From contig NZ_JAERWK010000025.1 of the NCBI RefSeq assembly GCF_016918035.1, positions 62,001 to 126,000 on the forward strand: 64,000 nucleotides of DNA, written 5' to 3'. Positions within the stretch are counted from its first letter, which is position 1; each line of letters begins with the position of its first letter. This document shows positions 1 through 64,000 of this stretch, one piece after another. This stretch comes from Nakamurella leprariae. Its GTDB lineage: Bacteria > Actinomycetota > Actinomycetes > Mycobacteriales > Nakamurellaceae. The notes beneath the pieces are model-generated. The model did not search any database and was not told the origin of the DNA. It was given only the letters and a program-made list of their open reading frames with translations. The position numbers were made by a program, and so were the translations under genes.

Positions 1-98
1 CCTGGGAGAAGTGTGCGCGTTTCCGGATGTCTCGCCTCGGCGCCCCCGAGACCGTCCGAACACGCCCTGTTCCCGGTTGATCACCACGGGTCCCGCTG

Positions 99-3029
99 AT
101 GGGGACCTCCGGAGCCTTCGCGGCGGCCCCCTGGTTCCTGCTGGCGTACCTCGTCCTCGGCCTGCTCGGTCCCGCCTGCTGCCGGTGGTGGGACCGCAGC
201 GCGCTCATCGTCCTGTCCGCCCTGCCGGCCGCCACCACGGTGTGGGCCGCGGCCATGCTGCCGTCCGTGCTGGACGGCGGCAGCCGCACCGTCACGATCA
301 GCTGGATCCCGGTCCTGTCGCTGGATCTCGACTTCCGGCTCGACGCGCTGTCCATGATCATGACCCTGGTCATCGCGGGCATCGGCACGTTGGTGCTGCT
401 CTACTCCAGCCGGTACTTCCCCCGTGGGGACGACGGCCTGGGCAAGTACCTCGGCTCGATGCTGGTCTTCGCCGGTTCCATGCTCGGCCTGGTCTGGGCC
501 GACAACCTGTTGCTGCTGGTCATCTTCTGGGAGCTGACCGGTCTGCTGTCGTACCTGCTCATCGCGCACCGGGCGGGCAAGCAGAGTTCCCGGTCGGCCG
601 CGTCGCAGGCGTTCCTGACCACCACCGCCGGTGGTCTGGTCATGCTGATCGGGGCGGTGCTGCTCGGCGAACTGGCCGATACGTACCGCATCTCGGAGAT
701 CATCGCCGACCCGCCGCAGGGTGGCTGGGTGACCGCCGCGGTGATCATGCTGATCGTCGGTGGCATCACCAAGTCGGCGATCGTGCCGTTCTCGTTCTGG
801 CTGCCCGGCGCGATGGCCGCGCCCACCCCGGCCAGCGCGTACCTGCACGCGGCGACCATGGTCAAGGCCGGTCTGTACCTGTTCGCCCGGCTGGCGCCCG
901 CGTTCGCGTTGCCCGACGGTTCGCCGACCTTCTGGCAGCCGCTGCTGATCCTGCTGGGTGGGGCGACCCTGCTGTACGGCGCGGTGCAGGCGCTGCGGCA
1001 GCGCGACCTCAAGCTGTTGCTCGCCTACGGCACCGTCTCGCAGCTCGGCCTGATGACCCTGCTGCTCGGCGCCGGCAACGCCGACGCACTGCTCGGCGGC
1101 ATGGCCATGCTGCTGGCCCACGCCAGCTTCAAGGCACCACTGTTCTTCGTGGTCGGCATCATCGACGAGACCACCGGCACCCGGGACCTGACCAGGCTCA
1201 GCGGTCTGCGCCGCCGGCTGCCGGTGCCGTTCTGGGTGGCGGTCGCCGCCGGCGTCTCCATGGCCGGTGTCCCGCCCATGCTCGGGTTCGCGACCAAGGA
1301 GGCCGGGTACGCCGGGCTGCTGGACGGCGGCACTTGGGGCGTGGTGGCGGTGGCGCTGATGGCGGTCGGGTCGGCGCTGACCGTCACGTACACGATCCGG
1401 TTCCTCTGGGGCGCGTTCGGCGACAAGGACGGCGTGGAGCCGGTCCGGCCGAAGCGGGCGCCCGCCCTGATGACTGGTCCGGCGGTACTGCTCGCGGTCC
1501 TCGGTCTGATCTTCGGTGTCGTACCGCAGGTCCTGGAGGGTCTGCTGCAGTCCTACGCCCGCACCGCGGGGGAGACGCACGCCGACGCGCTGGCCCTCTG
1601 GCACGGGTTCAACCTGCCGCTGCTGCTGTCGGTGACCGGCTGGGTGGTGGGCACCGGCGTGTTCCTGGCCCAGCGCGGGATCGAACGGGCCCGCGCCGCC
1701 ATCGCCGCTCCTGGCGCTGCGCCGGGCGGCAGCTACCGGGCCACCACCCGCGCAGTGGACTTCATCGCCTTCGGGGTCACCTCGGCCACCCAGCGCGGCT
1801 CGCTGCCGGCCTCGATGGGCGCGATCCTGCTCGTCCTCATCGTCTTCCCGGGGCTCAACCTGCTGCACTCCGGCGAGGTCGCCGGCGACGTGGTGCTCGG
1901 CGATCCCGCCGAGGTGGCCGTCGGAGCCGTCGTGCTGGTGCTGGCGGTCAGCCTGCTGAAGATCCGTCGCGCCCTGGTGGCGGTGCTGGTCGTCGGCGGC
2001 ATCGGGTACGCCATCGCGGTCCTGTACATCGTGCGGGGGGCGCCGGACCTGGCTCTGACCCAGCTGCTGGTCGAGACGGTCACCCTGATCGCCGCGCTGC
2101 TGGTGCTGACCCGGATGCCGGACACGGCGCTGTCCACCGGCAAGCGCGGCAACGTGATCCGCACCGTGCTGGCCATCGCCGCCGGGGCCCTCATGACGGC
2201 GCTGGCCCTGATCATCCCGGGCAGCCGCACCCTCGAACCGGTCTCCGGGGCGCTGGACGGTGCCGCGGTGACGTTCGGCGGCGGTCACAACATCGTCAAC
2301 GTCATCCTGGTCGACGTCCGCGCCTGGGACACCTACGGGGAGATCACCGTGCTGGTGGCCGCGGCCACCGGCGTCGCCTCGCTCATCTTCATCAACCGCC
2401 GCACCGGGTCGGTGCCGCGGCGTCCCACCGTGCTGCCGTCGGACGACAGCACGCGGCCGGACCGGCCCTCGCCGTGGCTGGCCACCAATTGGTCGCCCCG
2501 CCGGTCGCTGCTGCTCGAGGTGGTGACCCGGCTGATCTTCCACGTCATCGTGGTGTTCTCCCTGTTCGTGCTGTTCGTCGGGCACGACGAGCCGGGTGGC
2601 GGCTTCGCCGCCGGGCTGATCGTCGGCCTGGCCCTGGCCCTGCGGTACCTGGCCGGCGGCGCGTTCGAACTGGGCGAGGCCGCCCCGGTCGACGCCGGCA
2701 TCCTCATGGGCATCGGCCTGCTCATCACCTCGGTGATGGCCGTGTTCGGCCTGTTGACCGGGGGCGCGGCGCTGCAGTCGACCATCTTCGAGGCCGACGT
2801 CGCCGTGCTCGGGCACCTCAAGTTCGTGACGTCGAGCCTGTTCGACATCGGCGTCTACTTCGTCGTCATCGGCCTGGTGCTCGACGTGCTCCGGTCGATG
2901 GGCGCCGAGCTGGACCGACAGCTGGTGCAGGACCGGGTCGAGCAGGGCCAGGCGCAGGACCGGGTCGGGGCCGGCCGTCGCTCCGGTGCCCCGGCGACCG
3001 CGGGCTCCGGACGGGGGCGGCGCCGGTGA
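99..3029 (+). CDS. mnhA: Mrp Na+/H+ antiporter subunit A, fused to the MnhB domain (976 aa)
   Basis: Largest subunit of the multisubunit Mrp antiporter, which exports Na+ in exchange for H+ across the cytoplasmic membrane. The protein is almost entirely hydrophobic helices. The N-terminal half is the NuoL/NuoN-like proton channel domain (FWELTGLLSYLL near residue 142 and a long conserved stretch to about 430). A second module follows (GAPDLALTQLLVET near 646). The last ~170 residues are an MnhB domain with GHDEPGGGFAAGL near 827. MnhB is therefore fused to A, as in several actinobacteria. A basic, charged tail of about 45 residues ends the protein. ATG at 99 has no clear Shine-Dalgarno (SD) sequence. 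The stop overlaps mnhC as GTGA. It is the first of six co-directional mnh genes. No clear promoter is visible in bases 1-98. Confidence 0.95.
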   Translation: MGTSGAFAAAPWFLLAYLVLGLLGPACCRWWDRSALIVLSALPAATTVWAAAMLPSVLDGGSRTVTISWIPVLSLDLDFRLDALSMIMTLVIAGIGTLVLLYSSRYFPRGDDGLGKYLGSMLVFAGSMLGLVWADNLLLLVIFWELTGLLSYLLIAHRAGKQSSRSAASQAFLTTTAGGLVMLIGAVLLGELADTYRISEIIADPPQGGWVTAAVIMLIVGGITKSAIVPFSFWLPGAMAAPTPASAYLHAATMVKAGLYLFARLAPAFALPDGSPTFWQPLLILLGGATLLYGAVQALRQRDLKLLLAYGTVSQLGLMTLLLGAGNADALLGGMAMLLAHASFKAPLFFVVGIIDETTGTRDLTRLSGLRRRLPVPFWVAVAAGVSMAGVPPMLGFATKEAGYAGLLDGGTWGVVAVALMAVGSALTVTYTIRFLWGAFGDKDGVEPVRPKRAPALMTGPAVLLAVLGLIFGVVPQVLEGLLQSYARTAGETHADALALWHGFNLPLLLSVTGWVVGTGVFLAQRGIERARAAIAAPGAAPGGSYRATTRAVDFIAFGVTSATQRGSLPASMGAILLVLIVFPGLNLLHSGEVAGDVVLGDPAEVAVGAVVLVLAVSLLKIRRALVAVLVVGGIGYAIAVLYIVRGAPDLALTQLLVETVTLIAALLVLTRMPDTALSTGKRGNVIRTVLAIAAGALMTALALIIPGSRTLEPVSGALDGAAVTFGGGHNIVNVILVDVRAWDTYGEITVLVAAATGVASLIFINRRTGSVPRRPTVLPSDDSTRPDRPSPWLATNWSPRRSLLLEVVTRLIFHVIVVFSLFVLFVGHDEPGGGFAAGLIVGLALALRYLAGGAFELGEAAPVDAGILMGIGLLITSVMAVFGLLTGGAALQSTIFEADVAVLGHLKFVTSSLFDIGVYFVVIGLVLDVLRSMGAELDRQLVQDRVEQGQAQDRVGAGRRSGAPATAGSGRGRRR

Positions 3030-3397
3030 CCGTCGGCCTCGTGCTCGCCCTGACCGTCGGTGGCCTGTTCGCCGCCGGGGTCTACCTGATGATGTCCCGC
3101 AACCTGGTCCGGGTGCTGCTCGGGTTCCTGCTGGCCGGCCACGGCGTGAACCTGTTGCTGCTCACCTCGGGCACCAGCGGCGTCGCTCCGATCGTGGGCG
3201 AGGGCGACCCGGACGCCGCGCTGGCCGACCCGTTGCCCCAGGCCCTGATCCTCACGTCGATCGTCATCTCGTTGGGAGTGAGCGCGTTCCTGCTCGCCAT
3301 GGTGTACCGCAACTACCGCTCGACCGCGGCGATCGTGGTCGACACCGACGAGGACGAGGACCTGACGCGGCAGGACACCACCGGGGGATCGGAGTGA
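3026..3397 (+). CDS. mnhC: Mrp Na+/H+ antiporter subunit C (123 aa)
   Basis: NuoK-like small membrane subunit of the Mrp complex. GTG at 3026 overlaps the mnhA stop (GTGA), implying translational coupling. Three hydrophobic helices are visible: residues 2-24, a helix with GFLLAGHGVNLLLL, and one with LILTSIVISLGVSAFLLAM. A short acidic tail (TDEDEDLT) follows. Length is normal for the family (110-125 aa). It sits between mnhA and mnhD in the standard order. Confidence 0.93.
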   Translation: MTVGLVLALTVGGLFAAGVYLMMSRNLVRVLLGFLLAGHGVNLLLLTSGTSGVAPIVGEGDPDAALADPLPQALILTSIVISLGVSAFLLAMVYRNYRSTAAIVVDTDEDEDLTRQDTTGGSE

Positions 3398-3404
3398 TGC
3401 GCCC

Positions 3405-5123
3405 GTGATCGCCCTCCTGCCCCTGGCCGTCATCCTGCCGATGATCGGTGCGGGCGTGACCATGGTGGCCAGCCGCCGCCCGCGGGTGCAGCGCGCCCTG
3501 TCGGTCACCGCGCTGGCCGCCCAGCTGGCCGTGGCGCTGATCATGCTGGTGGTGGTCGACGACCGCGGACCGATGGTCATGCACATCGGCGGGTGGTCCG
3601 CCCCGTTCGGGATCACCCTGGTCGCCGACCGGCTGGCCGCGTTCATGCTGGTGGTCTCCACGATCGTCACGCTGGCCGTACTCATCTACTCGATCTCGCA
3701 GGGCCGCGACGACGAGGAGGAGGACGGCACCAACTCCGAGACGCCGACGTCGATCTTCCACCCGACGTTCCTGATCCTGGCCACGGGCGTGTCCAACGCC
3801 TTCCTGGCCGGTGACCTGTTCAACCTGTTCGTCAGCTTCGAGATCCTGCTGACCGCGAGCTACGTGCTGCTCACCCTGGGCGGGACGACGGAGCGGCTGC
3901 GGGCCGGGGCGCCGTACATCGTCGTCTCGCTGTTGTCGTCGTTGATCTTCCTGTCCGGCGTCGCCATGGTCTACGCGGCCACCGGCACGGTGAACCTGGC
4001 CGACCTGGCCACCAAGATCGACTCGGTCCCGCCGGGCATCAAGGCCACCATCGCGGCGATCCTGCTGACCGCCTTCGGGGTCAAGGCCGCGGTCTTCCCG
4101 ATGTCGGCGTGGTTGCCCGACTCGTACCCGACGGCGCCGGCCCCGGTCACCGCGGTGTTCGCCGGCCTGCTGACCAAGGTCGGGGTCTACGCGATCATCC
4201 GGGTGCAGACGCTGCTGTTCCCGGGCATGTTCACCACCGTGCTCATGGTGGCGGCCGGTGCGACGATGCTGGTCGGCATCCTCGGTGCGATCGTGCAGCC
4301 CGGCATCAAGCGGATGCTCTCGTTCACCCTGGTCTCGCACATCGGCTACATGCTCTTCGGCGTGGCCATCGGGTCCGAGGCCGGCGTGGCCGCGGCGATC
4401 TACTACGTCGCCCACCACATCCTGGTGCAGACGGCCCTGTTCCTCGGCGCGGGCCTGATCGAACGGGTGGCGGGTAGCACGGTGCTGGCCCGGCTCGGCG
4501 GGCTGGCCGCGGCGGCGCCGGTGCTGGCGGTGCTGTTCTTCATCCCGGCCATGAACCTGGCCGGGGTGCCGCCGTTCTCGGGGTTCCTGGGCAAGGTCGG
4601 CTTGTTCGAGGCCGCGCTGGAAGGCTCCACCGGCGCCGCCCAGGTGCTGCCGCTGGTCATCGTCTGCCTCGGCACGCTCACCAGCCTGCTCACCCTGTAC
4701 GCGATCGTCCGGGTCTGGGGCCGGGCGTTCTGGCGTCCGGTACCGCAGGCGGGGGAGGAGCACCCGCCGACCGGCCCGCTGGACCCCCGTGGCGACCACC
4801 CGATGACCACGCAGTACACCGAGTCCCGGCGTCGGGCCCGCGAGGCCGCCCGCCGCCGGATGGCGGCCGCCGAGGCCGCCCGGTTGCCGCTGGGCATGGT
4901 CGGCGCGACCACCGCGGTGGTCACGGTCGGGCTGGTGCTGACCGTCGGCGCCGGACCGATCTACGGCCTGGCCGAACGCGCGGCCGGCAACCTGATGGAC
5001 CAGCAGACCTATGTCCGCGCGGTGATGGACACGCCGGCCGACGGTGCCGCCGACCTGCTCATCGACCCGCCGGGGCTCAGTCCCGCCGAGCCGACCGCCC
5101 AGGATCCGGGAGGCACCGGATGA
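3405..5123 (+). CDS. mnhD: Mrp Na+/H+ antiporter subunit D (572 aa)
   Basis: Second NuoN/NuoL-type proton-translocating subunit of the Mrp antiporter. About 13-14 membrane helices are seen, with FNLFVSFEILLTASYVL near residue 138 and FGVKAAVFPMSAWLPDSY near 225, which includes the conserved Lys. The start is GTG at 3405; an ATG eight bases upstream would meet a stop after three codons. The protein is about 70 residues longer than usual. The extra length is a Pro/Arg-rich cytosolic segment (about 447-500, with RREAARRRMAAAEAA) before a last helix and an extended C-terminus. The stop overlaps mnhE (ATGA). Confidence 0.95.
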   Translation: MIALLPLAVILPMIGAGVTMVASRRPRVQRALSVTALAAQLAVALIMLVVVDDRGPMVMHIGGWSAPFGITLVADRLAAFMLVVSTIVTLAVLIYSISQGRDDEEEDGTNSETPTSIFHPTFLILATGVSNAFLAGDLFNLFVSFEILLTASYVLLTLGGTTERLRAGAPYIVVSLLSSLIFLSGVAMVYAATGTVNLADLATKIDSVPPGIKATIAAILLTAFGVKAAVFPMSAWLPDSYPTAPAPVTAVFAGLLTKVGVYAIIRVQTLLFPGMFTTVLMVAAGATMLVGILGAIVQPGIKRMLSFTLVSHIGYMLFGVAIGSEAGVAAAIYYVAHHILVQTALFLGAGLIERVAGSTVLARLGGLAAAAPVLAVLFFIPAMNLAGVPPFSGFLGKVGLFEAALEGSTGAAQVLPLVIVCLGTLTSLLTLYAIVRVWGRAFWRPVPQAGEEHPPTGPLDPRGDHPMTTQYTESRRRAREAARRRMAAAEAARLPLGMVGATTAVVTVGLVLTVGAGPIYGLAERAAGNLMDQQTYVRAVMDTPADGAADLLIDPPGLSPAEPTAQDPGGTG

Positions 5124-5737
5124 GCGGCCTGCAACGACTGCGCCGCCGTCGCCGGCAGATCACCGGAGAGCACCTGAGTCGCCGCATGCAGGGCCGCGCC
5201 TACCTGATGGCGCTGGTCGCGCTGGTCCTGGTGTGGACCGCGCTGTGGGGGTCGGTCTCACCCGTCCTGGTGCTGCTCGGCGTGCTGTTCTCCGCCGTGG
5301 TGCTGCTGCTGTTCCCGCTGCCCGCGCTGGAGTTCCGCGTCGGCCTGCATCCATGGCGCACCGTGGTGCTCGTGGTCACCTTCGGGTTCGCGGTGGTCCG
5401 GGCCGGACTGAACGTGTGCTGGCTGGCGGTGCGGCCGCGGCTGCCGCGCAGCGAGATCACCACCGTGCAGCTGGACACCCAGTCCGACCTGGTCCAGACG
5501 CTCACCGCGCTCGCGGTGTCGCTGGTGCCGGGCAGCCTCATCATCGACGCCGACCCCGACCGGCGGACCCTGCAGATCCACGTCCTGGACACCGCCCCGG
5601 GCGACCTGGAGCGCTTCGCCGAGTCGGTCCGCACCCAGGAACGGCGGATCGTCGCCGCGGTGGGGGCCGGTCCCCGTGACCGGCCGCCGCGCAGGACCGG
5701 CACGGGCGAACGACCAACGGGACGGAGGAACGGATGA
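5120..5737 (+). CDS. mnhE: Mrp Na+/H+ antiporter subunit E (205 aa)
   Basis: Small Mrp subunit E, part of the membrane antiporter complex. A basic N-terminus (about 35 residues) is followed by two close hydrophobic helices (about residues 32-75) and a third near 85-110. Then comes a soluble domain with the family pattern RSEITTVQLDTQSDLVQTL and a typical PGSLIIDAD segment. A basic tail ends the protein. The ATG overlaps the mnhD stop and its own stop overlaps mnhF, so it is inside a tightly coupled operon. Confidence 0.92.
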   Translation: MSGLQRLRRRRRQITGEHLSRRMQGRAYLMALVALVLVWTALWGSVSPVLVLLGVLFSAVVLLLFPLPALEFRVGLHPWRTVVLVVTFGFAVVRAGLNVCWLAVRPRLPRSEITTVQLDTQSDLVQTLTALAVSLVPGSLIIDADPDRRTLQIHVLDTAPGDLERFAESVRTQERRIVAAVGAGPRDRPPRRTGTGERPTGRRNG

Positions 5738-6006
5738 GCACCACCATCGCGGTGGCCGCCTTCGTCGCCGGCGGCCTGTTCGCGGTCGGCGGCATCTGCG
5801 CCATGGTCCGGCTGCTGCGCGGCCCGTCGCTCATCGACCGCGTCATCGCCCTGGACGTCCTGCTGGCGATCCTGGTCGGCGTCATCGTCGTCGTCGCCGC
5901 CGTGACCCGGTCGTCCATCACGCTGGTCGCCGCGGTCGTCGTGGCGCTGCTGGGCTTCCTCGGCTCGGCCGGCCTGGCCAAACTGCTGCCCCGGGACCGC
6001 GTGTGA
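5734..6006 (+). CDS. mnhF: Mrp Na+/H+ antiporter subunit F (90 aa)
   Basis: Three-helix small subunit of the Mrp antiporter. The sequence shows the MnhF core RLLRGPSLIDRVIALDVL after the first helix, and two further hydrophobic helices. Length is normal for the family. ATG at 5734 overlaps the mnhE stop (ATGA), and the stop overlaps mnhG (GTGTGA), preserving the operon order E-F-G. Confidence 0.93.
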   Translation: MSTTIAVAAFVAGGLFAVGGICAMVRLLRGPSLIDRVIALDVLLAILVGVIVVVAAVTRSSITLVAAVVVALLGFLGSAGLAKLLPRDRV

Positions 6007-6587
6007 ACGTCCTCGACGTGATCGCCGGCGTCGCCCTGGTGGCGGGCGCAGCCATGTCCGCGCTGGCCGGGGTGGCCGTGCTGCGGTTCCCGGACACCAT
6101 GAGCCGGATCCACGCCGCGACCAAACCGCAGGTGCTGGGCATCGTGCTGCTGATGATCGGTCTCGGGCTGCAGCTGCGCAGCGCCGCGGTGATCGGGCTG
6201 CTGGTCCTCATCGTGTTGCTGCAGTTCGTCACCGCCCCGGTGTCCGCGCACCTGACCGTCCGGGCCGCGTACCGCGGCGCCACGGGCGACGGCGATGCGA
6301 CCGGACCCGACGACCAGGGACCCGGTCGACGGACCGGGGCGGGCGACGACGACACCCCCGAGGTCACCGTGCCGGCGGATCGGCCACCCGAGGGGGGCGC
6401 CGATCCGGGCGAAGGGCCGGGCGAGGGGGACGGCCATCCGCCGATCGAACCCGCCGCCGACGACTCGCCGGCCGAGATCGCCCACTCGATCGCCGAGCAG
6501 GCCGGCGGCATCCCCGTCGGCGGCGACCCGGGGCAGCGCACGGTGCTGCGCCCGGATCCCCACCGCCGCCAGGGGCGCGGGCGCTGA
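6003..6587 (+). CDS. mnhG: Mrp Na+/H+ antiporter subunit G with long acidic tail (194 aa)
   Basis: Last gene of the Mrp operon. GTG at 6003 overlaps the mnhF stop. Residues 1-95 are the normal three-helix MnhG domain, with VAVLRFPDTMSRIHAATKPQVLG as the family signature region. About 100 further residues are Pro, Gly, Asp and Glu rich and should be disordered in the cytosol. Family members are usually 100-125 residues, so the tail is an unusual addition. It keeps the local base composition, so I do not read it as a frameshift artefact. Confidence 0.88.
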   Translation: MNVLDVIAGVALVAGAAMSALAGVAVLRFPDTMSRIHAATKPQVLGIVLLMIGLGLQLRSAAVIGLLVLIVLLQFVTAPVSAHLTVRAAYRGATGDGDATGPDDQGPGRRTGAGDDDTPEVTVPADRPPEGGADPGEGPGEGDGHPPIEPAADDSPAEIAHSIAEQAGGIPVGGDPGQRTVLRPDPHRRQGRGR

Positions 6588-6628
6588 CCCGCGGACCGGC
6601 GCCGGGCGCCGCCGGTACGGTCGGTGCC

Positions 6629-8401
6629 GTGTCGTCCGCCGGTCCTGTCGTCCCACCGGCGGCGCGGATCCCCCGATCGGTGGACCGGGTGAGCGACGAG
6701 TACGTGGCGGCGCTGGTCGAGCTCAGCCCGATGACGGCGATCGAGCTCGGCCGCCGGTCGAGTCGCCCCGGCCTGGACGATCTGTCGCCCGACGGGCTGG
6801 CCGAACGGCACCGTCTCATCACCGGCACGCTGGCCCGGCTCGCCGTCGTGCCGCCGTCCGGCCCCGACGACGAGCTGGCCCGCGAGGTCATCACCGAGCG
6901 GCTGACCGGCCAAGCGGAGCGCCTGGCCTCCGGGTGGGCCGCCGCCGACCTCAACAGCATCAGCTCGCCGGTGCAGCACGTGCGCCAGACCTTCGACCTG
7001 CTGCCCACGGACACCGAGGCGGACCTGGCCGAACTGCGGGACCGGATGGCCGGGGTGCCGGCGGCGCTGGACGGGTACGCCCGCGGCCTGGCCGTCGCGT
7101 CGGCCGCCGGACGGACCGCCGCGGTCCGGCAGATCGAACGGTGCGCCGCGCAGTGCACGGCCTTCGGTGCCGGTGCCGGTGCCGGTGCCGGGGACGGCGG
7201 GTGGTTCACCGCGTTCGTCCGGGGCCTGTCCACCAGCGACACGGCCCGCGACCCCAGGACCGACCCCAGGACCGACTCCGGGACCGACGCCGTGACCCGG
7301 GCCGGCCTGTCCGAGGTCGCCCGGGCCGCCGATCGCGCGTACCTGGAGCTCGCCGCCTTCCTGCGCACCGAGCTGCGGCCGGCCGCGCCGTCCACCGACC
7401 CGGTCGGCGCCGACCGCTACCGGATGGATCAGCGTCGGTTCCTGGGCACCGAGCTGGACCTGGCCGAGACGTACGCCTGGGGCTGGCACGAGTTCCTGAC
7501 CATCGAGGCGGAACTGCACCGGGTGGCCGGCCGCATCACCGGCGGGGGCAGTCCGGCCGCGGCCGCCGCGGCGCTCGACGCCGACCCGGCGCGGTCGGTG
7601 ACCGGACGGGCGGCCTTCCAGGACTGGATGACCGAGGTGTCCGGCGCCGTCGTGGCCGACCTGGCCGGGACCCAGTTCGACCTGCCGGAGTCCATCCGCG
7701 CGTTGGACTGCCGGATGGCGCCGCTGGGCAGCCCGGTCGGGGCCTACTACCTGGCGCCGTCGGAGGACCTGCGCCGGCCGGGGTCGATGTGGTTCTCCTT
7801 CCCGGCCGACCGTCAGCGCTTCCCGACCTGGCGGGAGACCACCGTGCTGCACCACGAGGGCGTGCCCGGCCACCACCTGCAGATCGCCACCGCGCTGCAC
7901 GAGCGGGACCGGCTCAACGACTTCCGGCGGTCCCTGGGCGGCACGGCCGGGCACAGCGAGGGCTGGGCGCTGTACGCCGAGCGGCTGATGCGCGAGCTCG
8001 GCCGTCTGGACGACGACGGCGTGCTGTTCGGTCTGCTGGACTCCCAGTTGTTCCGCGCGGCCCGGGTGGTGGTCGACATCGGCATGCACCTGGAGCTGCC
8101 CATCCCGGCCGAGGCCCGGTTCGCCACCGGTCACCGGTGGACCCCCGCCCTGGGCCTGGAGTTCCTCACCACCCGGACGGTCAGCGATCCGGCGCTGTGT
8201 CGCGACGAGATCGACCGCTACCTGGGCTGGCCCGGCCAGGCGCCGGCCTACAAGGTCGGCGAGCGGGTGTGGCTGGCGGGCCGGGCAGCCGCCCGGACCC
8301 GCGCCGGCGGCCGGTTCGACGCCCGTGCCTTCCACACCGCCGCGTTGCGGCTCGGCGGGATGGGGCTGGACCCGCTGGCCCGCCAGCTCGCCCGACTGTG
8401 A
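6629..8401 (+). CDS. DUF885 family metallohydrolase-like protein (590 aa)
   Basis: Matches the DUF885 family, which resembles zinc carboxypeptidases/M32-like hydrolases. The key motif HHEGVPGHHLQ lies at residues 408-418 (H409, E410 and H415/H416 are candidate metal ligands) and a downstream GHSEGWALYAERL supplies the second family block. GTG at 6629 is used here; GTG at 6691 (VSDEYVAALVEL) also fits the domain edge. Two low-complexity inserts occur, four GGTGCC hexamers (7166-7189) and three 12-base repeats (7250-7285), giving a flexible loop near residues 180-220. The substrate is unknown. It ends in a hairpin shared with the convergent acetyltransferase. Confidence 0.85.
   Translation: MSSAGPVVPPAARIPRSVDRVSDEYVAALVELSPMTAIELGRRSSRPGLDDLSPDGLAERHRLITGTLARLAVVPPSGPDDELAREVITERLTGQAERLASGWAAADLNSISSPVQHVRQTFDLLPTDTEADLAELRDRMAGVPAALDGYARGLAVASAAGRTAAVRQIERCAAQCTAFGAGAGAGAGDGGWFTAFVRGLSTSDTARDPRTDPRTDSGTDAVTRAGLSEVARAADRAYLELAAFLRTELRPAAPSTDPVGADRYRMDQRRFLGTELDLAETYAWGWHEFLTIEAELHRVAGRITGGGSPAAAAAALDADPARSVTGRAAFQDWMTEVSGAVVADLAGTQFDLPESIRALDCRMAPLGSPVGAYYLAPSEDLRRPGSMWFSFPADRQRFPTWRETTVLHHEGVPGHHLQIATALHERDRLNDFRRSLGGTAGHSEGWALYAERLMRELGRLDDDGVLFGLLDSQLFRAARVVVDIGMHLELPIPAEARFATGHRWTPALGLEFLTTRTVSDPALCRDEIDRYLGWPGQAPAYKVGERVWLAGRAAARTRAGGRFDARAFHTAALRLGGMGLDPLARQLARL
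7166..7285 (+). repeat. In-frame microsatellites inside the DUF885 gene
   Basis: Four perfect GGTGCC units at 7166-7189 encode (GA)4, and three 12-base units (GACCCCAGGACC twice, then a variant) at 7250-7285 encode DPRT/DPRT/DSGT. Both units are multiples of three, so copy change would alter loop length and not the reading frame. Confidence 0.8.
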
Positions 8402-8420
8402 CCGGCCGGATTGCCGGTCA
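8399..8420. terminator. Hairpin holding both stop codons of convergent genes
   Basis: TGACCGGC (8399-8406), six-base loop, GCCGGTCA (8413-8420): a perfect 8-bp stem. The left arm begins with the TGA of the DUF885 gene and the right arm ends with the TGA (read leftward) of the GNAT gene. No U tract is present, as is common for actinobacterial terminators. A bidirectional terminator is inferred. Confidence 0.6.
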
Positions 8421-9050
8421 GCCGACGGGGTGGTCGGCGTGTCGGTCGGCCAGGACCTCCGGCAGCGGCAGGTCCCGGCCCAGGATGCCGAACGGGCGGG
8501 CGTCGCCGGAGAAGCGGTAGTGCCGCAGCAGGTCCTCGAACCCCAGCCGGCGGTACAGCCGCCACGCCCGGTTCTCGCCCTCAGGTGTGGACAGCAGCAC
8601 CCGGCGCTCGGTCCGGGCGTCCAGCAGCCGGCGCAGCAGCGCCTCACCGAGGCCGCTGCCCTGCGTGTCGGGCCGGACGTGCAGTTCGGTGAGCTCGAAG
8701 AAGTCGGCCAGCCAGTCCAGCCGTCGCGAGGCGTCCCGCTCCACCCCGCGGCGCACCTCGGAATACCACCACTGACCGGGCAGGCCACGGTAGCCGTAGC
8801 AGAGCCCGCGCACCCGGTCCGCGGCGTCCAGGGCGACCCAGCAGTCGAAGTCCGGCCGGCGGCTGTGCTCGTCCCACAACGCGGATCGGGCCGTGGCCAC
8901 GCCCGGCGGGTACCCCATCGCCTGCACGTACACGTCGACCAGTTCCTGGACCCGGGCCCGGAACTGCTCTGCGGTCCAGCGGACCAGCCGCACGCGGGTC
9001 CCGGCGGCGTCGTCCTGACCGGGTCCCGGCTCCGCCCTGGCGTGTCGCAT
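8418..9050 (-). CDS. GNAT family N-acetyltransferase (210 aa)
   Basis: Gcn5-related N-acetyltransferase; the acceptor substrate is unknown. The acetyl-CoA binding region is clear: ELHVRPDTQGSGLGEALLRRLL (motif A with the Q-x-x-G-x-G loop) followed by NRAWRLYRRLGF (motif B). The N-terminal half has LVDVYVQAMGYPPG. The frame stays open upstream to 9182, but that part is Arg/Ala-rich noise. ATG at 9050 (MRHARAEP) gives a normal-sized single-domain enzyme, though no good SD precedes it. It is convergent with the DUF885 gene and divergent from the HEPN gene. Confidence 0.82.
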   Translation of the reverse strand: MRHARAEPGPGQDDAAGTRVRLVRWTAEQFRARVQELVDVYVQAMGYPPGVATARSALWDEHSRRPDFDCWVALDAADRVRGLCYGYRGLPGQWWYSEVRRGVERDASRRLDWLADFFELTELHVRPDTQGSGLGEALLRRLLDARTERRVLLSTPEGENRAWRLYRRLGFEDLLRHYRFSGDARPFGILGRDLPLPEVLADRHADHPVG

Positions 9051-9307
9051 CCGGTCATCAGACCACGCCGCACCGGCGGCGCGGCGGGCCGGGGCGGGCG
9101 CATCCGGCCTCCGGAGTGGTCGACGTCGGTGATCGCGTCGACGGTCGGAGGTCGAGTCACGACCCCGGAGTGCTCTGGCCATCCTCGGTGTCGGTGGTCC
9201 CTGGCACAGTGCGGATCAGGGTGCGGGTCTCACGGCATGAGTCGGGTCGCCGGGACGTCGGACAGGACGTGCTGGCGGAGCGCCCCGTCCACGAGGTACC
9301 GTCGGTG

Positions 9308-9323
9308 TCGAACAGACGTACGA
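9308..9323. promoter_or_regulatory. Probable LexA (SOS) box
   Basis: TCGAACagacGTACGA matches the Gram-positive/actinobacterial LexA box TCGAAC-N4-GTTCGA at 11 of 12 fixed bases. It lies 33 bases upstream of the HEPN-protein start, where a repressor would block transcription. The 306-base gap 9051-9356 otherwise shows no recognisable element apart from a GGAG ribosome site next to the ATG. Confidence 0.6.
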
Positions 9324-9356
9324 AACATGGTCCAGGGGACGATCGGAGTGGGAGCC

Positions 9357-9899
9357 ATGACGCTGACGGTTCAGGAACGGGCCGGCTGGCAGCCGATGTT
9401 GTGCGATCCGACGGCGGCGGACGGCGCTGAGGCGCCCGGCCGCTCGCCGCGCCGCGCCGCCCCGGCGGCGCGCACCGGCCCGAACCGGACCGGTGAACGG
9501 TCGCGACCGGCGCCGCTCGGGGCGCCGCCGGTTCCGCAGGCCGCCCGTGACCTTCTGGCTGACGCCGGCCGCGGCGTCGGCCGGGCCGTGGGCATCGCGG
9601 ATGCGCCGGAGCGGTTCGCGGCGGCGCACCTGGCCGCGCTGCGGGCCGCGGCGGCCGTGCTGGCCGCCCGGGCCCGTCCCGTGCGGGGCCGGCGGGGCAG
9701 CGCGTGGGAGCTGATCGCCCGGGTGGCGCCCGAGCTGTCCGAGTGGGGGGCGTTCTTCGCCGCCGGCTCGGCCAAGCGTCACGCGGTCGAGGCGGGTCTG
9801 GCCGCAACGGTCACCGCGCGGGAGGCCGACGACATGGTGCGGCAGACGGCCGTCTTCCTCGACGTCGTCGAGGAGTTGCTGAGCCGCCGGTCAGCGTGA
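9357..9899 (+). CDS. SAV_6107-type HEPN domain protein (180 aa)
   Basis: Recognised as the actinobacterial SAV_6107 family, small proteins with a HEPN-like helical domain that often sit near dinB. The first ~65 residues are a disordered basic leader. Residues 70-180 form the helical domain (RFAAAHLAALRAAAAVLAAR, then WELIARVAPELSEWGAFFAAGSAKRHAVEAG). ATG at 9357 has a GGAG ribosome site. The RNase motif R-x4-6-H of active HEPN toxins is not obvious. A LexA-like box lies just upstream, and dinB is 2 kb downstream, so a DNA-damage role is inferred. Function is not known. Confidence 0.75.
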   Translation: MTLTVQERAGWQPMLCDPTAADGAEAPGRSPRRAAPAARTGPNRTGERSRPAPLGAPPVPQAARDLLADAGRGVGRAVGIADAPERFAAAHLAALRAAAAVLAARARPVRGRRGSAWELIARVAPELSEWGAFFAAGSAKRHAVEAGLAATVTAREADDMVRQTAVFLDVVEELLSRRSA

Positions 9900-9905
9900 C
9901 CGGCG
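9885..9905. terminator. Hairpin across the overlapping stops of HEPN and ParA genes
   Basis: CGCCGGTCA (9885-9893), GCG loop, TGACCGGCG (9897-9905): a perfect 9-bp stem with a 3-base loop. The rightward gene's TGA (9897-9899) and the leftward gene's TGA (9891-9893 on the plus strand as TCA) are both in the stem. A bidirectional terminator is inferred. Confidence 0.6.
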
Positions 9906-10766
9906 ACGGGCTGACCGGAGCAACCGGTCGAGCAGCTCGTCGAACTGCTGCGCCAGCTGCCGGGCGCCCGGGGTGGGCCAGCCGTGGATCGGCATGCCGG
10001 CGCCCTGGGCCTGCTGCACCGCGGAGCGGTCGGCCAGCACGGGCGACAGGACGAGCGGGCCGAACAAGTCCTGCAGCTCCTGCAGCCGGTACTCGTGCTC
10101 GGCCACCCGGGGCCGGAAGCGGTTGATGACCACCCCGAGCGGCTGCAGGCGAGGGTTGTGGCCGCTGCGCTCCTGCTGGACCGCCTCGAGGGCGCGCTGC
10201 ACGCCGGTCACGGAGTACAGCGACGGCTCGGTGACCAGAACGGCGCGGTCGGCGGCGACCAGCCCGCTGCGGGTCAGCTGCCCCAGCGACGGCGGGCAGT
10301 CGATGAGCACGAGCTCGGGTGCCGGATCGACCAGGGCGAGGGCGTCGGTCAGCCGGACCAGCCGCTTGGCGTCGGGGTCCGGGTGGTTGTGCGCCTCTAC
10401 CGTCTCGCTGCCTGGCAGGATCCGCAGTGATCCACCCCAGCCGGACGGCTGGACGGCCCGCGCGACGACCTTGCGCCGCGGATCGTCCAGCACCTCGGTG
10501 ATGGTGGTGCTGCCGACGCGCGGCCGGTGGCTGTCCTTGTCGGGATCCCCGGCAGACTGCGCGTGGTGACCACCCGGCGGTCGGGTGCCGTCGAGCACCG
10601 CGACCAGGTCGTCGCGGGCAGTGAGGGTGCTGGTCGCGTTCATCTGCGGATCGAGATCGATCAGCAGTGTGTCGATCCCTCGGTGATGGGCCGCGGAGGC
10701 CAGGCCGAGGGTGACGGTCGTCTTGCCGACACCGCCTTTCAGACTGAGCACGCTGGCCACCAACAC
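9891..10766 (-). CDS. ParA/Soj-family ATPase (291 aa)
   Basis: Deviant Walker A motif SLKGGVGKTTVTLG at residues 8-21 and the Walker B-like IDLDPQMNAT near 36 identify a ParA/MinD-type ATPase. A further LVLIDCPPSLGQLTRSGL block (near 155) is the second nucleotide-site motif. Compared with chromosomal ParA it carries an insert of about 50 residues after residue 55 (DGTRPPGGHH to RVGSTTITEVL). No parB follows, and the gene sits beside SOS-associated genes, so it is probably an orphan ParA and not the chromosome segregation pair. Start is GTG at 10766. Confidence 0.85.
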   Translation of the reverse strand: MLVASVLSLKGGVGKTTVTLGLASAAHHRGIDTLLIDLDPQMNATSTLTARDDLVAVLDGTRPPGGHHAQSAGDPDKDSHRPRVGSTTITEVLDDPRRKVVARAVQPSGWGGSLRILPGSETVEAHNHPDPDAKRLVRLTDALALVDPAPELVLIDCPPSLGQLTRSGLVAADRAVLVTEPSLYSVTGVQRALEAVQQERSGHNPRLQPLGVVINRFRPRVAEHEYRLQELQDLFGPLVLSPVLADRSAVQQAQGAGMPIHGWPTPGARQLAQQFDELLDRLLRSARRRSR

Positions 10767-11027
10767 CCGGACACCCTAACGGCCCGGGGAGGGTGCGTCA
10801 GTCGCTGCCGGACCGGGCGCGTCCGCGGCGGTGCGCGTCCGGCCGGATCGGACACCGCTCGCTCGCTACCCTCAGGACCGGAGATGCGCCGAGCAAGATC
10901 CGAGCCGGATCTCGTGCAGGATCCGAACTGGAGACTGTCCACCCATGCGGCCAGGCTGGACCGGTCAGGAGGGCCGCACCGAGATGAGGGTGACCCCCAT
11001 GCACGAGCCCGCCGTGGAGTTGCGCCG

Positions 11028-11864
11028 ATGACCGCGGGTGCGGCGGGGCCGGATCCGGTCGCCGAGGTGTTGCGCCGGTTGATCGCGGACCGGCCACACG
11101 CCCGGGTGATCGACGTGGGCGGCGGTAGTGGGACCCGCGCGGTCCCCCTGGCGCAGTTGGGCTGCCGCGTCCTGGTGGTGGACTCGTCCGCCGACGCGCT
11201 GGCGATCCTGCACCGTCGGGCCGCGGAGGCCGGCGTCGACGACCGCGTCACCGGCCGGCAGGCCGACGCCGATCGGCTGGCCGAGGTGGTGGCCGGCTGG
11301 AGCGTGGCCGGTGACGCGACGGTCGGCGACACCACTCCCGGCGCCGACCTGGTGCTGTGCCACCACGTGCTGGAGGCGGTCGACGACCCCGCTGCTGCCA
11401 TGGCGGCGATCGCCGCGGTGCTGCGGCCCGGCGGTCAGGTGTCGGTGCTGGTGCCGGGGCTGCTGGCCGCCGTGCTGGCCCAGGCGTTGGCCGGCCGCTC
11501 GTCTGCGGCGCGAGCCCTGCTGGCCGATCCCGACGGGCGCTGGGGCGCCGACGACCCGCTGCGGCGGCGGTTCACCGTCGAGCAACTGCGGGGCATCTTC
11601 GCCACCGCCGATCTCGAGGTCGAGTCGGTGCTCGGCATCGGGGTGGTCCCGGGCGTCGCTCACGTCGGCGCGGCCGGATCGGCAGAGGACGAGGACGAGG
11701 ACCGGTGCGCCGTCGAGGCCGACCTGGCCGTGCACCCGGTGGCCCAGCAGATCGCCGGCGACCTGCTGGTCGTGGGCCGTGCGAACCGGGTCGCCGCGAC
11801 GGCCGGTGCGGGGTCGACGGCCGGTGCGGGGCCGACAGCCGACGGCGCCCCGCCGGCGCGGTGA
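11028..11864 (+). CDS. Class I SAM-dependent methyltransferase (278 aa)
   Basis: Rossmann-type methyltransferase. Motif I is VIDVGGGSGTRAVPLA (near residue 26), the acidic end of beta-2 is VLVVDSSADAL, and motif IV/post-I is ADLVLCHHVLEAVDDPAAAM, followed by LRPGGQVSVLVPGL. This arrangement is typical of small-molecule or tRNA methyltransferases of the UbiE/SmtA type; the substrate is unknown. A low-complexity Ala/Gly/Thr tail ends the protein. ATG at 11028 is used. A TACCCT -10-like hexamer at 10867-10872 may mark the promoter. The stop overlaps dinB by GTGA, so the two are likely co-translated; this pairing is common in actinobacteria. Confidence 0.85.
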   Translation: MTAGAAGPDPVAEVLRRLIADRPHARVIDVGGGSGTRAVPLAQLGCRVLVVDSSADALAILHRRAAEAGVDDRVTGRQADADRLAEVVAGWSVAGDATVGDTTPGADLVLCHHVLEAVDDPAAAMAAIAAVLRPGGQVSVLVPGLLAAVLAQALAGRSSAARALLADPDGRWGADDPLRRRFTVEQLRGIFATADLEVESVLGIGVVPGVAHVGAAGSAEDEDEDRCAVEADLAVHPVAQQIAGDLLVVGRANRVAATAGAGSTAGAGPTADGAPPAR

Positions 11865-13513
11865 GCACCCGGCCCGACCTGGGCCGGTTGGTCACCGCGG
11901 ACCCGGCCGAGGTCGACGACTCCCGCTGCACCGTGCTGCACATCGACATGGATGCGTTCTTCGCGTCCGTGGAACTGCGCAGCCGGCCGGACCTGCGCGA
12001 CCGGCCGATGCTGGTCGCCGGCCGGCCCGGCCCGGACCGGCTGCCGATGGCCCACCCCGACGCACCGCAGGATCCGCGGCGGACGCGGCGATCGGGGCGG
12101 TCCGCCCACCCGGACGACCTGGACACCGGGATTGAGCCCGAGCGGCGCCGGCCCACCGATCCCGTCGGCGACCGGCGGGGCGTCGTGCTCTCGGCCAACT
12201 ACCCGGCCCGGCGCTACGGCATCCGCTCGGCGATGCCGACCGCGGCGGCCCGCGCGCTGTGCCCGGGACTGGTGGTGCTCCCGCCGGACTACGCGGCCTA
12301 CCGGGAGGCGTCCGACGCGCTGATGCGGATGCTGCGGGACGTCACGCCGCTGGTCGAGCCGTTGTCGGTGGACGAGGCGTTCCTGGACGTGAGCGGAGCC
12401 CGACGCCGGTCCGGGTCGCCGTCGCGGATCGCCGCCGACCTGCGGGCACGGATCGCCGACGAACTGCAGCTGACCGCCACGGTCGGCGCGGCCTCGACCA
12501 AGTTCGTGGCCAAGCTCGCCTCCGGATGGGCCAAGCCCGACGGCATGCTCGTCGTCCCACCCGAGCGGGTGCTCGAACTGCTGCACCCGTTGCCGGTGCG
12601 GGCGCTGTGGGGCGTCGGTCCCGCCACCGCGGCCCGGCTCGAGTCGGTGGGCCTGAACACCGTGGGGGAGATCGCCGCGGCCGACCTGCGCCTGCTGACC
12701 CGTGTGCTCGGCACGGCCGTCGGGACGAACCTGCACCGGCTGGCGTCCGGCGTCGACGAGCGCGTGGTCACCCCGGACACCGTCGAGTCCTCACTCGGCG
12801 CGGAGCACACCTACGCCGACGACACCCCCGACCCGGACGTGTGGGCGCGCACGCTGCTGCAGTTGGCCGGCCGGACGGGTGCGCGGGCCCGCGCCGGCGG
12901 CGCCCGCGGCCGCACCGTCACGATCAAGATCCGGTTCGCCGACTGGACCACCATCACCCGGTCCAGCACCGTCGAGCCGGCCACGGACATCACCCAGGTG
13001 ATCTACCGGACCGCGACCGCGTTGCTGCACCGCGCCGTCCCGGCCGGCCGCCGGATCCGCCTGCTCGGCGTCCGCCTGGAGAACCTGCTGCACGACGGTC
13101 CGTCCGATCCGGGTCGCGACGACCAGACCGAGCGCCGGGACGACGGCCCGGACCGCGCCCGGCGCCCGGGCGCGGGCGGTCCGGCGATCACCGGAGGAGC
13201 GGTGATCGCCGAGCAGCTGGCGTTCGACCTCGGCCCGACCGTCGTCGCCGCGGCCGACGGGCCGGCGGCGCCCGCCGCTGCGGTGTCCGCCGACTCGGCC
13301 CGGCGCTGGGCGTCGGTGGACCGGGTCGCGGACCTGCTCGTCGACCGGTTCGGCGCGGCGGCGCTGCGCCCGGGCAGCGTGCTCGGCCCCGGCCGTCCCG
13401 CCGATCCACCGCCGGCGGCCCGGCACCCAGCCGCTCGGCCGTCGGCAGGCCCGTCGCGGTCCCGACCCGGCCCGCCCGCACCGGGCCTGGACGGGCCGGG
13501 TCGGCCGCGCTGA
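11861..13513 (+). CDS. dinB: DNA polymerase IV, Y family (550 aa)
   Basis: Error-prone translesion polymerase. Catalytic carboxylates are visible: IDMDAFFASVEL (D29) and SVDEAFLDVSG (D171, E172), followed by the thumb (WGVGPATAARLESVG) and little-finger domains. A clamp-binding-like QLAFDL lies near residue 452. Two oddities: about 45 extra residues, Pro/Arg/Asp-rich, between residues 56 and 104, just before the RGVVLSANYPARRYGIRSAM block; and a disordered C-terminal tail of about 100 residues. Family members are usually 350-430 aa. GTG at 11861 overlaps the methyltransferase stop. No LexA box of its own was seen. Confidence 0.93.
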   Translation: MSTRPDLGRLVTADPAEVDDSRCTVLHIDMDAFFASVELRSRPDLRDRPMLVAGRPGPDRLPMAHPDAPQDPRRTRRSGRSAHPDDLDTGIEPERRRPTDPVGDRRGVVLSANYPARRYGIRSAMPTAAARALCPGLVVLPPDYAAYREASDALMRMLRDVTPLVEPLSVDEAFLDVSGARRRSGSPSRIAADLRARIADELQLTATVGAASTKFVAKLASGWAKPDGMLVVPPERVLELLHPLPVRALWGVGPATAARLESVGLNTVGEIAAADLRLLTRVLGTAVGTNLHRLASGVDERVVTPDTVESSLGAEHTYADDTPDPDVWARTLLQLAGRTGARARAGGARGRTVTIKIRFADWTTITRSSTVEPATDITQVIYRTATALLHRAVPAGRRIRLLGVRLENLLHDGPSDPGRDDQTERRDDGPDRARRPGAGGPAITGGAVIAEQLAFDLGPTVVAAADGPAAPAAAVSADSARRWASVDRVADLLVDRFGAAALRPGSVLGPGRPADPPPAARHPAARPSAGPSRSRPGPPAPGLDGPGRPR

Positions 13514-13698
13514 GCGGCCCGACGATCGCGCTCCGCGAGGGACCCGGGACCGTTCCGGGGCGGTCCGGGGTTGACCATCAGCCGATTTGCTCACTCGTTA
13601 CCACGCCGGGCGCGAGTGCTCGTATCCTGGATGGTGAGGTCGCTCATCGGCGACCTGTCCAGTGACCCACCGCGTAGGTCGGTGCCGGAGGAGGACCC

Positions 13699-14082
13699 AT
13701 GCCGCTCTCCGAGCACGAGCAGCGCATGCTTGACGAGATCGAACGCGCTCTCTATAAGGATGATCCGAAGTTCGCGACCAGTGTGAACGTCGGGCGAATC
13801 CGTCGGCGGCGACCCATCGTCGCCGGGATCACGTTCTTTCTGGGGCTTGTCGCGCTCGTCGTCGGTGTGATCGCCACGCAGAGCCTCTTGGCCCTCGGTG
13901 TGGTGGTCAGTGTTCTCGGTTTCCTGACCATGGTCGCCGCCGTCGGGCTCTTCGTCTTCGGTCAGCCCGGGAGTCGCGGCGCCGCGAAGTCGGGCAACCG
14001 CAGCACGCCCAGTGCCAACCCGACGATGTCGCACCGCATGGAGGAGCGCTTCCGCCGCCGGTTCGAAGAACCGGAGCAGTGA
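13699..14082 (+). CDS. DUF3040 family membrane protein (127 aa)
   Basis: Small actinobacterial membrane protein of the DUF3040 family. It begins MPLSEHEQRMLDEIERAL, the family signature, followed by a basic strip (RIRRRR) and two adjacent membrane helices (about residues 38-60 and 63-88), then a soluble basic tail. Function is unknown; it is conserved beside dinB and upstream of mraZ in related genomes as I recall. A strong GGAGGAG ribosome site precedes the ATG, and TATCCT at 13623-13628 is a plausible -10 element. Codon use is slightly less G+C-biased than its neighbours, suggesting good expression. Confidence 0.85.
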   Translation: MPLSEHEQRMLDEIERALYKDDPKFATSVNVGRIRRRRPIVAGITFFLGLVALVVGVIATQSLLALGVVVSVLGFLTMVAAVGLFVFGQPGSRGAAKSGNRSTPSANPTMSHRMEERFRRRFEEPEQ

Positions 14083-14355
14083 GCCGCCGGCCGGTCCGGT
14101 CGTCGGTGTCCACCCCGGCGTCCTGACCGGCCCTGGGCCGCTCCCCGGTGCCGCACGCCCGCCCGTCGATGACGCTGTGCGCCGACCAGGCGTGGACTGT
14201 GCCCGGTCCCGGACCCCGCGGCCGCGACCGGCTCGCGATGTCGGCCCGACCGGCACCCTCACCTGATCATCGGGCACCCCGCACCCGTCATCTGATCACC
14301 GCCGTGCATCAGGCCCCCGCCCTGCCGCCGCACCACCGGGCCGGTGTCCACCCGT

Positions 14356-16755
14356 TCAGCGCCAGCGCGGGGGCCGCACCGACCGGGGCAGCAGCCGGTC
14401 GGACAGCCGCTGCGGCCGCCCCCGGGCGATCGCGGCGGTGATCCGCCGGACCCGTTCCGCGAGCAGTGCGCCGGTCGCCGAGCCGCCGGCCCGGTCCGCC
14501 ACCGCCACTCCTGCCGCCCCTGCCACTGCGGTCGAGCCGGACGACAGCGCGGCGGCGGCCCTCGACGTTCCGACCGGCACCGCACCGACGACCGGGTCCG
14601 CGGTCCCGACGGGCGCCGCGTAGCAGGCCCGTTCGGTGTCCAGGACGAGCATCCGCAGTTCGTCCCGGTCGTCGCCGTCGAGCCGGGCGACCCGGGCGAG
14701 CCGGTTGGCCGCACTGCGCAACGACTCCGCCGAACTCATCGCCACCCCGTGATCGGCGGCCGCGTCCTCCACCTCGGCCCACGCGGCCAGGGGAGCCTGC
14801 GGGCCGCCGGCCTCGATCACCGTGAGCCGCCGGCGGCGGCGCAGCCCCCGCACCAACGTCGGGGTGGCGGCCAGGGCGGCGAGGACGGCCACGATGCCCA
14901 CGGTCCATCCGAGGACGGCCAGCAGCGAACCCGACCCGGACTCGTCCGTGGGCACCGGGGGCGAGGAGTCGAGCAGCGGTTCCATCCCGGGCGCCGGCTC
15001 CGGGATCCCGAGGTCGCCGCTGGTCACCGCGGCGTCCGAGGTGGGCGTGACTCCCTCGGTGGTCGGCGCGGTCGACGGAGCCTGCGCCGTGTCGTCGAAG
15101 AAGCCCTGTTGTCCGCCCTGGCCACCGGTCAGTGGTGTGGGATCGAACCGGACCCATCCGGCCGCATCGAAACGGACCTCGACCCAGGCGTGCGCGTCGT
15201 GACTGTTGATCAGGTACGAGCCGTCGGCCTGCCGGTCGCCCTGGGTGAAGCCGACCGCCACCCGGGTCGGCAGCCCGACCGCCCGGGCCATCACGGCCAT
15301 CGCCGATGCGTACTGCTCGCAGTAGCCCTGGCGGTTCTGCAGGAAGTCCAGCAGCGCGTCACCGGTGTTGCCGGTCGGCACGGACAGCGAGTACACGAAC
15401 CCGTTGGCGGGATCGGTGAAGAACTGCTGCAGGGCCAGCGCCTGGTCGAACGGCGTGGTCGCCGCCGCGACCACCGCCCAGGCCTGCGCGACGACCTCCT
15501 CGGGCATGGCCCCGGTGTCCAGCAGCCGCGGATCGGCCGTCACCGTGTCCGCCCGCAGCGCGCTGGCGCCCGCCATCGCGGTGCTCTTGGTGAGCCGGTA
15601 GGAGTCCACGTCGACCGGGTCCTCGCGGAACACCGCCTGCAGCTCGGCGTCGTAGGTCCACCCCGAGCCCAACCCGGAGACGGCCGAGGTCGCCTGGTAG
15701 ACCGGCAGGAAGCGTTCGCGCAGGTTGGTCACCGTGATGTCCAACGTGACCTCGTCGGGGCCCGGCGTCACGTCCGTCGACAGCGACCCGGAGTCCTGCA
15801 GCTCGTCGACCGACCAGCCCTGGTCGGGGGTCCAGGACTCCAACCCGACCGTGCGCAGGTAGTCGGGGGTCGGCAACCCGCTCACCCGCATCAGGTCGAC
15901 CGGATCGGCCCGCTCGAGGTCGCCGCGCAGCGAGGTGAACGGGGACAGCCCGATCCCGGAGCTGCCGCCGCCCTCGGCCTGCGGCAGTCGCCCCTCGGTG
16001 CCCACCCCGGTGGAGGCGGCCGCGCCGACCAGCGCCAGCACGGCAGCCATGGTCGCGATGGGCACCGCGGCCGCCCCCACGCCGGCGGCCGGCCGCCAGC
16101 CGGTCACCCGCCCGGCCGCCCCGGTGACCAGCAGCAGCAGGACGTACGCCACGGCCGGCAGCACGAACGCCGGCCACGGCAGCATCACGCCGGAGATGGA
16201 CGCCGGCACCGAGTACAGGCACAGCAGCGGCAGCGCGACCAGCCCGGGCGCACCCGCGACCGCGATGAGCAGGTCGACCACCACCGCGGCCAGCCCGACG
16301 CTCAGGCAGATCAGGAAGGACAGCTCGGGGGTCACCGGTGCGGGCGCGACGGTGGTCAGCACCTGGTCCCAGGCGCCGGCCAGCAGCTCCCGGCCCTCGG
16401 CCCAGGCGTGCGGGTCGGGCAGCACCCCCCAGGTCGCGCCGGTGACGAACAGGCCGGTCAGCGTCACGGCCAGGGTGGCGAGCTGCACCAGCACGACCAC
16501 CGCGCTGGGCAGCCGCAACAGCCGGCCGCCCACGCCGACCAGCCAGATGACGGTCAGCACCACCACCAGCGAGGTCAGCCACGAGGTGCCGGACAGCTGG
16601 GTGGCCAGGGCGCTCGATCCGGCCAGCACGGCCAGCGCGCCGATCGCGGTGGCCAGCGCGGCGACCTGTGGGTGACCGTCGTCCGGCGGCGGACCGGCCG
16701 GGTAGGCCCCGACCGGGATCGGCCCGTCGTGCTCCGGCGGTGCGGTGACCGTCAT
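14356..16755 (-). CDS. TgpA-like membrane transglutaminase protein (799 aa)
   Basis: Membrane protein with 6-8 N-terminal helices (residues 25-240), an extracytoplasmic transglutaminase-like domain, one more helix near 625 and a cytosolic tail. The catalytic triad can be read: C479 in QGYCEQYAS, H522 in SHDAHAWVEV and the Asp of VRFDPTP near 537. Such proteins (TgpA/DUF3488 type) usually stand next to DUF58 and MoxR genes, as here; their biochemical role is not settled. ATG at 16755 overlaps the stop of the DUF58 gene (ATGA). It is the last gene of the leftward operon. Confidence 0.88.
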   Translation of the reverse strand: MTVTAPPEHDGPIPVGAYPAGPPPDDGHPQVAALATAIGALAVLAGSSALATQLSGTSWLTSLVVVLTVIWLVGVGGRLLRLPSAVVVLVQLATLAVTLTGLFVTGATWGVLPDPHAWAEGRELLAGAWDQVLTTVAPAPVTPELSFLICLSVGLAAVVVDLLIAVAGAPGLVALPLLCLYSVPASISGVMLPWPAFVLPAVAYVLLLLVTGAAGRVTGWRPAAGVGAAAVPIATMAAVLALVGAAASTGVGTEGRLPQAEGGGSSGIGLSPFTSLRGDLERADPVDLMRVSGLPTPDYLRTVGLESWTPDQGWSVDELQDSGSLSTDVTPGPDEVTLDITVTNLRERFLPVYQATSAVSGLGSGWTYDAELQAVFREDPVDVDSYRLTKSTAMAGASALRADTVTADPRLLDTGAMPEEVVAQAWAVVAAATTPFDQALALQQFFTDPANGFVYSLSVPTGNTGDALLDFLQNRQGYCEQYASAMAVMARAVGLPTRVAVGFTQGDRQADGSYLINSHDAHAWVEVRFDAAGWVRFDPTPLTGGQGGQQGFFDDTAQAPSTAPTTEGVTPTSDAAVTSGDLGIPEPAPGMEPLLDSSPPVPTDESGSGSLLAVLGWTVGIVAVLAALAATPTLVRGLRRRRRLTVIEAGGPQAPLAAWAEVEDAAADHGVAMSSAESLRSAANRLARVARLDGDDRDELRMLVLDTERACYAAPVGTADPVVGAVPVGTSRAAAALSSGSTAVAGAAGVAVADRAGGSATGALLAERVRRITAAIARGRPQRLSDRLLPRSVRPPRWR

Positions 16756-18146
16756 CGGCGGACCCCCGTCCCCGGGGCACCGGCCCCGGACAGTCCGGCC
16801 GTCCCGGCCGGGCGCATCCGCACCGCGGGACCCGGACCGGGCCGGTGGCGCGGCGGGCACACCCGTTGCCAGGCGGCGGCGAGCGGCTCGTCCCGGGTCC
16901 ACCGGGTGACCCGCCAGCCGGCGGCCGTCATCACGGTGATGCCCTCCGGTGGGGGCGGCGCGACCGTCCGCCCGTCGTGCTCGCTGACCACCACGGCGAC
17001 CAGCGTGCCGGCCCGGCTCAGCGTCGAGGTGAGCATCCGGGCGGTCCGGACGTCGAGCTCGCCGAGCACGGCCACCACCAGCCCGGGATGAGCGGGCCGG
17101 ACCGGGTGCCAGGAGGTGCGGTCGGCGCCCAGCACGGCCAGCGCGCCCAGGACGTCGTCGGCGATGTCGTGCCCGTCGGCCAACACCCGGTCGGTGTGGG
17201 TGACCAGGCGGACCCGGTGGTCCTCGGCAGCCAGGTGCAACGTCAGCGACGCGGCCGCCGAGACGGCGCGTTCGAAGGTCGGGTCACCGCCGATGCCGTC
17301 CGGGTACTCGGACGTCGGCCTTGCGTCCGGGAACGCGGCGACCCGGTGGTCCAGCAGCACGGTGGCGCCGCCGTGGGAGGCGGGCTCGTGCAGCCGGACC
17401 ATGAGCTCGTCGTGGTGCCGGGCGGAGGCGCGCCAGTTGATCGCCCGGATGTCGTCACCGTCCCGGTACGGACGCATGGTGATGTCCGGGTCGCCGCCGG
17501 ACTCGCCGGCAGGGGTCCGCTCGGACGCGGCCGACAGCGTGCCCGGTCCCGGCGGTGCACCGATCAGGGGTTCGACGGTCGGGACGACCAGGACCTCCGT
17601 GCGGGCCGGCAGCATCCGGGTGCTCTCCCACATGCCGAACGGATCACCGATACGGATGCGTGGCGGCCCGACCACGAAGCGGCCGCGGCGCACCGCCACC
17701 GCCGGGTAGCGGGTCACCGCGCTGTGACCGGCCCGCAGACCGGGCACCGTGGCACGCAGGCCCGCGGTCAGGTCGGGGGTCGGCCGCTCGCCGAGCTCGC
17801 ACGACGCCGACCGGCTGACCCCCGAGTTGGTCACGGTCAGCTCCACGGTGCCGGTGCTGCCGGCGGCCAGCCGATCGGGCAGCACCCGGTGCGCGGCGGC
17901 CAGCCGGGTCCGGTGCAGCGTCATGACGAGCCAGGCGAGGATGGGGAACAGGGCCGCGAACAGGCCGATGCGCAACAGGTCCCGCTCGTCCAGCACGACG
18001 GCGCAGACGACGGCGGCCAGGCCACCGGCCAGCAGACAGCGCCCCCGGGTGGTGAGGCCGCTGATGGATCGCCAGCCGTCCCGGGTGGACCGCGGCCGCT
18101 TCCCGGGGCCCATCCCCGGCATCGGTCGTGCGGCCGGCTCAGCCAC
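16752..18146 (-). CDS. DUF58 domain protein (464 aa)
   Basis: Two membrane helices near residues 34-72 anchor a soluble domain. The DUF58 signature is MRPYRDGDDIRAINWRASA near residue 228 with a following HHDELMVRLHEP. The family resembles von Willebrand A-type folds and works with MoxR ATPases in poorly understood envelope or chaperone-like systems. It overlaps the moxR-like stop by 8 bases and the downstream transglutaminase gene by 4, so all three are co-translated. Confidence 0.88.
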   Translation of the reverse strand: MAEPAARPMPGMGPGKRPRSTRDGWRSISGLTTRGRCLLAGGLAAVVCAVVLDERDLLRIGLFAALFPILAWLVMTLHRTRLAAAHRVLPDRLAAGSTGTVELTVTNSGVSRSASCELGERPTPDLTAGLRATVPGLRAGHSAVTRYPAVAVRRGRFVVGPPRIRIGDPFGMWESTRMLPARTEVLVVPTVEPLIGAPPGPGTLSAASERTPAGESGGDPDITMRPYRDGDDIRAINWRASARHHDELMVRLHEPASHGGATVLLDHRVAAFPDARPTSEYPDGIGGDPTFERAVSAAASLTLHLAAEDHRVRLVTHTDRVLADGHDIADDVLGALAVLGADRTSWHPVRPAHPGLVVAVLGELDVRTARMLTSTLSRAGTLVAVVVSEHDGRTVAPPPPEGITVMTAAGWRVTRWTRDEPLAAAWQRVCPPRHRPGPGPAVRMRPAGTAGLSGAGAPGTGVRR

Positions 18147-19206
18147 CCGACCCCCGGGGGACCCGGATGCGGGACACCAGCACGGCCACGATCTCCTCGG
18201 CCGACCGGTGATGGCTGTGTGCCTCGACGGTCAGGATCAGCCGGTGCGCCAGCACCGGCACGGCCAGCCGCTGGATGTCGTCGGGCACCACGAAGGTGCG
18301 GCCGTCCATGGCCGCCGACGCCTTGGCCGCCCGGGCCAGGTGCAGCACGGCCCGGGGCGAGGCGCCGAGCCGGACGTCGGGCAGCCCGCGGGTGGCGGCC
18401 ACGATCTCGACCAGGTAGGAACGCAGCGCCGGGGCGAGGTGCACCCGGGTCACCGCGTCGATGAGCTGCGCGGTCCGTTCCACCGTGGCCACCGGGCGCA
18501 GCAGCGCCAGCGGGTCGGTGCGGTCCCGGTCGGACAGCATCGCCACCTCGGTGGTGGGGTCGGGGTACCCGATCGACATCCGGGCCAGGAACCGGTCCCG
18601 CTGCGCCTCCGGCAGCGGATAGGTGCCCTCCATCTCGACCGGGTTCTGCGTGGCCACCACCAGGAACGGGCGGGCCAGCTGGTAGGTGGTGCCGTCCACC
18701 GTGACCTGGCGTTCCTCCATGCACTCCAGCAGCGCGGACTGCGTCTTGGGGGAGGCCCGGTTGATCTCGTCGGCGATCACCACATTGGCGAAGACCGGAC
18801 CGGGCCGGAACTCGAACTCGGCGGTGTTGCGGTCGAAGACGCTCGAGCCGGTGACGTCCCCGGGCATCAGGTCCGGCGTGAACTGGACCCGGCTCACGGC
18901 GCCGCCGAGCACCCGGGCCATGGCCTTGGCCAGACTGGTCTTGCCGGTGCCCGGCACGTCCTCGACCAGCAGGTGACCCTCGGCCAGCACGCCGATCAGG
19001 GCGAGGCGAACGGCCTCCGGCTTGCCCAGCAGTACTTGGCCGACGCCGTCGGCCAGCCGGCCGGCCAGCTCCGCCGCGCCCTCCGGGGTCAGCGGGGTCT
19101 GGTCGACAGGTCCGTCGACGGGCGCGCCGACCTCGTGCGGGGCGATCGCGGGCCCGGAGTTCGGGGCAGCACCGGCCTGCCGGCCTGTCTCGACTTCCTG
19201 GGTCAC
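18139..19206 (-). CDS. MoxR-family AAA+ ATPase (355 aa)
   Basis: MoxR-type AAA ATPase. Walker A is DVPGTGKTSLAKA (residues 83-95), Walker B VVIADEINRA (142-151), sensor-1 VVATQNPVEMEGTYPLPEAQ, and the C-terminal lid includes GASPRAVLHLARAAKA. The start is GTG at 19206, seven bases after AGGAGG; the frame is open further upstream but has no domain there. First gene of the leftward operon with DUF58 and transglutaminase genes, a known co-occurring trio in which MoxR is thought to remodel partner proteins. Confidence 0.92.
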   Translation of the reverse strand: MTQEVETGRQAGAAPNSGPAIAPHEVGAPVDGPVDQTPLTPEGAAELAGRLADGVGQVLLGKPEAVRLALIGVLAEGHLLVEDVPGTGKTSLAKAMARVLGGAVSRVQFTPDLMPGDVTGSSVFDRNTAEFEFRPGPVFANVVIADEINRASPKTQSALLECMEERQVTVDGTTYQLARPFLVVATQNPVEMEGTYPLPEAQRDRFLARMSIGYPDPTTEVAMLSDRDRTDPLALLRPVATVERTAQLIDAVTRVHLAPALRSYLVEIVAATRGLPDVRLGASPRAVLHLARAAKASAAMDGRTFVVPDDIQRLAVPVLAHRLILTVEAHSHHRSAEEIVAVLVSRIRVPRGSGG

Positions 19207-19602
19207 GCTCGGCCTCCTGCGTCCTGGAGTGGTGCCGTCCGCGCCGCCGGCACGGTCAGTGGCATCCGCCGGGCCGGACCGGCCGACGGTGCGTCCGCCA
19301 GTCTGCCAGGGTCGGGCCCCGCCGCGACCTTCGTCGTCGGACCCGACCGGCCGCCGGACGCCCCGGAACTGCAGGGACGTGGGTCGGACCCGTCGGCCGG
19401 GCGGTCGGTGCTCGGAACAGGGACGAACGGCTGGTCCAGCGCGGAGCCCCGCCAGGCCCGGCGGACGCGCGGGACGGCCGATGGGGCAGGTGGTGGGGAC
19501 GCGACGCGTTGCGGGACAGTTTGTGGGCCGAAGTGGGGGAAAGTGGGGTACGGTGGCGGCGCCGGGGGACGGTGGGAGCAACAGGGGTGGAGGTGATCGG
19601 CC
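19207..19602. other. Divergent control region between moxR and mraZ
   Basis: 396 bases without a gene. The right end carries the three phased MraZ boxes and a GGAGGTGATC ribosome site for mraZ; the left end carries the AGGAGG ribosome site of the leftward operon. No other element is recognised in the middle 270 bases. Confidence 0.7.
19523..19548 (+). promoter_or_regulatory. Three phased MraZ boxes upstream of mraZ
   Basis: GTGGG occurs at 19523, 19533 and 19543, exactly 10 bases apart (TTGTGGGCCG, AAGTGGGGGA, AAGTGGGGTA), with a weaker GGTGG at 19552. The MraZ protein of E. coli binds TGGGN direct repeats with 5-base spacers, which is this geometry. Autoregulation of the dcw operon by MraZ is inferred. 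A TACGGT hexamer at 19549-19554 could be the -10 element. Confidence 0.72.
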
Positions 19603-20049
19603 GTGGCGACCGGACTCACCGGGTTCTTCGGCACGCACACCCCGCGCATGGACGACAAGGGCCGGATCACGCTGCCGGCCCGGTACCGCGACCACTTCGC
19701 CGCCGGGGCGATGCTGGTGCGGGGTCAGGACCACTGCCTGTACCTGTTCACGCCGGACGGCTTCGCCGAGTTCGCCGAAGCGGCCATCACCGCCCCCATC
19801 ACCGACGAGCGGGCCCGCGGGTACCAGCGCTACATGCTGGCCAACACCGAGGAACAGCGCCCCGACGCCCAGGGCCGGATCTCGGTCCCGGCCCGGATGC
19901 GCGAGTACGCCGGGCTGACCAAGGACGTCGTCATCACCGGTGTCGGGCTCCGCATGGAGCTGTGGGACTCCCAGCGGTGGGAGGCCTACGAGGCCGAGCA
20001 GGAATCGGTCTACGCCGCGCCGGACCGGTCACTGTTCGACAGCGGCTAG
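19603..20049 (+). CDS. mraZ: Transcriptional regulator MraZ (148 aa)
   Basis: First gene of the dcw operon and its likely autorepressor. Two AbrB/SpoVT-type half domains are seen: GTHTPRMDDKGRITLPARYRD (about residues 10-30) and DAQGRISVPARMREYAG (about 87-104), each with the D-x-x-GR signature. It assembles into a ring that binds repeated TGGG boxes. GTG at 19603 follows GGAGGTGATC by six bases, so seven residues precede the usual FFGTH start. Length is typical. The boxes it should bind lie 55-80 bases upstream. Confidence 0.95.
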   Translation: MATGLTGFFGTHTPRMDDKGRITLPARYRDHFAAGAMLVRGQDHCLYLFTPDGFAEFAEAAITAPITDERARGYQRYMLANTEEQRPDAQGRISVPARMREYAGLTKDVVITGVGLRMELWDSQRWEAYEAEQESVYAAPDRSLFDSG

Positions 20050-20310
20050 CCCCGGTCGCGGCCCCCAGCCAACGTCCCCGAGTCCCACTCCGCCCCACCG
20101 ACCGTCCGATCCGCGCCCACGCCTGCTGCCCGGCCTGCACCCGCTCTGCTTCCTGACGCGACTTCCCCCGCGCCAGGGAGGGAGCGGGTGGGGACCAGAC
20201 ATCAGGCGCCACCACGGATCGGACCCCGGGGGCGGCCAGGATCCGCTCCTGGCCGTCGCACGGCCCCGTCGGGCACGGTCACCACCGGTCAGAACCAGGA
20301 GAGCGACGAC

Positions 20311-21366
20311 GTGACCGAGCCGGACGACCCGCAGGCCGCGACCGGCCCGGCGACCGCTCCGGCGACAGAGTCCGACGACCTGGCCCGGCTGGCCGGACTG
20401 CACGTCCCGGTGTTCTCCGCCCGGGTGGGGACGCTGCTGGCCCCCGCGTTCACCGACCGCCCGGATCCCGTGATGGTCGACGGCACCCTGGGCATGGGCG
20501 GTCACACCCTCGCCCTGTTGCAGGCCCATCCACAGCTCCGGGTGATCGGCATCGACCGGGACCACCAGGCGCTGGACGTCGCCCGGCGCCGGCTCACCGC
20601 CGCGGGCGTGGCCGACCGAGCCGTGCTCGTGCATGCCGTGTACGACGAGATCGGCGATGTGGTGGCGGATCACACCGCCCGGGGCTGGATCCCGCGGGTC
20701 GGTGTCGCGGGAGTGCTGTTCGATCTCGGCGTGTCGTCGTTGCAGCTCGACGAGGTGCGCCGCGGGTTCGCCTACGCGGTCGACGCCCCGCTCGACATGC
20801 GAATGGATCGCACCACCGGTATCACCGCGGCCGACGTGCTGAACACCTACTCGTCGCCCGAGCTGGTCCGGGTGCTCCGCCAGTACGGCGAGGAACGGTT
20901 CGCGCCGCGCATCGCCTCGGCCGTCGTGCGGGCCCGGGCCGAGCAGCCGTTCACCACCAGTGCCCGCCTGGTCGAGCTGGTCCGGGCGTCCATCCCGGCC
21001 GCCGCCCGGCGCACCGGTGGACACCCGGCCAAGCGCACGTTCCAGGCGTTGCGCATCGAAGTGAACGACGAGCTCGGCGCGTTGCGCCGGGCGATCCCCG
21101 GAGCCATGGATCATCTCTCGGTGGGAGGACGGCTGGTGGTGCTGTCCTACCAATCGCTGGAGGACCGCATCGTCAAGCACGCCATCGCGCCGCGCACGGA
21201 ATCCACTGCGCCGCCCGGGCTCCCGTTCGACGTCCCCGGTTCGGCGCCCGAGTTCGGTTGGCTGATCAGGGGTTCCCAGCAGCCGGATGACGCCGAGGTC
21301 ACCGAGAACCCGCGGGCCGCGTCCGCCCGCCTGCGTGCCGCCGTCCGACTGCGGGAGGCCGGATGA
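20311..21366 (+). CDS. rsmH: 16S rRNA (cytosine-1402 N4) methyltransferase RsmH (351 aa)
   Basis: Methylates N4 of C1402 in 16S rRNA. The SAM site [10 protein letters not shown] is at residues 56-65, followed by [10 protein letters not shown] and the family blocks [22 protein letters not shown] and [16 protein letters not shown] chose GTG at 20311 because CAGGAG lies nine bases before it and the length fits; GTG at 20188 in the same frame would add 41 Arg/Pro-rich residues. The 261 bases after mraZ (20050-20310) hold no gene or obvious hairpin. The stop overlaps the ftsL-like gene (ATGA). Confidence 0.93.
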
Positions 21367-22133
21367 ACCGCCGCGCCGGGACGTCCGTGGCTCCCGTCGG
21401 AACCGTCGACGAGGTGACCGCCCTGGTGTCCGAGCAGTCGTCCGGGCAGTCGTCCGATCGGAACCCGCAGGAACAGCCCCGCACCGCCCCGGTGACCACC
21501 ACGCGCCGGCCGCGCTCCGTCCAGAAGGCCTACGACCGCCGCGCCCGTCGCGCCGCGCTGGCCGGCGCCGACCCGGCCGCCGGGACCGGCGTCCGGTCGG
21601 GGCGTCTCCCCGGTGCGTTCAGCCGGGCTGCGTTCGTCCTCGTGCTCATCGTCGCGCTGGCCGGTGGCGTCGGCGGCGTGCTGTGGCTGAACACGCTGAC
21701 CGAGGAGGCCGGCCTGCGCACCAGCCGGTCCAACGCCACGGTGGCCGACCTGCAGCTGGAGATCGAGGCACTGCAGCGGCGGGCCTCGGAGCTGGGCGCC
21801 ACCCCGCGCATCGCGCAGCAGGCGGCGGAACTCGGCCTCGTTCCGGCCGGTGACGCGGCCGTGCTGATGCTGCAGGGCGCTGATGGATCAGGCGGATCGA
21901 CCGGCGCGACCGTCGTCGGCACCCCGTCCGTGGTGCCCGGCCCGGCCCCGGCGACCGCGCCGGCCGACCCGGCACCCACCGCGCCGGCCGACCCGGCACC
22001 CACCGCGCCGGCCGACCCGGCACCCACGACCCCGGCCGACCAGGACCAGCCGGCGCCACCGGCCGATCAGGCCGAACCGCCCCAGCCGGCGGACCAGCCC
22101 GCCGATCCCGCCCAGCCCGGAGGTGCTCCGTGA
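21363..22133 (+). CDS. ftsL: FtsL-like septum protein with Pro/Ala repeat tail (256 aa)
   Basis: Position between rsmH and ftsI and topology identify an FtsL-like bitopic division protein. About 84 basic cytosolic residues precede one membrane helix (about 85-108, [18 protein letters not shown]), then an extracytoplasmic coiled-coil ([15 protein letters not shown]) and the [14 protein letters not shown] block typical of FtsL/DivIC proteins. The last 70 residues are Pro/Ala/Asp-rich, including three perfect-to-near-perfect copies of ADPAPTAP (residues 201-224). Overlaps with rsmH and ftsI are 4 bases each. FtsL works with FtsQ and FtsB/DivIC to activate FtsW-FtsI. Confidence 0.82.
21963..22034 (+). 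repeat. 24-bp tandem repeat in ftsL
   Basis: Three consecutive 24-base units at 21963, 21987 and 22011 (the third with three changes) encode ADPAPTAP repeats in the extracytoplasmic tail. The high identity between units suggests recent expansion. Confidence 0.88.
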
Positions 22134-24400
22134 TCCGTGACGAGAGCACCGAACGCCGGGCGGTGGCGCGCGACCGCGCCGGCCAGCCCCCGCGCGCCCA
22201 GAGCCAGCGTGCCCAGAGCCAGCGCGGCCAGACCCAGCGCGGCCAGGGCCAGCGCAGCCAGCCGCCGGGCACCGGGCGTCCGCAACCGACCCGGTCCCCC
22301 CGCGCCGGCGCCGGCCGCCGCGGCGCGCCGGTCCGGCCGCCGCGTCCCACCGAGCGCAACTCCGAGCACCCCTCCGACCCGGCCACCGGCGCCGGCCACG
22401 CCGTCGGTGGCCAGCGTCCGGGGTCGGGCCACGCCGTCCGCCCGGGGCGGGTGGTCGGACCGTCCCGGGCCGACCGCACTGACCGTGCCGGCCGTCCGGA
22501 CCGCAGCGACCGAACCGGCCGCAGCCGCACCGAGCGCCCGGCCCGCTCCGGGCGCGCCGCGCAGCCGCGGTCGGTCCGTGGTCGGCGCACCCGGCGGTCC
22601 CGGGTCGCCCGCGCGAACCTGCCCCGCCGCGGCCGGCTGGCCATGGTGGCGCTGGTGGTGATGCTGGTCGCCGTCGGCGTGAAGCTGATCAGCGTCCAGG
22701 TCGTCGACAGCCACGGCTACGCCGCCCAGGCCGTCGACCAGCGCAGCCGGCTGGTCACCCTGGCCGCGCAGCGCGGCTCCATCAGCGACCGCACCGGCGC
22801 CCAGCTCGCCTTCACCGTGGAGGGCCGTGCGGTGGCGGCCCGGCCCGCGCTGTTCACCGACGACACCCAGCGCCGCCGGGTGGCCGAGCTGCTGGCCGCG
22901 GACCTGGCCGACACCGGCACCACCACGGCGCCGGAGGACCGCACCGCCGACGCGCTGATGGACAAGCTGAGCTCGGACAGCCGGTACGTCTACCTGGCCC
23001 GTGGGCTGATGCCGGCCGAGGCCGACGTCATCATCGAGCAGATGGCCGCGGTGCTGGACGACGACCAGATCAACGCGGTGGTGACCGAGCGCCAGGACAT
23101 CCGCGAGGCGCAGACCGGCAGCGCCGCGGCGGCCATCGTGGGCACCGTCGACTTCGACGGCAACGGGCTGTCCGGCATCGAGTCCAAGTTCGACGGCAAG
23201 CTCTCCGGCGAGGACGGCTCCCGCGAGGTCGACGTGGACGCCCGCAGCGGCATCATCCCGGGCAGCGCCCGCAACGAGGTCGCGGCCACCGACGGCGTCG
23301 ACATCACCCTCACCCTGGACAACGACCTGCAGCACACGGTGGCGCAGTACGTACAGCAGCGGGTCACCGAGACCGGGGCCAAGTCCGGCTGCGCCGTGGT
23401 GATGACCGCCGACAGCGCCCGGATCGCCGCGATGGCCTGCTTCGAGCCGGGCAAGTCGGTCCGGGAGACCGGCAACAAGGCGGTCACCGACAAGTTCGAG
23501 CCCGGATCGGTCAACAAGGTGGTGACCATGGCCGCTGCCCTCGAGCAGGGCCTCATCACCCCCGACACCGTGCTCACCGTGGACGGCGAGATCGGCATGG
23601 GCGACGTCACCGTGCACGACGCCTGGGCACACGGCCCGATCCAGATGACGGTGGCCGGCATCCTGGCCAAGTCGTCGAACGTGGGCACGCTGATGATCGC
23701 CCAGCAGATCGGTCCGGACGCGTTCATCCGGCAGTCCGAGCTGTTCGGGCAGGGCGTCAAGACCGGCGTGCAGCTGCCCGGCGAGACCCGCGGCGATCTG
23801 CCGGCCCAGTCCAGCTGGTCGTCGTCGACCTTCGCCAACCTGCCCATCGGGCAGGGCATGACGGTGAACCTGGTCCAGCTGGCCGGGATGTACCAGGCCA
23901 TCGCCAACGACGGTGTCCGGGTCACCCCGACCCTGGTGCAGAGCATGACCAGCGACGGACAGCCGGTCGAGATCCCGGTCAGCAGCGGCGCGCAGGCGCC
24001 CGGCACGCAGACGCGGGTGATGAGCGCCCAGACCGCCGACACGCTCAAGGACATGCTCCGCGCGACCGTGCAGGACGGTGACGTCAACCACCGCGGCACC
24101 GCCCCCGCGGCTGCGCTCACCGGCTACCAGGTGGCGGGCAAGACCGGCACCGCGCAGCAGGTCGACGAGGCCACCGGCGACTACTCCGACACCCTGGTCA
24201 CCACCACCTTCGGCGGGGTCGTGCCGGCCGACGACCCGCGGTACGCGATCGCCCTCATGCTCGACGCGCCGAACTCGAGCGGTCCCGGCGGCAGCAGCGC
24301 GGCGCCGCTGTTCCACGAGATCGCGGCCTACCTGATGCGTCAGGACAACGTCCCGCCGTCGCCCGAACCGGCGCCCGTCTACGACCTGTACGTGGGTTGA
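22130..24400 (+). CDS. ftsI: Septal peptidoglycan transpeptidase FtsI / PBP3 (756 aa)
   Basis: Class B penicillin-binding protein that crosslinks septal peptidoglycan. Active-site motifs are SVNK (catalytic S460), SSN (515-517) and KTG (671-673). A PBP dimer domain follows the single helix (about 169-190, MVALVVMLVAVGVKLISVQVVD). The cytosolic N-terminus of about 168 residues is unusually long, basic and repetitive, including (A/G)Q(S/T/G)QR repeats at residues 23-42. GTG at 22130 overlaps the ftsL stop. The C-terminus ends shortly after the transpeptidase domain with no PASTA domain. Confidence 0.95.
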   Translation: MIRDESTERRAVARDRAGQPPRAQSQRAQSQRGQTQRGQGQRSQPPGTGRPQPTRSPRAGAGRRGAPVRPPRPTERNSEHPSDPATGAGHAVGGQRPGSGHAVRPGRVVGPSRADRTDRAGRPDRSDRTGRSRTERPARSGRAAQPRSVRGRRTRRSRVARANLPRRGRLAMVALVVMLVAVGVKLISVQVVDSHGYAAQAVDQRSRLVTLAAQRGSISDRTGAQLAFTVEGRAVAARPALFTDDTQRRRVAELLAADLADTGTTTAPEDRTADALMDKLSSDSRYVYLARGLMPAEADVIIEQMAAVLDDDQINAVVTERQDIREAQTGSAAAAIVGTVDFDGNGLSGIESKFDGKLSGEDGSREVDVDARSGIIPGSARNEVAATDGVDITLTLDNDLQHTVAQYVQQRVTETGAKSGCAVVMTADSARIAAMACFEPGKSVRETGNKAVTDKFEPGSVNKVVTMAAALEQGLITPDTVLTVDGEIGMGDVTVHDAWAHGPIQMTVAGILAKSSNVGTLMIAQQIGPDAFIRQSELFGQGVKTGVQLPGETRGDLPAQSSWSSSTFANLPIGQGMTVNLVQLAGMYQAIANDGVRVTPTLVQSMTSDGQPVEIPVSSGAQAPGTQTRVMSAQTADTLKDMLRATVQDGDVNHRGTAPAAALTGYQVAGKTGTAQQVDEATGDYSDTLVTTTFGGVVPADDPRYAIALMLDAPNSSGPGGSSAAPLFHEIAAYLMRQDNVPPSPEPAPVYDLYVG
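22196..22255 (+). repeat. 15-bp tandem repeat in ftsI N-terminus
   Basis: Four 15-base units (22196, 22211, 22226, 22241) encode AQSQR, AQSQR, GQTQR and GQGQR in the disordered cytosolic tail of FtsI. The units diverge at the first and third codons. Confidence 0.8.
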
Positions 24401-24420
24401 GACCGGTAGCTTGCAGTCCT

Positions 24421-26058
24421 GTGCCTGTGTCTGTGCCCGCTCCACCGCCCGCGCCGGGAGCCCCGTCGGGACCGCCGTCGGGATCCGGTCCCGCCGGTCC
24501 GGCCCGCGCGTCGGTCCGCCCGGAGCGGGTGGTCGGGGTCCGGCTGGTCGAGCTGGCCGCGGCGCACGCGCTGGCTGCGGACCCGGCCGCCATGGCAGAT
24601 CCGGTCATCACCGGGGTCACCCTGCGCGCGCAGGACGCCCGCCCCGGTGACCTGTTCGCCGCGCTGCCCGGCACCCGGCGGCACGGCGCCGAGTTCGCCG
24701 GTGACGCCGTCGCGGCCGGCGCGGTGGCCGTCCTCACCGATCCGGCCGGGGCCGCGCAGCTGACCGACGCCGGCGTGCCCGTGCTGGTGGCGGCGGACCC
24801 GCGGGCACCGCTCGGTGCGCTGGCCGCGGACGTGTACGGCCGGCCGAGCGAGCGGCTGCCGGTGGTCGGGGTGACCGGGACGTCCGGCAAGACCACCACC
24901 TGTTTCCTGCTCGAGGCGGCGCTGGCCGCGGACGGGTCACGCACCGGGCTCATCGGCACTGTGCAGACCTCCATCGCCGGGCGGGTGCTGCCCAGCGCGT
25001 TGACCACCCCGGAGGCGCCCGACCTGCAGGCCCTGTTCGCGGTGATGCTGGAGCAGGGCGTGGACGTCGCGGTGATGGAGGTGTCGTCGCACGCGCTGTC
25101 CCTGGGCCGGGTCGCCGGGACCGGGTTCGCCGTCGGCGCGTTCACCAACCTGAGCCAGGACCACCTGGACTTCCACTCGGACATGCAGGGCTACTTCGAG
25201 GCCAAGGCGCTGCTGTTCGACGGGCGGGCCCGGGCCGGGGTGATCGTGGTCGACGACGAGTGGGGCCGCCGCCTGGCGGAGCGGGTGCCGGACGCGCTCA
25301 CCGTCTCCACCGACCCCGCCAGGCGGGCCGACGTGAGCGTGCTGGAGCGCCGTGCCGATCCCACCGGCGTGCAGCACTGCACGGTGGCCACCCCGGCCGG
25401 GACGGTGCCGGTCACCGTCTCGTTGCCCGGTGCCTTCAACGTGGCCAACGCGGCCACCGCACTGGCCTGCGTGCACCTGCTGGGTCGCGACGTGGCCACC
25501 GCGGCCCGGGCGCTGGCCGACGTGGCCGTGCCCGGCCGGATGGAGAAGGTCGACGCCGGGCAGCCGTTCCTGGCCGTGGTCGACTACGCGCACAAGCCGG
25601 CTGCGGTCGAGGCGCTGCTGCGTGCGGTCCGGGCCGCCGTGCCCAGCCGGGTGCTGGTGGTGCTCGGCGCCGGCGGGGACCGGGACCGCGGCAAGCGGGC
25701 CGAGATGGGCCGGCAGGCAGCGCTGGGGGCCGAGCTGGTCATCGTCACCGACGACAATCCGCGCAGCGAGCCGCCGGCGTCGATCCGGGCCGCCGTGCTG
25801 GCCGGGGCCACCGGGGCCGGCACGGCGGCCGAGATCCTGGAGATCGGCGACCGGCGCGAGGCCGTCCGCGAGGCGGTGCGCCGTGCTCGGCCGGGTGACG
25901 CCGTCGTCATCGCGGGCAAGGGCCACGAGCAGGGCCAGGACGTGGCGGGCGTGGTGCACCCGTTCTCCGACCGCCACGAACTCACCGCCGCACTGACCGA
26001 CCTGACCGCTGACCCGTCCGGATCCGCCGCCACACCGCCCGAGGAGTTCAGCCCGTGA
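24421..26058 (+). CDS. murE: UDP-MurNAc-tripeptide synthetase MurE, meso-DAP type (545 aa)
   Basis: Adds the third stem-peptide residue to UDP-MurNAc-L-Ala-D-Glu in the cytosol. The ATP loop VTGTSGKTTT is near residue 150, and SQDHLDFHSDM and GRMEKVDAGQPFLAVVDYAHKP are Mur-ligase blocks. DNPR at 445-448 is the signature of enzymes that use meso-diaminopimelate. The start is uncertain: GTG at 24421 (VPVSVPAPPP) is chosen, but TTG at 24397 overlapping the ftsI stop is possible. The first 40 residues are Pro/Gly/Ala-rich. Overlap with murF is 4 bases. Confidence 0.93.
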   Translation: MPVSVPAPPPAPGAPSGPPSGSGPAGPARASVRPERVVGVRLVELAAAHALAADPAAMADPVITGVTLRAQDARPGDLFAALPGTRRHGAEFAGDAVAAGAVAVLTDPAGAAQLTDAGVPVLVAADPRAPLGALAADVYGRPSERLPVVGVTGTSGKTTTCFLLEAALAADGSRTGLIGTVQTSIAGRVLPSALTTPEAPDLQALFAVMLEQGVDVAVMEVSSHALSLGRVAGTGFAVGAFTNLSQDHLDFHSDMQGYFEAKALLFDGRARAGVIVVDDEWGRRLAERVPDALTVSTDPARRADVSVLERRADPTGVQHCTVATPAGTVPVTVSLPGAFNVANAATALACVHLLGRDVATAARALADVAVPGRMEKVDAGQPFLAVVDYAHKPAAVEALLRAVRAAVPSRVLVVLGAGGDRDRGKRAEMGRQAALGAELVIVTDDNPRSEPPASIRAAVLAGATGAGTAAEILEIGDRREAVREAVRRARPGDAVVIAGKGHEQGQDVAGVVHPFSDRHELTAALTDLTADPSGSAATPPEEFSP

Positions 26059-27794
26059 TCGAGATGACGCTGCGACAGGTCGCCGACGTGGTGGGCGTCC
26101 CGGCGCAGCCGGGGTGGGAGTCCGTCGTCGTGACGTCGGTGGAGTTCGACACCCGACGGGTCCGTCCCGGCGCGCTGTACGTGGCGCTGCGCGGCGAGCG
26201 GGTGGACGGCCACGACCTGGGCGACGCCGCCGCCGCGGCCGGGGCCGTGGCCGTCCTCGGTTCCGGTCCGGTGCACCGGTCCGACGCTGCGGGCATGCCC
26301 GTCCTCGACGTGAGCGGGCTCCCGGCCGGTGAGCCGGATACGGGCGTCCACGCGACCGCCGGCGACCCGGCGGCCGTGGTGGCCACGTCGGGAGACGCGA
26401 CCGGCGACGCGACTGAGATCGGCAACACCGCCGTGCTGCACGCCCTGGCCCGGCTGGCCCGGGCCAGCGTGACCACGCTGGTCGACCGGCACGGCCTGCA
26501 GGTCATCGGCGTCACCGGGTCCTCGGGCAAGACGTCCACCAAGGACCTGCTGGCCGCGGTGCTCAGGACCACCCTGCAGACCCAGCTCCCGGACGGCACC
26601 GATCCCGAGGTCGCCGTCGTCGCCCCGTCCGGCTCGTTCAACAACGAGCTCGGCCACCCGTACACCGCGCTGCGCGCCACTGCCGACACCCGGTTCCTGG
26701 TGCTGGAGCTGTCCGCCCGGGGGGTCGGCCACATCGCCGCGCTCACCGCGATCGCGCCGCCCCGGATCGGGGTGGTGCTGAACGTGGGATCGGCGCACCT
26801 GGGCGAGTTCGGGTCGGTCGACGCCATCGCCCGCGCCAAGGGTGAGCTGGTCGAGGCGCTGCCCGCGGCCGCGCCGGGTTCCACCGGACCGGACGCCGGC
26901 GGGGTGGCCGTGTTGAACGTCGACGACCACCGGGTCGCGGCCATGGCCGACCGGACGCGGGCCGAGGTGGTGCTGGTCGGCACCCGCCCCGAGGCGCAGG
27001 TCCGGGCCGAGCAGTTGCGGCAGGACACGACCGCGCGATCGACCTTCGAGCTGATCACCCCGGAGGGCTCCGCGTCGGTGCGGCTGCAGCTGGTGGGCGA
27101 GCACCACGTCGGCAACGCGCTCGCCGTCGCCGCCGTGGCCCGCGCCCTGGGGATGGAGGTCGACGCGGTGGCGGCGGCCCTGTCCCAGGCCACCCCGGCC
27201 AGCCGCTGGCGGATGGAGGTCACCGAGGTGGCCCTCCCGGCGACCGGCCCCGCTGCGGTCCGGGGCGGCACGGTGACCGTCGTGAACGACGCCTACAACG
27301 CCAACCCGCACTCGATGCGGGCAGCGCTGCGTGCCCTGGCCACCCTGGGCGCCGGCCGGCGCACCTGGGCGGTGCTGGGCGAGATGGGGGAGCTGGGCGA
27401 CGAGTCCGTCGCCGCGCACGACGAGCTGGGCCGTCAGGTGGTGCGCCTGGGCATCGACCGGCTGCTGGTGGTGGGCGACGCGCCCGAGACCCGCATCCTG
27501 GGCGCGACCTCGCCGGTCGGGCCGGGCGCCGGGCACGTCCGCGGCCGCCCGTCGCCGACCCGCGCGCTGCACCTCGGCGCCCACCTGGAGGGATCCTGGG
27601 CGGGGGAGTCGGCGCTCGTCCCGGACGTCGATGCGGCGGTGGCGATCCTCCTGGAGGAGTTGGAGCCCGGTGACGTGCTGCTGGTGAAGGCATCCCGGTC
27701 GGTGGGGCTGGAGCAGGTCGCGCTGCGCGTGGTGGATGAACTGTCCCGCGGGCTGTCCGACGCATCCCGCACGGCGGACGGGGTCCGGCCGTGA
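26055..27794 (+). CDS. murF: UDP-MurNAc-pentapeptide synthetase MurF (579 aa)
   Basis: Adds D-Ala-D-Ala to complete the UDP-MurNAc-pentapeptide. The ATP loop is [13 protein letters not shown] (near residue 154). [13 protein letters not shown], the [12 protein letters not shown] block and [17 protein letters not shown] are MurF-specific signatures. Compared with a typical 450-510 aa MurF, there are extra residues near 90-120 ([13 protein letters not shown] region) and a longer insert near 485-520 with Gly/Pro-rich sequence. It overlaps murE and mraY by 4 bases each. Confidence 0.94.
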
Positions 27795-28888
27795 GGATGA
27801 TCCTGATCGCCGCGGTGGTGGCGCTCGGCGTCTCCATCCTGCTGACGCCGTACCTGATCAAGGTCTTCTCCCGGCAGGGGTTCGGCCAGGAGATCCGCGA
27901 GGACGGCCCGCAGCAGCACCAGGGCAAGCGGGGCACCCCGACCATGGGCGGGGCCGCGGCCATCATCGCCATGTGGGTCGGCTACCTGGTCGCGGTGGGC
28001 GTCCAGCTCGCCACCGACGGCAGCGGACCGACCGCGTCGGGCTGGCTGCTGCTGTACCTGACCACCGGGCTGGGCATCGTCGGGTTCCTCGACGACTTCA
28101 TCAAGATCCGCAAGCAGCGCAACCTCGGCCTGAACAAGAAGATGAAGTTCTTCGGCCAGGCGTTCGTGGCGCTGTCCTTCGCCGTCCTGGTGCTGTGGTT
28201 CCCCAGCGCGCAGACGGGGCTGACCCCGGCGTCGCAGCGGATCTCCTACACACGGGACCTGACGTTCCTCTCGCTCGGCGCGATCGGCACGGTCATCCTC
28301 GTCGTGCTGATCATCGCGGCCTGGTCGAACGCGGTGAACTTCACCGACGGGCTGGACGGCCTGGCCGCCGGGTCGTCGGTCATGGTGCTCGGCGCCTACG
28401 TGCTCATCGCCTTCTACCAGTTCCGCAACGCCTGCTGGAACCCGCTGCTGAGCGACGCCGCGCTGGCCGGCTGCTACGAGGTCCGCGACCCGCTCGACCT
28501 GGCCACGGTGGCCGCCGCGATGCTCGGCGGCTGTATCGGCTTCCTCTGGTGGAACGCCCACCCGGCCCGCATCTTCATGGGTGACACCGGGTCGCTGGCC
28601 CTGGGCGGCATGATCGCCGGCCTGTCCATCCTGACCCGGACCGAGCTGTTGCTGGTAGTGATCGGCGGTCTGTTCGTGGTCGAGATGCTGTCGGTGGTGA
28701 TCCAGATCGCGGTGTTCAAGGTGCGCCACGTCCGGGTGTTCAAGATGGCGCCCTTCCACCACCACTTCGAGTTGTCGGGTTGGGCCGAGACCACGGTGAT
28801 GGTGCGCTTCTGGCTGCTCGCGGCCATGTCCGCGGCGCTGGGTCTCGGGCTCTTCTACGCGGAATGGTTGTCGCTGACCGGTGGCTGA
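27791..28888 (+). CDS. mraY: Phospho-MurNAc-pentapeptide transferase MraY (365 aa)
   Basis: Integral membrane enzyme that makes lipid I from UDP-MurNAc-pentapeptide and undecaprenyl phosphate. About ten helices are seen. The family motifs are GTPTMGGAA (near residue 48), the Asp-rich [14 protein letters not shown] (near 100), [14 protein letters not shown] (near 186), [12 protein letters not shown] (near 266) and HHHFELSGW (near 320). Length and all catalytic Asp residues are normal. GTG at 27791 overlaps murF. Confidence 0.96.
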
Positions 28889-30386
28889 TCGAGCACACGC
28901 ATCACCCGCCGTGCCGGGTGTCGCCCGGGTCCTGATGGCCGGGGCCGGCATGACCGGCCTGGCCGTGGCCCGGGCCCTGGCCGCGCCGGACCGGACGGTG
29001 CTGCTGTCCGGCCGAGCCGCACCGTCCGCACCGGACGCGCTGGCCGACCTGCCCGGGGACGTGCGCCTCGTCGGCGACGTCACCGAGCTGCCCGAGCCGA
29101 TCGAGCTGGTGGTCACCTCCCCGGGGCTGCCGCCGACGCATCCGCTGCTGGTGGACGCCACCCGCCGCGGGGTCCCGATCATCGGTGAGGTCGAGCTGGC
29201 CTGGCGGCTGGATCGGGAGGGCCCGGCCGGCGGACGTCGGCAGTGGCTGGCCGTCACCGGCACCAACGGCAAGACCACCACCACCGGGATGCTGGAGAGC
29301 ATCCTGCGGGCGGCCGGCCGCCGGGTCACCGCCTGCGGCAACATCGGCTGGCCGGTCATCGAGGCGGTGACGGCCACGGACCCCGCGCAGGAGGTCATCG
29401 CGGCCGAGCTGTCGAGCTTCCAGCTGCACACCGCGCCGACGCTGCGGCCGCGGGCCGGCGTCGTGCTCAACGTGGCCGAGGACCACCTGGACTGGTACGG
29501 CGCACCGGCCGGCAGTGACCGGCCCACCACCGCGTCGGCCATGGCCGACTACACGGCCGACAAGGCCCGCGTGCTCACCGGCGACGTCGCCGTCGCGGTC
29601 GTCGACGACCCGGTGGCCGCCACGCTGCTGGCGGCCGCCCCCGCCGTGCACAGAGTCGCGGTCGCCGGCGGTACGCCCGTCGCGGCCGGCGCCGGGATGG
29701 ACGCGATCGGCGTCATCGACGGGCAGCTGGTGGTGCGGCGCCAGGGTGTTCCGGATCAGGTGCTGCTGCCGGTGGCCGACATCCGTCCGGCCGGCCCGCA
29801 CAACGTGACCAACGCCGGCGCCGCGGCGGCGCTGGCGCTGCAGGTCGGGGTGCGGCCCGAGGACGTGGCCCGCGGGCTGCGCGACTACACCCCGTCCGGG
29901 CACCGCAACCAACTGGTGGCCGAGCTGGTGCCCCCGGGGGCACCGGCCGCCACGCCGCCGGTCCGGTTCGTGGACGACTCCAAGGCCACCAACCCACACG
30001 CCGCCGCCGCGTCACTGCTGGCCCACCCGCGGGTGGTGTGGGTGGCCGGTGGGCAGCTCAAGGGTGCCGCGGTCGACGAACTGGTGGCCTCGGTGGCCGA
30101 CCGGCTGGCCGGCGCGGTGCTGCTCGGCGTGGACGCGCCGATCGTCGCGTCCGCACTTTCCGGACACGCGCCGGATGTCCCCTGCGTGAGCGTGCCCGGC
30201 ACCGACGATGGGGTGATGCAGAAGGTGGTGACCGCGGCCGTCGAGATGGCCGCCCCGGGTGACGTCGTGCTGTTGGCCCCGGCGGCCGCCTCGCTGGACA
30301 TGTTCGCCTCCTACGCCGCACGCGGCGACGCGTTCACCCGGGCGGCCCTGGCGCTGCCCGGTGCCCGCCCGGCGGGACAGCCGTGA
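28881..30386 (+). CDS. murD: UDP-MurNAc-L-Ala:D-Glu ligase MurD (501 aa)
   Basis: Adds D-glutamate to UDP-MurNAc-L-Ala. The N-terminal Rossmann loop is [15 protein letters not shown], the ATP loop is [13 protein letters not shown] (near residue 130), and [18 protein letters not shown] and [13 protein letters not shown] are MurD blocks, the last being diagnostic. Start GTG at 28881 lies 8 bases inside mraY. The stop overlaps ftsW (GTGA). Length is slightly above average because of Ala/Gly-rich loops. Confidence 0.95.
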
Positions 30387-32044
30387 GCCTGGCCGAGTCG
30401 CGGTCCGGAGCGACCGAGCCCGAGGAGCGGGAGCGCCGGCCGGAGCTTCCCGAGCAGCGCAGCCCCCGCCGGAACGCTCGGGAACCGCACGGATCCGGCG
30501 GCCGCGTGCGGCGCGGCGCCCGGACGGTCCGCCGGGTCGGGGCCGACTGGCTCGACCGGCCGATGACCTCGCTGCACCTGGTGCTGGCCGTCTTCCTGCT
30601 GCTGCTCGGCGTCGGGTTGCTGATGGTGCTGTCCTCGTCGTCGGTGTCGGCGTTCCGGGCGGCCGGGTCGTCGTTCTCCACCTTCCAGAGCCAGCTCACC
30701 TACGCGGGTGTCGGCCTGCTCTGCTTCTTCGCTGCGCAGTACCTGCCGGTGCGGTTGATGCGGACGCTGTCCACCGCCGCGGTCATCGTCTCGCTGCTGC
30801 TGCTGGCCGCGGTGCTGGTGCCCGGGGTGGGCGTACTGCTGAACGGGGCCCGCAGCTGGATCCGCGTCGGCGGCTTCCAGTTCCAGCCCAGTGAGGTGGC
30901 CAAGCTCGCGCTGCTGCTGTGGATGGCGCACGTGCTGGCCAGCCGCCGCCAGACGCTCGGCTCGGTGCGCGCCCTGCTGATCCCGGTGCTGCCGGTGTTC
31001 GCGCTGATGGGCGCTCTGATCATGGCGCAGCCCGACCTGGGCACCACCGTCGCGCTGGGCATCGTCTTCCTGGCCGTCATGTACTTCGCCGGCGCGCCGT
31101 GGTGGATGTTCGGCGGGCTGGCCGTCACCGCGGTGGCCGGCGTGGTCGCGCTGGCGGTGGCCGAGCCGTACCGGCTGGTCCGGATCACCGCATTCATGGA
31201 CCCCGACTCGCATCCGGCCAGCAGCTACCAGCTGCTGCAGAGCCTGTACGGGCTGGCCAACGGCGGCTGGTTCGGCGTCGGCCTCGGGCAGTCGCGGGCC
31301 AAGTGGAGCTACCTGCCCAACGCCGACTCCGACTTCATCTTCGCGATCATCGGCGAGGAGCTCGGCTTCGTCGGGTGCGCCGTGGTGCTGCTGCTGTTCG
31401 CGCTGCTGGCCTACACCGGCCTGCGGATCGCCCGGCGCAACGTGGACCCGTTCGTCAAGATCGTCGCCTCGTCCTGCACGGTCTGGCTGGTCGGGCAGGC
31501 CGCCATCAACGTCGGGTACGTGGTCGGATTGCTGCCGGTCACCGGCATCACCCTGCCGATGATCTCCACCGGTGGTACCTCGCTGATCATCACCATGATC
31601 GTGTTCGGGCTGCTGGCCAACTTCGCGCGCACCGAGCCCGAGGCCGCGGTCGCGCTCAACACGGTGAACGGCGGCCGTGTGGCCCGGTTCCTGGGCATGC
31701 GCAACGCCGAGTCGGTGCGGAGCGAACGTGCCCAGCGCCGGGCGCTCAAGCGCCGGACCAGGGAGCGGGCCAAGTCGGAGCGTCAACGCCCGGCGGTGGC
31801 CACGGCCGCCCGCCGCGCCCCGTCCCGGCGACCCGCCGAGGCCCCGCCGACCCGGGCCCCGCGCGCCACCGAGCGCGGGCAGGCCCCGGCCGGACCGCGG
31901 CGCGGGACCGGGTCCCGGCCGGCCCGCCGAGGCGACGCGCTGCCGCCGCTGCCCGATCGGGCGCCACGCATCACCGGTCCCACCCGACGGGACGGTGGAC
32001 CCACCGCCGGCGGCGGCCGGAACGGTCGGGGTGGCCGCGGATGA
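30383..32044 (+). CDS. ftsW: Septal peptidoglycan polymerase FtsW (553 aa)
   Basis: SEDS-family glycosyltransferase that polymerises lipid II at the septum with FtsI. Ten helices lie between residues 62 and 415. SEDS signatures are [18 protein letters not shown] (near 153), DLGTTVALG, and [14 protein letters not shown] (near 390). Both tails are unusual in size: about 55 basic cytosolic residues at the N-terminus and about 135 very basic Arg/Pro/Ala residues at the C-terminus. These mirror the long tail of FtsI. It overlaps murD and murG by 4 bases. Confidence 0.95.
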
Positions 32045-33153
32045 GCCTGAGCGTCCTGCTGGCCGGCGGCGGCACCGCCGGTCACATCGAACCCGCTCTG
32101 GCGGTGGCCGACGCGCTCGCCGCGGACCCGTCCGTGGTGATCACCGCATTGGGCACCGAGCGCGGGCTGGAGACCACCCTGGTGCCGGCCCGCGGGTACG
32201 AGCTCCGGCTGGTGCCGGCGGTGCCGTTGCCGCGCAAGCCGTCCAGGGACCTGGTCACGCTGCCGACCCGGATGCGGGCGTCGATCCGGGCGACCCGGGC
32301 CGTGATGGCGGAACGGTCGGTGGACGTGGTCGTCGGGTTCGGTGGCTACGTGGCGCTGCCGGCCTACCTGGCCGCCCGCCGTCGCGTGCCGATCGTCGTG
32401 CACGAGGCCAACGCCCGGGCCGGCCTGGCCAACCGGATCGGCTCCAGGTTCGCCGCCGCGGTGGCTGCGGCCGTCCCCGGGACCGGCCTGCCGCACGCGC
32501 AGGTGGTCGGCAACCCGGTGCGCCGGTCGCTGTCCCAGCTGGACCGCCCGGCGCTGCGGGGGCAGGCCCGGGAGACCTTCGGGCTGGACCCGGACGCGCC
32601 GACACTGCTGGTGTTCGGCGGCTCGCAGGGCGCCCGCCGGATCAACGAGGCGGTCGCCGGCGCGGCGGCCGAGCTGACCGCCGCCGGCATCGGCGTGCTG
32701 CACGCCTACGGTCGCAAGAACGACCCGCCGTCGGTCGCCGGCGCCGATGGTGGCTCCGGGACCGGGGCCCGCTACGTCGCGGTGCCGTACCTCGACCGGA
32801 TGGACCTGGCCTACGCGGCCGCCGATCTGGTGCTGGCCCGGTCGGGCGCGATCACGGTGGCCGAGATCGACGCGGTCGGCCTGCCGGCGGTGTACGTGCC
32901 GCTGCCGCACGGGAACGGGGAGCAACGACTGAACGCTCAGCGCCAGCTGGACGTGGGCGCGGCGGTGGCCGTGGCCGACGAGGACCTCACCGCCGCCATG
33001 GTGCTCGAGCAGGTGCTGCCGGTGCTCGGCGACCCGGACCGGCTGGCCGAGCGGACGGCCGCGGCCCGCCGGATGGCCGCCGCCCCGGCCGCCGACGCCC
33101 TGGTGGCGCTGATCCGCTCGGTCGTCGACCGGGCCGCCGGGACGGCGTCGTGA
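32041..33153 (+). CDS. murG: Lipid II synthase MurG (370 aa)
   Basis: GT-B glycosyltransferase at the inner face of the membrane; adds GlcNAc to lipid I. The first glycine loop is [21 protein letters not shown] (residues 5-25), then [16 protein letters not shown] and [14 protein letters not shown]. The donor-site blocks are [13 protein letters not shown] and [23 protein letters not shown]. Length is normal. It starts at ATG 32041 (ATGA with ftsW) and overlaps murC by GTGA. Confidence 0.95.
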
Positions 33154-34712
33154 CGGCCGCGGCTCCGGTGACCGCCGGCGGCGTCAGTCTGGAACGGTCG
33201 TTCCTGGTCGGCGTGGGTGGAGCCGGGATGAGTGGTATCGCCACGCTGCTGGCCGAGCGCGGCTGGCCGGTGGCCGGGTCCGACGCCCGCGGGTCCGGCA
33301 CCCTCGACGAGCTGGGCACCGTCGGCGTGCGCTGCGCCGTCGGTCACCGGGCCGAGAACCTGGACCTGTTGCCGGGCGGACCGACCGCGGTGATCGTCTC
33401 CACGGCCATCCGGCCGGACAACCCGGAGGTGCGCCGGGCGCAGCAGTTCGGCGTGCCGGTGGTGCGGCGGGCGGAGGCGCTGGCGGCCCTGATGGCCGGC
33501 GCCCGCAGTGTCTGCGTGGCCGGCACCCACGGCAAGACGTCCACCACCTCGATGCTCACGGTGGCGCTGCACGCCGCGGGCCTGGACCCGTCCTACGCGA
33601 TCGGCGGGGTGCTGGCCCAGCCGGCGTCGGACGCGGTGCCCGACGCGGTGCCCGGCGCGGCGACCGGGCTGGCGCGGGCTGCGCACAGCGGCACGGGTGA
33701 CGTCTTCGTGGCCGAGGCGGACGAGTCGGACGGCTCCTTCCTGGCCTTCGCCCCGCACGGCGCGATCGTGACCAACCTCGAACCCGACCACCTCGACCAC
33801 CACGGCACCGCCGAGGCGTACGCCGCGGTGTTCGACGCGTTCACCGAGAGGATCCAGCCGGGCGGCTTCCTGGTGGTGTGCGCCGACGACCCCGGGGCTG
33901 ATGCGCTGGCCGGCCGGACCGGCGGCGAGCGCATCGGTGGCGCCCGGGTGGTGCGCTACGGCACCCGGGTCGACGGTCCGTTCCCACCTGAGGTCCGAGT
34001 GACGGTCGACCCGACCGGATCGGCCGGCCCCGGAACCGACCAGGACGGCGCACGCACCGGTGCGGCCGGCACGGTGCGACTGGCCGACGGCCGGGAGGTC
34101 GCGCTCCGGCTCGCCGTGCCGGGGGAGCACATGCTGCTGAACGCCACGGCCGCGCTGGTCGCGGGCATCGAACTCGGCGTCGACCCGTACCGGCTGGCCG
34201 AGGGACTGGCCGCCTACCGCGGGGTGCGGCGGCGGTTCGAGCGCCGAGGCACGGCCGGCGGCGTCACCGTGTACGACGACTACGCCCACCACCCGACCGA
34301 GGTGCGGGCCCAGTTGCGGGCGGCGCGCGCGGTGGTGCCGGCCGGCGGCCGGCTGGTGGTGGTGTTCCAGCCGCACCTGTACTCCCGCACCGCCGCGTTC
34401 GCCGGCGAGTTCGCCACCGCCCTGCGGTCGGCCGACGTGGTCGTCGTGCTCGACGTCTACGGCGCCCGCGAGGAGCCGGTGCCGGGCGTGAGCGGCGAGC
34501 TCATCGCCCGGTCCGTCCCGACCTCGGACGCGCCGGCCGAGGGCGTCGGCGGCCCGGGCGGGACCCGCACCGTCCGCTACGAACCGGACTTCGCGGTGGC
34601 GGCCCGGACCGTCGCCGGGCTGGTGCGGTCCGGTGACCTGGTCATCACCATGGGCGCTGGTGACGTCACCACGCTCGGTCCGGAGCTGCTGACCCTGCTG
34701 GGGTCCCGGTGA
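33150..34712 (+). CDS. murC: UDP-MurNAc:L-alanine ligase MurC (520 aa)
   Basis: Adds the first stem-peptide residue to UDP-MurNAc. The glycine loop [21 protein letters not shown] (near residue 15) binds UDP-sugar, and the ATP loop is [13 protein letters not shown] (near 125). EADESDGSF and [12 protein letters not shown] follow, then the C-terminal [18 protein letters not shown]. Length is slightly long because of small Gly/Ala inserts near residues 160 and 285. GTG at 33150 overlaps murG and the stop overlaps ftsQ (GTGA). Confidence 0.95.
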
Positions 34713-35587
34713 GCGGGCCCACGCGGACCCCGGTGCGTCCGACGGGGCCGCGCCCGGCCGAGGTCGCGTCCGCGCGGCCGGTCCGGGCCCGTCGGCGCCG
34801 GTGGCCGCTGCTGGTGGGTCTGGCCACGGTCGCGGTCCTGCTGGTGGCCGGGTTCGTGGTGGCCTGGTTCACGCCGGTGCTCGGTGTCCGGTCCGTCCAG
34901 GTGGACGGGATCACCGCGGCCACCGGCGGGGACGCGGCGGCGGACCCGTCGGCCACCACCGGTGATCCGGCCGCGGCCGAGCAGGTGCGCGCCGAGGTGC
35001 TCGCCGCGTCCGGGGTGGCGCTGGACACGCCGCTGGCCCGGGTCGACCCGGCCGCCGTCGCGGCTCGGGTGGCCGCCCTGCCGGGGATCACCGCCGCCGA
35101 GGTGGAACGGGCCTGGCCGGACACCCTGCTCATCACCGTCGAGCTGCCGGTGCCGGTCGCGGTGACCCAGGCCAACGACAGCTGGTGGCTGCTGGACGCC
35201 ACCGGCGAGCCGTACCGGACCGTCGCCGGACGGGAGTCCGTGCCGACGCTGCCGGTGGTGGAGCTGGCCACGCCGGGACCGCAGGATCCGGCGACGCTGG
35301 CGGCGGTGCGGGTGTCCGGGGTGCTGCCGGAGTCACTGCGGGCCCAGCTGGCCGCGGTGGCGGCGACCTCGCCGTACGACGTCACGCTGCGGCTGACCGA
35401 CGGGCGGACGGTGCGCTGGGGGACGGCCGGTCCCGACCCGGGTGTCGCGGCGACAGCCGGGGACGGCAGCGACGACACGACGCTGGACGTGGACACCGCG
35501 CGCAAACTGCAGGTGTTGCCCGCCGTGCTGCAGCAGCCGGGGACCGTCTTCGACATCTCCGATCCGACCCTGGTCTCGGTGCGCTGA
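34709..35587 (+). CDS. ftsQ: Cell division protein FtsQ (292 aa)
   Basis: Bitopic divisome protein. About 33 basic residues precede one helix (about 33-54, PLLVGLATVAVLLVAGFVVAWF). The POTRA domain starts VLGVRSVQVDGI and continues with GVALDTPLARVDPAAVAARVAALPGI, followed by the FtsQ beta domain (RAWPDTLLITVELPVPVAV). A small Ala/Asp/Thr insert occurs at about 72-90 inside POTRA. It ends the mraZ-to-ftsQ operon. Unlike most actinobacteria, ftsZ does not follow directly but lies 4.3 kb away. Confidence 0.93.
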   Translation: MSGPTRTPVRPTGPRPAEVASARPVRARRRRWPLLVGLATVAVLLVAGFVVAWFTPVLGVRSVQVDGITAATGGDAAADPSATTGDPAAAEQVRAEVLAASGVALDTPLARVDPAAVAARVAALPGITAAEVERAWPDTLLITVELPVPVAVTQANDSWWLLDATGEPYRTVAGRESVPTLPVVELATPGPQDPATLAAVRVSGVLPESLRAQLAAVAATSPYDVTLRLTDGRTVRWGTAGPDPGVAATAGDGSDDTTLDVDTARKLQVLPAVLQQPGTVFDISDPTLVSVR

Positions 35588-35707
35588 TCGCGGTCCCCGA
35601 CCGGTCGGCGCCCCGGGCCCGGCCGCGGTGGACTGTCGTGCGCAACTCCTCCGGTGGCGGAGCCGTCCTGGTCCTGAGTGTGTTCCGCGGACCGCGGAGG
35701 TGATCGA

Positions 35708-35806
35708 GTGAGCGAGCGGACAGGAGTCGGCGTGCGGCACGGCAGTGGGTCAGGGGCCTGGTCAGGTCGCAGGCATCGGGGGATCCCCGTCGGCGCCGCC
35801 GCGTGA
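35708..35806 (+). CDS. Possible 32-residue leader ORF before the GT-C gene
   Basis: GTG at 35708 stands two bases after GGAGGTGATC (35696-35705), a near-perfect anti-16S match. The frame (VSERTGVGVRHG onward, Gly/Arg-rich) stops at 35804-35806, and that TGA overlaps the GTG start of the next gene (GTGA). The ribosome site is far better than anything directly before the membrane protein. I infer a short translated ORF that couples translation; the peptide itself is not recognised. Confidence 0.45.
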   Translation: MSERTGVGVRHGSGSGAWSGRRHRGIPVGAAA

Positions 35807-37866
35807 CCGCTCCGGCGCCCGCCACCGCCCCCCGGGCGACCGTCCGTGCCCGCCGGGCCTGGCCGGCGCTGGTCCTGCTCGGGGTGGGCGCCGCGGCCGC
35901 GGCGGTGCTGGTGCACCTGTGGTTGTTCCCGCTGTACTCGCTGAACCGCGACGACTCCGTGTACGTCGCCTTCGCCCGGATGATCGAGCACGGCACCTTC
36001 ACCCTCCCGGCCGACCAGGACGCCTTCCGACCGTGGGCGTCCGCGGTCGTGGACGACCGGATCGTGGTCAAGTACACGCCGCCCTGGTCGGCCGTCCTGG
36101 CGCTGGCCGGGGTGCTCACCGGCTCCGAGGTCGTCGGGCTGGCCGCGTGTGCGGGGGCCGCCGCGGTGCTGGTCGCGCTGCTGGCCGGCGAGGTGCTGGG
36201 CGACCGTCCCGCCGGCCTGGTCGCCGGGGCGCTGTTCGCCGTGTCGCCGATCGTGCTGGTGCAGAGCGGCACCTACCTGTCGTACCTGTTCGAACTGGCC
36301 CTGCTGGCGGCGGTCGGCTGGCTGTTGCTCAGCGGCCTGCGCCGTCACTCCACCCCCCGCCTGGTGGTCGCGGGCACGCTGGCGGCGGTGGCCGCCTGGG
36401 CCCGGCCGTTCGACGCGCTGCTGGTGGTGCTGCCGTTCGCCGTCTGGGCGCTGTGGACCACCTGGTCGACCCGAGACGCCGCACCGGACAGCGCCGACAG
36501 CACGCACGTGGGGACCCGGGGCCGACGCTGGTGGCGGTGGATGCTGCCGGTGCTGGCCGGGGCGCTGCCGGTCGGCGCCCTGGCCCTGGGCTACCACGCC
36601 CTGGTGCTGGGCGACCCGCTGCGGCTGCCGTACACGGTCACCGGGACCCGCGACGGGTTCGGCTTCGGCGCCCGTGGGGTGTTCGACGACGCGACGTTCG
36701 ACTTCACCCCGGCCGACGGTGTGGAGGGGCTGCTGGTCAACCTGCGCTGGGTGCCCAGCTGGATCGCCGGCGGGCTGGTGCTGCTGGTCCTGGCCGTGGT
36801 CGGTCTGCTCCGTACCCGCGGCGACCGCCGGTGGTCGGTGGCCGCGCTGGCCGTCGTGGTGCCGCTGGGCTACCTGACGTTCTGGGGCCCGTACGCGATG
36901 GGCGTCAACTGGGAGGGCGTGGTCCTGTTCGGGCCGTACTACCTGCTGCCGGTGGTGCTGCCCCTGGTCGTCTTCGGCGCCGCGGCGCTGGTCGGGCTGG
37001 TCCGGGACGGACGCACCTCGACCCAGCGGTGGCGGCGCTGGGCGGCGCCGGTGGTGGTGGTGGTCATGGTGGCGGTCACGGCGACGGCGGTGCCGGACAA
37101 GATCACCCGCAACCTGGCCGTGCAGGACGAGTTCCGCGCCATCCAGGCGCTGGTCGAGGCCGAGGTGCCCGACGACTCGGTCGTCTTCCTGCCGTTCCGC
37201 GGCAACAGCGGCTACCTGGGATCGACGCCGTTCCTGGAGAACGACCCCGACCTGGACGGGCCGGTGCTGTACGCCGAGGACCGCGGGGCCGAGGACTTCG
37301 CGGTGCTCGATCGGTTCGGCGACCGCGCGGCGTTCCGGCTGTCGCACGCGCTGCCCGGCGGTCAGGTCCTCGGCGGGCCGGTCCGCCTCGACCGGCTCAC
37401 GGTCGACCGCGGCGCCCGCATCGAGCTCCGGATCGAGCTGGACCTCCCGGACGACGCCACCGCGGACCCCGACCCAGGTCGGTCGGTCGTCGCCTACGTC
37501 GGCGACGGCACGACCGACCTGCAGACCCGGCCGGTGCCCGACCCGGCCGATGCCGGAGAGCGGATCGAGCTGGGGTGGACGGTGGCCGCGCCCGACGCGG
37601 CGACCGGGCCGGCCGGCGACGACCCGGTGGTGCGGCTGCCGGGCGACCGGAGCAGCGGTGTGCTGGCCGTCGGCGTGCAGCTGGGCGGTACCGACGGGAC
37701 CGGCGCCCGGTGGGAGCTGCGGCTGCCGTACCGGGTCATCGACGGTGGTCGGCAGCTGGAGGTGCTGCAGCCCGGACAGAGTTGGTCCCGGCCGGCCGGG
37801 ACCGGCGCGGGCTGGGCCGTCGACCTGACCTCGGGCGTCGTGACCGGGATCCCGCCGGCGTCCTGA
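35803..37866 (+). CDS. GT-C type membrane glycosyltransferase-like protein (687 aa)
   Basis: Multispanning membrane protein with 10-11 helices up to about residue 430 and an extracytoplasmic C-terminal domain of about 250 residues. The first external loop has the acidic pair of GT-C (ArnT/PMT, family 39-like) enzymes in SLNRDDSVYVAFARMIE (D50, D51), and YTPPWSAVLAL follows. Such enzymes move sugars from polyprenyl-phosphate donors on the outer face. Substrate is unknown. The gene lies between ftsQ and ftsZ, so wall-polymer or septal glycan decoration is possible but only inferred. GTG at 35803 overlaps a possible leader ORF. A strong hairpin terminator follows. Confidence 0.75.
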   Translation: MTAPAPATAPRATVRARRAWPALVLLGVGAAAAAVLVHLWLFPLYSLNRDDSVYVAFARMIEHGTFTLPADQDAFRPWASAVVDDRIVVKYTPPWSAVLALAGVLTGSEVVGLAACAGAAAVLVALLAGEVLGDRPAGLVAGALFAVSPIVLVQSGTYLSYLFELALLAAVGWLLLSGLRRHSTPRLVVAGTLAAVAAWARPFDALLVVLPFAVWALWTTWSTRDAAPDSADSTHVGTRGRRWWRWMLPVLAGALPVGALALGYHALVLGDPLRLPYTVTGTRDGFGFGARGVFDDATFDFTPADGVEGLLVNLRWVPSWIAGGLVLLVLAVVGLLRTRGDRRWSVAALAVVVPLGYLTFWGPYAMGVNWEGVVLFGPYYLLPVVLPLVVFGAAALVGLVRDGRTSTQRWRRWAAPVVVVVMVAVTATAVPDKITRNLAVQDEFRAIQALVEAEVPDDSVVFLPFRGNSGYLGSTPFLENDPDLDGPVLYAEDRGAEDFAVLDRFGDRAAFRLSHALPGGQVLGGPVRLDRLTVDRGARIELRIELDLPDDATADPDPGRSVVAYVGDGTTDLQTRPVPDPADAGERIELGWTVAAPDAATGPAGDDPVVRLPGDRSSGVLAVGVQLGGTDGTGARWELRLPYRVIDGGRQLEVLQPGQSWSRPAGTGAGWAVDLTSGVVTGIPPAS

Positions 37867-37893
37867 GGACTCCGCGGCCGGTCGCGACAGACG

Positions 37894-37931
37894 ATCACGG
37901 CCGGGACCGCAGCTGCGATCCCGGCCGTGAT
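37894..37931. terminator. Bidirectional hairpin terminator
   Basis: ATCACGGCCGGGA (37894-37906) and TCCCGGCCGTGAT (37919-37931) form a perfect 13-bp stem with a 12-base loop. It sits between the end of the GT-C gene and the end of the convergent small peptide gene, and can serve both. Confidence 0.8.
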
Positions 37932-37949
37932 GGTGTCGGAGCGACCGGT

Positions 37950-38132
37950 TCAGACCTCGAAGTCGGCGGCGTTCAGGCCGCGGAGCCGACGCGGGTTGCC
38001 CAGCAGGTCGGCGCCGGCCGCCGGCTCGGCGGCCGGTGTGCTCTCGGGGAGGTTCCGGATGCGCAGCGGGTTGCCGACGAGCTCCGACGAAGGGTGCTGG
38101 TCGGCTCCGGCGGCCGGAGGAGTGGCGATCAC
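37950..38132 (-). CDS. Small peptide with duplicated GNP-x-R-x-R motif (60 aa)
   Basis: Unrecognised small protein. GTG at 38132 follows AGAGGCAGGCACC, a usable ribosome site. The sequence carries two similar blocks: ELVGNPLRIRNLP (residues 17-29) and DLLGNPRRLRGLN (42-54), separated by an Ala/Pro/Glu linker, ending in AADFEV. No signal peptide or membrane helix is seen. It is transcribed against the division genes and has its own terminator. The repeated core and small size recall ribosomally made peptide precursors or adaptor peptides, but there is no modification enzyme I can name nearby except a nitroreductase-family protein 600 bases away. Function unknown. Confidence 0.55.
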   Translation of the reverse strand: MIATPPAAGADQHPSSELVGNPLRIRNLPESTPAAEPAAGADLLGNPRRLRGLNAADFEV

Positions 38133-38387
38133 GGTGCCTGCCTCTCTGGATCGATGGTGTGGTGCGGTAACGACGTGCAGATGGCGGCGGCCCGGACCGG
38201 ACGCACGTGTGCTCGCCGCCCGGTCGGTGCCCCACGAGATCTTCGAGTGTCCACGATGAACACCGTTGCGGTCACCCGACATCACCGTTCAGTGACGGGA
38301 ATGACCCGTTGGGGTGACCCCATCGCCACGCGCGGCGGCTGGTCGGACCGACCGCACCCCCCCCGGTGGGCGTGGTGGAATGACGGG

Positions 38388-38729
38388 GTGTCCCGCGTGC
38401 TGGTCGTGTCCGCGACCGCCTGTTGGCTGGTGAACTGCACGCTCGGTCTCGGGGTGGCCACCGGCACCCTGGACACTTCCCGGGCACGGTGGATCCACCA
38501 CGCGGCGTACGCCGCCACCGCCGGGCTCACCGCCGCCGCCGGGCTCGTGCTGGCCGTTCGCCGGGACCGCGCCGTGGTCCGGCTGCTGCCGGCGGCGCTG
38601 CCGCTGGCCGCGATCCCGTTCGTGCCGGCCCGGACCGCCGGGCACGCCGCCCTGGGGGCGTCGCTGGCCCCGGCCTACGCGGCCACGCTCTGGGCCGTCC
38701 GCGGCCGCCGGCCTGATCGGCCAGCCTGA
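38388..38729 (+). CDS. Small four-helix membrane protein (113 aa)
   Basis: Hypothetical membrane protein. Four hydrophobic stretches are visible ([72 protein letters not shown]), separated by Arg-rich turns. GTG at 38388 is chosen because the first helix follows directly. ATG at 38300 (MTRWGDPIATRG) would add 29 residues and is also possible. It is 5 bases upstream of the nitroreductase gene, so the two are probably one transcript. No family recognised. Confidence 0.55.
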
Positions 38730-38734
38730 TCGAC

Positions 38735-39529
38735 ATGGAGCTGCTCGAGGCCATCCGCCGCCGCCGCACCACCAACGGCGCCTTCCTGCCCGACCCGGTG
38801 TCCGCGGCCGACCAGCGGCTGCTCGTCGAGGTGGCCGGCCGGGCGCCGTCGCAGCTGAACTCGCAGCCGTGGCGGTTCGTGCTGATCGAGCAGCGCGCCA
38901 TGATCGAGGCGATCGCCCGGATCAGCGGCGAGAGCATGACCGAGACGATGTCGTCCGGCACGTTCTTCTCCCGGTACCGGCGGTACTTCCGGTTCAGCGC
39001 CGAAGAACTGGAGCAGACCCGGTCCGGCATCCTGTTCGACCGGCTGCCCGCGCCACTGCGGCCGTTCACCCGGCAGGTGTTCACCCCGCGGGGTCAGAAG
39101 CTGGTGAACGCCTTCCGTGTCCCGCAGCTGCTCGGCGAGGAGAACCGCAAGCTGGTCGCCGGATCGCCGCTGCTGCTGGCCGTGCTGCTGGACCGGGCCG
39201 AGTACCGGCCGGGGGAGCTGTCCGCCTTCTACTCGTTGTTCAGCATGGGCGCCGCGATGGAGAACCTGTGGCTGACCACGACCCAGTTGGGGTTGGGCAT
39301 CCAGTTCGTGTCCTTCCCGATGGAGGTGCCGTGGGCCTGGCAGCGGGTGCAGGACCTGTTGGCGGTGCCCGAGGAGCTGGAGCTGATGGCCGTCTACCGC
39401 ATCGGTCACCTGCCGCCGGAAGCTCGTCGGCCTCCGATCGACTGGAGCAGCGAACACCGGAAACGGGTGTCGCAGTACGTGTTCCGGGAGACCTGCGCCG
39501 AGCCGCAGCGGGGCTGGGACGAGTCCTGA
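38735..39529 (+). CDS. Nitroreductase family protein (264 aa)
   Basis: FMN-dependent nitroreductase fold. The N-terminal block [15 protein letters not shown] then [17 protein letters not shown] is the FMN-binding signature (S/N residues near 46-50), and [30 protein letters not shown] is the second flavin block. The middle region (about 65-130, with [19 protein letters not shown]) is longer than in classical NfsB-type enzymes and suggests a distinct subfamily. Substrate unknown. It lies directly downstream of the small membrane protein and upstream of the ftsZ control region. Confidence 0.85.
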
Positions 39530-39901
39530 CCATCCTGACCCTGCACGTGTGCCGGTGCGTGGCATGGCATCTCGAGCGTGCGTGATCGACGCGACGGCGA
39601 TCGCGCCGTGCCGACGGGACGACGCGCGGGCGGGTCCCGGTCGCATCGGGCACGCGGAGCGGCGACACGACTTCCCGACACACCGCAGCCAATGCCCGGA
39701 TGCGCGCGGTCCGCGCCCTACCTTCATCCCAGCAGCAGTTGACATAACTATAACCGTCTGGTTGAGGTCGAGGGTTGAGGGACACGCCGATCGGCGTGTC
39801 GGATCGCCCCGGCATCGACCGGGCAGCACTGGCAGCAGCCGCGAGTCGCACGCCCGCCCGGCCGTGACGAGACGATCAGACCCGAAGAAAGGGCCAAGGG
39901 G
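39530..39901 (+). promoter_or_regulatory. ftsZ: ftsZ control region with promoter-like element, direct repeat and palindrome
   Basis: 372 bases without a gene. TTGACA at 39739-39744 runs into the A/T-rich ATAACTATAAC, the only such stretch nearby and a likely promoter core. GGTTGAGG is repeated at 39760 and 39773 (13-base spacing). A perfect 20-base palindrome, GACACGCCGATCGGCGTGTC, follows at 39781-39800. The ribosome site AAGGGG stands just before the ATG. The first 180 bases show nothing recognisable. Confidence 0.6.
39781..39800. repeat. Perfect 20-bp palindrome in the ftsZ leader
   Basis: GACACGCCGATCGGCGTGTC is identical to its reverse complement. It begins one base after the second GGTTGAGG repeat and lies about 100 bases before the ftsZ ATG. 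It may be a protein site, or a hairpin in the untranslated leader. Confidence 0.85.
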
Positions 39902-41167
39902 ATGACCCCTCCGCACAACTACCTCGCCGTGATCAAGGTGGTCGGGATCGGCGGTGGCGGCGTGAACGCCGTCAACCGGATGATCGAGGTCGGCCTGCGC
40001 GGGGTGGAGTTCATCGCCGTGAACACCGACGCGCAGGCGCTGCTCATGAGCGACGCCGACGTCAAGCTCGACGTCGGTCGTGAGCTGACCCGTGGCCTGG
40101 GCGCCGGCGCGAACCCGGACGTCGGGCGCAAGGCCGCCGAGGACCACCGCGAGGAGATCGAGGAGGTGCTCAAGGGCGCCGACATGGTCTTCGTGACCGC
40201 GGGTGAGGGTGGCGGCACCGGCACCGGTGGCGCCCCGGTCGTCGCCTCCATCGCCCGCCGGCTCGGCGCGCTCACCATCGGGGTGGTCACCCGGCCGTTC
40301 AACTTCGAGGGCCGCCGCCGCGGTGGGCAGGCCGAGGACGGCATCAAGGCGCTGCGCGACGAGTGCGACACCCTGATCGTCATCCCGAACGACCGGCTGC
40401 TGCAGCTCGGTGACATGGGCGTCTCGCTCATGGACGCGTTCCGGTCGGCCGACGAGGTGCTGCTCAACGGCGTGCAGGGCATCACCGACCTGATCACCAC
40501 GCCGGGTCTGATCAACGTGGACTTCGCCGACGTCAAGTCGGTGATGGCCGGGGCTGGGACCGCCCTGATGGGCATCGGTTCGGCGCGCGGGGAAGGCCGG
40601 TCCATCCAGGCCGCGCAGAAGGCGATCAACTCGCCGCTGCTCGAGGCCTCGATGGATGGGGCGCACGGCGTGCTGCTGTCCATCGCGGGCGGTTCCGACC
40701 TCGGATTGTTCGAGATCAACGAGGCTGCGTCGCTGGTACAGGAGGCGGCCCACATGGACGCCAACATCATCTTCGGGACGGTCATCGACGATTCGCTCGG
40801 CGACGAGGTGCGGGTCACCGTCATCGCCGCGGGCTTCGACTCCACGCCGCAGGTGCTGCCGCCGACGTTCAACGAACGGCAGGCCCGCCAGGGTGGTGGC
40901 GGTGGACGGGATCCGTTCCTGGCCGCGCAGCAGACCGCGCGGGCCCAGGCACCGGTGGCCGCCCCGCCCGCTCCGGTACCGTCCGCGCCGTCGTTCGATG
41001 CCCGTCCACCGGCCCCGCAGTACTCGCAGCCGGGTGGGTACGCCCAGCAGGCTCCGGCCCAGCGCCCCGCGCCGAGCCAGCCGCCGGCCTCACCCCGGTA
41101 TGCGAGCCGTCCGGCCCAGCCGCCCGTGGACGACGACGTTGACATCCCGTCGTTCATGAAGCGCTGA
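39902..41167 (+). CDS. ftsZ: Cell division GTPase FtsZ (421 aa)
   Basis: Tubulin-like protein that forms the Z ring. The N-terminal [16 protein letters not shown], the tubulin signature [10 protein letters not shown] (about residues 102-111), and the T7 synergy loop [21 protein letters not shown] are intact. The C-terminal linker (about 330-408) is Pro/Ala/Gln-rich. The C-terminal peptide [12 protein letters not shown], which binds SepF and other partners, ends the protein. Length is typical. It has its own upstream control region and is followed 38 bases later by pgeF. Confidence 0.98.
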
Positions 41168-41205
41168 CCGGGTCCACCAGCCCGGGGCCGGCTCGGGTCC
41201 GCCGG

Positions 41206-41937
41206 GTGGTCACCACCCGGCGCGGCGGACGGTCCACCGGTCCGTACGGCGACTTCAACCTGGGTGAGCACGTCGGCGACGACCCCGCCGCCGTGGCCGC
41301 CAATCGGGCGAGACTCGCTGCGGCGACCGGCCTCTCGGGGCGGATGGTCGGCATGGACCAGGTGCACGGTGACCGGGTCGCCGTCGTCCGGGCGCCTGCG
41401 ATCAGGTCCGTCCCAGGCGCCGACGGGCTGGTCACCGACGTCCCCGGGTTGGGCCTGCTGGTGCTGGCCGCGGACTGCGTGCCCATCCTGGCGGGCGACA
41501 CCGGTGCCCGGGTGGTGGGTGCGGCGCACGCGGGACGGCTCGGGGCCGCGGCGGGTGTCGCGCTGCGGCTGCTCGAGACGATGACCGGGCTGGGCGCCCG
41601 GGTGGCCGCCGTCGACGTCCTGCTGGGACCGGCCATCTGCGGGCAGTGCTACGAGGTCCCGACGGCCCTGCGGGACGAGGTGGAGGCCGCGCTGCCCGGC
41701 TCGGCCAGCCGGACCCGGTGGGGCACACCCGGTGTCGACGTCCGTGCCGGGCTGGCCCGGCAGCTGGCGGGCGCTGGGGTGCCGACCGTGCGGATCGACC
41801 CGCGCTGCACCTTCACCGATGCCGAGCTGTACAGCCACCGGCGGGCGACCCTGGCCGCCGGCGCGCCGGGTGCTGGCCCGCCGGTGACCGGCCGGCAGGG
41901 CGGCCTGGTCTGGCTGGACCCCGACCGGCGCCGTTGA
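41206..41937 (+). CDS. pgeF: Peptidoglycan editing factor PgeF / YfiH family (243 aa)
   Basis: YfiH/DUF152 family, a cytosolic Zn/Cu-type hydrolase that removes mis-incorporated L-Ser from muropeptide precursors in E. coli. Metal-ligand motifs are present: MDQVHGD (His), LAADCVPIL (Cys), VVGAAHAGRLGAAAG (His), and the terminal blocks GPAICGQCYEVP and DPRCTFTD. GTG at 41206 is chosen, giving VVTTRRGG; the frame continues to a CTG that overlaps the ftsZ stop, and the ribosome site is weak. The usual neighbour yggS does not follow; sepF comes next after 192 bases. Confidence 0.88.
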   Translation: MVTTRRGGRSTGPYGDFNLGEHVGDDPAAVAANRARLAAATGLSGRMVGMDQVHGDRVAVVRAPAIRSVPGADGLVTDVPGLGLLVLAADCVPILAGDTGARVVGAAHAGRLGAAAGVALRLLETMTGLGARVAAVDVLLGPAICGQCYEVPTALRDEVEAALPGSASRTRWGTPGVDVRAGLARQLAGAGVPTVRIDPRCTFTDAELYSHRRATLAAGAPGAGPPVTGRQGGLVWLDPDRRR

Positions 41938-42129
41938 CGTCCGATCGACCGCACCACCAGCTCCACCCTCCGTGCCGGATCGTCCGACGCGGAGCGCCCG
42001 TCCGGCGAGGTGTGTCGCGCTCCGGCGATCACCTGACCGGGCGATACCCTGACGCGAGCTCGGAACGCACTTCGGCCATCCGTCGCCGGCGCTCCGTGCA
42101 GCGGCGACGAGAGGAAGGACGCACAGCCG

Positions 42130-42726
42130 ATGGGACAGTGGCGCAAGATGGGGGCGTTCCTGGGCCTGGTGCCGGACGATCAGGACCGTCGGTACGAGGG
42201 CGATGAGGTCTACGCCGACGACTACGGCCCGGAGTACCGGGACGATGCCCGGCACGACGACCGCGCCACCGACCGCTTCGGTGAGGGCTCCTACGGTGCC
42301 GCCGCCGATCACCAGCCGTACGCCGCCGAGTCGGCGCGTCCCGCGTCCGCGGCAACTCCCGTGACCCAGGGAGCCCTGGCCGTGCAGTCCCGCCCCGAGT
42401 GGCGTCGCGAGAACGAGGTCGCCGCGTCGGGTGCCTCGGCAGCGGCCGGCCGCCCCGTCACCATCAAGCTCGGCGGGTTCGCCGAGGCCGCGGTGATCGG
42501 TGAGAAGTACCGCGAGGGTCTGCCGGTCATCCTGGACATGACCGAGATGGACGACGCCAACGCCCGGCGTCTGGTCGACTTCGCCGCGGGTCTGGCCTTC
42601 GCGCTGCACGGGTCGATCGACAAGGTCACCACCAAGGTCTTCATGCTGCTGCCTCCGGAGGCCGATGCCGACCAGGTCGCGGCGGCCGCGGCGTACTCCA
42701 CCGAGCCGGCCTACGCCGGTCGCTGA
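42130..42726 (+). CDS. sepF: Cell division protein SepF (198 aa)
   Basis: Cytosolic membrane anchor of FtsZ in actinobacteria. The N-terminal MGQWRKMGAFLGLVPDD is an amphipathic membrane-binding helix, followed by an acidic, Tyr-rich disordered linker (about residues 17-90). The SepF core is about 108-185, with GEKYREGLPVILDMTEMDDANARRL and the HGSIDKVTTKVFMLLP strand. A ribosome site GAGAGGAAGGA lies upstream. The 192-base gap before it contains a TACCCT -10-like hexamer, so it may have its own promoter. Confidence 0.94.
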   Translation: MGQWRKMGAFLGLVPDDQDRRYEGDEVYADDYGPEYRDDARHDDRATDRFGEGSYGAAADHQPYAAESARPASAATPVTQGALAVQSRPEWRRENEVAASGASAAAGRPVTIKLGGFAEAAVIGEKYREGLPVILDMTEMDDANARRLVDFAAGLAFALHGSIDKVTTKVFMLLPPEADADQVAAAAAYSTEPAYAGR

Positions 42727-42795
42727 CGGACGACCCGACCGACGACACGGCCCGACCGGTCCCGGTCGGGCCGCCGGTCCGGTACAAACGAGACT

Positions 42796-43095
42796 GTGAA
42801 CGTTCTCTGGCAGGTCGTCTTCCTGCTGCTGTGGCTCTTCCGGCTCGCGCTGCTCACCCGCATCGTCATCGAGCTGGTCCGGGTCTTCGCGCGCAGCTGG
42901 CGCCCCGCCGGCGTTCCGGCGATGGCGCTGGAGATCGTGTTCACCGCGACCGATCCGCCGGTGAAGCTGCTGCGGCGCATCATCCCCACCGTCCGGCTGG
43001 GCGGTGTCGGCTTCGACCTGAGCATCTTCGTGCTCTTCATCGTGGTCTACATCCTGATGACGATGGTCTCCGGCTTCGCCTTCGCCACCGCCTGA
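42796..43095 (+). CDS. YggT family membrane protein (99 aa)
   Basis: Two-helix YGGT protein that accompanies sepF and divIVA in Gram-positive bacteria. Helix 1 is about residues 3-32, helix 2 about 70-95. The short cytosolic loop holds VFTATDPPVKLLRRIIPTVRLGGVGFDLS, the family signature. GTG at 42796 is used. Role in division or osmotic adaptation is not settled. It lies 69 bases after sepF. Confidence 0.92.
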   Translation: MNVLWQVVFLLLWLFRLALLTRIVIELVRVFARSWRPAGVPAMALEIVFTATDPPVKLLRRIIPTVRLGGVGFDLSIFVLFIVVYILMTMVSGFAFATA

Positions 43096-43320
43096 CCCAC
43101 CCCGTGAGCCACCGACGCGCGTGCGCGCCGTCGCCGGAGGACTCCGGTCCACCGATAGAGTGGGTTTGCGCTACGCGTGGGGCGGTCCTCCTGACCGGCC
43201 GCCTCAGGCGGAGGGACCGATCACCTGGCCAGCCGACCCGCGCTGCCGCCGGGCGGATCCTGGGTCATCCTGGGTCCCGGCCACCGCCGTCGCGACCGAG
43301 AAGTCCACGAGGAGTGCCCC

Positions 43321-43953
43321 ATGCCGTTGACCCCCGCCGACGTGCACAACGTCCAGTTCAAGAAGCCGTCGATCGGAAAGCGCGGCTACGACGAGGACGA
43401 GGTTGACGCCTTCCTCGACAAGGTCGAGGCCGAGCTGACCCGGCTCATCGAGCTGCACAACGACGCCGGTGGCACTGCAGGCCCCGGGATCGCGGCCGCA
43501 CCGGCCCAGCCGTCCGCGGTGGACGCGGCCGATGCGCCGACCCACGCGGCCCGGCTGCTGACCATCGCGCAGGAGACCGCCGACAAGCTGACCACCGAGG
43601 CGCAGGACCGCTCGGAGCAGCTGCTCGCCGAGGCGCAGGCCAAGGCCGACACGCTGGTCACCGAGGCGCAGGCGAAGGCCGACACGACCGATGCGGAGAC
43701 CCAGGCCAAGGTGCAGGCCACGCTGGGCGACCTCGACCAGCAGCGCGCGAAGCTGGAGCGCACCATCGCCGAGCTGCGCGAGTACGAGAAGGAGTACCGC
43801 ACCCGGCTCAAGGCGTGGATCCACGAGCAGCTCGGTGAGCTGGACGCCGTGGGCACCCGCGAGCAGGCGTCCAACGGGGAAGACGCCGACGAGGCCGGCG
43901 CACTGGCCGACGCGGACGTCTCCGCCGCCAACGGTGGCGTGACCGCCCGCTGA
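43321..43953 (+). CDS. wag31: Polar growth scaffold Wag31 / DivIVA (210 aa)
   Basis: Coiled-coil protein that marks cell poles and directs polar wall growth. The N-terminal lipid-binding domain reads [36 protein letters not shown], a very strong signature of actinobacterial Wag31. After a short Ala/Pro linker (about 50-75) comes a long coiled-coil (80-175) with repeated TEAQAKADT heptads. The tail is acidic and Ala-rich. A GAGGAG ribosome site precedes the ATG, and a long hairpin terminator follows. Confidence 0.96.
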
Positions 43954-43976
43954 CCGCCGAGCCCGCCGACCTGTCC

Positions 43977-44016
43977 CGAGCCGGGGCGCGCCCAGGAATG
44001 AGTGCGCCCCGGCTCG
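43977..44016 (+). terminator. Strong hairpin terminator after wag31
   Basis: CGAGCCGGGGCGC (43977-43989) and GCGCCCCGGCTCG (44004-44016) make a perfect 13-bp G+C-rich stem with a 14-base loop. It ends the ftsZ-wag31 group just before the ileS promoter. There is no U tract. Confidence 0.85.
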
Positions 44017-44020
44017 GCGT

Positions 44021-44296
44021 TATCCTGGGCACGGCGTCGATCCGGCCATCACCGGGGAGCCTTCGGAAGAACGGGTCCGCACCGCGCGTCAGCTCCTGAC
44101 GCCGAGAGGACCTCACTAGACCCGAACGGGACCGGCCCGTCACAGCCGGACGATGAGCGGTCCGGTCGTCGGGTCTCCTGCGGGAGGCCGGGCACCGGGC
44201 AAGCGGGGTGGTACCGCGGGACCGCGGCCGGGCGAGGAGTCCGGTGGGGATCTCGTCCTCGCAGGTGGATCGACCGACCTGTGCGAGGACGAGGAC
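44021..44296 (+). promoter_or_regulatory. ileS: ileS promoter -10 and translational T-box riboswitch
   Basis: TATCCT at 44021-44026 is a -10 element. The leader then shows a short stem I with an Ile specifier ATC at 44048-44050, and CCGAACGGGACCGG in the stem II region. The T-box GCGGGGTGGTACCGCGG is at 44202-44218, whose TGGT pairs with the tRNA 3' end. A final hairpin, arms 44252-44266 and 44277-44293 (2-base bulge), buries the GAGGACGAGGAC ribosome site of ileS. Uncharged tRNA-Ile should free the site. This is the actinobacterial translation-controlling T-box type. Confidence 0.92.
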
Positions 44297-47200
44297 ATGA
44301 CCCAGCCCGAGACCGCTGACTGCGGCACCGTTGATCCGGCGACCGGCTCCCCCCGGGGCTACCCGCGGGCCGGGGCCGACAGCGTCGACCCGCACCCGTC
44401 CTTCCCCGCGCTCGAGCACCAGGTGCTCGACTTCTGGCGCACCGACGGCACCTTCCAGGCCTCGGTCGACCAGCGCCCGGCCGGGGAGCACGGCGACAAC
44501 GAGTTCGTCTTCTACGACGGTCCGCCGTTCGCCAACGGCCTGCCGCACTACGGCCACCTGCTGACCGGCTACGTCAAGGACGTGGTGCCGCGCTACCAGA
44601 CGATGCGCGGCCGCCGGGTGGAGCGCCGCTTCGGCTGGGACACCCACGGCCTGCCCGCCGAGGTGGAGGCCGAGCGGCAGCTCGGGATCAAGCACAAGTC
44701 GGAGATCGAGGCGCTCGGCGTCGAGCAGTTCAACGACGCCTGCCGGACCTCGGTGCTGCGCTACACCCACGAGTGGCAGGAGTACGTCACCCGCCAGGCC
44801 CGCTGGGTCGACTTCTCCCGCGACTACAAGACCCTCGATCTGGACTACATGGAGTCCGTGATGTGGGCCTTCAAGACCCTGTGGGACAAGGGTCTGGTCT
44901 ACGAGGGCTACCGGGTGCTCTGGTACTGCTGGCGCTGCGAGACGCCGCTGAGCGCCACCGAGACCCGGATGGACGACGTCTACCGGCCGCGTCAGGACCC
45001 CGCGGTGACCGTGCCGCTGCGGCTGCGCAGCGACGACCCGGTGCTCGACGGTGCGCAGGCGCTGGTCTGGACCACGACGCCGTGGACGCTGCCGTCCAAC
45101 CTGGCCGCCGCGGTGAATCCGGACGTCGACTACGTGGTGGTGCAGGCCGGCCACGACGCCCCGCGTCAGGGTCGGTACCTGCTCGCCGCGGCCCGCGTCG
45201 GTGCGTACACCCGGGAGCTGGGGGAGGAGCCGCAGGAGCTGGGCCGGTGGACCGGCGCCCAGCTGGTCGGCACCCGGTACGTCCCGCCGTTCGACTTCTT
45301 CACCGGCACCGAGCAGGCCCCGGGTGCCGGCGGGGCGGCGGCCCACCAGGTGCTGCCGGCCGACTACGTGACCACCGAGGACGGCACCGGCGTGGTGCAC
45401 ATCGCGCCGGCCTTCGGTGAGGACGACAAGGCGGTGACCGACGCCGCCGGCATCGTGGTGGTCAACCCGGTCGACGCCCAGGGCCGGTTCACCTCCCTGG
45501 TGCCGCCGTACGAGGGCATGCAGGTGTTCGAGGCCAACCCGCAGATCATCGGCGACCTCAAGGACGCCGGGCTGTTGTTCCGGCGGGAGACCTACGACCA
45601 CCCGTACCCGCACTGCTGGCGCTGCGACACCCCGCTCATCCAGCGGGCCGTGTCGTCCTGGTTCGTGGCCGTGACGAAGTTCCGCGACCGGATGGTCGAG
45701 CTGAACCAGCAGATCGACTGGACGCCGTCGCACATCCGGGACGGGCAGTTCGGCAAATGGCTGGCCGGGTCCCGGGACTGGTCGATCTCCCGCAACCGGT
45801 TCTGGGGATCGCCCATCCCGGTGTGGGTCTCGGACGACCCGTCGTACCCGCGGGTCGACGTGTACGGCTCGCTGGACGAGCTGGAGCGGGATTTCGGAGA
45901 CATCCTTCGAGCGAGGAACGAGCGAGAAGGGGTGTCGACCAGCGAACGCAGTGTGCGGCCCACCGACCTGCACCGCCCGTACATCGATGAGCTGACCCGG
46001 CCGAACCCCGACGACCCGACCGGCACCTCGACCATGCGCCGGGTGCCCGAGGTGCTGGACTGCTGGTTCGAGTCCGGTTCGATGCCGTACGCACAGGTGC
46101 ACTACCCGTTCGAGAACCGCACCTGGTTCGAGGAGCACCACCCCGGCGACTTCATCGTCGAGTACAACGGGCAGACCCGCGGCTGGTTCTACACGCTGCA
46201 CGTGCTGGCCACCGCGTTGTTCGACCGGCCGGCGTTCCGCACGGTGATCGCGCACGGGATCGTGCTGGGCGACGACGGTCTCAAGATGTCCAAGTCCCGC
46301 CGCAACTACCCGGACGTGGGCGAGGTGTTCGAGCGGGACGGCAGCGACGCGATGCGCTGGTTCCTGATGTCCTCACCGATCCTGCGCGGCGGCGACCTCG
46401 TCGTCACCGAGGCCGGCATCCGCGAGAGCGTCCGGCAGGCGGTGCTGCCGCTGTGGAACGCGTGGAACTTCCTGGCCCTGTACGCGAACGCCGCCGGGGT
46501 GGCCGGGTCGGTGCGGACCGACTCGACCGACCCGATGGACCGGTACATCCTGGGCCGGACCGCGCAGCTGCGGGACGAGGTCACCGGGCAGCTCGACGCC
46601 TACGACCTGGCCGGCGCGTGCGCGACGGTGCGGGAGTACCTGGAGGTGCTGACCAACTGGTACGTGCGCCGGTCCCGGCAGCGGTTCTGGGACGGCGACG
46701 TCGACGCGATCGACACCCTGCACACCGTGCTGGAGCGGGTGTGCCGGCTGGTGGCTCCGCTGTTGCCGCTGACCAGTGAGGTCATCTGGCGGGGGCTGAC
46801 CGGGGGGCGCTCGGTGCACCTGGCCGACTGGGTGACGGCCGACGAACTGCCGAGCTCGGACGCGCTGCGCGCGTCGGTGACGGCCATGGACCAGGTCCGC
46901 GAGATCGCGTCGGTGGCGCTGTCCGTCCGCAAGGAGGCGAGACTGCGGGTGCGGCAACCGCTGTCGTCGCTGACGGTGGCGGTGGCGGAGCCCGCGGCGC
47001 TGCAGCCGTTCCTGGACGTGCTGCGCGACGAGGTCAACGTCCGCAGCGTGGAGCTGACCGAGCTGGCCGAGCACGACGACCGCGTCATCCGCACGCTCAC
47101 CGTGAACGCGCGCGCGGCCGGTCCCCGGCTCGGCAAGCAGGTGCAGCAGGTGATCAAGGCGTCCAAGGCCGGGGACTGGTCGGTCGCCGACGACGGCAGC

Positions 47201-47620
47201 GTCGTCTGCGGCGGGATCACCCTGCAGGACGGCGAGTTCAACCTGGACCTGGCCTCGGCCCGTGGATCAGCCGGTGGCGCCGCGATCGGCGTGCTGCGTG
47301 ACGGCGGCTTCGTCTCGCTGGCCACCGAGCTGGACGAGGACCTGATCGCCGACGGCCTGGTCCGCGACGTCGCCCGCGGCGTGCAGGACCTGCGCAAGCA
47401 GCTGGGCCTGGACGTCTCGGACCGGATCACCCTGACCGTGCAGACCGAGCACCCGGTCGCCGCGGCGGCGGTGCAGGGCCGGCGGCAGTGGCTGGCCGAC
47501 CAGGTGCTGGCCACCGAGGTCACCACCGGGGCGGTGCCGGACGGCATCGAGGGCTCGGCCGACGTGACCGCCGGGACCGGCGTGGACGCCGCGGTGCGGG
47601 TGCTGGTGGCGAGGGCCTGA
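44297..47620 (+). CDS. ileS: Isoleucyl-tRNA synthetase (1107 aa)
   Basis: Class I synthetase charging tRNA-Ile. The HIGH motif appears as HYGH in [16 protein letters not shown], and KMSKS as [11 protein letters not shown]. The editing domain and anticodon domain ([10 protein letters not shown]) are present. It belongs to the large, eukaryote-like IleRS group found in many actinobacteria. ATG at 44297 directly follows the ribosome site held in the T-box hairpin; an earlier ATG at 44153 lies inside the riboswitch and is rejected. Oddity: 18 extra residues, [18 protein letters not shown], split ERDFG from VRPTDLHRP (bases 45899-45952). Confidence 0.96.
45899..45952 (+). repeat. 54-bp in-frame insertion in ileS with foreign codon use
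   Basis: The inserted 18 codons include CTT, CGA twice, AGG, AGT and three GAA, codons rare in every neighbouring gene. The segment falls between blocks that are contiguous in the IleRS homologues I remember (DFG-V[18 protein letters not shown]). It looks like a short interspersed element (GAGCGAGGAACGAGCGAG core) that inserted in frame; I cannot check for other genomic copies. Confidence 0.5.
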
Positions 47621-47714
47621 TCGGACCTGACCGGTCGGGTGGTGGTCGTCGGCGGCTGTGGGCACGCTGGTCCCGACCACTCGTCCACGCCGCCCGCTGT
47701 GCACAGGAGAGCCC

Positions 47715-48029
47715 GTGACCACCAAGATCACCGTGATCTACGACAACCCGGTCGATCCGGAGTCGTTCGAGAGCACCTACCCGCGGGCGCAGGTCGACCT
47801 CGCTCGGGCTCTGCCCGGCGTGCAGTCGGTGGAGTCGTCGAAGGTGTGGCCCAAGGAAGATGGTTCGCCGACCCCGGCGTACCGGATGCTCGACCTGTCG
47901 TTCCCGGACTACGACACCGCCAGCCGGGCGGTGACGACGCCCGAGGCCGGCGCCTTCCTCGCCAGCGTGCAGAGCGCGGCGACCGGCGGCGTGCGGATCC
48001 TGTTCTCGGACGTCGAAGTCACGCTCTAG
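47715..48029 (+). CDS. EthD family protein (104 aa)
   Basis: Ferredoxin-like dimeric alpha-beta barrel of the EthD family: TKITVIYDNPVDPESFESTYPRAQVDLARALPGV then PAYRMLDLSFPDYDTASRAV. Some members support cytochrome P450 ether degradation, others are uncharacterised. GTG at 47715 follows AGGAGAGCCC, a good ribosome site. Its stop codon TAG overlaps the leftward stop of the hydrolase within a single CTAG. Function here is unknown. Confidence 0.8.
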   Translation: MTTKITVIYDNPVDPESFESTYPRAQVDLARALPGVQSVESSKVWPKEDGSPTPAYRMLDLSFPDYDTASRAVTTPEAGAFLASVQSAATGGVRILFSDVEVTL

Positions 48030-48805
48030 GCGTCGCGGACGCCGCTGCCGAGCGGCGGTCGCCCGACGCCGTCCCAGAACGTGGCGAGCGTGCCGGCCGC
48101 TCGGGCCGGGTCCTGCACCATCCACCAGTGACCGAGCCCCTCGAGCACCGCGGTCCGGGCGCCGGCCCGCTCGGCGGTGCGGGTCCGGGCGGTGATCGGC
48201 CCGGCGAGGTCGTCCTCGGCCGCGAGGACGCACAGCCCGGGCCGGGCGGCGGCGAGGTGGAGGTCCCGACCGGCGTCAGCCATCGCGGGCTGGGCCGCCG
48301 AGCGGTAGAGCCGCAGCACGGCCCGACCCATCTCCTCGCCCTGCCCGGCGGCGAGCCGGGCGGCGACGGCGCGGTCGATGCCCCGCGCCTCCATGACCGC
48401 CGCACGCGCCGGCTCCGGGGCGCCGAACCGCTCGGCGACGTTCTGCTCTCCGGCTCCCGGGGTCTGCCAGACCTGCGCGAGGTCGTGCCAGACGTACTCG
48501 GGGTGGTAGATCCCGATGGCGTCACTGACCCAGCTGCGCAGCAGGTCCGGGCGGGCCATGGCCACGGCGACGACGTGGCCGCCGCCCCAATCGTGACCGA
48601 CGAGATCGACCGGCTCATCGAATGTCTCGAGCTCGCGGATCAGCCAGTCGCGGTAGTCCAGCCTCGTCCCGAACCCGTCCGGCAGGTGCGCACCGAAGCC
48701 CGGCGGTGACAGGCAGGTGACGCCCTCGCGGCCCAGCACGTCGAGCATCGGGTCCCACACGGCGTCCGTCTCGGGGTTGCCGTGCACGAACACCCGGGGC
48801 GTCAC
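48026..48805 (-). CDS. Alpha/beta-fold hydrolase (259 aa)
   Basis: Alpha/beta hydrolase of the haloalkane dehalogenase/epoxide hydrolase-like group. The oxyanion-site motif is VFVHGNPETDAVWDP, the nucleophile elbow is LVGHDWGGGHVV (Asp nucleophile, as in dehalogenases and epoxide hydrolases), and the catalytic His is in LEGLGHWWMVQDP. GTG at 48805 gives a normal N-terminus. The frame stays open to a TTG at 48913, which would overlap the regulator's operator. A 22-codon ORF lies directly upstream with a GTGA junction. It is probably repressed by the divergent TetR protein. Confidence 0.85.
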   Translation of the reverse strand: MTPRVFVHGNPETDAVWDPMLDVLGREGVTCLSPPGFGAHLPDGFGTRLDYRDWLIRELETFDEPVDLVGHDWGGGHVVAVAMARPDLLRSWVSDAIGIYHPEYVWHDLAQVWQTPGAGEQNVAERFGAPEPARAAVMEARGIDRAVAARLAAGQGEEMGRAVLRLYRSAAQPAMADAGRDLHLAAARPGLCVLAAEDDLAGPITARTRTAERAGARTAVLEGLGHWWMVQDPARAAGTLATFWDGVGRPPLGSGVRDA

Positions 48806-48870
48806 GGGCGTCCGCCGAACGACACTTCGGCGGGTCCGCGCTGCCGTGTTCGATCGTCGCTCGCGGTCAT
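48802..48870 (-). CDS. Possible 22-residue leader ORF of the hydrolase gene
   Basis: ATG at 48870 has GGGAG four bases upstream, a better ribosome site than the hydrolase's own. The frame begins MTASDDRTRQRGPAE and its TGA overlaps the hydrolase GTG (GTGA). It may serve translational coupling. The alternative is that an ancestral N-terminus was split by a frameshift. Confidence 0.35.
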   Translation of the reverse strand: MTASDDRTRQRGPAEVSFGGRP

Positions 48871-48898
48871 GTCGCTCCCAGCTGATGGTCGGCAGAAA

Positions 48899-48930
48899 CT
48901 TGTCAAGCGACAAGCTTGTTGGATGACAAG
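48899..48930. promoter_or_regulatory. Tandem operator, two 16-bp palindromes
   Basis: CTTGTCaagcGACAAG at 48899-48914 is a perfect inverted repeat, and CTTGTTggatGACAAG at 48915-48930 follows with one mismatch and no gap. The consensus is CTTGTY-N4-GACAAG. They lie between the divergent hydrolase and TetR genes, where a TetR dimer pair would repress both. Confidence 0.8.
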
Positions 48931-49000
48931 GATGTTAGCGTCACGGACGAAGCGGCTGTCAACCACAGTTCCGGTGCATCGATCAGTCAGGGAGGACCAG

Positions 49001-49600
49001 GTGCCAGAGCAACGGCGGACCCAGGCCGAGCGTCGGGCCCGGACCGAGCACCGGGTCCTGGAGGCGACGCTCCGCCTCATCGCCCACCACGGCTCGGGCG
49101 CCGTCACCCTGGCCAAGGTCGGCGTCGAGGCGGGATACAGCCGTGGCATCGTCACCCACCAGTTCGGCAGCCGGGACGAGCTGCTCACCCGGGCCGCGCA
49201 GTACGCCCAGACGGCGATCGCGTCGCCGCAGACCGATGTCCGCGGACTGCCACGGCTCCTGCTCACGGTCGAGTCGTACCTGGCTGCCGTCGGCCGGCAG
49301 GAGATCACCACCCGGGCGTTCCTGCAGATGTGGGCCGAGGCCGTCACCTCGCAACCGTCGTTGCGCTCGTTGTTCCTCGAGCGCGACGAGCACTTCCGCC
49401 GGCTGCTCGCCGCCCTGATCACCGACGGGATCGGTCACGGCTCGATCCGCTCCGACGTCGACGCCGACGACACCGCGGACCTGCTGGTGACCCAGCTGCG
49501 CGGCACCGGCCTCGCCCTGATGCTCACCTCGGACACCGCCGCCTACGACGCGCGCGGCGCCGCGCTCCTGGACTTCCTGCAACGCGGCCTCGCGGTGTGA
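49001..49600 (+). CDS. TetR/AcrR family transcriptional regulator (199 aa)
   Basis: The N-terminal helix-turn-helix reads RRARTEHRVLEATLRLIAHHGSGAVTLAKVGVEAGYSRGIVTHQFGSRDELL (residues 9-60), a standard TetR domain. The ligand domain is helical with no recognisable ligand. GTG at 49001 follows GGAGG by five bases and is the clear start. It is divergent from an alpha/beta hydrolase, and tandem palindromes lie 70-100 bases upstream, so it most likely represses itself and the hydrolase, with the hydrolase substrate as a possible inducer. Confidence 0.9.
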   Translation: MPEQRRTQAERRARTEHRVLEATLRLIAHHGSGAVTLAKVGVEAGYSRGIVTHQFGSRDELLTRAAQYAQTAIASPQTDVRGLPRLLLTVESYLAAVGRQEITTRAFLQMWAEAVTSQPSLRSLFLERDEHFRRLLAALITDGIGHGSIRSDVDADDTADLLVTQLRGTGLALMLTSDTAAYDARGAALLDFLQRGLAV

Positions 49601-49689
49601 CCAGGGCCCTGGTGGGTCCCCTCCGATGACCCCGGCTCCGGCTGCGGTGCCGCGGCTGGAACGGACCTCGGGGCGCGCACACTGTTGCC

Positions 49690-50709
49690 GTGGCGGACGA
49701 CATGGTGGATCGACGCGACGTGCGGATCGCGGTGTGGCGACACGGCACGCTCCTCGACCAGCAGCCGGGACTCGGCGAGGTGCGGCCGCTGCTGGACCAG
49801 GACGACGCCCTGGTCTGGGTGGACCTGGTCGACCCCAGCCCGTCGGCGCTGTCGGCGCTGGCCGACGATCTGGGCCTGCCCGCCCAGGCCGTGGAGGACG
49901 CGCTCTCGGCGGGGGAGCGGTCGAAGGTCACCCGGTACGCCGAGTCGAGTTTCCTGGTGGTCTACGCGCTGGTGCCGCCGGTGGTGAAGTCGCCGCCGGA
50001 CGAGGTGGAGCCGGCGCTGAACATCACCCGGGTGTCGGCGTTCGTGCTGCGGCGGGTGCTCATCACGGTGCGCACGCCCGCGTTCGACGTCGACGCCGTG
50101 GTGCAACGCTGGGCGGACAGCCCGGAACTGCTGCGGGACGGGGTCGGCGCGCTGGTGCACGGGCTGCTCGACGTGGTGGTGGACCGGCACCTGGACGCGG
50201 CGCAGCAGCTCGACGACGTGGTGGAGAGCCTGGAGGACGGCTTGTTCGACGAGGCCGGCCCGGGGCAACACATGCAGCGGCGGACCTACCAGGTCCGGCG
50301 CAACCTGGTGGATCTGCGCCGGATCGCCGTCCCGATGCGGGACGTGGTGGGCGCGCTGATCCGCAGGCTGCAGGACACGCACCCGTCCGCCGAGCTCGCC
50401 GCGGCGTTCGACGACCTGTACGACCACGCGGTGCACGCGCAGGAATGGACCGACTCGCTGCGCGACATGCTGGCCACCATCTTCGAGACCAACCTGTCGC
50501 TGGCGGACGCCCGGCTGAACACGGTGATGAAGAAGCTGACCGGGTGGGCCGCCATCATCGCCGTGCCCACCGCGATCACCGGGTTCTTCGGGCAGAACGT
50601 GGAGTACCCGGGCGTCAACACCTGGGCGGCGTTCGCGGTGTCGGCGGTGATGATCGTGACTGCGGCGGCGGTGCTGTTCGCGATGTTCAAGCGTCGCGGC
50701 TGGCTCTGA
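49690..50709 (+). CDS. corA: CorA-family divalent cation transporter with GQN in place of GMN (339 aa)
   Basis: CorA-type pentameric Mg2+/Co2+ channel. A large cytosolic funnel domain (residues 1-270) ends in a long helix, followed by two C-terminal membrane helices (about 280-300 and 313-333). The loop between them normally contains GMN, the selectivity filter. Here it is FGQNVEYPGV, with G301-Q302-N303, so the central Met is replaced. GTG at 49690 is used. It is convergent with the exonuclease III gene. The Met change may alter ion choice (Zn2+ efflux by ZntB-type relatives is one option). Confidence 0.85.
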   Translation: MADDMVDRRDVRIAVWRHGTLLDQQPGLGEVRPLLDQDDALVWVDLVDPSPSALSALADDLGLPAQAVEDALSAGERSKVTRYAESSFLVVYALVPPVVKSPPDEVEPALNITRVSAFVLRRVLITVRTPAFDVDAVVQRWADSPELLRDGVGALVHGLLDVVVDRHLDAAQQLDDVVESLEDGLFDEAGPGQHMQRRTYQVRRNLVDLRRIAVPMRDVVGALIRRLQDTHPSAELAAAFDDLYDHAVHAQEWTDSLRDMLATIFETNLSLADARLNTVMKKLTGWAAIIAVPTAITGFFGQNVEYPGVNTWAAFAVSAVMIVTAAAVLFAMFKRRGWL

Positions 50710-50716
50710 CCCGACA

Positions 50717-51499
50717 TCAGTCGGCCAGTTCCAGCACCACCGGGGCATGGTCGGACGGGCTGCCGGAGCCCTGGGCCGGGTCCCGTTCGTCGCGGTCGAT
50801 GAAGGCGCCCCGCACCCGCCCGGCCACCGACGGCGAGGCGTAGGCGAAGTCGATCTTCAGGCCGCGGTCGCGCTCGAACCGCTGCCGGTAGTAGTCCCAG
50901 TACGTGTACCCGGGGGCGTGCGCGCGGGTCACCTCGTGCCACCCGTCCGCGGCGAACGCGGCGAACGCGGCCCGCTCCGGAGGCGTGACGTGGGTCGACT
51001 TGGCGAACTGCTTGATGTCGAAGACGTCGTCGTCGGTGGGGCAGATGTTCCAGTCACCGGCCAGCACCGTGGGGGCGGCCGTCCACCCGGCGGCCGCGGT
51101 CCGCAGCGCGGCGAGCCAGGTCAGCTTGTAGGTGTAGTGCGGGTCGTCGGGCTTGCGGCCGTTGGGCACGTACAGCGACCACACCCGCACGCCGCCGCAG
51201 GTCGCGGCGATCGCGCGCGACTCCGGCGCCTCCGGCTCACCCCACCCGGGCATGCCGTCGAACCCGATCTGGACGTCGTCGAGGCCGATCCGGGACAGGA
51301 TGGCGACGCCGTTCCACTGGTTCGTCCCCGCCGCGGCGACCTCGTAGCCCTCGGCCTGCAGCCCCATCAGCGGCAGCTGGTCCTCCCGGGACTTGGTCTC
51401 CTGCACGGCCAGGACGTCGACGTCGTGGCGGGCCAGGAACGCCTCGACGCGGCCGATCCGGGAGCGGAGGGAATTGACGTTCCAGGTCGCGAGTCGCAC
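50717..51499 (-). CDS. xth: Exodeoxyribonuclease III / AP endonuclease (260 aa)
   Basis: Base-excision repair enzyme of the ExoIII/APE1 fold. The N-terminal MRLATWNVNSLRSRIGRV (Asn ligand), VLAVQETKSREDQLP (metal-binding Glu), VLAGDWNICPTDDDVFD (catalytic Asp and Asn) and GSPSDHAPVVLEL (final Asp-His) motifs are all intact. Length is normal for the family. GTG at 51499 is used. It is convergent with the CorA-like gene and divergent from the aldo/keto reductase. Confidence 0.94.
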   Translation of the reverse strand: MRLATWNVNSLRSRIGRVEAFLARHDVDVLAVQETKSREDQLPLMGLQAEGYEVAAAGTNQWNGVAILSRIGLDDVQIGFDGMPGWGEPEAPESRAIAATCGGVRVWSLYVPNGRKPDDPHYTYKLTWLAALRTAAAGWTAAPTVLAGDWNICPTDDDVFDIKQFAKSTHVTPPERAAFAAFAADGWHEVTRAHAPGYTYWDYYRQRFERDRGLKIDFAYASPSVAGRVRGAFIDRDERDPAQGSGSPSDHAPVVLELAD

Positions 51500-51639
51500 C
51501 CGACCACCTCACCACAGCCGCCGGGGGCGCCGTGACCGGCCGGGGGCGCACCGGCGCAGCGCGCGCGACATCCGCGACGGCTACCGTCCCCACCGTCGGC
51601 GATCCCGGGCCCGTCCCGGTGTCACCGTGGGAGGCACCC

Positions 51640-52663
51640 GTGGAGCTCCGCCGGCTCGGCTCGAGCGGCCTGTTCGTCTCGACCGTGACGCTCGGGTCCT
51701 TCACGTTCACCGGCGGCCGGGCGACCCGGGTGGGATCGACCGACCTGGCCGCCACCGAGCGCATGTTCGACGAGGCCGTCGACGCCGGGGTCAACCTGGT
51801 CGACACGGCGGACTCGTACCACGGCGGGACGTCCGAGGAGATCGTCGGAGCCCTGCTGCGGCGTCGACCGTCGCCGGAGGTGCTGGTGTCCAGCAAGGTC
51901 GGCCTGGCCACCGGCCCGACCGCCAACGACCGGGGCTCGAGCCGGCACCACGTCCTGGCCGCCGCCGAGACCAGCCTCCGGCGGCTGCAGCGCGACCACA
52001 TCGACCTCTACCACCTGCACATGTGGGACGGCCTCACCCCGGTCGTCGAGACCCTTTCGGCGCTGGACGTTCTCGTCCGGTCCGGCAAGGTCCGCTACGT
52101 GGCCGTGTCGAACTTCGCGGCCTGGCAGGTCGTCAAGCACGTGGCCACGGCGGACGCGCTGCACCTGCCGCGGCCGGTGGCCCAGCAGATCCACTACACG
52201 CCGCACGTCCGCGACCCCGAGTTCGACCTGCTGCCGATGGCCGCGGATCAGGGTCTGGGCACGCTGGTGTGGGGCCCGCTGGCCGGAGGTCTGTTGTCCG
52301 GCAAGTACCGTCGGGACAGCACCACCGACGGCGGCCGCCACGCGACTCCGCTGGGGATCCCTCCGGTCCCGGACCGGGACCGGTTGTTCGACATCGTCGA
52401 CGAACTGGTCGCGGTCGGGCGGGAGCGCGGCGTCACGGCCGCGCAGGTGGCGCTGGCCTGGACGCTGTCCCGGCCGGGTGTCACCTCGCTCGTCGTCGGG
52501 GCGACGCGACGGGAACAGGTTGGTCGACAGCCTGGCCGGCGCGCAGCTGGTGCTCTCGGCCGCGGAGCAGGAGCGGATCGAGCGGGTCAGTCGTCCCGTG
52601 CCGCCGTACCCGTCGTGGCTCCAGCTCATGGAGGTGCTGCCCCGGATGGGCGCGGCCGAGTGA
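51640..52663 (+). pseudogene. Aldo/keto reductase interrupted by a 1-base frameshift
   Basis: Aldo/keto reductase of the general stress 69/YajO-like group. VELRRLGSSGLFVSTVTLG starts the protein and VDTADSYHGGTSEEIVG carries the catalytic Asp/Tyr (D52, Y56); the usual Lys is in VLVSSKVGLAT and His in LYHLHMWDG. GTG at 51640 follows GGGAGG. At 52519-52521 the frame reads EQVGRQP; removing one base in GGTTGG gives EQVVDSLAGAQLVLSAAEQERI, which continues as the expected C-terminus to the stop at 52661-52663. Either a real +1 frameshift that replaces the last ~48 residues, or a sequencing error. The first 293 codons are intact. Confidence 0.8.
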
Positions 52664-52696
52664 CCGTTCCTGGCGCAGTACGACCGCTGAGCGGAA

Positions 52697-54079
52697 TCAG
52701 CGCCTCGGCCCGCCCACCCGCGCGCCGGTCCGACCCGTCGGCAGCGGCCGGATCTGGAACGAGATGAGTGCGGCGATCAGGCACATGGCCGCGGCGCCGA
52801 ACCAGGCCACCGTGTAGGTGCCGGAGACGTCGCGGATGACACCGGCGCCGACCGAGGCCGCGGCCGCGCCGAGCTGGTGGGCGGCGAAGACCCAGCCGAA
52901 CACGATGGTGCCGTTGTCACCGAACGCCTGTCGGCACAGCGCGACGGTCGGAGGGACGGTGGCGACCCAGTCCAGGCCGTAGACGATGACGAAGGCCAGG
53001 ATGCTGATATGGACGGAGTCCGAGAGCAGGCCGGGCAGCATGACCAGGCCGACACCGCGGAAGCCGTAGTAGACCGCGAGCAGCACCCGCGGATCGAACC
53101 GGTCGGTGAGCCACCCCGAGGCGATGGTGCCGACGATGTCGAACGCGCCGACCAGGGCGAGCAGCCCGGCGGCCGTGGTCTCGGCCATGCCGTGGTCGTG
53201 CGCGGCCGGGATGAAGTGGGTGCCGATGATCCCGTTGGTGGTGGCGCCGCAGATGGCGAATCCGCCGGCCAGGGCCCAGAAGGTGCGGTGCCGGGCCGCC
53301 TCCCGCAGCGCCCGCAGGGCGGCCCGCGCCGAGCCACCGCGGCGTTCCGGCGCCGCGACGTCGTCGGCCGTCATCGGGATCTCGGCGGAGTCGGCCGGTG
53401 TCGCGGCCGAGAGCGGTGTCGGCGGCGCGGGTTCCGGTGCACCGTAGGGCTGCAGACCGCGGTCTGCGGGACGGTCGTGCAGGAACAGCAGCACCAGCGG
53501 GACCACGGCCAGGGCCGCGGCGGCGATCACCAGGGACGCCCAGCGCCAGCCGACCTGCTCGGTCACCGTGGCCACCACGGGCAGGAAGATCAGCTGTCCG
53601 GCGGCGCTGCCGGCGGTGAGCACGCCCATGACCAGGCCGCGGCCGGTGTGGAACCAGCGGTTGGCCACCGTGGCCGCGAAGACCAGGGCCATGCTGCCGG
53701 TGCCGAGCCCGATGAGCACGCCCCACAGCAGCACCAGCTGCCAGCTGGCCGTCACCGCGATGCTGGCCGCGCTGCCGGCGGCGACACAGGTGAGGGCGAT
53801 CGCCACCACGCGACGCATGCCGAACCGGTCCATCAGGGCGGCGGCGAACGGCGCGGTCAGCCCGAACAGCACCAGGTTGACCCCGACCGCCAGCGACAGC
53901 ACGCTGCGGGACCAGCCGAACTCCTCCTGCAGCGGCACGATGAACGCGCCCGGCGCCGCCCGGAACCCGGCCGCACCAATGAGGGCGACGAAGGCCACGA
54001 CGGCGACCACGATCGCCGGATGCACGCGACGGCGGCGGCGACCAGCCGTCCGGACCGTCGACGTCCCTGCTCCGGCCAT
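52697..54079 (-). CDS. MFS transporter (460 aa)
   Basis: Major facilitator superfamily permease with twelve helices in two halves, divided by a charged loop near residue 215-255. Motif A-like GAFDIVGTIASGWLTDRFDPR marks the second half, and AALMDRFGMRR the first. The pattern (WSRSVLSLAVGVNLVLFGLTAPF) resembles oxalate/formate-type and monocarboxylate-type MFS members; the substrate is unknown. ATG at 54079 has a GAGGAG ribosome site. It is divergent from an HxlR regulator with an inverted repeat between them, so it is the likely target. Confidence 0.88.
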   Translation of the reverse strand: MAGAGTSTVRTAGRRRRRVHPAIVVAVVAFVALIGAAGFRAAPGAFIVPLQEEFGWSRSVLSLAVGVNLVLFGLTAPFAAALMDRFGMRRVVAIALTCVAAGSAASIAVTASWQLVLLWGVLIGLGTGSMALVFAATVANRWFHTGRGLVMGVLTAGSAAGQLIFLPVVATVTEQVGWRWASLVIAAAALAVVPLVLLFLHDRPADRGLQPYGAPEPAPPTPLSAATPADSAEIPMTADDVAAPERRGGSARAALRALREAARHRTFWALAGGFAICGATTNGIIGTHFIPAAHDHGMAETTAAGLLALVGAFDIVGTIASGWLTDRFDPRVLLAVYYGFRGVGLVMLPGLLSDSVHISILAFVIVYGLDWVATVPPTVALCRQAFGDNGTIVFGWVFAAHQLGAAAASVGAGVIRDVSGTYTVAWFGAAAMCLIAALISFQIRPLPTGRTGARVGGPRR

Positions 54080-54137
54080 GCGGTCTCCTCAGCACTCGGC
54101 GGTCCGGTCAGGGCCGCGCGGCCGTACGATAGGACGG

Positions 54138-54160
54138 CTGGCTTCTCTGGAGCAAGCCAG
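54138..54160. promoter_or_regulatory. Inverted repeat, probable HxlR operator
   Basis: CTGGCTT (54138-54144) and AAGCCAG (54154-54160) are perfect 7-base arms with a 9-base spacer. A TACGAT -10-like hexamer at 54125-54130 stands just upstream on the regulator side. Placement suits autoregulation and control of the divergent MFS gene. Confidence 0.6.
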
Positions 54161-54184
54161 ATGCGTCGACCGGAGGAGACACCC

Positions 54185-54664
54185 ATGCCACTGCGTTCGG
54201 ACTGGTCCGGTGACCGCTGCCCGATCGCCCGCTCGCTCGACGTGGTGGGGGACCCCTGGGCGCTGCTGGTGCTGCGGCAGGCGCTGCAGGGCGCCCGTCG
54301 CTACGAGGACTTCCGGCGCAGCCTGTCCGTGGCGGACAACGTGCTGAGCCGGCGGCTTGCGCACCTGGTCGAGGCCGGGCTGCTGCGCCGGGAGCCGTAC
54401 CGCGACGGCGGGCGGACCCGGCAGGAGTACCGGCTCACCGAGGCGGGCGCGGAGCTGCTCCCGGTGCTGAACGCCCTGGCCCAGTGGGGGGAGCGGCACC
54501 GGCCGCACGCCGACCCCGCCGTGCACATGGACGTGGTGCACACCGCCTGCGGCGCGGTCACCGCCGGCCCGGACCGGTGTACCGCGTGCGGCGCCGAGCT
54601 CGCCGCCGGCGACGTCACCTGGCGCAAGAGCTGGGCGGGCGACACGGCGCTGGTCGGGGTCTGA
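54185..54664 (+). CDS. HxlR-type winged-helix regulator (159 aa)
   Basis: The HxlR winged helix is clear: DRCPIARSLDVVGDPWALLVLRQALQGARRYEDFRRSL (residues 10-47), then SRRLAHLVEAGLLRREPYRDGGRTRQEYRLT. The N-terminal Cys (C12), used as a redox or electrophile sensor in some members, is present. A C-terminal extension carries CGAVTAGPDRCTACGAEL, three Cys in a CxxC-like knuckle that could bind a metal. ATG at 54185 has GGAGGAGAC upstream. It is divergent from an MFS transporter that it probably controls. Confidence 0.88.
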   Translation: MPLRSDWSGDRCPIARSLDVVGDPWALLVLRQALQGARRYEDFRRSLSVADNVLSRRLAHLVEAGLLRREPYRDGGRTRQEYRLTEAGAELLPVLNALAQWGERHRPHADPAVHMDVVHTACGAVTAGPDRCTACGAELAAGDVTWRKSWAGDTALVGV

Positions 54665-54712
54665 CCCGGGCCTGCCCAGGCCGCGCCGGTGTCAGCGTGG
54701 CACGGTGCAGTG

Positions 54713-55738
54713 ATGACCGATGCCGGCACGAACCCCGCCGATCCCGCTGCCGATCTGCCATCGAGCCGGATGAGCGCGCCGCTGCGCGTCGCCGTCCTGG
54801 ACGACTACCAGCGCGTCGCCCTCGACATCGCCGACTGGATGCCGCTGGGCAACGAGGTCGAGGTGGTGGCGTTCGCGGACCACCTGGCCGATCCGGACGC
54901 CGTGGCCGAGCGGCTGGCCGCGTTCGACGCGGTGGTGCTGATGCGGGAGCGGACGCCGCTGCCCGCGGACCTGCTGGCCCGGCTCCCGCGGCTGCGGCTC
55001 ATCGTCACCACCGGCATGCAGAACAGGTCCATCGACCTGGATGCGGCCGTCGCCCGCGGGATCACCGTCTGCGGCGCCGAACTGACACCCACCGGCACGG
55101 TCGAGGGGATCTGGTCGCTCATCATGGCCGTCGTCCGGGGCGTCCCGGCCGAGGACCGCGCGGTCCGGGCCGGCCGCTGGCAGGTCGGGCTGCCGCTGGA
55201 GCTGCACGGCAGCACGCTGGGCATCGTCGGGCTGGGCCGGCTCGGCGCCCGGATCGCCGCCATCGGGCAGGTCTTCGGCATGCAGGTGCTGGCCTGGAGC
55301 CGCTCGCTCACCGACGCCCGGGCCGCCGAGCACGGCGCCACCCGGGTGGAGCTGGACGAGCTGTGCCGGCGCAGCGACGTGCTCACCGTGCACGTCCCGC
55401 TCACCGAGGACTCCCGCGGCCTCATCGGCGCCCGCGAGCTCGACCTGCTCGGGCCGGACGCGTTCCTGGTCAACACCTCCCGCGGCCCGGTGGTCGACGA
55501 GGCCGCACTGGTCCTGGCGCTGCACGAGCACCGCATCGCCGGGGCGGCCCTGGATGTCTTCGACACCGAGCCGCTGCCGCCGGACCACCCTCTGCTCACC
55601 ACCCCGAACACGGTGCTCAGCCCGCATCTCGGGTTCGTCTCCCGCCAGGCCTACGCGATCGGGTACGGGCAGGCGGTGGAGGACGTGATGGCCTGGATGA
55701 TGGGCCGGCCGGTCCGGGTGCTCGCCGGACCGGCCTGA
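54713..55738 (+). CDS. D-isomer-specific 2-hydroxyacid dehydrogenase (341 aa)
   Basis: NAD-dependent 2-hydroxyacid dehydrogenase of the phosphoglycerate dehydrogenase-like group. The NAD loop is LGIVGLGRLGARIAAIG. The catalytic Arg is in LVNTSRGPVVDEAAL, the Glu in VFDTEPLPPDHPLL and the His in LSPHLGF. The regulatory ACT domain of SerA is absent, so it is probably not the main serine enzyme. Start is uncertain: ATG at 54713 is listed; ATG at 54770 (MSAPLRVAVLDD) gives the bare domain. It is convergent with a DHA2 transporter; both stops form a small palindrome. Confidence 0.87.
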   Translation: MTDAGTNPADPAADLPSSRMSAPLRVAVLDDYQRVALDIADWMPLGNEVEVVAFADHLADPDAVAERLAAFDAVVLMRERTPLPADLLARLPRLRLIVTTGMQNRSIDLDAAVARGITVCGAELTPTGTVEGIWSLIMAVVRGVPAEDRAVRAGRWQVGLPLELHGSTLGIVGLGRLGARIAAIGQVFGMQVLAWSRSLTDARAAEHGATRVELDELCRRSDVLTVHVPLTEDSRGLIGARELDLLGPDAFLVNTSRGPVVDEAALVLALHEHRIAGAALDVFDTEPLPPDHPLLTTPNTVLSPHLGFVSRQAYAIGYGQAVEDVMAWMMGRPVRVLAGPA

Positions 55739-55748
55739 CCGGGGTCAG
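55735..55748. terminator. Small palindrome over both stop codons
   Basis: CTGACC-GG-GGTCAG: the rightward TGA (55736-55738) and leftward TGA (55745-55747) are mirror images. A 2-base loop is too tight for an RNA hairpin, so one pair must open; terminator activity is uncertain. Confidence 0.35.
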
Positions 55749-57214
55749 CGCGCCCCGGACCCGACCCGACCGGCGCGGTGCCGTCCGGAGGCGACGGCGC
55801 CCGGGCGTGCCGGCCCCGGCAGGAACACGCCGACGACCAGCGCGACCAGAGCGGCGCCGGACGCCAACGCCAGGATCACCCGGAACCCGCCCTCGGCCGG
55901 GATGCTGACGCTGCCGACGATCACCGCGGAGGAGGCCAGGACCATGCCGGCCACGGCGCTGGACGCCGAGCTGCCGATCGACCGGACCAGGGTGTTGAAG
56001 CTGTTGGCGGCCGCGGTCTCGCTGATCGGGACGGCGCCCATGATGAGGGCCGGCATCGAGCCGTAGGCGAAGCCGACACCGGCACCGATGACGCCGCTGA
56101 CGACGGACAGCTGCCAGACGGCGTCCATCATGACCAGGCCGAGCGCGTAGCCGGCGGCCACTCCGACCGCGCCGATCATCAGGCTGATCTTGGCGCCGTA
56201 CCGGCGGGAGACCATGGCCGAGATCGGCGCGGTGAGCAGCATGACCACGCCGCCCGGGATCATGGCCACGCCCGCGGTCAGCATGGACCGGCCCAGTCCG
56301 TACCCGGTCTCGGCCGGCAACTGGATGAGCTGCGGGAAGACCAGTGACTGGGCGAACATGGAGAAGCCGAACATCACCGAGGCCAAGTTGGTCAGCAGCA
56401 CCTGCCGGCGTGCGGTGGTCCGCAGGTCGACCAGCGGCTGCTCGGTGCGCAGCTCGTACCAGCCCCAGACCAGGGCCAGGGCCAGGCCGCCGATCAGGCA
56501 GCCGAGGGTGGCGGGCTCGCCCCAGCCCCAGTCCTTGCCCTTGGAGATGCCGAGCAACAACAGGATCAACGCGGCCGACAGGCCGATCGCCCCGGTCACG
56601 TCGAGCCGCCCGCCGCGGCCCGGGCCGGCCGACGGGATGAGCGTCAGCACCAGGACGAAGACGACCGCTCCCAGTGCGGCGGCGACCCAGAAGAGCATGT
56701 GCCAGTCCAGGTGGTCGGCGATCAGGGCCGCGGCGGGCAGGCCGAGCGCGCCACCGACGCCGAGCGAGGCGCTCATCACCGCGGTCGCCGACCCCAGCTT
56801 CTCCAGCGGCAGCACGTCACGCATCAGGCTGATGCCCAGCGGAATGACGCCGGACGAGAAGCCCTGCAGGATCCGGCCGATCACCATCGGCAGCAGGCTC
56901 TCGCTGAACGCGCAGATCACCGAGCCGGCCACCATCATGCCGAGGCTGACCAGCAGCAGCGGCCGTTTGCCGATCATGTCGCCGAGGCGGCCGGAGATCG
57001 GGGTGGCCACGGCGGCGGCCAGCAGGGTGGCGGTGATCGCCCAGGCGGCGTTGGCCGCCGAGGTGTGCAGCAGTGCCGGCAGCTGGCCGACGATCGGGAT
57101 GACCAGCGTCTGCATGAGCGAGACCGAGATCCCGCCCAACGCCAGGATCGCGACGATCGCGCCGGACGACCGGGAGGTCCGGGCGGCGTCGGCCGGCGGG
57201 CTGGCAGTGGTCAT
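55745..57214 (-). CDS. DHA2-family MFS drug transporter (489 aa)
   Basis: Fourteen-helix EmrB/QacA-type proton antiporter. Motif A appears in PISGRLGDMIGKRPLLLVSLG (near residue 72), and motif C in the GRILQGFSSGVIPLGISLMRD helix. The central two extra helices typical of DHA2 lie near 195-260. Substrate unknown; drug or metabolite efflux is expected. ATG at 57214 has GAGGA upstream. It is divergent from a TetR gene, the usual pairing of a repressor with its efflux target. Confidence 0.92.
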   Translation of the reverse strand: MTTASPPADAARTSRSSGAIVAILALGGISVSLMQTLVIPIVGQLPALLHTSAANAAWAITATLLAAAVATPISGRLGDMIGKRPLLLVSLGMMVAGSVICAFSESLLPMVIGRILQGFSSGVIPLGISLMRDVLPLEKLGSATAVMSASLGVGGALGLPAAALIADHLDWHMLFWVAAALGAVVFVLVLTLIPSAGPGRGGRLDVTGAIGLSAALILLLLGISKGKDWGWGEPATLGCLIGGLALALVWGWYELRTEQPLVDLRTTARRQVLLTNLASVMFGFSMFAQSLVFPQLIQLPAETGYGLGRSMLTAGVAMIPGGVVMLLTAPISAMVSRRYGAKISLMIGAVGVAAGYALGLVMMDAVWQLSVVSGVIGAGVGFAYGSMPALIMGAVPISETAAANSFNTLVRSIGSSASSAVAGMVLASSAVIVGSVSIPAEGGFRVILALASGAALVALVVGVFLPGPARPGAVASGRHRAGRVGSGAR

Positions 57215-57303
57215 CGTCTGGTCCTCGGCGAAGTAAGTCAGCTGTCTGGAATGGCGGGCCTGACGGTAAGATCTTTCGCCATGCGAGACAAGTCGGGGTC
57301 CGG

Positions 57304-57972
57304 GTGACGACCGGCACAGCCGCCGAGCCGTACTCCGGGCGCAGTCGGGCGACCCGTGACGCGCTGCTCGATGCGGCGGAACGGCTCTACGCCGAGCAAG
57401 GCATCGACAACGTCTCGCACCGGCAGATCACCGCGGGGGCCGGGCAGGGCAACAACGCGGCGATCGCCTACCACTTCGGCACCTCGGCCGATCTGGTGCG
57501 GGCGGTCGTGCTGCGGCACGCCGTGCCCATCGACGACATCCGCCGCCGATCGCTGGCCGGGATGGGCGACCCGACCGACATCCGGAGCTGGCTGGACTGC
57601 CTGGTCCGGCCGCTGGCCGAGCACCTCGAGCAGCTGGGCGTCCCGACCTGGTACGCCCGCCTGGCCGCGCAACTGACCACGGACCCGCGGCGTCGCGCCG
57701 CCGTGCTGGAGGCGGCCTCGGGGACGCGGACCATCGCGGTCCTGGTCGAGGGCCTGGGACGGTGCGTGCCCGATCTGCCGGAGCCGGTCCGGGCGGAGCG
57801 CAGCGACCTGGCGCGGCTGCTGGTGGTACAGGCCTTCGCTGAACGGGAGGCGGCGGTGGCCCGGGGGCTGCCGACGCCGCGTGCCACCTGGGCCGAGTGC
57901 GCCGACGGCGTCACCGATGCGCTGGTCGGCGTGTGGCTCGCCCCGGTGACGGGGCAGTGGCGCACGTCCTGA
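57304..57972 (+). CDS. TetR family transcriptional regulator (222 aa)
   Basis: TetR helix-turn-helix: SRATRDALLDAAERLYAEQGIDNVSHRQITAGAGQGNNAAIAYHFGTSADLVRAV (about residues 13-67). The ligand domain has no recognisable match. GTG at 57304 is used; an ATG at 57281 opens only an 8-codon frame that ends across this GTG. TAAGAT at 57267-57272 is a possible -10, which would give an almost leaderless message. Divergent from the DHA2 transporter. GTCAG/CTGAC arms at 57237 and 57260 may be part of the operator but are not well aligned. Confidence 0.87.
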   Translation: MTTGTAAEPYSGRSRATRDALLDAAERLYAEQGIDNVSHRQITAGAGQGNNAAIAYHFGTSADLVRAVVLRHAVPIDDIRRRSLAGMGDPTDIRSWLDCLVRPLAEHLEQLGVPTWYARLAAQLTTDPRRRAAVLEAASGTRTIAVLVEGLGRCVPDLPEPVRAERSDLARLLVVQAFAEREAAVARGLPTPRATWAECADGVTDALVGVWLAPVTGQWRTS

Positions 57973-57974
57973 CG

Positions 57975-58263
57975 GACGGCGAGGTCGGGGTTCCACGCGC
58001 CCGGCGGCGGCGAGGCCAGGATGCGAGCCCGGTCGGCGAGGACCGCTCGTCCCGCCACGGCGTGAAGTCGAACCCGTAGGCCCGCATCTCGGAGTGGGAC
58101 CGCACGGCCCGGGTGGCGGAAGAGGTCCCGGGTGCCACCCGAGACGCCCCGGGCCTCCAGCACGGCGATGCGCTTCCCCGGCAGGGGCGTCGTCAGGGTG
58201 CGGCGACCCCGATGCCGGACAGCCCGGCCCCGATGATCAGTACGTCGAGCTGCTCGACCAGGA
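57975..58263 (-). pseudogene. Remnant of a flavin monooxygenase (Baeyer-Villiger type)
   Basis: This 384-base gap carries a leftward relic of the N-terminus of an FAD monooxygenase, broken across three frames. From 58263 downward: LDVLIIGAGLSGIGVA (FAD-binding loop) meets a stop; a second frame gives LPGKRIAVLEARG-SGGTRDLFRHPG; a third gives VRSHSEMRAYGFDFTPWRDER; then the second resumes with ADRARILA. The order and content are as in Baeyer-Villiger enzymes. At least three indels have occurred and the C-terminal three quarters are missing, the region being replaced by the TetR gene end. No intact gene is present. Confidence 0.75.
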
Positions 58264-58356
58264 CCCGACTCCTCCGACGGTGCTTCCCGCCGACCATGGT
58301 GCCCGCGACGGCACCGGCTCGGGAATCGGATCACGCCCGGGTGGGTTGCTCCGGTC

Positions 58357-58989
58357 ATGACGACGATCGGACTCATCGGCAGTGGCAACATCGGCACGGC
58401 GATCGCCCGGCAGGCGATCGCGAACGGGCATCAGGTGGTGCTCAGCAACAGTCGAGGTCCGGAGACCCTGACCGACCTGGTCGCGGAGCTCGGCGACCCG
58501 GCGCGCGCGGCGACTGCCCAGGAGGCGGCGGAGGCGGGCGACATCGTGGTCGTCACGGTGCCGTTCAAGGCCTACGACCAGGTCCCGACGGCGCCACTGG
58601 CCGGCAAGGTGGTCATCGACACCAACAACTACTACTTCGAGCGTGACGGCCGCTTCCCGCAGATCGACGACGGCAGCACCACGCCGAGCGAGCTGCTCGC
58701 CGACCACCTGACCGGCGCGCGAGTGGTCAAGGCGTTCAACGCGATCCAGGCGCTGCACATCGTCAGCGAGGGCAAGCCGGCTGGCGACCCGGCCCGTCGC
58801 GCCATTCCGATCGCCGGGGATGACGCCGAGGCCAAGGCCACCGTCGCGGCGCTCATCGACTCGTTCGGCTTCGACACGGTCGACGCCGGGCCGCTGCGCG
58901 AGGGGCGCCGGTTCGACCGGGACCGGCCCGCGTACGGCGCCGAGCTGACCGCGGACGCCACCCGGGAGGCGCTGGCCGCGGCGGAGTGA
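58357..58989 (+). CDS. NADP/F420-oxidoreductase-like protein (210 aa)
   Basis: Rossmann-fold protein of the F420-dependent NADP reductase group (F420_oxidored). The dinucleotide loop is IGLIGSGNIGTAIARQAI (residues 4-21), the NADPH-phosphate contact region is VVLSNSRGPETL, and IVVVTVPFKAYDQV and VVIDTNNYYFERDG are family blocks. The C-terminus (RFDRDRPAYGAELTADATREAL) is typical of short actinobacterial members of unknown substrate. It is not proof of F420 use. ATG at 58357; no close operon partner. Confidence 0.85.
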   Translation: MTTIGLIGSGNIGTAIARQAIANGHQVVLSNSRGPETLTDLVAELGDPARAATAQEAAEAGDIVVVTVPFKAYDQVPTAPLAGKVVIDTNNYYFERDGRFPQIDDGSTTPSELLADHLTGARVVKAFNAIQALHIVSEGKPAGDPARRAIPIAGDDAEAKATVAALIDSFGFDTVDAGPLREGRRFDRDRPAYGAELTADATREALAAAE

Positions 58990-59048
58990 CCCGACGGCGG
59001 GACCGGCGGCGCCATCACGCTCGCCGCCGGGCCCCCGCTGGGCGTCCC

Positions 59049-60422
59049 TCAGACCGTCGCGGCCGCTCGCCCGATGGGCGCCTGGCGGGACACTGCCGGC
59101 AGGTCCAGGTGCTCGCGCAGCGTCGTGCCCGTGTACCCGGTGCGGTAGGCACCGCGCTCCTGCAGTTCGGGGATGAGCGTGTCGACGACCTCCTGCAGCT
59201 GGGTCGGCACCAAGTACGGCACCAGGTTGAACCCGTCGACCACCCGGGTGCGGACGAAATGTGTCCAGGTGTCCGCGATCTCGCTGGGCGTGCCGACGAA
59301 GGTGCGGTGGCCGCCCGCGATGCTGAGCGCGAGCTCCCGGATCGAAAGGCCCTGCTCGGCGGCCTGGGCCCGCCACCGGTCGATCTGGGCCAGCTTGCCG
59401 GTCCGCTGGTCGATGGCCAGGGTGCCGCGGGACGGATCCAGCTCGTTCTCGACCGGGTCGATGTCGGGCAGCGGCCCGTCGGGGTCGTAGGCCGACAGGT
59501 CCTTGCCCCAGTACTGCTCGAAGAACGCGATGGCGCGCTGCGGGTTCATGTGCTCGCGGCGGACCCACTCGGCCTTGTCGCGGGCCTCCGCGGGGGTGGA
59601 TCCGAGCACCAGCATCGCGCCCGGCAGGATCCGCACGGAGTCGGGTGAACGGCCGTACCCGGCCAACCGGGCCCGGAGATCGGTGGCGTAGGCCAGCGCG
59701 GCGGCGTAGTCGGTGTTGGCCGAGAACACGACATCCGCGTGCCTGGCGGCCAGGTCCCGGCCGCCGGCGGAGTCGCCGGCCTGGAACAGCACCGGCCGGC
59801 CCTGGGCACTGCCCGGCACCGTGGCGGTGGACGTGAAGCGGACCAGGTCGGTGTCCCGCTGCACGGCCGCGGTCTGCGCACCGGCCCAGCTCGCCCACAG
59901 CTCCGTGGCCGCGTCCACGAACTGCGCGGCCCGGTCGTAGCGCCGGTCGTGCTCGAGCCAGCCACCGTGCCGGAAGTTCTCGCCGGTCCAGGCGTTGTCG
60001 GTGGTCACGACGTTCCAGCCGGCCCGACCCTCGGACAGCAGGTCCAGCGACGCCAGCCGCCGGGCCAGATCGGCGGGCTGGTTGTACGTGGCGTTCTGCG
60101 TCGCGACCAGGCCGATCCGCTCGGTCGCGCCGGCCAGCGCTGACAACACGGTGATCGCGTCCGGTCGGCCGGCGACATCGAGCGCATGGACCCTGCCCCG
60201 GTTCTCGCGCACCCGCAGGCCCTCGCCGAGGAAGAATGCGTCGAACAGGCCGCGCTCGAGCAGTCGGGCCAGGTCGGCGAAGGTCGAGATGTCCATCTGT
60301 TCCGCCGCGGTCGGATCGGACCAGATGGTCTGCGGCCCCACGCCCGTGTAGAAGACGCCGAGGTGGACCTGGGCGTTCGGGTCGTACCAGGGACTGGTCG
60401 GAGTCGTCGCAGTGCCGGTCAT
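59049..60422 (-). CDS. NtaA/SnaA/DszA-type flavin monooxygenase (457 aa)
   Basis: Bacterial luciferase-like, FMNH2-dependent monooxygenase of the NtaA/SnaA/DszA/SoxA group. It opens with VHLGVFYTGVGPQTIW, then FADLARLLERGLFDAFFLGEG, ERIGLVATQNATYNQPADLARRLASLDLLSEGRAGWNVVTT and AAQFVDAATELW, all group signatures. Known members oxidise nitrilotriacetate, dibenzothiophene sulfone or similar compounds with a partner flavin reductase; none is encoded in this operon. ATG at 60422 overlaps the upstream gene (ATGA). The SAM-IV switch upstream points to an organosulfur substrate. Confidence 0.9.
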   Translation of the reverse strand: MTGTATTPTSPWYDPNAQVHLGVFYTGVGPQTIWSDPTAAEQMDISTFADLARLLERGLFDAFFLGEGLRVRENRGRVHALDVAGRPDAITVLSALAGATERIGLVATQNATYNQPADLARRLASLDLLSEGRAGWNVVTTDNAWTGENFRHGGWLEHDRRYDRAAQFVDAATELWASWAGAQTAAVQRDTDLVRFTSTATVPGSAQGRPVLFQAGDSAGGRDLAARHADVVFSANTDYAAALAYATDLRARLAGYGRSPDSVRILPGAMLVLGSTPAEARDKAEWVRREHMNPQRAIAFFEQYWGKDLSAYDPDGPLPDIDPVENELDPSRGTLAIDQRTGKLAQIDRWRAQAAEQGLSIRELALSIAGGHRTFVGTPSEIADTWTHFVRTRVVDGFNLVPYLVPTQLQEVVDTLIPELQERGAYRTGYTGTTLREHLDLPAVSRQAPIGRAAATV

Positions 60423-61540
60423 CGGTGGGCTCCTGCCAGGTCGCGGTCGGTCCGGTGGTCGGCCGCGAAGCGGCTGGGGGAGCGGGGCAGGCCGAGCCGT
60501 TCCCGCAGGGTGGCGCCGGCCCGGTCCGGCCGGTGCAGACCGGCCGCGGCCAGCCCGGGCAGCACCCGGGCGGCCAGTTCGGCGCCGTCCAGGTCGTGCA
60601 CGGCCGGGAACAGCCGGACGCCGTCGACGTGCTCGGCCAGCGTGCGGAGCAGGTCGACCAGCGCGGCCGCCGAGCCCACGTGCCGCAGCCGTCGTCCGCC
60701 GGGCCACGGGGTCGTCGCGTCGAGGGCCGCCAGCCGCGCGGTCGCCGGTCCGGCCTCGGTGTCCAGCACCACCTCCACCTCGGCGAAGACCAACGGCGCT
60801 CCGGCCCGGCGGGCGGCGTCGGCGCGGCGGCCGACGCCGGTCGCATCCGCCGCGGCGATCAGCGCGACGTCGAGCTGGTCGGTGACCCCGAGATCGTCGG
60901 CGCCGAGCACCAGCACCTGTCCCTGCGGTGGCCGCGGCGTGATGAGCGGGCCCTTGACGCCGAACCGGCCGCCGCGGAAGTCGACGTGGTGGACTTTGTC
61001 GGGATCCAGGTACCGGCCGGTGGCGGCGTCCTTGATGACCGCGTCGTCCTCCCACGAGTCCCAGAGGTCGCGGGCGACGGCGATCACGTCGGCCAGTTCG
61101 CGCTGCACCTCGGCGGGAGTGAGCGGGTCGGCCCCGATCGTGGCCAGGGTGGCGGCGTCGGCCGGGGCGGCCACCACCCAGGCGGCCCGCCCGCGGGAGG
61201 CGTGGTCGAGCGACGCGAGCTGGGTGGCCAGGTGGAACGGCTCGGTCACGGTGACGGCCAGCGTCGGCGCCAGCCCGATCCGCTCGGTCGTGGTGGCCAC
61301 GAATGCGGCCCGGGTGCCGGCCTCGAGCCGGGCGGGGACCTCCGGCGATCCGGTCGGCGGCAGCGCCGAGTCGTCGAGAGTGATCAGGTCGTAGCCCGCC
61401 GTCTCGGCGGCGCGGACGGCGGCACGCAGCGCACCGGGCCGCACCGGCTGGTCGGGTGGACCGGACGCCGCGGTCCAGGCGGCCGGGTGGGCACCCGGAC
61501 CGTCCAGCTCGAGGGCGAGGAACAGGGCAGGCGAATGCAT
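60419..61540 (-). CDS. LLM-class flavin-dependent oxidoreductase (373 aa)
   Basis: Second luciferase-like flavoprotein, diverged from its neighbour. RAAVRAAETAGYDLITLDDSAL, TERIGLAPTLAVTVTEPFHLATQLASLDHASRGRAAWVVAA and LADVIAVARDLWDSWEDDAV are the group blocks, but the C-terminal third is shortened. ATG at 61540 has a weak ribosome site, so coupling with upstream control is likely. First structural gene of the leftward SAM-IV operon, overlapping the NtaA-type gene by 4 bases. Probably both act on a sulfur compound as alternative or sequential oxygenases. Confidence 0.85.
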   Translation of the reverse strand: MHSPALFLALELDGPGAHPAAWTAASGPPDQPVRPGALRAAVRAAETAGYDLITLDDSALPPTGSPEVPARLEAGTRAAFVATTTERIGLAPTLAVTVTEPFHLATQLASLDHASRGRAAWVVAAPADAATLATIGADPLTPAEVQRELADVIAVARDLWDSWEDDAVIKDAATGRYLDPDKVHHVDFRGGRFGVKGPLITPRPPQGQVLVLGADDLGVTDQLDVALIAAADATGVGRRADAARRAGAPLVFAEVEVVLDTEAGPATARLAALDATTPWPGGRRLRHVGSAAALVDLLRTLAEHVDGVRLFPAVHDLDGAELAARVLPGLAAAGLHRPDRAGATLRERLGLPRSPSRFAADHRTDRDLAGAHR

Positions 61541-61561
61541 GGGGGATCCGTTCGGGATCGT

Positions 61562-61576
61562 CCGCCGGACCGGCGG
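61562..61576 (-). other. Hairpin between leader peptide and monooxygenase operon
   Basis: CCGCCG-GAC-CGGCGG is a perfect 6-bp stem with a 3-base loop, 40 bases after the leader-peptide stop and 21 bases before the ATG at 61540. It could act as attenuator or ribosome-site mask. Confidence 0.4.
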
Positions 61577-61616
61577 GATGAGGGCGTGCTCGCGCCCGGG
61601 CTGTGGTGGGTCCGAC

Positions 61617-61709
61617 TCAGGCGCGACAGAGCGCGCTGTCCACCAGGTGCAGATCGACGTGGCGGCGACGGACCAACACGGTCAGCTGGCGGATCGTGCA
61701 GCGAGCCAT
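61617..61709 (-). CDS. Leader peptide of the monooxygenase operon (30 aa)
   Basis: ATG at 61709 has a strong GAGGGAG ribosome site seven bases upstream. The peptide starts MARCTIRQLTVLV and ends RRRHVDLHLVDSALCRA before TGA. Its second half matches the leader on the opposite strand (RH-V/I-DL, then DSALCR). Short peptides of this kind stand before sulfur genes in many actinobacteria and are annotated as putative leader peptides. Two Cys codons, one near the end, fit sensing of cysteinyl-tRNA or ribosome stalling. It lies between the SAM-IV switch and the first enzyme gene. Confidence 0.75.
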   Translation of the reverse strand: MARCTIRQLTVLVRRRHVDLHLVDSALCRA

Positions 61710-61738
61710 CGGGCTCCCTCTCGCGGGTCGGCCGGCGG

Positions 61739-61855
61739 CCGGACGGGTGCTTGCGGGATCAGGGCGATCCCGCCGGGTCCTCACCTGGGGCACCCCACCA
61801 CCACCGGAGGGTTGCCGTCCGGCCAGCCAGGGCTGTGGGCCGGAACTCATGACCG
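61739..61855 (-). promoter_or_regulatory. SAM-IV riboswitch of the monooxygenase operon
   Basis: Read leftward from 61855: GGTCATGAG opens the P1/P2 region, then CTGGCTGGCCGG, the core GGCAACCCTCC, then GGTGGGGTGCCCCAGGTGA and closing GACC. A hairpin CGGGATC-gccct-GATCCCG and CAAGC follow, as in SAM-IV. GGTC and GACC pair to close the aptamer. The core matches the actinobacterial SAM-IV consensus as I know it. High S-adenosylmethionine should switch the operon off. Confidence 0.9.
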
Positions 61856-61861
61856 AGTCGG

Positions 61862-61891
61862 AAGCTAGAGCGCAGGAGTCGATCGCGTCAA
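61862..61891 (-). promoter_or_regulatory. Promoter of the leftward SAM-IV operon
   Basis: Leftward TTGACG (61891-61886), 18-base spacer, TAGCTT (61867-61862). Transcription would begin near 61855, exactly where the SAM-IV aptamer starts. Confidence 0.65.
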
Positions 61892-61967
61892 CCCGTGATG
61901 GCCGCGTGATGGGCAGCGTCACAACCGCTCTCGCCACCGGTGCCACCGGGCTGTGCCCGGTGCCCGG

Positions 61968-61996
61968 TTGACGTCGTCGCCGCGGCGACCTACTGT
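61968..61996 (+). promoter_or_regulatory. Promoter of the rightward SAM-IV operon
   Basis: TTGACG (61968-61973), 17-base spacer, TACTGT (61991-61996). Transcription would begin near 62003, directly at the aptamer. It shares its -35 hexamer with the divergent promoter. Confidence 0.7.
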
Positions 61997-62004
61997 CCTG
62001 TCCA

Positions 62005-62120
62005 GGTCATGAGTTCCAGCGCACAGCCCCGGCTCGCTGGACGGCAACCCTCCTTCCGCGGCGGGGTGCTCCGGGTGAGGACCGGGCGGTCGCGCCTCGC
62101 GCGCCGCAAGCGCGGACCCG
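62005..62120 (+). promoter_or_regulatory. SAM-IV riboswitch of the ABC transporter operon
   Basis: GGTCATGAG (62005-62013), CAGC-N-CAGCCCCGGCTCGCTG, core GGCAACCCTCC (62043-62053), GGCGGGGTGCTCCGGGTGA then GACC, followed by a G+C hairpin and GCAAGCGCGGAC (62107-62118), the conserved 3' pseudoknot strand of SAM-IV. Layout is the same as in the leftward copy but helices differ by compensating changes. High SAM should repress the importer. Confidence 0.92.
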
Positions 62121-62156
62121 AAGCCCTCGGGTCCCTGGAACGAGGACGGATCCGAC

Positions 62157-62267
62157 GTGGCACGAACCGTGGGCACCGCCCAGCGGTGGACGGCGCAGGA
62201 CCTGCTCGGTGTGAGCTGTCGGCACATCGACCTCTGCCGCAGTGACAGCGCGCTCTGTCGCGTCTGA
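62157..62267 (+). CDS. Leader peptide of the ABC transporter operon (36 aa)
   Basis: GTG at 62157 (VARTVGTAQRWTAQDLLG) or a later GTG at 62211 (VSCRHIDLC) could start it; GAGGA lies about ten bases before the first. The end reads SCRHIDLCRSDSALCRV before TGA. Three Cys occur in the last 16 residues, and the block RHIDL....DSALCR is shared with the leftward leader. It sits after the SAM-IV switch and 133 bases before the permease start. Confidence 0.72.
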   Translation: MARTVGTAQRWTAQDLLGVSCRHIDLCRSDSALCRV

Positions 62268-62293
62268 CTGCCCTCCTGCACCTGCACTGTCAG

Positions 62294-62313
62294 CGCCGGC
62301 CCGTACGCCGGCG
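62294..62313 (+). other. Hairpin between leader peptide and permease gene
   Basis: CGCCGGC (62294-62300), six-base loop, GCCGGCG (62307-62313): a perfect 7-bp stem starting 27 bases after the leader-peptide stop. A stalled or terminating ribosome could reach it, so it may be an attenuator. Confidence 0.45.
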
Positions 62314-62400
62314 TCCGTGACCGTCTCCTCCGCCTGATCAGGGCAGCCGACCCGTGCGCGCACGTCGCCGGTCGGCGCTCGGAACCCCAAGGACCGCATC

Positions 62401-63423
62401 GTGAGTCGAACCATACCGGCGCCGCAGTCTGCGGCACCGGCGTCACCCAGCCCGGGCCTGGCGCCGTCCGGTCCGCCGGGCGCCGCTGTCGAGCCTGAAC
62501 ACCTGGTCGTGGTGCGCTCGCGGCACCCGTGGCGCTGGGTCGCCGCGGTCGCCGTGGCGATCGTGGTCGCCCAGTTCATCCACGGGCTGGTCACCAACCC
62601 CGGCTGGGACTGGGGCACCTTCGCCCAGTACTTCACGGCCGCATCAGTGCTCAAGGCGCTGTGGATGACGGTGCAGCTGACGGTCTACGGCACCGTCCTC
62701 GGCTTCGCCCTGGGCATCGGGCTGGCCGCGGCCCGGTTGTCGAAGAACCCGGTGCTGCAGGTGGTCTCGTGGACCTACATCTGGGCGTTCCGGTCGATCC
62801 CGCTGATCGTCCAGCTGCTGTTCTGGTTCAACATCGCCTACCTGTACAAGACACTGTCGATCGGCGTGCCGTTCGGTCCGGCGTTCGTCGAGTTCGACGT
62901 CAACGACGTGATCAGCGGGATGATGGCGGCGGTCATCGGTCTGGCCCTGCACCAGGCGGCGTATTCTGCCGAGATCATTCGGGCCGGCATCATCTCGGTG
63001 GACGCGGGACAGCTGGAAGCGGCTGCAGCACTGGGCATCCCGAAGCGACGCCAGTTCTTCAAGATCGTGATGCCACAGGCGATGCGGGCCATCCTGCCGA
63101 ACGCGGCCAACGAGGTCATCAGCCTCTTCAAGGGCACCTCGATCGTCTCGACCATGGCCATCGCCGAGCTCTTCTACCAGGTGCAGGTCATCTACGGCCG
63201 CAGTGGCCGGGTGGTGCCGCTGCTCATGGTGGCCACCGTCTGGTACATCGTGCTGACCACGCTGCTGTCCATCGGCCAGTACTACATCGAGCGGCACTAC
63301 GCACGGGGGTCGGCTCGATCGCTGCCGCTCACCCCCTGGCAGAAGGCCCGCACGCGGATCCGGACCTTCCTGGACACCGCCACCACCGGTCGCACCCCGA
63401 CCCGGGCCGGTGACGCCCGATGA
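62401..63423 (+). CDS. Amino-acid ABC transporter permease (340 aa)
   Basis: HisM/GlnP-type permease of the polar amino acid ABC importers. About 40 Pro/Ala-rich cytosolic residues come first, then five to six helices. LKALWMTVQLTVYGTVLGFALGIGLAA begins the domain. The ATPase-contact EAA loop is AGQLEAAAALGIPKRRQFFKIVMPQAMRAILP. GTG at 62401 follows AAGGAC. The SAM-IV switch and Cys-containing leader upstream suggest a sulfur amino acid (methionine, cystine or a sulfonate-like amino acid) as cargo; this is inference. No substrate-binding protein gene is inside the window. It overlaps the ATPase gene (ATGA). Confidence 0.9.
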   Translation: MSRTIPAPQSAAPASPSPGLAPSGPPGAAVEPEHLVVVRSRHPWRWVAAVAVAIVVAQFIHGLVTNPGWDWGTFAQYFTAASVLKALWMTVQLTVYGTVLGFALGIGLAAARLSKNPVLQVVSWTYIWAFRSIPLIVQLLFWFNIAYLYKTLSIGVPFGPAFVEFDVNDVISGMMAAVIGLALHQAAYSAEIIRAGIISVDAGQLEAAAALGIPKRRQFFKIVMPQAMRAILPNAANEVISLFKGTSIVSTMAIAELFYQVQVIYGRSGRVVPLLMVATVWYIVLTTLLSIGQYYIERHYARGSARSLPLTPWQKARTRIRTFLDTATTGRTPTRAGDAR

Positions 63424-64000
63424 GCGCCGGAGCGACCGCGGTGACGAGCGAGTACGCCGTCGAGATCCTCGGCGTGCACAAGACCTTCGGCAGCCTCGAG
63501 GTGCTGCGCGGCATCGACCTGCAGGTCCGCCGCGGCGAGGTCACGGTGATCCTGGGTCCGTCCGGCTCCGGCAAGTCGACCCTGCTGCGGGCGATCAACC
63601 ACCTGGAGCGGGTCGACACCGGCCTGATCAAGGTGGACGGCGAGCTGATCGGCTACCGGCAGAAGGGCAACCGGCTGCACGAGCTCTCCGAGCGGGAGGT
63701 CCTGCACCAGCGTTCGTCGATCGGGTTCGTGTTCCAGAACTTCAACCTGTTCCCGCATCTCACGGTGCTGCAGAACGTGGTCGAGGCGCCCGTCTCCGCC
63801 CAGAAGCGCAACCGGGCCGAGGTCGAGACCGAGGCCCGGGCCCTGCTCGAGCGGGTGGGCGTGGCCGACAAGGCCGACGCCTACCCGCGTCAGCTCTCGG
63901 GTGGCCAGCAGCAGCGGGTGGCCATCGCCCGGGCGCTGGCCCTGCGCCCCAAGGTCATCCTGTTCGACGAGCCGACCTCGGCGCTCGACCCGGAGCTGGT
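63420..64000 (+). CDS. Amino-acid ABC transporter ATP-binding protein, cut by window end
   Basis: ATPase partner of the permease. Walker A is [19 protein letters not shown] (near residue 42), the Q-loop [17 protein letters not shown], signature [17 protein letters not shown] and Walker [15 protein letters not shown], where the window ends after 193 codons. This is the polar-amino-acid (GlnQ/HisP) subgroup. An insert near residue 70-88 ([20 protein letters not shown]) resembles cystine/histidine-type ATPases. ATG at 63420 overlaps the permease stop. The D-loop, H-loop and C-terminus lie beyond the window. Confidence 0.95.

Follow-up and report, generated by a model that had tools for sequence, protein, structure and literature searches.

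A single-gene family of small two-motif proteins restricted to one clade of Nakamurella

Proteins that bind bivalently through short linear motifs have a disordered chain in which a short conserved motif is repeated over a flexible linker. Multi-core RiPP precursors are short ORFs with repeated conserved units. The small gene described here, from Nakamurella leprariae, can be compared with both. It resembles bivalent short-linear-motif proteins in encoding a small protein with a repeated conserved motif, a flexible linker and predicted disorder, but the motif matches none of the described linear motifs in the libraries searched. Like a multi-core RiPP precursor it is short and carries repeated conserved units, whereas recognised nearby enzyme genes, conserved modifiable Cys, Ser or Thr residues and a leader-family match are absent. 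Within the same genus, Nakamurella sp. PAMC28650 has a ribosomal peptide system, a LanMbC/YcaO (dehydrazole) cluster with, in the part of the source available, long NHLP-type leaders and Ser/Thr/Cys-rich cores (PMC10676384), neither of which is seen in the small protein.

The gene and its surroundings between ftsQ and ftsZ

In the window, the whole 64,000-nucleotide stretch of DNA that was analysed, the gene sits in the ftsQ-ftsZ interval on the minus strand (37950-38132). Translation and the homologues described below define it as a 60-amino-acid ORF with a GTG start, whose product is VIATPPAAGADQHPSSELVGNPLRIRNLPESTPAAEPAAGADLLGNPRRLRGLNAADFEV. Read directly from the DNA, a Shine-Dalgarno-like GAGG (38141-38144, minus strand) lies 8 nt 5′ of the start, and a GAGG or AAGG at the same distance precedes three of the four family genes (those of the window, G012 and G002). 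An upstream GTG would give a longer, 111-amino-acid version; the 60-amino-acid start is preferred because of the Shine-Dalgarno-like sequence and the lengths of the homologues. The codon-position G+C of the ORF (0.80/0.57/0.90) is gene-like for the local DNA. The small gene is almost certainly genuine, and the original prediction of a 60-residue ORF with its own ribosome site, running against the dcw genes, holds in both respects.

On one side of the gene is a convergent gene for a GT-C-like membrane protein (35803-37866, plus strand), which matches DUF7846 above the cut-off and PMT_2 below it and probably has no functional link to the small gene. On the other side, also on the plus strand, are a possible small membrane protein (38388-38729), with no Pfam match over 38391-38729, and a nitroreductase-family protein (38735-39529; PF00881), to which Acg/BluB-type models match below the cut-off. 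A search of 41 related genomes at E ≤ 1e-20 found this nitroreductase in only one. The ftsQ-ftsZ junction (35588-39901 in the window; L157-L160) is itself variable: of 16 loci, 8 have ftsQ no more than 1.5 kb upstream of ftsZ, and close relatives have other genes 5′ of ftsZ, such as a very long repetitive ORF of 1810 amino acids in L157.

The prediction had also placed a strong terminator behind the gene, and this stands only in part. A hairpin with 22-nt arms (37891-37934), 91% complementary, does lie 3′ of the small gene, between the two convergent genes, and with its surroundings folds to -49.6 kcal/mol (z -6.6), but it has no U-run and a terminator scan found no consensus terminator there. 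The hairpin may equally serve the convergent GT-C-like gene. No sigma-70-like promoter was found for the small gene. Across the family, hairpins occur upstream of the gene in G002 and G009 and downstream in the window genome, G012 and G009, an arrangement that suggests a single-gene transcript.

Two conserved blocks in four Nakamurella genomes

The protein contains two similar blocks, ELVGNPLRIRNLP at residues 17-29 (38046-38084, minus strand) and DLLGNPRRLRGLN at residues 42-54 (37971-38009, minus strand), both of which are kept in three homologues. The best 12-residue pair between them has a BLOSUM62 score of 40, a value that no shuffle of the same residues reached in 20,000 trials; the internal duplication originally proposed is thus well founded, the more so as the two-block plan and its spacing are kept in the homologues.

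These homologues were found by protein and profile searches. When the single protein was used to search 61 genomes, one clear match emerged besides the window's own, a 50-amino-acid ORF with both blocks in G012 (E 6.7e-6). A profile built from these two rows and run on 17 Nakamurella genomes added members in G002, which is N. multipartita (E 4.7e-14), and G009 (E 4.3e-7), with G012 itself scoring E 1.6e-31 by construction. Of the remaining profile matches at E ≤ 1, those retrieved and inspected did not have the pair of blocks, and a DNA-level pattern search for paired NPxRxR units gave no further convincing case in the same 17 genomes. The family is therefore present in 4 of 17 Nakamurella genomes, with one convincing copy in each carrier. 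All members are short ORFs, of 50-61 amino acids under the chosen starts, although the start in G009 is uncertain (61 amino acids from a GTG, 96 from an upstream ATG), and each has two GNPxRxR blocks 24-26 residues apart. The search for the two blocks in related genomes that had been proposed as a check on the prediction thus yielded three other Nakamurella genomes with both blocks in the same plan. A tree of the LPG-synthase C-terminus unites the four carriers and G004 (support 100/99), and in G004, the fifth genome of this clade, the profile search did not find the gene.

Each protein carries two copies of the family motif [VL]GNP(R/L)RxR(G/N/H)(L/I), with GNP-to-GNP spacings of 24, 25, 25 and 26 residues in the four members. 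Linkers and tails vary; both blocks and the spacing are constant. Across the eight aligned blocks, the minority bases are 6 at the first codon position, 6 at the second and 23 at the third, and differing codon pairs are synonymous in 101 cases versus 55 that are not, counts in which the block pairs are not independent. Since the variation falls mostly at the third codon position, the two-block protein is maintained by selection at the protein level. The G012 protein terminates at the RRIRGL of block 2, so that residues beyond this block are dispensable. Net charges of -2, +3, +6 and +6, with the window genome's protein acidic overall, indicate that conservation does not extend to the charge of the chain outside the blocks.

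Genomic settings and taxonomic range

The four copies occupy three loci: the ftsQ-ftsZ interval in the window, a site between UDPGP and LPG-synthase genes in both G012 and G009, and a position downstream of a fadB-like gene in N. multipartita, where the copy spans C1:3900827-3900976. The G012 and G009 loci are syntenic by BLAST, and the latter also has genes for an Lrp-type protein and alanine dehydrogenase; no tRNA lies near the G009 copy. Neither the other peptide loci nor four further regions upstream of ftsZ gave a match to the window's GT-C, nitroreductase or small membrane protein. The ties to the division cluster and to these three neighbours that the original prediction implied find no support here: the other three copies are located elsewhere, with none of the neighbours near them. 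We therefore reject a dcw-linked function, as the dcw position is not conserved, and regard the dcw, nitroreductase and GT-C neighbours as incidental. No neighbouring gene is common to the three loci, and the gene therefore stands alone. A mobile cassette with shared flanks was also rejected, the upstream flanks not being alignable. Two or three LPG-synthase C-terminal paralogues occur in many Nakamurella genomes, and one such protein (L117, 9406-12099) has an N-terminal rhomboid-like membrane part.

Outside Nakamurella, no convincing member turned up among 298 genomes of the order (a sample that includes Nakamurella), 394 genomes of the class and 396 genomes of the phylum, in searches where first-look filters scored a fraction of the candidates (in the order sample, for instance, 21 of about 80 per genome). 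In the order sample, loci were obtained for 30 of 34 listed places and examined with earlier loci, 80 altogether. A match in the class sample (G424) crosses a stop, with no listed ORF there having the blocks; two in the phylum sample (G675 and G951) were also rejected, G675, the one covered by reading, being interrupted by a stop. With a single-block pattern run on 249 genomes of the order, every Nakamurella match fell within the four family loci. Of the 17 places listed, 11 lie outside the genus; 8 of these fit a stricter motif and were read, none showing a second block within 60 residues on either side.

The plasmid and phage records searched held no member, and a viral-contig match (L084) was judged to be chance, as its ORF has a single block and is antisense to a 362-amino-acid ORF. 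A scan of genome contigs found only the metagenome-assembled genome of Nakamurella sp. Chersky.9_22, at the same locus as in G009, and is a weak negative as it missed G012 and G002. The small protein has no significant match in Pfam, NCBIfam, PHROGs or PADLOC, the best hit of a PDB sequence search reached only E 1.8, and the block strings were not found in the literature. Among the matches listed for Nakamurella small proteins, RiPPs or peptides, the portions of the papers available do not describe this family. It is a new single-gene small-protein family, restricted to one Nakamurella clade.

Possible modes of action

An AF2 model, of low confidence and built on a weak alignment of four sequences, is mostly coil (mean pLDDT 61, pTM 0.18), with short helices only at residues 22-26 and 55-58, the second of which lies after block 2 and not within it. 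We tentatively favour, at somewhat less than even chances, a small, stand-alone, disordered protein that would act through its two GNP-R-x-R-x-L motifs as a bivalent linear-motif ligand. Bivalent docking is the simplest reading because there is no shared neighbour and no modification gene recognised nearby, the linkers vary, the blocks are invariant and the AF2 model is mostly coil. That the blocks are binding or processing units, as originally predicted, is still something that we would infer from the sequences.

Other explanations account for some of the same features. A two-core RiPP or processed signalling-peptide precursor, from which an enzyme encoded elsewhere would modify or release two GNP-R-R-x-R units, would fit the shortness of the ORF, its variable N-terminus and the strongly conserved units repeated late in the chain. 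This is nevertheless unlikely, as there is no conserved Cys, Ser or Thr, an export signal is not evident, Pfam and NCBIfam give no leader match, and no modification enzyme was recognised among the nearest Pfam-scanned neighbours of the copies or beside the window copy, a comparison that covers nearest neighbours only. The nitroreductase next to the window gene does not help, given that it is not near the other copies and its Acg/BluB-type matches are below the cut-off. The R-R-x-R in each block on a flexible chain would also suit a small nucleic-acid binder, for example a regulator or chaperone whose arginine blocks contact RNA or DNA. We consider this equally doubtful: the overall charge is only -2 to +6, the sole hit to a binding family is one sub-threshold zinc-ribbon (E 0.13, for G012), and nucleic-acid binding would not account for the invariance of the GNP and L residues.

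Three unrelated loci in four related genomes could point instead to a moving small gene, or one carried along by a mobile element or phage, whose role for the host would be neutral. Such an origin is improbable, more so than either role above, considering the upstream flanks that do not align, the lack of a phage, plasmid or true viral-contig match, the one convincing copy per genome and the locus common to two genomes. Spurious ORFs are many in DNA this rich in G+C, but homologues with protein-level conservation contradict a chance ORF, and the Rfam matches that might indicate a structured RNA are all sub-threshold, five of six of them falling on the hairpin; we give a chance ORF or structured RNA hardly any weight.

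On the bivalent-ligand reading, the chain would be intrinsically disordered and, with no evident signal peptide, cytosolic, and each block would be a short linear motif that docks on a partner. The GNP residues may cap a short helix whose arginines face an acidic or phosphate surface, while the L/V residues of the block would enter a hydrophobic pocket. With both blocks on the same flexible chain, binding would become bivalent and gain in avidity, and the protein could be a small adaptor for, or inhibitor of, a partner that is itself dimeric or multivalent. Against this, the three arginines per block suit nucleic acid or membrane binding equally.

The family is narrow in range, and its duplicated 10-residue motif is unusually well conserved; the presence of one member in N. 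multipartita Y-104, the type strain, opens its expression and binding to testing. A bolder and rather unlikely proposal is that of an undescribed two-unit peptide class, in which the VGNPRRxRGL repeat would either form the active core of a modified or signalling peptide of a new type or serve as a new motif for docking on some conserved machine of actinobacteria. Should the partner prove to be a conserved machine, the motif would provide it with a natural bivalent ligand.

Follow-up and report, generated by a model that had tools for sequence, protein, structure and literature searches.

SAM-IV riboswitches, cysteine leader peptides, and interplay between a riboswitch and an upstream open reading frame (uORF) are each already known. 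For mycobacterial cysteine leaders, which contain runs of Cys codons and lack hairpins, a Rho-dependent scheme resembling that of the tna operon has been proposed (Seliverstov 2005, PMC1262725). Polycysteine uORFs of Mycobacterium have also been described (Canestrari 2020, as cited in PMC13236596). In Mycobacterium tuberculosis, a B12 riboswitch and a uORF share one leader upstream of metE and ppe2, and at ppe2, which works by termination-reinitiation, the riboswitch controls a translated leader (Kipkorir 2024, PMC11260477).

Our analysis points to a coupling of these elements in a 64,000-nt stretch of the Nakamurella leprariae genome (NZ_JAERWK010000025.1; hereafter, the window). Like other members of the SAM-IV class (RF00634), both arms of the locus carry a full-length aptamer with core, helices, and pseudoknot ahead of sulfur-related genes. 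In contrast to the class, the next start codon here belongs to a cysteine leader uORF rather than to a structural gene, and the unit occurs twice, in back-to-back orientation. With the actinobacterial cysteine leaders (NF042934 cis_reg_atten, NF042936 Ms4527A, and, as presented in PMC13236596, the polycysteine uORFs of Mycobacterium), the locus shares a short uORF with Cys near its stop codon before sulfur genes, the lack of a conserved terminator hairpin, and C- or pyrimidine-rich RNA afterward. Those leaders are described as standing alone and are often leaderless, whereas in this locus each uORF comes after an aptamer, appears to be initiated from a Shine-Dalgarno sequence, and encodes a peptide that scores under the NCBIfam cut-offs. 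Compared with the polycysteine leaderless attenuators as cited in that source, there is no Cys run and translation does not begin at the RNA 5' end; instead, the uORFs follow an aptamer of 113-114 nt, and a Shine-Dalgarno sequence accompanies 33 of 44 of them. The M. tuberculosis B12 leaders likewise combine riboswitch and uORF, but they differ in ligand and aptamer, and their uORF has no amino-acid-sensing role. No paper joining SAM-IV to a cysteine leader was found in the open-access literature searched, which covers few subscription journals; the coupling appears to be undescribed so far, with priority not established.

An Rfam cmscan run over all of the window returned exactly two matches, both full-length SAM-IV aptamers on opposite strands, 150 bases apart. 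The plus-arm aptamer (62005..62118, +) scored 98.8 bits and the minus-arm aptamer (61742..61854, -) scored 95.8 bits, each along model positions 1-116 and against a gathering score of 38 bits. The initial annotation, made from the letters of the window, had proposed such a divergent pair, and the covariance model run on both strands confirms it with scores above threshold on each. The same annotation held that the aptamers differ in their helices while keeping the core. In agreement with this, compensatory changes occur at three helix pairs, all pairs of P1, P2, and P3 are standard in each aptamer, and the P3 loop still pairs with the 3' tail as a pseudoknot, with a different sequence in each arm (six Watson-Crick pairs in the plus arm, four in the minus arm). 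Across 120 aptamers, loop-tail complementarity was 4.63, compared with 3.64 for shuffled sequences (shuffle maximum, 3.88). Judged by scores along the whole model and by core helices and pseudoknot kept with covariation, both arms carry genuine SAM-IV aptamers.

Each aptamer is preceded by a promoter-like element. In the plus arm, a -35 TTGACG and a -10 TACTGT are separated by 17 nt (61968..61996, +), with the RNA start expected near 62003; in the minus arm, the same -35 stands 18 nt from a -10 TAGCTT (61862..61891, -), with the start expected near 61855. The distance from element to aptamer is 8 nt in the plus arm and 7 nt in the minus arm. Neither element was listed by a strict sigma-70 consensus scan, and actinobacterial geometry was used in its place. 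Despite that scan, the claim of matching, divergent TTGACG promoters stands: TTGAC occurs 30-60 nt upstream of the aptamer at 38 of 122 SAM-IV loci versus 11 of 976 background windows, which indicates a genuine promoter geometry that is characteristic of the class. For the same reason, the matching promoters reflect a habit of the class and are not a sign of duplication.

A leader peptide had been predicted for each arm, and each arm has one. The plus-arm uORF (62157..62267, +) encodes MARTVGTAQRWTAQDLLGVSCRHIDLCRSDSALCRV, ending in CRHIDLCRSDSALCRV before the stop codon, with its conserved UGU at 62256-62258; its start is uncertain, being a GTG at either 62157 or 62211. The minus-arm uORF (61617..61709, -) follows a GGAG Shine-Dalgarno sequence and encodes MARCTIRQLTVLVRRRHVDLHLVDSALCRA, ending in RRRHVDLHLVDSALCRA before the stop codon, with its conserved UGU at 61626-61628. 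In an alignment of 40 leaders, where D, L, and C are invariant, both peptides show the core RRHVDLxRxxSALC near the stop. Each has the one conserved UGU and no Cys run, and the plus arm has one further TGC and TGT. The two leaders scored 15.8 and 12.7 bits against NF042934, below its 27-bit cut-off, which three other leaders of the same genome pass; the minus-arm leader also falls below the cut-off of NF042936.

The genes that follow also correspond to those named in the initial annotation. On the minus strand lie two LLM flavin monooxygenases, the first (60419..61540) a Bac_luciferase protein with partial NtaA/DmoA similarity and the second (59049..60422) of the NtaA/DmoA family, above cut-off when taken as the longer reading 59049-61055. 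Among the nearest solved relatives of the second are an NTA-monooxygenase-family enzyme, YtnJ/MoxC, and the desulfurization enzyme DszA. On the plus strand, an amino-acid (cystine-type) ABC permease (62401..63423; BPD_transp_1), whose best NCBIfam match is a cystine permease scoring below its cut-off, is followed by an ABC transporter ATPase (63441..64000) that extends beyond the window end. Farther along, the operon includes an SBP_bac_3 gene, a DAO-family FAD oxidoreductase, and a protein with a GNAT domain. As read from these gene identities, both arms lead into operons of sulfur-scavenging type. Elsewhere in the window (39902-43953), a gene with an FtsZ-like protein start followed by several short genes suggests a cell-division cluster upstream of the locus.

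What the initial annotation missed is that the leader is one of a conserved family whose UGU cysteine codon hardly ever varies, and that it is located in the slot where the start codon controlled by the riboswitch usually stands. We compared 123 SAM-IV loci from 37 genomes. A short open reading frame with the core RRH[VI]DLxRVxSALC lies within 450 nt after the aptamer at about 45 of the 123, whereas the same search recovered none in the reverse complement (0/123) or 700-1150 nt downstream (0/123). In the genome of N. leprariae itself (4.47 Mb, 39 contigs), the leader accompanies eight of nine SAM-IV aptamers, where one to three aptamers are usual in SAM-IV-bearing genomes of the order. Of 42 standard cores, drawn from 20 genomes, 41 encode the final Cys by UGU, compared with a UGU share of 11-13% in background genes of these genomes (p ~6e-35, with loci that are non-independent owing to paralogues and orthologues). 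Other Cys codons of the same peptides are mostly UGC. Furthermore, third codon positions vary freely at the core Arg, Asp, and Leu, which argues that the leader peptide is under selection. The core residues R, R, H, D, L, S, and C are conserved as amino acids, with codons that vary except at the final Cys, and this suggests that the peptide itself matters beyond the codon. The codons AGC, CTC, and GAU are enriched in the leaders as well, so part of the UGU conservation could reflect constraint at the RNA level. In other actinobacteria, the same leader family occurs alone, without SAM-IV, and there too the codon is mostly UGU.

The leader is unevenly distributed with respect to the downstream gene. 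It precedes 13 of 15 ABC permeases and 9 of 13 LLM monooxygenases (22/28 together), but none of 26 sulfhydrylase-like genes, a label read from protein starts alone, and none of 23 class-V aminotransferase/desulfurase-like genes (0/49 together). The desulfurase-like genes mostly begin directly after the aptamer, and several sulfhydrylase-like loci have instead another kind of uORF, very short and rich in Cys (MCCRMCCRS followed by a stop codon is one example). This mini-uORF represents a third architecture, found at G015:C70:39106-39224, G011:C3:232138, G013:C1:530577, G007:C1:813512, and G009:C153:31365, among others. SAM-IV and an RRHVDL-type leader were seen together in five of the families sampled from the order (f1, f2, f3, f15, f16). 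One genome (G013) has 11 SAM-IV aptamers, more than N. leprariae, with five of them within about 22 kb on contig C11 (1-34000); each of the five has an RRHVDL-type leader, one of which reads RREIDL. The N. leprariae genome (G000) also offers a natural one-sided comparison: at locus L044, SAM-IV and the leader precede LLM monooxygenases on one side (C26:88409-88520, -), and only the leader peptide RRHVDLQRVSSALCCR precedes an Opp/Dpp-type transporter on the other (88770-88823, +).

The uORF start lies a median of 34.5 nt from the aptamer end, and in simple SAM-IV loci many structural genes start 30-50 nt past the aptamer, with long leaders also present (median, 44). In one genome (G017), the permease starts about 32 nt past the aptamer and the leader is absent, while the leader occupies that slot ahead of the counterpart permease in G044. 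The position of the uORF and this contrast suggest that the riboswitch would control whichever start codon stands there. Beyond the leader stop codon, the RNA is C rich. The stretches at 62268..62400 (+; 44% C, 29% G) and 61541..61616 (-; 48% C, 29% G) are, by composition, candidate Rho-loading regions, and C exceeds G past the leader stop at 44 of 44 loci versus 77 of 133 control leaders (p = 4e-9). The initial annotation had also given each arm a hairpin, in the same order after the leader peptide. This shared element was not confirmed: there was no terminator-like site in the window region, and the search for conserved structure within or after the leader gave an empty consensus fold with a mean z near 0. 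The C-rich, G-poor RNA right after the uORF, together with the lack of a conserved hairpin or terminator, fits a Rho-dependent, tna-like scheme.

The sequences themselves show the aptamers, uORFs, peptide core, UGU codon, uORF position, and C-rich tract, and they show that the divergent locus is conserved; from these features we infer every dynamic step that follows, the Rho step from base composition alone. We lean toward reading each arm as a two-sensor leader, in which SAM-IV, a cysteine leader uORF, and a C-rich untranslated stretch precede a sulfur-scavenging operon, and in which SAM gating would be combined with a stall at UGU and with Rho. When SAM is high, the bound aptamer would block translation of the uORF, as it would that of the structural gene in simple SAM-IV loci, and the operon would be off. 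When SAM is low, the uORF would be translated. If Cys-tRNA were then plentiful, the ribosome would complete the uORF and depart, Rho would end transcription on the C-rich RNA, and the operon would again be off. If cysteine were short, the ribosome would stall at UGU near the stop and shield the C-rich RNA, leaving the operon on. Expression would thus require SAM and cysteine to be low at the same time, and the divergent arms would switch uptake and desulfurization together. As in the Rho-dependent attenuation of the Escherichia coli tna operon (tnaC), a ribosome stalled near the uORF stop would block a Rho site right after it, but the signal here would be cysteine shortage rather than free tryptophan, and tna has no riboswitch. 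A variant in which the CCCUCC of the aptamer masks the Shine-Dalgarno sequence of the uORF was set aside, because under it SAM would turn the operon on. Given SAM-IV together with a conserved peptide gene carrying a rare Cys codon, both sulfur-scavenging operons are probably under two sulfur signals in series. That a SAM riboswitch gates a nascent peptide ending in UGU, so that many scavenging operons of one lineage carry an AND gate requiring both SAM and cysteine to be low, is a more tentative proposal, with chances that we place slightly short of even.

Other accounts of the same features deserve consideration. With only one or two Cys codons each, the RRHVDL peptides differ from the mycobacterial attenuators that have been tested, whose Cys runs are long, and this counts against the two-sensor reading. 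Attenuation by codon alone also has no need for a core in which R, R, H, D, L, S, and C are conserved while codons vary. This conservation leaves room for an arrest peptide, whereby the RRHVDLxRVxSALC chain in the exit tunnel would directly sense a sulfur metabolite or the state of the tunnel and the riboswitch would merely gate its synthesis. We regard this as unlikely, though worth keeping in view: the nearly invariant UGU points to decoding of the Cys codon, and relatives with plain runs of Cys codons occur before similar genes. To about the same degree, we doubt that the stall acts on translation, with the stalled ribosome freeing the Shine-Dalgarno sequence of the structural gene and Rho playing no role. 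Mycobacterial cysteine attenuators are described as translation attenuators in work cited in PMC13236596, but we found no conserved pairing between the leader and the downstream start among the leaders compared, and the distance from leader stop to structural gene varies from about 50 to several hundred nt.

It is also conceivable that SAM-IV acts on transcription alone and that the uORF is independent or vestigial, with no interplay between them. Leaders without SAM-IV and SAM-IV without leaders both exist, as this would have it. Yet the uORF start fills the aptamer-adjacent slot, and the window shows no terminator-like site after the aptamer; we judge this account a little less probable than either the arrest peptide or the translational stall. 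The two-sensor reading, if true, would describe a naturally occurring RNA gate with two signals, where the riboswitch acts on a cysteine attenuator instead of a gene. It would set operons that only use reduced sulfur, under SAM control alone, apart from operons that fetch it, under SAM and cysteine. Moreover, a near-invariant UGU in GC-rich genomes is a sharp clue to the workings of the widely annotated "putative leader peptides."

The mirrored arrangement had been read as suggesting a duplicated unit, and the arms do share the order of their parts and the TTGACG -35. However, a recent inverted duplication is very improbable. The two aptamers of the window are 74% identical, while that of the minus arm is closest to the plus-arm aptamer of another pair in the genome, G000:C26:104539(+), at 84% identity with a tree support of 1.0, and that of the plus arm groups with aptamers of other species. 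The arms are thus not each other's nearest relatives, and a local inverted duplication is not supported. In addition, the divergent monooxygenase/importer locus with paired SAM-IV occurs in four genomes from two GTDB families: N. leprariae, G001 of the same genus, and G017 and G044, which belong to one genus of another family. Identities to the locus in these three genomes are 49-51% for the permease, 63-69% for the ATPase, and 43-47% for the second monooxygenase. Being common to another family, the divergent arrangement is, by this distribution, old and kept. G013 has one more divergent SAM-IV pair; there, a monooxygenase pair lies to one side, and the other side has a gene homologous (47%) to the GNAT-domain gene of the locus. 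A scan of 84,980 named genomes for the exact divergent core pattern gave two matches (Bacteroidaceae and Anaerolineales), which we took as chance; the pattern was too strict, and the N. leprariae genome was perhaps outside that set.

The N. leprariae genome contains a second back-to-back SAM-IV pair, on contig C26 at 104279-104391(-) and 104539-104649(+), with a gap of 147. The surrounding island is rich in genes of the LLM and Opp/Dpp types. The plus arm of this second pair (L040:9800-11200) has two leader uORFs in series, VQIGATRALPVLVRRRVIDLHRVDSSICSG and MTPTPVTRRHIDLLRTASACC, each ending in a stop codon.
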